Source: Bacillota bacterium
GTDB taxonomy: Bacteria; Bacillota_E; Symbiobacteriia; Symbiobacteriales; Symbiobacteriaceae
DNA length: 9,616 nt
NCBI GenBank assembly: GCA_003242675.1
Contig: QGVE01000110.1
Location: forward strand, 1 to 9,616
Direction: 5' to 3'
Position numbers and translations under genes: made by a program
Notes under the pieces: model-generated
Databases searched by the model: none
The model's input: only the letters and a program-made list of their open reading frames with translations
What the model was told of the DNA's origin: nothing
Part shown: positions 1 through 9,616 of the stretch, piece by piece
Layout of the letters: each line of letters starts with the position of its first letter
Position numbering within the stretch: the first letter of the stretch is position 1

Positions 1-2
1 GC

Positions 3-143
3 CATCCGCTGGGCTGCACGGGCGCCCGGCTCGTGGTCACGATCATGCACGAGGCCCGGCGGCGCAAGGCGAAGTACGGGCTCGTGACGATGTGCGTGGG
101 CGGGGGCATGGGCGCCGCTGGGGTGCTCGAGTTCGTGCACTAG
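3..143 (+). CDS. fadA: Acetyl-CoA acyltransferase (thiolase), C-terminal fragment
   Basis: Only the last 46 codons and the TAG stop lie in the window; the 5' part is cut by the window edge. The reading frame starting at base 3 gives HPLGCTGAR near the fragment's start and [11 protein letters not shown] near its end. In thiolases these two blocks carry the catalytic histidine (HPxGxTGAR) and the second catalytic cysteine (C-x-GGGMG). The enzyme cleaves 3-ketoacyl-CoA with CoA to acetyl-CoA and a shortened acyl-CoA, or runs the reverse condensation. The fragment cannot tell a beta-oxidation thiolase from a biosynthetic acetoacetyl-CoA thiolase. The symbol fadA rests on context: the next gene is a FadE of the type that follows FadA in Bacillus-like fadN-fadA-fadE clusters. 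The 663-base gap to fadE is much larger than in those operons, so co-transcription is uncertain. Confidence 0.9.
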
Positions 144-158
144 CCAGCCCGCTCATGT

Positions 159-178
159 GCCCCCCTGGGCAGGGGGGC
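159..178 (+). terminator. Perfect hairpin after the thiolase, candidate terminator without T-tract
   Basis: GCCCCCCT (159-166) pairs perfectly with AGGGGGGC (171-178) across a four-base loop, 15 bases after the thiolase stop codon. The position and all-GC stem suggest a transcription terminator. No run of T follows, so it may act poorly, be rho-assisted, or simply protect the 3' end. The right arm is part of a 25-base repeat that recurs at 487-511, where the matching left arm is missing. Confidence 0.4.
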
Positions 179-191
179 TCGGCACCCCAGG
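167..191. repeat. Repeat block R1, copy 1 (25 bases)
   Basis: Starts GGGCAGGGGGGCTCGG and ends ACCCCAGG. It is identical at all 25 positions to 487-511. Its G-run forms the right arm of the hairpin behind the thiolase. Confidence 0.8.
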
Positions 192-219
192 TCGCCCCTG
201 AAGAGGTAATGCTCCTCGG

Positions 220-260
220 CTGGCGGGAGCCCGGACTCCGTCCGGGCCTTCGCCCGCCAG
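220..260 (+). repeat. Long stem-loop inside the first repeat unit
   Basis: CTGGCGGG (220-227) pairs with CCCGCCAG (253-260), and GCCCGGA (229-235) pairs with TCCGGGC (241-247) around a five-base loop (236-240). A one-base bulge (228) faces a five-base bulge (248-252). That is 15 base pairs in 41 bases. The structure is absent from the second repeat unit. No T-tract follows, so it reads better as a REP-like or structural element than as a terminator. Confidence 0.6.
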
Positions 261-300
261 CCTGCGGAGCCTGAACTTAGCGACCTGAAATGTGCCTTCG
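261..300. repeat. Repeat block R2, copy 1
   Basis: Begins CCTGCGGAGCCTGAACTTAG and ends TGTGCCTTCG. Its first 22 bases are identical to 644-665, and it is a diverged match to 411-450. R2 ends in the same GCCTTCG sequence in all copies and flanks R3 on both sides. Confidence 0.7.
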
Positions 301-307
301 CCCCCCC

Positions 308-403
308 TGCCCGGGGTGCACTGATCACGGTTGGTGCACAGTCCGGGGTAGGGGCTCGGCGGACGGGCGTGCTCGCTTCGCAGTTCGCTCCGCTGCGCTC
401 GCG
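308..403. repeat. Repeat block R3, copy 1 (96 bases) with internal hairpin
   Basis: Matches 541-636 at 95 of 96 positions; the only difference is T331 against C564. It contains a hairpin: CCCGG (310-314) with CCGGG (343-347) and GTGCAC (316-321) with GTGCAC (334-339), loop 322-333. The second half (about 370-403) is a run of short TTCGC/CTCGC/CTGCG words. Near-identity of R3 next to diverged neighbours points to recent copying, gene conversion, or selection on this block. Confidence 0.8.
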
Positions 404-410
404 CCGTCCG

Positions 411-450
411 CCTGCGGAGCTCGAACAAAGCGGCCTGGAATGCGCCTTCG
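411..450. repeat. Repeat block R2, copy 2 (diverged)
   Basis: Shares CCTGCGGAGC at the start and TGCGCCTTCG at the end with the other R2 copies, with several substitutions between. It lies seven bases after R3 copy 1, the same spacing that R2 copy 3 has after R3 copy 2. Confidence 0.6.
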
Positions 451-486
451 CCTCTGCGCCCGGCCGCCCCGGCCCATGGCTGCTGC

Positions 487-511
487 GGGCAGGGGGGCTC
501 GGCACCCCAGG
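487..511. repeat. Repeat block R1, copy 2 (25 bases)
   Basis: Identical to 167-191. Here R1 is followed after only 9 bases by the 3' end of R2 (about 521-534) and then R3, so this unit lacks the hairpin segment and most of the R2 block found after copy 1. Confidence 0.8.
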
Positions 512-540
512 CCTCGGCCGGGAATGTGCCTTCGCCCCCC

Positions 541-636
541 TGCCCGGGGTGCACTGATCACGGCTGGTGCACAGTCCGGGGTAGGGGCTCGGCGGACGGG
601 CGTGCTCGCTTCGCAGTTCGCTCCGCTGCGCTCGCG
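541..636. repeat. Repeat block R3, copy 2 (96 bases) with internal hairpin
   Basis: One mismatch to 308-403. The same hairpin is conserved: CCCGG (543-547) with CCGGG (576-580) and GTGCAC (549-554) with GTGCAC (567-572). The single base difference falls in the loop. Confidence 0.8.
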
Positions 637-643
637 GCGACTG

Positions 644-684
644 CCTGCGGAGCCTGAACTTAGCGCCCTGCAATTGCGCCTTCG
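644..684. repeat. Repeat block R2, copy 3
   Basis: First 22 bases are identical to R2 copy 1, followed by a one-base insertion and a few substitutions, ending in GCGCCTTCG. This is the last recognisable repeat block before fadE. Confidence 0.65.
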
Positions 685-762
685 CTCTTTCGCCCGGGCG
701 CCTGAAGCGACTGCTGCCCCATGCCGAGGGCGTGGCGCCCCGGCCCGATGCGTTTCCCACCG

Positions 763-794
763 CTCACAACTCACTGCCCACAACTGTGTGTGAG
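763..794 (+). promoter_or_regulatory. Inverted repeat just upstream of the fadE ribosome binding site
   Basis: CTCACA (763-768) is the reverse complement of TGTGAG (789-794). The right arm touches the first G of the Shine-Dalgarno sequence, so an RNA stem here could affect ribosome access, or the DNA could be an operator. It does not resemble the Bacillus FadR operator as I know it. A six-base match of this kind can also arise by chance. Confidence 0.25.
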
Positions 795-800
795 GGAGGT
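794..800 (+). promoter_or_regulatory. Ribosome binding site that sets the fadE start
   Basis: GGGAGGT lies 6 bases before ATG 807. No comparable site precedes the in-frame upstream ATG at 732, which would only add 25 residues encoded by intergenic sequence. Confidence 0.85.
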
Positions 801-806
801 ACGCGC

Positions 807-2576
807 ATGTCCGAGATCGCTTCCAACGTCGTCAAGGGAGGCTCTTTCCTGCTCACGCAGGCAAGCCCCGATCAGGTCTTCACCCCCGAGGACCTGACCG
901 AGGAGCAGCGGATGATCGGCCAGACGGCCCGCGAGTTCTCGGAGAAGGTGTTCACCCGGCTGAAGGAGATCGAAGAGGATAAGCCCACCCACTCCCGGCC
1001 GCTTCTGCGGGAGCTGGGCGAGCTGGGCCTGCTGGGGCTGGAGATCCCCGAGGAGTATGGCGGGATGGGGCTCGACAAGGTGACGGCTACCGTTGCGACG
1101 GAGGAGTACTCCCGGGCCGGATCCTTCGCCATCACCATCGGGGCGCACACCGGCATCGGCACGCTGCCCATCGTCTACTTCGGCACGCCCGAGCAGAAGG
1201 CCAAGTACCTGCCCAAGCTGGCGACGGGCGAGTGGGTCGCCGCGTATGCCCTGACGGAGCCGAACGCGGGCTCGGACGCGCTGGGCGCCCGCACCACCGC
1301 GCGGCTCTCCGAGGACGGCAAATACTGGATTCTGAACGGCACCAAGCAGTGGATCACCAACGCCGGCTTCGCGGACGTGTTCGTGGTCTACGCCAAGGTG
1401 GACGGCGATAAGTTCTCGGCCTTCATCGTCGAGCGCAACTTCCCCGGCGTCTCCGTCGGCCCGGAGGAGAAGAAGATGGGGCTGCACGCCTCCTCCACCT
1501 GCTCGCTCATCCTGGAGGACGCCAAGGTCCCCGTCGAGAACCTGCTCGGCGAGATCGGTAAGGGCCACGTAATCGCCTTCAACATCCTGAACATCGGCCG
1601 CTGGAAGCTGGGCGCCGGTGCGGTGGGCTCCAGCAAGATGGTCCTGAAGACCTGCATCGACTACGCCAAGACCCGCAAGCAGTTCGGCAAGCCGCTGGCC
1701 GAGTTCCGGGCGATTCAGCAGAAGCTGGCCGACATGGCCGTGCGCACCTACGTGACCGAGTCCATGGGCTACCGGACGGCGGGCCTGCTGGACAGCAGCC
1801 TGGCCGGCCTGGACAAGAACGCCGACTTCCGCGAGGTCGGCAAGCGGCTCGAGGAGTTCGCGATGGAGTGCTCCATCATGAAGGTCTTCGGCTCCGAGGC
1901 CTTCGACTTCGTCGCGGACGAGGGCGTCCAGATCCACGGCGGCTACGGCTTCATGGACGAGTACGCCGTCAGCATGGCCTATCGCGACAGCCGCATCAAC
2001 CGCATCTTCGAAGGCACCAACGAGATCAACCGGCTGCTGATTCCGGGCACGCTGGTGCGCCGGGCGATGAAGGGCCAGCTGCCGATCATGCAGGCGATGG
2101 CCAACCTCCAGGACGAGCTGATGAACCTCACGCCGTTCGAGGAGTCCGACGAGCCCCTCGCGCAGGAGCTGTTCATGATCGACCGGGCGCGGAAGATCTT
2201 CCTCATGCTGGCCGGCCTCGGCGTGCAGAAGTACCAGACGGCCCTGGAGAATGAGCAGGAGCTGCTGCTGGGCGTCGCCGACATCGCCATCGAGATCTAC
2301 GCCATGGAGTCGGCCGTCCTCCGGGCCCTGAAGGCCGTGAAGCGCGGCCAGCCCGGCCTGAAGGTCGAGATGGCGACGGTCTACTGCCAGGAGGCGTTCG
2401 AGCGCATCGCCACCATCGCCCGCACCCTGCTGCCGGCGGTGGAGGAGGACAGCGACACCCTGCGGACGCAGCTTTCCCTGCTCCGGCGGCTGAGCCGCTA
2501 CACGCCGGTGAGCACGGTCGCGCTGAAGCGGAAGATCGCCGAGCGGCTGCTGGAGAAGGGCGACTACGTCTGCTAA
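807..2576 (+). CDS. fadE: Acyl-CoA dehydrogenase (FadE type), 589 aa
   Basis: FAD-dependent acyl-CoA dehydrogenase for the first step of beta-oxidation: it makes trans-2-enoyl-CoA and passes electrons to electron transfer flavoprotein. The N-terminal helical domain covers about residues 20-145. The family signature YALTEPNAGSDALG is at 147-160, followed by the middle beta domain with KQWITNAG near 180. The C-terminal helical domain contains RKQFGKPLAEFRAIQ near 290-305. IFEGTNEINR places the likely catalytic base at Glu402. A further stretch of about 180 residues (roughly 410-589) makes the protein longer than the 380-residue mammalian-type enzymes and matches the Bacillus FadE/YusJ type, as does the N-terminal KGGSFLL. 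The start at 807 is chosen because GGGAGG lies 6 bases before it and the family N-terminus fits. A thiolase precedes it and a strong terminator follows, separating it from the flagellar leader. Confidence 0.95.
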   Translation: MSEIASNVVKGGSFLLTQASPDQVFTPEDLTEEQRMIGQTAREFSEKVFTRLKEIEEDKPTHSRPLLRELGELGLLGLEIPEEYGGMGLDKVTATVATEEYSRAGSFAITIGAHTGIGTLPIVYFGTPEQKAKYLPKLATGEWVAAYALTEPNAGSDALGARTTARLSEDGKYWILNGTKQWITNAGFADVFVVYAKVDGDKFSAFIVERNFPGVSVGPEEKKMGLHASSTCSLILEDAKVPVENLLGEIGKGHVIAFNILNIGRWKLGAGAVGSSKMVLKTCIDYAKTRKQFGKPLAEFRAIQQKLADMAVRTYVTESMGYRTAGLLDSSLAGLDKNADFREVGKRLEEFAMECSIMKVFGSEAFDFVADEGVQIHGGYGFMDEYAVSMAYRDSRINRIFEGTNEINRLLIPGTLVRRAMKGQLPIMQAMANLQDELMNLTPFEESDEPLAQELFMIDRARKIFLMLAGLGVQKYQTALENEQELLLGVADIAIEIYAMESAVLRALKAVKRGQPGLKVEMATVYCQEAFERIATIARTLLPAVEEDSDTLRTQLSLLRRLSRYTPVSTVALKRKIAERLLEKGDYVC

Positions 2577-2588
2577 GGGCATGCCGAG

Positions 2589-2606
2589 AGGCCCCCGGAG
2601 GGGCCT
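2589..2606 (+). repeat. Small hairpin after the fadE stop
   Basis: AGGCCCC (2589-2595) pairs with GGGGCCT (2600-2606) across a four-base loop. No T-run follows. It may stabilise the 3' end of the fadE mRNA or help slow polymerase before the stronger hairpin at 2630. Confidence 0.45.
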
Positions 2607-2629
2607 GCGGCGGAAGAGGGATGACAAAC

Positions 2630-2660
2630 GGGGAGCGGCAACGCCGCTCCCCTTTGTTTT
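2630..2660 (+). terminator. Rho-independent terminator of fadE
   Basis: GGGGAGCGGC (2630-2639) pairs perfectly with GCCGCTCCCC (2643-2652) around a three-base loop, followed by TTTGTTTT (2653-2660). AAA stands at 2626-2628 on the other side, so the hairpin might also stop leftward transcription weakly. It ends the beta-oxidation unit 54 bases after the fadE stop. Confidence 0.93.
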
Positions 2661-2722
2661 GGCTGGGTCCCGGGCCCATCGTTAGGAAAACCCGTGAAAA
2701 ATGTGTCCAAGATATGGAGGTA

Positions 2723-2743
2723 TTTCGCCCTCGATTAGCGAAA
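2723..2743. promoter_or_regulatory. Inverted repeat upstream of the possible flagellar promoter
   Basis: TTTCGC (2723-2728) and GCGAAA (2738-2743) are perfect reverse complements nine bases apart, about 10 bases before the proposed -35 element. The place would suit an operator for an activator or repressor. No regulator family is recognised, and a six-base arm is weak evidence. Confidence 0.25.
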
Positions 2744-2753
2744 GGATTAACCG

Positions 2754-2782
2754 TTCATGATTCAGGATATGTACGGTATATG
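2754..2782 (+). promoter_or_regulatory. Possible sigma-A-type promoter for the riboswitch-flagellar transcript
   Basis: TTCATG (2754-2759) and TATATG (2777-2782) are 17 bases apart, a canonical spacing with imperfect boxes (3/6 to TTGACA, 4/6 to TATAAT). It lies about 60 bases before the aptamer in a locally AT-rich stretch. No convincing flagellar sigma-D pattern (TAAA, about 15 bases, GCCGATAA) was found here. Some promoter must lie between the terminator at 2660 and the aptamer at 2840; this is the best candidate by eye. Confidence 0.35.
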
Positions 2783-2839
2783 CATATTACATTGGACCAG
2801 TGTACTAAAAAAGCAACAACCTGTTCCGTGCACTCTTCC

Positions 2840-2953
2840 CCCAGCGATAAAGGCACACCCGTCGAAAGGCGGGGTCGCAAAGCTACGGGGCTACAGGAAG
2901 CGGAGGTCCCGGACAGGGGCCCGCTTCCCATGCTCGCCGGGCTGCCGCTTGGG
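2840..2953 (+). ncRNA. Cyclic di-GMP-I (GEMM-I) riboswitch aptamer
   Basis: The order of conserved blocks matches GEMM-I: AAAGGCACACC (2849-2859), a hairpin capped by the GAAA tetraloop, GTCGCAAAGC (2874-2883), CGGGGCTA (2886-2893), and on the 3' side CATGCTCGCCGGGCTGCCG (2929-2947). Helices seen are: closing P1, CCCAGCG (2840-2846) with CGCT-T-GGG (2946-2953, one bulge); tetraloop hairpin, CCCGTC (2858-2863) with GGCGGG (2868-2873); variable arm, GGAAGCGG (2896-2903) with CCGCTTCC (2921-2928). By my alignment to the Vibrio Vc2 aptamer, the ligand-contact positions G20, A47 and C92 correspond to G2853, A2880 and C2945. A G at position 20 favours c-di-GMP over 3',3'-cGAMP, since cGAMP-type variants carry A there. 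It lies about 250 bases before fliM on the same strand, so the flagellar operon is the expected target. Confidence 0.93.
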
Positions 2954-2999
2954 ACGCTGTATGGCCCCGCGCTGCAGCGTCTGCTGGAGGGTGCTTTTT
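2953..2999 (+). terminator. Riboswitch expression platform: candidate terminator with competing hairpin
   Basis: Directly behind the aptamer two hairpins compete. One pairs GACGCTG (2953-2959) with CAGCGTC (2975-2981). The other pairs 2968-2978 with 2983-2993 around the loop GTCT; it has a perfect CAGC/GCTG tip and two G-G mismatches lower down, and is followed by C and TTTTT (2995-2999) like an intrinsic terminator. A third option pairs GCTGC inside the aptamer (2941-2945) with GCAGC (2974-2978), which would disrupt both ligand site and terminator. This is the arrangement expected of a transcription-attenuating riboswitch. Whether ligand turns the operon on or off cannot be settled by eye. 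Confidence 0.5.
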
Positions 3000-3018
3000 G
3001 CATGGGCAATTTTGGCGG

Positions 3019-3103
3019 TCCTTCCCAATGACGGAAGGTTTCTAGGGTTTGGTATAGGATTACCCTTGAAAGATATGGATACACCTTGGTTTTTTGGGAA
3101 GGA
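3019..3103 (+). promoter_or_regulatory. Leader segment with two mutually exclusive helices
   Basis: TCCTTCCCAA (3019-3028) is a perfect reverse complement of TTGGGAAGGA (3094-3103), a 10-base-pair helix that would enclose 65 bases. The same left arm can instead form a local hairpin with GGAAGG (CCTTCC 3020-3025, GGAAGG 3033-3038, loop of 7). Inside the large loop AGGGT (3044-3048) can pair with ACCCT (3062-3066). No known RNA family is recognised. The rest of the leader up to fliM (3104-3184) shows only the palindrome GTTCGCGAAC at 3158-3167. Confidence 0.4.
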
Positions 3104-3199
3104 ATTCTCTAACACAAAACGAATGATGCAAGAAAAGCTGCGCGACAGTTTCCTCTTGTTCGCGAACGGATCCCTCACGTCAACGGAGGGGTTGCACAT

Positions 3200-4126
3200 A
3201 TGGAGAACCCACTGAGCCAGGCGGAAATTGACGCCCTCGTAATGAGTACAGGCGCCAATATCCGTACCTACGACTTCCGCAGGCCGAGCAAGTTCAACAA
3301 AGACCTGATCCGGACCCTCGTGCTGGTGCACGAGAACCTGGCCCGGCTCCTGCAGTCTTACCTCTCCGCCGGGCTGCGCACCTGGGTCCAGATCAACGTG
3401 CGCTCCACCAACCAGTTCACCCTCTCGGAGTTCACCCAGCTCCTCCCCAATCCCACCATCGCGCTGTCCTTCCGCCTCAACCCGCTCCCCGGCATTTGCC
3501 TCCTGGAGATCAGTCACAATATTGCATTCGCCATTGTCGAGCGGGTTTTTGGGGGTCCCGGGAGCGATGTGCAGCCGCAGCGTGAGCTGACGGAGATCGA
3601 GCTGGGCATCATCCAGCGGGTCGTGAGGGACGCCTTCGGCCCGATGAAAGAGGCCTGGCGGAACGTGGCCGAGATCGAACCCACCCTCGAATCGGTGGAG
3701 ACCAACCCCGTCTTCATTCAGGTGGAAAACCCCACCGAGGTGGTGGCCGCGATCACCCTGGCGGTGGAGATCGGCGAACACCTGGGCCACATGACCTACG
3801 CGTTCCCGTACTCCACCGTGGAGCCCGTGCTTTCCCGCCTTTCGCCGCAGTCGTGGCTGGCTGAGTCCAGGCACAGGAGCCCGTCGGACGAGGAGAGCCT
3901 CCGGCGCGCCGTGCAGGAGGCCCCCCTCCCGCTGAAGGCTCAGCTTGGCAAGACCCGCATGCGGCTGGGCGAGTTTCTCGCGCTTCAGGTCGGCGACGTG
4001 ATCCGGCTGGACACCCGGATCGGCGACGAGTTGCCCGTCTTCGTCGGCAACAAGCTCGCCTTCTTGGCGAAGCCCGGCGTGGTGGGCGACCGGATGGCCG
4101 TGCAGATCGTCCGCCGGGTCACCTGA
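3200..4126 (+). CDS. fliM: Flagellar motor switch protein FliM, 308 aa
   Basis: FliM is the C-ring protein that binds phosphorylated CheY and, with FliG and FliN/FliY, sets the direction of flagellar rotation. The N-terminus carries LSQAEIDAL (residues 5-13), the CheY-P-binding peptide of the family. The middle domain (about 37-225) includes the FGGPG segment at 117-121, part of the GGxG region that contacts FliG. A C-terminal SPOA (FliN-like) domain covers about 238-305. At 308 residues it is slightly shorter than most FliM proteins, with the parts intact. The ATG at 3200 follows GGAGGGG (3185-3191) at 8 bases. It is the first gene behind the c-di-GMP riboswitch leader; in most Firmicute flagellar clusters fliM sits far downstream next to fliY, so its leading place is unusual. 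cheX follows after 20 bases. Confidence 0.97.
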   Translation: MENPLSQAEIDALVMSTGANIRTYDFRRPSKFNKDLIRTLVLVHENLARLLQSYLSAGLRTWVQINVRSTNQFTLSEFTQLLPNPTIALSFRLNPLPGICLLEISHNIAFAIVERVFGGPGSDVQPQRELTEIELGIIQRVVRDAFGPMKEAWRNVAEIEPTLESVETNPVFIQVENPTEVVAAITLAVEIGEHLGHMTYAFPYSTVEPVLSRLSPQSWLAESRHRSPSDEESLRRAVQEAPLPLKAQLGKTRMRLGEFLALQVGDVIRLDTRIGDELPVFVGNKLAFLAKPGVVGDRMAVQIVRRVT

Positions 4127-4146
4127 GCCCGCGAAGTGATGGAGCG

Positions 4147-4659
4147 ATGAAGGTTGAATTCCTAAACCCTTTCATCTCCGCCGGCCTGAAGGTCCTGGCC
4201 TCGGAGGCGGGGCTGAAGAGCGTGGTCTCGGACAAGCCCCAGATGCGCAAGGCGATCGCCACGCTGCATGCCGTCAACGTGGTCATCGGCGTGATGGGCT
4301 CGGTCCAGGGCATCGTCGTCTACGGCATGGAGCTGCACGTGGCCAAGGGGATCATCCGGAACATGACCGGGCAGGACTTCCCGATCACGGATCCCATGGC
4401 CGAGTCGGCGCTGGGGGAGCTGGCGAACCTGATCACCGGCTACGCCTCCGGCACCCTGGAACAGGCCGGCTGGCCCAGCCGGATCTCGCCGCCGCGCATC
4501 GTCCGGGGCACCGGGGTGCGGCTGGCCAACACGGTGATCAACATGCTGACGGTACCGATCATCACAGAACTCGGTCAGATCACCATCTACCTGGCCCTGC
4601 GGGAGGTCGACCCCGCCGCCAGGACGATGGGTGGCGACACGGGAGGGATGGCAGGTTGA
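4147..4659 (+). CDS. cheX: Chemotaxis phosphatase CheX, 170 aa
   Basis: Matches the CheX family: MKVEFLNPFISAGLKVL at the N-terminus and ESALGELANLITGYA at about 86-100, where Glu91 and Asn94 form the E-x-x-N signature of CheC/CheX/FliY phosphatases. Members dephosphorylate CheY-P and so reset the motor signal. There is one such motif, as in CheX, whereas CheC and FliY carry two. The last 16 residues or so are Gly-rich and look disordered. Its place next to fliM suits a role at the CheY-P target; FliY, which joins a CheC-like phosphatase to a FliN domain, shows the same functional link. The start is set by the family N-terminus. The local GGAG is only two bases from the ATG, so translation probably depends on ribosomes arriving from fliM 20 bases upstream. 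The stop overlaps the next start. Confidence 0.93.
   Translation: MKVEFLNPFISAGLKVLASEAGLKSVVSDKPQMRKAIATLHAVNVVIGVMGSVQGIVVYGMELHVAKGIIRNMTGQDFPITDPMAESALGELANLITGYASGTLEQAGWPSRISPPRIVRGTGVRLANTVINMLTVPIITELGQITIYLALREVDPAARTMGGDTGGMAG
4641..4658 (+). promoter_or_regulatory. Ribosome binding site and TTG start of the rod gene, inside cheX
   Basis: GGGAGGG (4641-4647) lies 8 bases before TTG 4656-4658. The TTG overlaps the cheX stop in TTGA. The nearby ATG at 4648 is out of frame, so TTG is the only start that fits the site and the MIRGIEASRSGM N-terminus of the family. Confidence 0.8.
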
Positions 4660-5351
4660 TCCGGGGCATCGAAGCCTCCAGGTCCGGCATGGCGGTGGAG
4701 CAGCTGCGCATGGACGTGCTGGCGGACAACATCGCCAACGTGAACACCACCGGCTTCAAGCGCGCCGCCGCGACGTCGGTCGAGTTCGACCGGATGCTGC
4801 TTTACCGCATGGGAGACCCGACGGACCCCGAGCCCCAGCAGGTCGGCATCCTGGGCAACGGAAGCCGCGTGGATCAGGTGGTGGTCGATGAGCGCCAGGG
4901 CGACATCTACGAGACGGGCCGGGCCCTGGACCTGGCCATCGAGGGGCCGGGCTGGTTCCTGGTCCAGCGGCCCGACGGGAGCCTGTTCCGCACCCGGAAC
5001 GGCGCCTTCCACCAGATGGCGGACGGCTCCATCACCACCGCCGAAGGCTACCGGGTGCTGGTGGAGACCGCCGGTGGCCTGGTGCCGCTGGTGCTGCCCG
5101 GGGTGGAGCCCGCCTTCGCGCCGGACGGCACGGTCCTGGCAGACGGTCAGGCCGTCGGCCGGCTGGCGATTGATGGGGCGACGCCCGACACCCGCGTGCA
5201 CAGCCGCCACCTGGAGGCCTCCAACGTGGATCTGGCCAAGGAGATGTCGGACCTGATCGTGACCCTCCGGGCCTACCAGGTGAACCAGCGGGCCCTGCGG
5301 GCGCAGGACGAGACCCTGGCCCGGGCGGTCACGGAGATCGGCAAGGTCTGA
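4656..5351 (+). CDS. Flagellar rod protein of the FlgF/FlgG family, 231 aa
   Basis: Axial rod protein exported by the flagellar type III system. The N-terminal rod signature NIANVNTTGFKR is at residues 25-36, a middle beta-rich domain follows (LAIEGPGWFLVQ at about 93-104, FRTRNGAF near 111), and the family C-terminus is LEASNVDLAKEMSDLIVTLR at 186-205 followed by AYQVNQ. The terminal helices form the coiled-coil core of the rod. At 231 residues it is shorter than typical FlgG and nearer to FlgF or Bacillus FlhO/FlhP; I cannot separate these by eye, so no symbol is given. It starts with TTG inside the cheX stop, so the two genes are translationally coupled. It directly precedes flgB and flgC, which supply more rod subunits. 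Confidence 0.93.
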   Translation: MIRGIEASRSGMAVEQLRMDVLADNIANVNTTGFKRAAATSVEFDRMLLYRMGDPTDPEPQQVGILGNGSRVDQVVVDERQGDIYETGRALDLAIEGPGWFLVQRPDGSLFRTRNGAFHQMADGSITTAEGYRVLVETAGGLVPLVLPGVEPAFAPDGTVLADGQAVGRLAIDGATPDTRVHSRHLEASNVDLAKEMSDLIVTLRAYQVNQRALRAQDETLARAVTEIGKV

Positions 5352-5372
5352 TGCACGGGAGGGTAGAGCCCT

Positions 5373-5732
5373 ATGATCGGTCGTGACTTGACGGCCCGGA
5401 TCGTGGAGCAGGCCATCGACGCCGCCTCGCTCCGGCAGCGGGTCCTGGCCCACAACCTGGCCAACGCCATGACCCCCGGCTTCAAGCGGTCCCGGGTCGA
5501 TTTCGAGACCGAACTGGCGCGGGCCCTGGCCAATGGCACGAACCCCGACCAGGTGAGGCCGAGGATCGTCCAGGAGACGGACTCCATCGGCCGCCCGGAC
5601 GGCAACAACGTGGACGTGGAGGCGGAGTCGGTGAAGATGGCCCTCAACCAGATCTGGTATGCCGCCCTCACGCGCCAGATCTCCGACCACTTCCACCGGC
5701 TGCGCCTGGTGATCACGGATGGGAGGGGCTAA
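5373..5732 (+). CDS. flgB: Flagellar basal-body rod protein FlgB, 119 aa
   Basis: Proximal rod subunit close to the MS ring. The rod signature is HNLANAMTPGFKRSRVDF (27-44), and NNVDVEAE (78-85) is the conserved FlgB block before the C-terminal helix. The protein is slightly shorter than common FlgB (about 130 residues), mainly in the linker between the two helices. The ATG at 5373 follows GGGAGGG (5357-5363) at 9 bases, and the gap to the rod gene upstream is 21 bases. flgC follows after 4 bases, the normal flgB-flgC pair that opens many Firmicute flagellar operons; here it is the fourth gene. Confidence 0.96.
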   Translation: MIGRDLTARIVEQAIDAASLRQRVLAHNLANAMTPGFKRSRVDFETELARALANGTNPDQVRPRIVQETDSIGRPDGNNVDVEAESVKMALNQIWYAALTRQISDHFHRLRLVITDGRG

Positions 5733-5736
5733 GTAG

Positions 5737-6180
5737 ATGCGGCTGTTTCAGGCCATGGAAGCCAGCGCCTCGGCCCTGACCGCCGAGCGGCTCAGGATGG
5801 ACATCATCGCCAACAACCTGGCCAACTACCGCACCACCCGCACGCCCGAGGGCGGGCCCTACCGGCGCCGGTACGTCGTGGTGGAGGAGCGGCCCGGCAC
5901 CTTCGCCAGCGCCCTCGCCCGCGAAACCGAGCGCGGCGCCCAGCCCGGCCTCGGGGTCCGCGTGGCGCGGATCGCCGAGGATCCCAGTCCGTTCAAGGAG
6001 GTCTACGACCCCACGCATCCGGACGCCGACCCGGTCACCGGCATCGTGCGGCTGCCCAACGTGGACCTGCTCCAGGAGCTCACCGACCTCATCCTGGCGC
6101 AGCGCATGTACGATGCGAACCTCACCGCGTTCAACGCGGCCAAGTCCATGGCCATGCGGGCCCTGGAGATTGGGCGGTAG
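5737..6180 (+). CDS. flgC: Flagellar basal-body rod protein FlgC, 147 aa
   Basis: Proximal rod subunit of normal length. The N-terminal signature is NNLANYRTTRTPEGGPYRR (26-44), with Tyr-Arg where most homologues have a small residue and Asn before the TTRT. The hallmark FlgC block is YDPTHPDADPVTGIVRLPNV (90-109), and the C-terminal helix LTDLILAQRMYDANLTAFNA follows at about 115-134. The ATG at 5737 is preceded by GGGAGGGG (5721-5728), which lies within the end of flgB, so the site and spacing (8 bases) fix the start. Confidence 0.97.
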   Translation: MRLFQAMEASASALTAERLRMDIIANNLANYRTTRTPEGGPYRRRYVVVEERPGTFASALARETERGAQPGLGVRVARIAEDPSPFKEVYDPTHPDADPVTGIVRLPNVDLLQELTDLILAQRMYDANLTAFNAAKSMAMRALEIGR

Positions 6181-6202
6181 GGGATAGGAGAGGAGACCTG
6201 AC

Positions 6203-6502
6203 ATGGACATTCAACGCATCAACGCCTTGTTGTCCCTGGAACCGACCCTCACCCGGGAAAGCCGCGACGAGGTCAAGCAAGGCCCGTCCTTCAGCGAGGT
6301 GCTGGCCAGCGCCATCCGGCAGGTCGAGCAGGACCAGCGCCACGCCAACGAGATGGCCGTCCGGCTCGCCGCCGGAGAGGTGGAGGACATCGCCCAGGTG
6401 ATGATCGCTTCCGAGCGCGCGACCCTCAGCCTGAACCTGGCCATCCAGGTCCGGAACAAGGTCATCGAGGCCTACCAGGAGATCATGCGCATGACCTTCT
6501 AG
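6203..6502 (+). CDS. fliE: Flagellar hook-basal body protein FliE, 99 aa
   Basis: FliE joins the MS ring to the proximal rod and is an early export substrate. The protein is small and mostly helical, as expected. The family pattern is FSEVLASAIRQVEQDQRHAN (29-48), then a segment around VEDIAQVMIASERATLSLNL (60-79) and QVRNKVIEAYQEIMRM at the end. The ATG at 6203 follows AGGAG (6191-6195) at 7 bases. It lies 22 bases after flgC and 47 bases before fliF, in the conserved flgB-flgC-fliE-fliF order. Confidence 0.96.
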   Translation: MDIQRINALLSLEPTLTRESRDEVKQGPSFSEVLASAIRQVEQDQRHANEMAVRLAAGEVEDIAQVMIASERATLSLNLAIQVRNKVIEAYQEIMRMTF

Positions 6503-6536
6503 CGCAAGCCTAGTCCGTTCCTGCACCAACCGCGTC

Positions 6537-6552
6537 GGAGGGAGACCACTTG
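6537..6552 (+). promoter_or_regulatory. Ribosome binding site and TTG start of fliF
   Basis: GGAGGGAG (6537-6544) lies 5 bases before TTG 6550-6552. The next in-frame ATG (6583) lacks a comparable site at useful distance, so TTG is preferred. Confidence 0.75.
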
Positions 6553-8262
6553 GCTACTGCGGGCTCGGATGTATTAGGGCGCATGAAGCGATTCTGGGGC
6601 TCGCTGAGCCGGCCCATGCGCTGGCTTACCCTGGGGATTGCGGCCGCGCTGGTCGTCTCGCTGGCCGTGACCCTGTACCTGAACCGCCCCCGGTGGGAGG
6701 TCTTCTACAGGGCCACCGACCCCGGCGAGGTGACCGCCCTGGTGGAGCACCTCGAGGAGCTGAAGGTGCCGTACCGCATCACGGGCAGCGGGCTCGTCGT
6801 CGAGGTGCCCGAAAGCGAGCGCAGCGCGGCCAACCTGGCGAAGGCGCAGGCGGGCCTGCCCAGCTCCGGGCACGTGGGGCTCGAGATCTTCGACGAGCCC
6901 AAGTTCGGGGCGACCGAATTCGACCGGCAGGTGAACTACAAGCGGGCGATCGAGGGCGAGCTGTCCCGCTCCCTGATGCGCATCGCGGACATCGAATACG
7001 CCAAGGTGAACCTGAACCTGCCGGGCAAGTCCGTCTTCATCCGGGACCAGGAGAAGCCGTCGGCCGCCGTCCTCGTGCAGCTCAAGCCCGGCCGCACCCT
7101 CGACCCCGACAACGTCACGGCCATCATCCATTTCGTTGCGAGCTCCGTCGAGGGGCTGACGCCGGACCGGGTGACGGTGGTCGACAGCCAGGGCCGGGAG
7201 CTCAAGCCGGCCAGACAGGACGCCGAAGGGTTGGACGCAGAGGCCCTGGCCTTCCAGCGGCAGCGGGAGGAGCAGCTCACCCAGAAAATCCTCCAGGTGC
7301 TGGAGCCCATCTTCGGCCGGGGCAACGTGGCGGCCACCGTGACCGTCGAGCTGGAGCACCAGTCCTCCCGGACCGAAGAGCGGATCGTGGGTCAGGGGGT
7401 GCCGGTAGAGACCGTGACGCATCGATCGGGTTCGCAGACGCAGGGTACCAGCACGGAGCCGGCCCCTGCCGCCACGGCGGGCACCGGACAGGATCAGACC
7501 CCGGCCGTGCCCATCTATCAGGAGCCCGCGGTTTCCACGGAGTCCGGCGAGTCGTACGAAACCCGGACGGAGACCCGGTACGAGGTCGGCGAGCGGAACC
7601 AGGTCACCGTCTCGCCGGCGGGGGCGGTGAAGCGCATCAGCGCGGCGGTGACGATCAACCAGGACACGCTGACGCCGTCGGAGATCGATCTCATCCGCCA
7701 GCACGTGGCCAGCGCCACCGGGGCGCAGCCCGCGGACGTGACGGTGCTCGCCATGGCGTTCCGTCCGGTGATGCAGGCCGAGGCCGCGCCGCCCGCGCCG
7801 GCGGCCGGGGCGGGGCCGCGGCTGTTTGACGCCGCGACCCTGGCGATCGGTTTCGGCATCGCCTCGTTCCTGCTGATCCTGGCCGCGCTGCTCACGCGCC
7901 GCCGCCGTCCCGAGGAAGAGTACGCCCTGCCCGGCCAGCCGGCCGCAGGCACGGTGCTGGACGTGGCCCTGGGGCTGGACCGGCCGCTCCCGGCCGAAGA
8001 GGCCGCGGCCGCTGCCGAACCGGTAGCCGCCGCCGCTCCGCAGGAGGCGCCTGCGGAGGCGCCCGGGGAGCCCGCCCCGGCGGAGCAGACGGCGGCCGAG
8101 AAGTTCGAGGAGGTCATGAAGCGGCACAGGCCCCAGCGCAAGCCCCTGCAGCCGGAGGACTTCATGGAAGCCGACATCCTCGCCGATATCGACGTGCTCA
8201 TCGAGCAGGCCCCGGAGGCCTGCGCCGAGGTCATCCGGCAGTGGCTGAAGGGGGGGTTCTAG
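6550..8262 (+). CDS. fliF: Flagellar MS-ring protein FliF, 570 aa
   Basis: FliF oligomerises in the membrane to form the MS ring that houses the export gate and carries the FliG rotor ring. A first membrane helix lies at about 26-44. The YscJ/FliF ring-building domains follow (about 48-190, with LPGKSVFIRDQEKPSAAVLV at 157-176), then the FliF-specific domain (about 250-405) with a low-complexity Thr/Gly/Pro loop at about 290-320. A second membrane helix is at about 428-449, stopped by RRRRP. The cytoplasmic tail has an Ala/Pro/Glu-rich linker (about 482-515) and ends in LADIDVLIEQAPEACAEVIR plus QWLKGGF, the FliG-binding segment. The start is TTG with a good ribosome binding site. fliG begins 3 bases after its stop, fitting the need to make both partners together. 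Confidence 0.97.
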   Translation: MATAGSDVLGRMKRFWGSLSRPMRWLTLGIAAALVVSLAVTLYLNRPRWEVFYRATDPGEVTALVEHLEELKVPYRITGSGLVVEVPESERSAANLAKAQAGLPSSGHVGLEIFDEPKFGATEFDRQVNYKRAIEGELSRSLMRIADIEYAKVNLNLPGKSVFIRDQEKPSAAVLVQLKPGRTLDPDNVTAIIHFVASSVEGLTPDRVTVVDSQGRELKPARQDAEGLDAEALAFQRQREEQLTQKILQVLEPIFGRGNVAATVTVELEHQSSRTEERIVGQGVPVETVTHRSGSQTQGTSTEPAPAATAGTGQDQTPAVPIYQEPAVSTESGESYETRTETRYEVGERNQVTVSPAGAVKRISAAVTINQDTLTPSEIDLIRQHVASATGAQPADVTVLAMAFRPVMQAEAAPPAPAAGAGPRLFDAATLAIGFGIASFLLILAALLTRRRRPEEEYALPGQPAAGTVLDVALGLDRPLPAEEAAAAAEPVAAAAPQEAPAEAPGEPAPAEQTAAEKFEEVMKRHRPQRKPLQPEDFMEADILADIDVLIEQAPEACAEVIRQWLKGGF

Positions 8263-8265
8263 GGC

Positions 8266-9282
8266 TTGGCAGACCGTGACCAGAAGCTGACCGGCCGGCA
8301 GAAGGCGGCGATCTTCTGCATCAACATCGGCGTGGAGCGGGCCTCGAAGATTCTGAAGCACCTGCGCGACGACGAGATCGAGATGCTGACCGTCGAGATC
8401 GCGCAGGCCCGGCGGGTCACGCCGGAAGTCCTGGAACAGGTCTTCAACGAGTTCATCACCGTCGCCACGGCGGACAAGCACATCCGCTCGGGCGGCATCG
8501 ACTACGCCCGGGAGATGCTCGAGAAGGCCCTGGGGCAGGAGCGGGCCCGGGAGATCCTCACCCGCCTGACCTCCCACCTCCGGCGCCGGCCGTTCGACGC
8601 CGTGCGCCACACCGACCCGGTGCACCTGGCCTCCTTCCTCCAGAACGAGCATCCCCAGACCGTCGCCGTCATCATGGCGCACCTGGACCCCGACAAGGCC
8701 GCCCAGGTGCTGCTGGGCCTCCCGCCCGAGCGGCAGGCCGACATCATCCGCCGGGTGGCGACGCTCGATCGCACCTCGCCGGAGATGCTGCGGGAGGCCG
8801 AGAAGGTGCTGGAGCGCAAGGCGTCGGCCATCGTCAGCCAGGAGTCCACGGCGGCCGGCGGCATCAACTGGGCGGTCGACGTGCTCAACCGGGTCGACCG
8901 CACCACCGAGAAGACGATCATGGGCCTGCTCTCGGCGGACGACCCGGAGCTGGCCAGCGAGATCTCCCAGCGGATGTTCCTGTTCGACGACATCGTCAAC
9001 CTCGACGACCGCACGGTCCAGCGCATCCTGCGCGAGGTGGACATGAACCGGGATCTGCCGCTGGCGCTGAAGGCGGCGAAGGAAGAGGTCTGGCGGAAGA
9101 TCATGAACAACGTCTCCAAGCGCACCGCCGAGGCCCTGCGGGAGGCCGTGGAGTACATGGGGCCGGTGCGCATCCGGGACGTGGAGGAGGCCCAGGCCCG
9201 CATCGTCGCCTTGATCCGGCGGCTTGAGGAGGCCGGCGAGATCCAGATCGTCAGGGGTGGTAGCGCGGATGAGTACATCTAG
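8266..9282 (+). CDS. fliG: Flagellar motor switch protein FliG, 338 aa
   Basis: FliG is the rotor protein that meets the stator and generates torque; its N-terminus sits on the FliF tail and its middle part on FliM. Features in order: N-terminal domain (about 5-100) with LTGRQKAAIFCINIG; EHPQT at 128-132, the conserved middle-domain motif that contacts FliM; a Gly-Gly linker at 198-199; and the C-terminal torque helix RMFLFDDIVNLDDRTVQRIL (236-255), rich in conserved charges. The end, MGPVRIRDVEEAQARIV, is typical. Length is standard. The start is TTG, 9 bases behind a run of seven G, an unusual Shine-Dalgarno form that overlaps the end of fliF. This and the 3-base gap suggest coupling to fliF. 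The 3' end overlaps fliH by 14 bases. Confidence 0.97.
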   Translation: MADRDQKLTGRQKAAIFCINIGVERASKILKHLRDDEIEMLTVEIAQARRVTPEVLEQVFNEFITVATADKHIRSGGIDYAREMLEKALGQERAREILTRLTSHLRRRPFDAVRHTDPVHLASFLQNEHPQTVAVIMAHLDPDKAAQVLLGLPPERQADIIRRVATLDRTSPEMLREAEKVLERKASAIVSQESTAAGGINWAVDVLNRVDRTTEKTIMGLLSADDPELASEISQRMFLFDDIVNLDDRTVQRILREVDMNRDLPLALKAAKEEVWRKIMNNVSKRTAEALREAVEYMGPVRIRDVEEAQARIVALIRRLEEAGEIQIVRGGSADEYI

Positions 9283-9616
9283 TCGATTCGGCAAGCTCCC
9301 ACCCGGCGTGGAGGTCCGGGCCCCGGAGTGGCCGCGGCTCACCCCGCCCCCGCCGCCGCCCGAGCCCCCCGCCCCGCCCAGGCCCGCGAAGCCGGCACCG
9401 CCGAAGCCGGAGGAGACCGAGGCCCAGGCCAGGGCCGCGGAGGCCCTGCTGGACGAGGCCCGGATGGAGGCGTCCCGCATCCTGCAGTCCGCGGCTGAGG
9501 AGGCCGAGCGGGCGCAGGCGGCCGCCCGGGAGGAGGGCTTCGCCAGGGGCCGTGAGGAAGGGCTGGCGGCCGGCAGGGCCGAGGTCGAGGCCCTGCGGCG
9601 GGAGGCCGAGCTGGCC
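9269..9616 (+). CDS. fliH: Flagellar export ATPase regulator FliH, N-terminal fragment (116 codons)
   Basis: The frame opens at ATG 9269, 14 bases inside the end of fliG, and stays open to the window edge, so the C-terminus is missing. FliH binds and regulates the export ATPase FliI and links it to the C-ring. Residues 20-50 are strongly proline-rich (a run of six prolines near 26). Then comes an Ala/Glu/Arg-rich coiled-coil region (about 51-90) and EEGFARGREEGLAAGRAE (about 88-105), the Gly-spaced GxxxG-like helix typical of FliH and related V-ATPase E-type stators. AGGGGTGG (9252-9259) lies 9 bases before the ATG. The assignment rests on this signature and the place behind fliG, where fliH is expected; the low-complexity N-terminus itself carries little information. 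Confidence 0.9.
   Translation, partial: MSTSSRFGKLPPGVEVRAPEWPRLTPPPPPPEPPAPPRPAKPAPPKPEETEAQARAAEALLDEARMEASRILQSAAEEAERAQAAAREEGFARGREEGLAAGRAEVEALRREAELA

Follow-up and report, generated by a model that had tools for sequence, protein, structure and literature searches.

A c-di-GMP-I aptamer and its proposed role ahead of a flagellar operon beginning with fliM and cheX

Introduction

The closest described counterpart of the element analysed here is Cd1 of Clostridioides difficile, a class I c-di-GMP riboswitch located 5' of the flgB operon, in which binding of c-di-GMP terminates transcription (PMC5386303 and PMC11477304, as given in the accessible text of both papers). This C. difficile precedent had been invoked in a preliminary description of the present locus, and it is a real one. 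The residues listed as highly conserved in GEMM-I aptamers include G20, C22, A23, A25, C44, G45, A47-A49 and C92 (accessible text of PMC3764141), and a G20A mutant is able to bind cGAMP (accessible text of PMC7288161).

We analysed a stretch of 9,616 bases, hereafter the window, which carries an element of this class ahead of flagellar genes. Searching the accessible literature, with most subscription journals lying outside the search, we found no description of this element in the Symbiobacterium lineage.

Results

Detection and architecture of the aptamer

In the whole window, a single place gave Rfam matches at the gathering threshold. RF03167 (c-di-GMP-I-GGC) matched positions 2843-2950 of the + strand with 66.3 bits, against a cut-off of 59 (E 2.8e-14 in 9,616 bases). 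A second match of the same clan, overlapping and lower-scoring, also exceeds its own cut-off; this is probably RF01051. The preliminary description had named RF01051 as the covariance model with which to check the element: the aptamer does lie over the Rfam threshold, with RF03167 as the top family instead. Its claim that this is the only clear regulatory RNA before the flagellar genes agrees with the single matching place. Sub-threshold matches to malK-III (E 0.45) and mir-199 (E 0.5) were taken as chance, and a permissive Rfam search of 2600-3300 added nothing beyond these two.

We also built a covariance model of our own, R1, from 20 of 31 RF03167 aptamers extracted from other genomes, the window being left out. 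With an E limit of 5, R1 hit the window once, again at 2843-2950, with 70.9 bits (E 5.8e-16). The 20 aptamers were hand-picked with no written rule, and the 11 omitted include 5 with a P2 loop other than GAAA; R1 leans to GAAA-loop aptamers, the loop type of the window itself.

Folding showed helix P1 to be formed by 2840-2846 and 2946-2953, which widens the covariance match from 2843-2950 to 2840-2953. The bulge in P1 is a U, which by our numbering lies one step off the A95 bulge of Vc2. The elements of the aptamer are the following.

2840-2953, + strand: c-di-GMP-I (GEMM-I) aptamer with closing helix P1 (RF03167, 66.3 bits, E 2.8e-14; R1, 70.9 bits)
2852-2878, + strand: end of J1/2 and helix P2, with a GAAA tetraloop at 2864-2867 (Rfam and R1 alignments, fold)
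2879-2881, + strand: J2/3 with A47-A48-A49, ligand pocket (alignment; residue roles from the accessible text of PMC3764141)
2881-2943, + strand: helix P3 with the tetraloop receptor and a long extra hairpin at 2896-2928 (fold, Rfam alignment)
2945, + strand: C92, ligand pocket (aligned to the UGCCG stretch of the model, numbering mapped by hand)

The characteristic motifs are GGCACACC at 2852-2859, GTCGCAAAGC at 2874-2883, CGGGGCTA at 2886-2893 and GCCGGGCTGCCG at 2936-2947. The fold of 2840-2953 contains P1, P2 with its GAAA tetraloop, P3 with the receptor, and C44 (C2876). The partner for a C44-G83 contact is G2936 by our reading by eye, and it is unpaired in this fold. With this architecture in place, and a score of 66.3 bits over the curated cut-off of 59, 2840-2953 is almost certainly a c-di-GMP-I aptamer. 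The preliminary description had placed a class I aptamer here, quoting the same motifs, the GAAA-capped hairpin and P1; both models bear it out, and the ends it gave are those of P1.

The ligand pocket and the GGC label

The pocket residues G20, A47 and C92 correspond to G2852, A2879 and C2945 in the Rfam and R1 alignments, with Vc2 numbers mapped by hand. The conserved residues listed in the accessible text of PMC3764141 are likewise present. Judged by sequence, these canonical letters predict c-di-GMP as the ligand. We read the family name GGC as G20-G47-C92. The RF03167 consensus, CGCGAAG, has G at the position read as 47, where the window, with CGCAAAG, has A (A2879); it lacks the G that would mark the GGC variant as read from name and consensus. 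The 3',3'-cGAMP variant of GEMM-I is defined by A at position 20, and the window has G there (G2852).

Position 47 is A in all 31 RF03167 matches from other genomes, a non-random sample made up of the loci of one Fimbriimonadia genome and the best matches in its phylum. Three of these loci were compared with all of Rfam: RF01051 was the best model for two and RF03167 for one. A match to RF03167 thus does not imply a changed pocket; the model attracts canonical members, so that c-di-GMP is the expected ligand of the window aptamer. That the aptamer is instead the Rfam GGC variant, with a ligand other than c-di-GMP, or a 3',3'-cGAMP sensor, is suggested by the name of its top-scoring family, but is very improbable in view of the A that the window shares with the other 31 matches, the attraction of canonical members to this model, and the G at position 20, cGAMP binding being tied to the G20A mutant in the accessible text of PMC7288161. 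A practical caution follows: a match to RF03167 by itself is no sign of an altered ligand pocket.

Such matches are common across the phylum to which the Fimbriimonadia genome belongs: with E no higher than 1e-6, 126 of the 291 genomes have them, at most 10 in each. One of the loci carries two c-di-GMP-I aptamers in tandem on one strand, at 1500-1593 and 1933-2021 of the locus, within 530 bases.

Positions 24 and 43 in helix P2

Two positions of P2, in GGCACACC and in GTCGC, are off consensus: C24 (2856) and U43 (2875) in Vc2 numbering, C44 being 2876. In the 31 other aptamers, position 24 is always A, and position 43 carries A (26 aptamers) or G (5 aptamers). Both positions are absent from the list of conserved residues in the accessible text of PMC3764141. 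The preliminary description had credited the element with all GEMM-I hallmarks; motifs and pocket are indeed present, but C24 and U43 deviate, so this wording was slightly too strong. RNAfold pairs A23 with U43 and C24 with G42 in the window, pairs of which the usual AAA/GAC loop is incapable.

Pattern scans of viral contigs returned 14 loci with C24 and U43, 20 with A24 and U43, 21 with C24 and A43, and 35 with A24 and A43. Rfam recognized no c-di-GMP-I aptamer in any of the 14 C24-U43 loci, all of which were scanned, nor in the three A24-U43 loci scanned (of 20) or the one C24-A43 locus scanned (of 21). It recognized one in each of the 14 A24-A43 loci scanned, which had been picked beforehand by eye, out of 35, as real-looking. 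The other 17 A24-U43, 20 C24-A43 and 21 A24-A43 loci were judged by eye alone. The combination of C24 and U43 thus seems rare. In this single sequence it may reflect two tolerated positions that drifted neutrally, or else a loop that has been remodelled. A more specific idea, which we consider a long shot, is a GEMM-I sub-variant with a P2 loop ACA/GUC in place of AAA/GAC, in which A23-U43 and C24-G42 would be paired and C44 left free for P3; it would be tuned in affinity or heat stability and used in the Symbiobacterium lineage to put the motor switch protein and a CheY-P phosphatase first under c-di-GMP.

Of the 14 viral contigs (IMG/VR) in which Rfam recognized c-di-GMP-I aptamers, some also carry other RNA matches: a Pistol ribozyme in one, a pemK RNA motif in five and a dinG RNA match in two.

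Genes and boundaries around the aptamer

Upstream of the aptamer lies fadE (732-2576; NF058590, 934 bits). It is parted from the riboswitch leader by a strong intrinsic terminator, and flagellar genes follow on the same strand as the aptamer.

2630-2652, + strand: intrinsic terminator 3' of fadE (10-pair stem with 9 G-C pairs, then TTTGTTTTGG)
3185-3191, + strand: Shine-Dalgarno sequence GGAGGGG of fliM (sequence; paired in all three foldings tried)
3200-4126, + strand: fliM (TIGR01397, 278.5 bits, cut-off 219.6; PF02154)
4147-4659, + strand: cheX-like CheY-P phosphatase gene (PF13690, 50.5 bits, cut-off 27; solved CheX chains, best E 3e-13)
4656-5351, + strand: flgF/flgG-like rod gene (TIGR03506, 153.6 bits, cut-off 70.25)
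5373-5732, + strand: flgB (TIGR01396, 97.1 bits, cut-off 59.05)
5737-6180, + strand: flgC (TIGR01395, 149.7 bits, cut-off 102.1)
6203-6502, + strand: fliE (TIGR00205, 93.6 bits, cut-off 30)
6550-8262, + strand: fliF (TIGR00206, 211.9 bits, cut-off 129.75)
8266-9282, + strand: fliG (TIGR00207, 392.7 bits, cut-off 226.7)
9224-9616, + strand: probable fliH, truncated by the window end, start codon uncertain (position 3' of fliG only)

The flagellar genes starting with fliM and a CheX-type gene had been announced in the preliminary description, and TIGR01397, PF13690 and the solved CheX chains confirm them. The cheX-like protein has both the CheX domain and an E-x-x-N motif, whose E and N align in two solved chains; this motif is catalytic in the CheX/CheC CheY-P phosphatases. 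With NF041094, the NCBIfam model for Thermotogales CheX, the protein scores 90.4 bits, far under the cut-off of 280. The flgF/flgG-like gene stays under the cut-offs of the separate flgF and flgG models, and the probable fliH has no Pfam match.

The aptamer is separated from fliM by 246 bases. Four open reading frames of at least 70 codons overlap the leader (2621-3031 and 2757-3215 on the + strand, 2755-3084 and 2891-3874 on the - strand), and none has a Pfam match at E 0.1; fliM is therefore the first recognisable gene 3' of the aptamer.

The nearest named relative of FliM comes from a Symbiobacterium sp. metagenome-assembled genome (84% identity), and other relatives reach 93%. By sequence, FliM points to the Symbiobacterium lineage. 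A scan of genome contigs for relatives elsewhere gave one Fimbriimonadia locus only, at 32% identity; a search of plasmids gave 61 records, all below 60% identity, and one of viral contigs gave none. Neither plasmids nor phages contained a match to the aptamer region.

On the far side of fadE, the gap at 254-702 contains diverged direct repeats: 302-441 (140 bases) and 535-674 are 93% identical, and there are three copies of a 49-base unit. Positions 1-143 are presumably the 3' end of a thiolase gene, which together with fadE would form a fatty-acid oxidation cluster.

The expression platform

A candidate terminator and two structures that compete with it were identified in the leader.

2953-2981, + strand: helix A (2953-2961/2973-2981), candidate part of an antiterminator, its foot overlapping P1 (folds)
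2968-2999, + strand: candidate terminator, hairpin 2968-2993 (-13.1 kcal/mol) followed by CUUUUU
2982-2991, + strand: 3' strand of a long-range helix whose partner is the 5' side of P1, 2838-2846; it excludes P1 and the terminator (folds)

Helix A takes the 5' arm of the terminator and the long-range helix its 3' arm, while P1 and the long-range helix are mutually exclusive. The hairpin 2968-2993 is the best before a U run in the leader. It is matched by 54 of 400 shuffles of 2951-3060 and is thus weak. Of 5,000 shuffles, 312 attain the energy of the long-range duplex; for the 2951-3000 fold the count is 234 of 1,000.

We folded transcripts with successive 3' ends. In the free fold, with ends from 2993 to 2999, the long-range helix and helix A dominate and the terminator probability is printed as 0.0. 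For the same ends at 37 °C, constraining the aptamer with full P1 brings the terminator up to 0.27-0.30; with the inner P1 pairs alone it reaches 0.04-0.07. At 60 °C these values are 0.04-0.05 and about 0.01, respectively. At 37 °C and end 3003 the terminator stays at 0.01 despite full P1; for end 3008 the values are 0.26 with full P1, 0.12 with inner P1 and 0.0002 in the free fold. Helix A is commoner than the terminator at each end tested. The shift that accompanies a closed aptamer thus runs toward the terminator, but terminator and long-range helix are both near chance level in shuffles. In these folding models the direction of the platform points to transcriptional OFF control, of uncertain size.

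Other candidates were discarded. A short hairpin at 2976-2995, found by pattern scan, lies some 10 kcal/mol above the free ensemble for transcripts ending at 2996 and 3000. An anti-aptamer helix, 2886-2896/2957-2969, is reached by 96 of 5,000 shuffles; it costs 5.7-8.0 kcal/mol relative to the free ensemble at ends 2982-3000, and 4.2-5.6 kcal/mol at ends 3010-3060. The Shine-Dalgarno sequence of fliM is paired alike in the free, aptamer-imposed and long-range-imposed folds; since it is paired with or without the aptamer, translational control through it is unsupported.

Further along the fliM leader, 3019-3028 and 3094-3103 form a perfect 10-base complement (UCCUUCCCAA / UUGGGAAGGA) that rivals a local hairpin, CCUUCC/GGAAGG, near 3020-3038. 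This complement is possibly a second switch element.

Proposed control of the operon

A promoter scan of 2500-3300 gave none at threshold, and our own looser scan at most 8 of 12 matches; we therefore infer the transcript start, from a promoter within 2653-2840. Bound c-di-GMP would keep helix P1 closed, and closed P1 would block the pairing of 2838-2846 with 2982-2991. Relieved of the long-range helix, the terminator at 2968-2999 would be able to compete, and high c-di-GMP would lead to less flagellar transcription. The aptamer likely governs the flagellar operon beginning with fliM and cheX, a view favoured by the terminator at 2630-2652, which isolates the leader from fadE. As for the sign of control, the folding models incline us to OFF, with some reserve; this sign is also favoured by Cd1, itself a GEMM-I element acting as an OFF switch before a flagellar operon.

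The same helices could be read in the opposite sense. The long-range helix 2838-2846/2982-2991, which ends just 5' of UGCUUUUU, would then itself be the terminator stem, broken by ligand-stabilised P1 to allow read-through, so that c-di-GMP would turn the operon ON. In the free fold, with ends from 2993 to 3003, this helix is indeed the last stem 5' of the U run and the dominant state, and it is excluded by P1. However, intrinsic terminators are short hairpins, unlike this helix with its enclosed loop of 135 bases; between it and the U run stand three bases (UGC); 312 of 5,000 shuffles do as well as its duplex; and the known flagellar GEMM-I switch is an OFF switch (accessible text of PMC5386303 and PMC11477304). 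An ON switch thus appears unlikely, at perhaps one chance among several. Slightly less likely still is an aptamer that binds c-di-GMP and scarcely affects the operon, fliM being largely independent of it, either because another promoter lies within 3000-3199 or because termination is weak. The 54 of 400 shuffles that match the terminator, the leader length of 246 bases and, within the leader, a TTGAAA hexamer at 3066 are compatible with such a situation, as is the GEMM-I element Bc1 of Bacillus thuringiensis, with which c-di-GMP hardly changed downstream expression (accessible text of PMC11218506). Against this, no promoter reached threshold in 3000-3199, and the best-scoring partner of TTGAAA in our own scan is TTTTTT. 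Overall, we lean toward a riboswitch that is functional in this operon, its most probable sign being OFF.

Comparison with known systems

If the element works as proposed, c-di-GMP would act directly on flagellar transcription in a second Bacillota lineage besides C. difficile, and the first genes under control would be those of the rotor switch and a CheY-P phosphatase. That the messenger might thereby set motor number and signalling state, as put forward in the preliminary description, is a conjecture. This would suggest that RNA-level control of flagella by c-di-GMP is wider than the one worked-out case found in our literature search.

The aptamer resembles Vc2 of V. cholerae, whose structure is solved, at G20, A47, C92, C44, the GAAA tetraloop and the receptor positions (accessible text of PMC3764141 and PMC4744006), and differs from it by C24 and U43 in the P2 internal loop. 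Among Rfam families, c-di-GMP-I-GGC (RF03167) is the best-scoring model and above its cut-off, whereas the window has A and the consensus G at the position read as 47. A riboswitch of this class before a flagellar operon is already known from Cd1 of C. difficile, and the window adds another case. The OFF sign is demonstrated for Cd1 and suggested by folding here. As with Cd1, in the accessible accounts of that system, early flagellar genes lie downstream and control is probably transcriptional; unlike the Cd1 operon, which starts with flgB, the operon described here starts with fliM and cheX.
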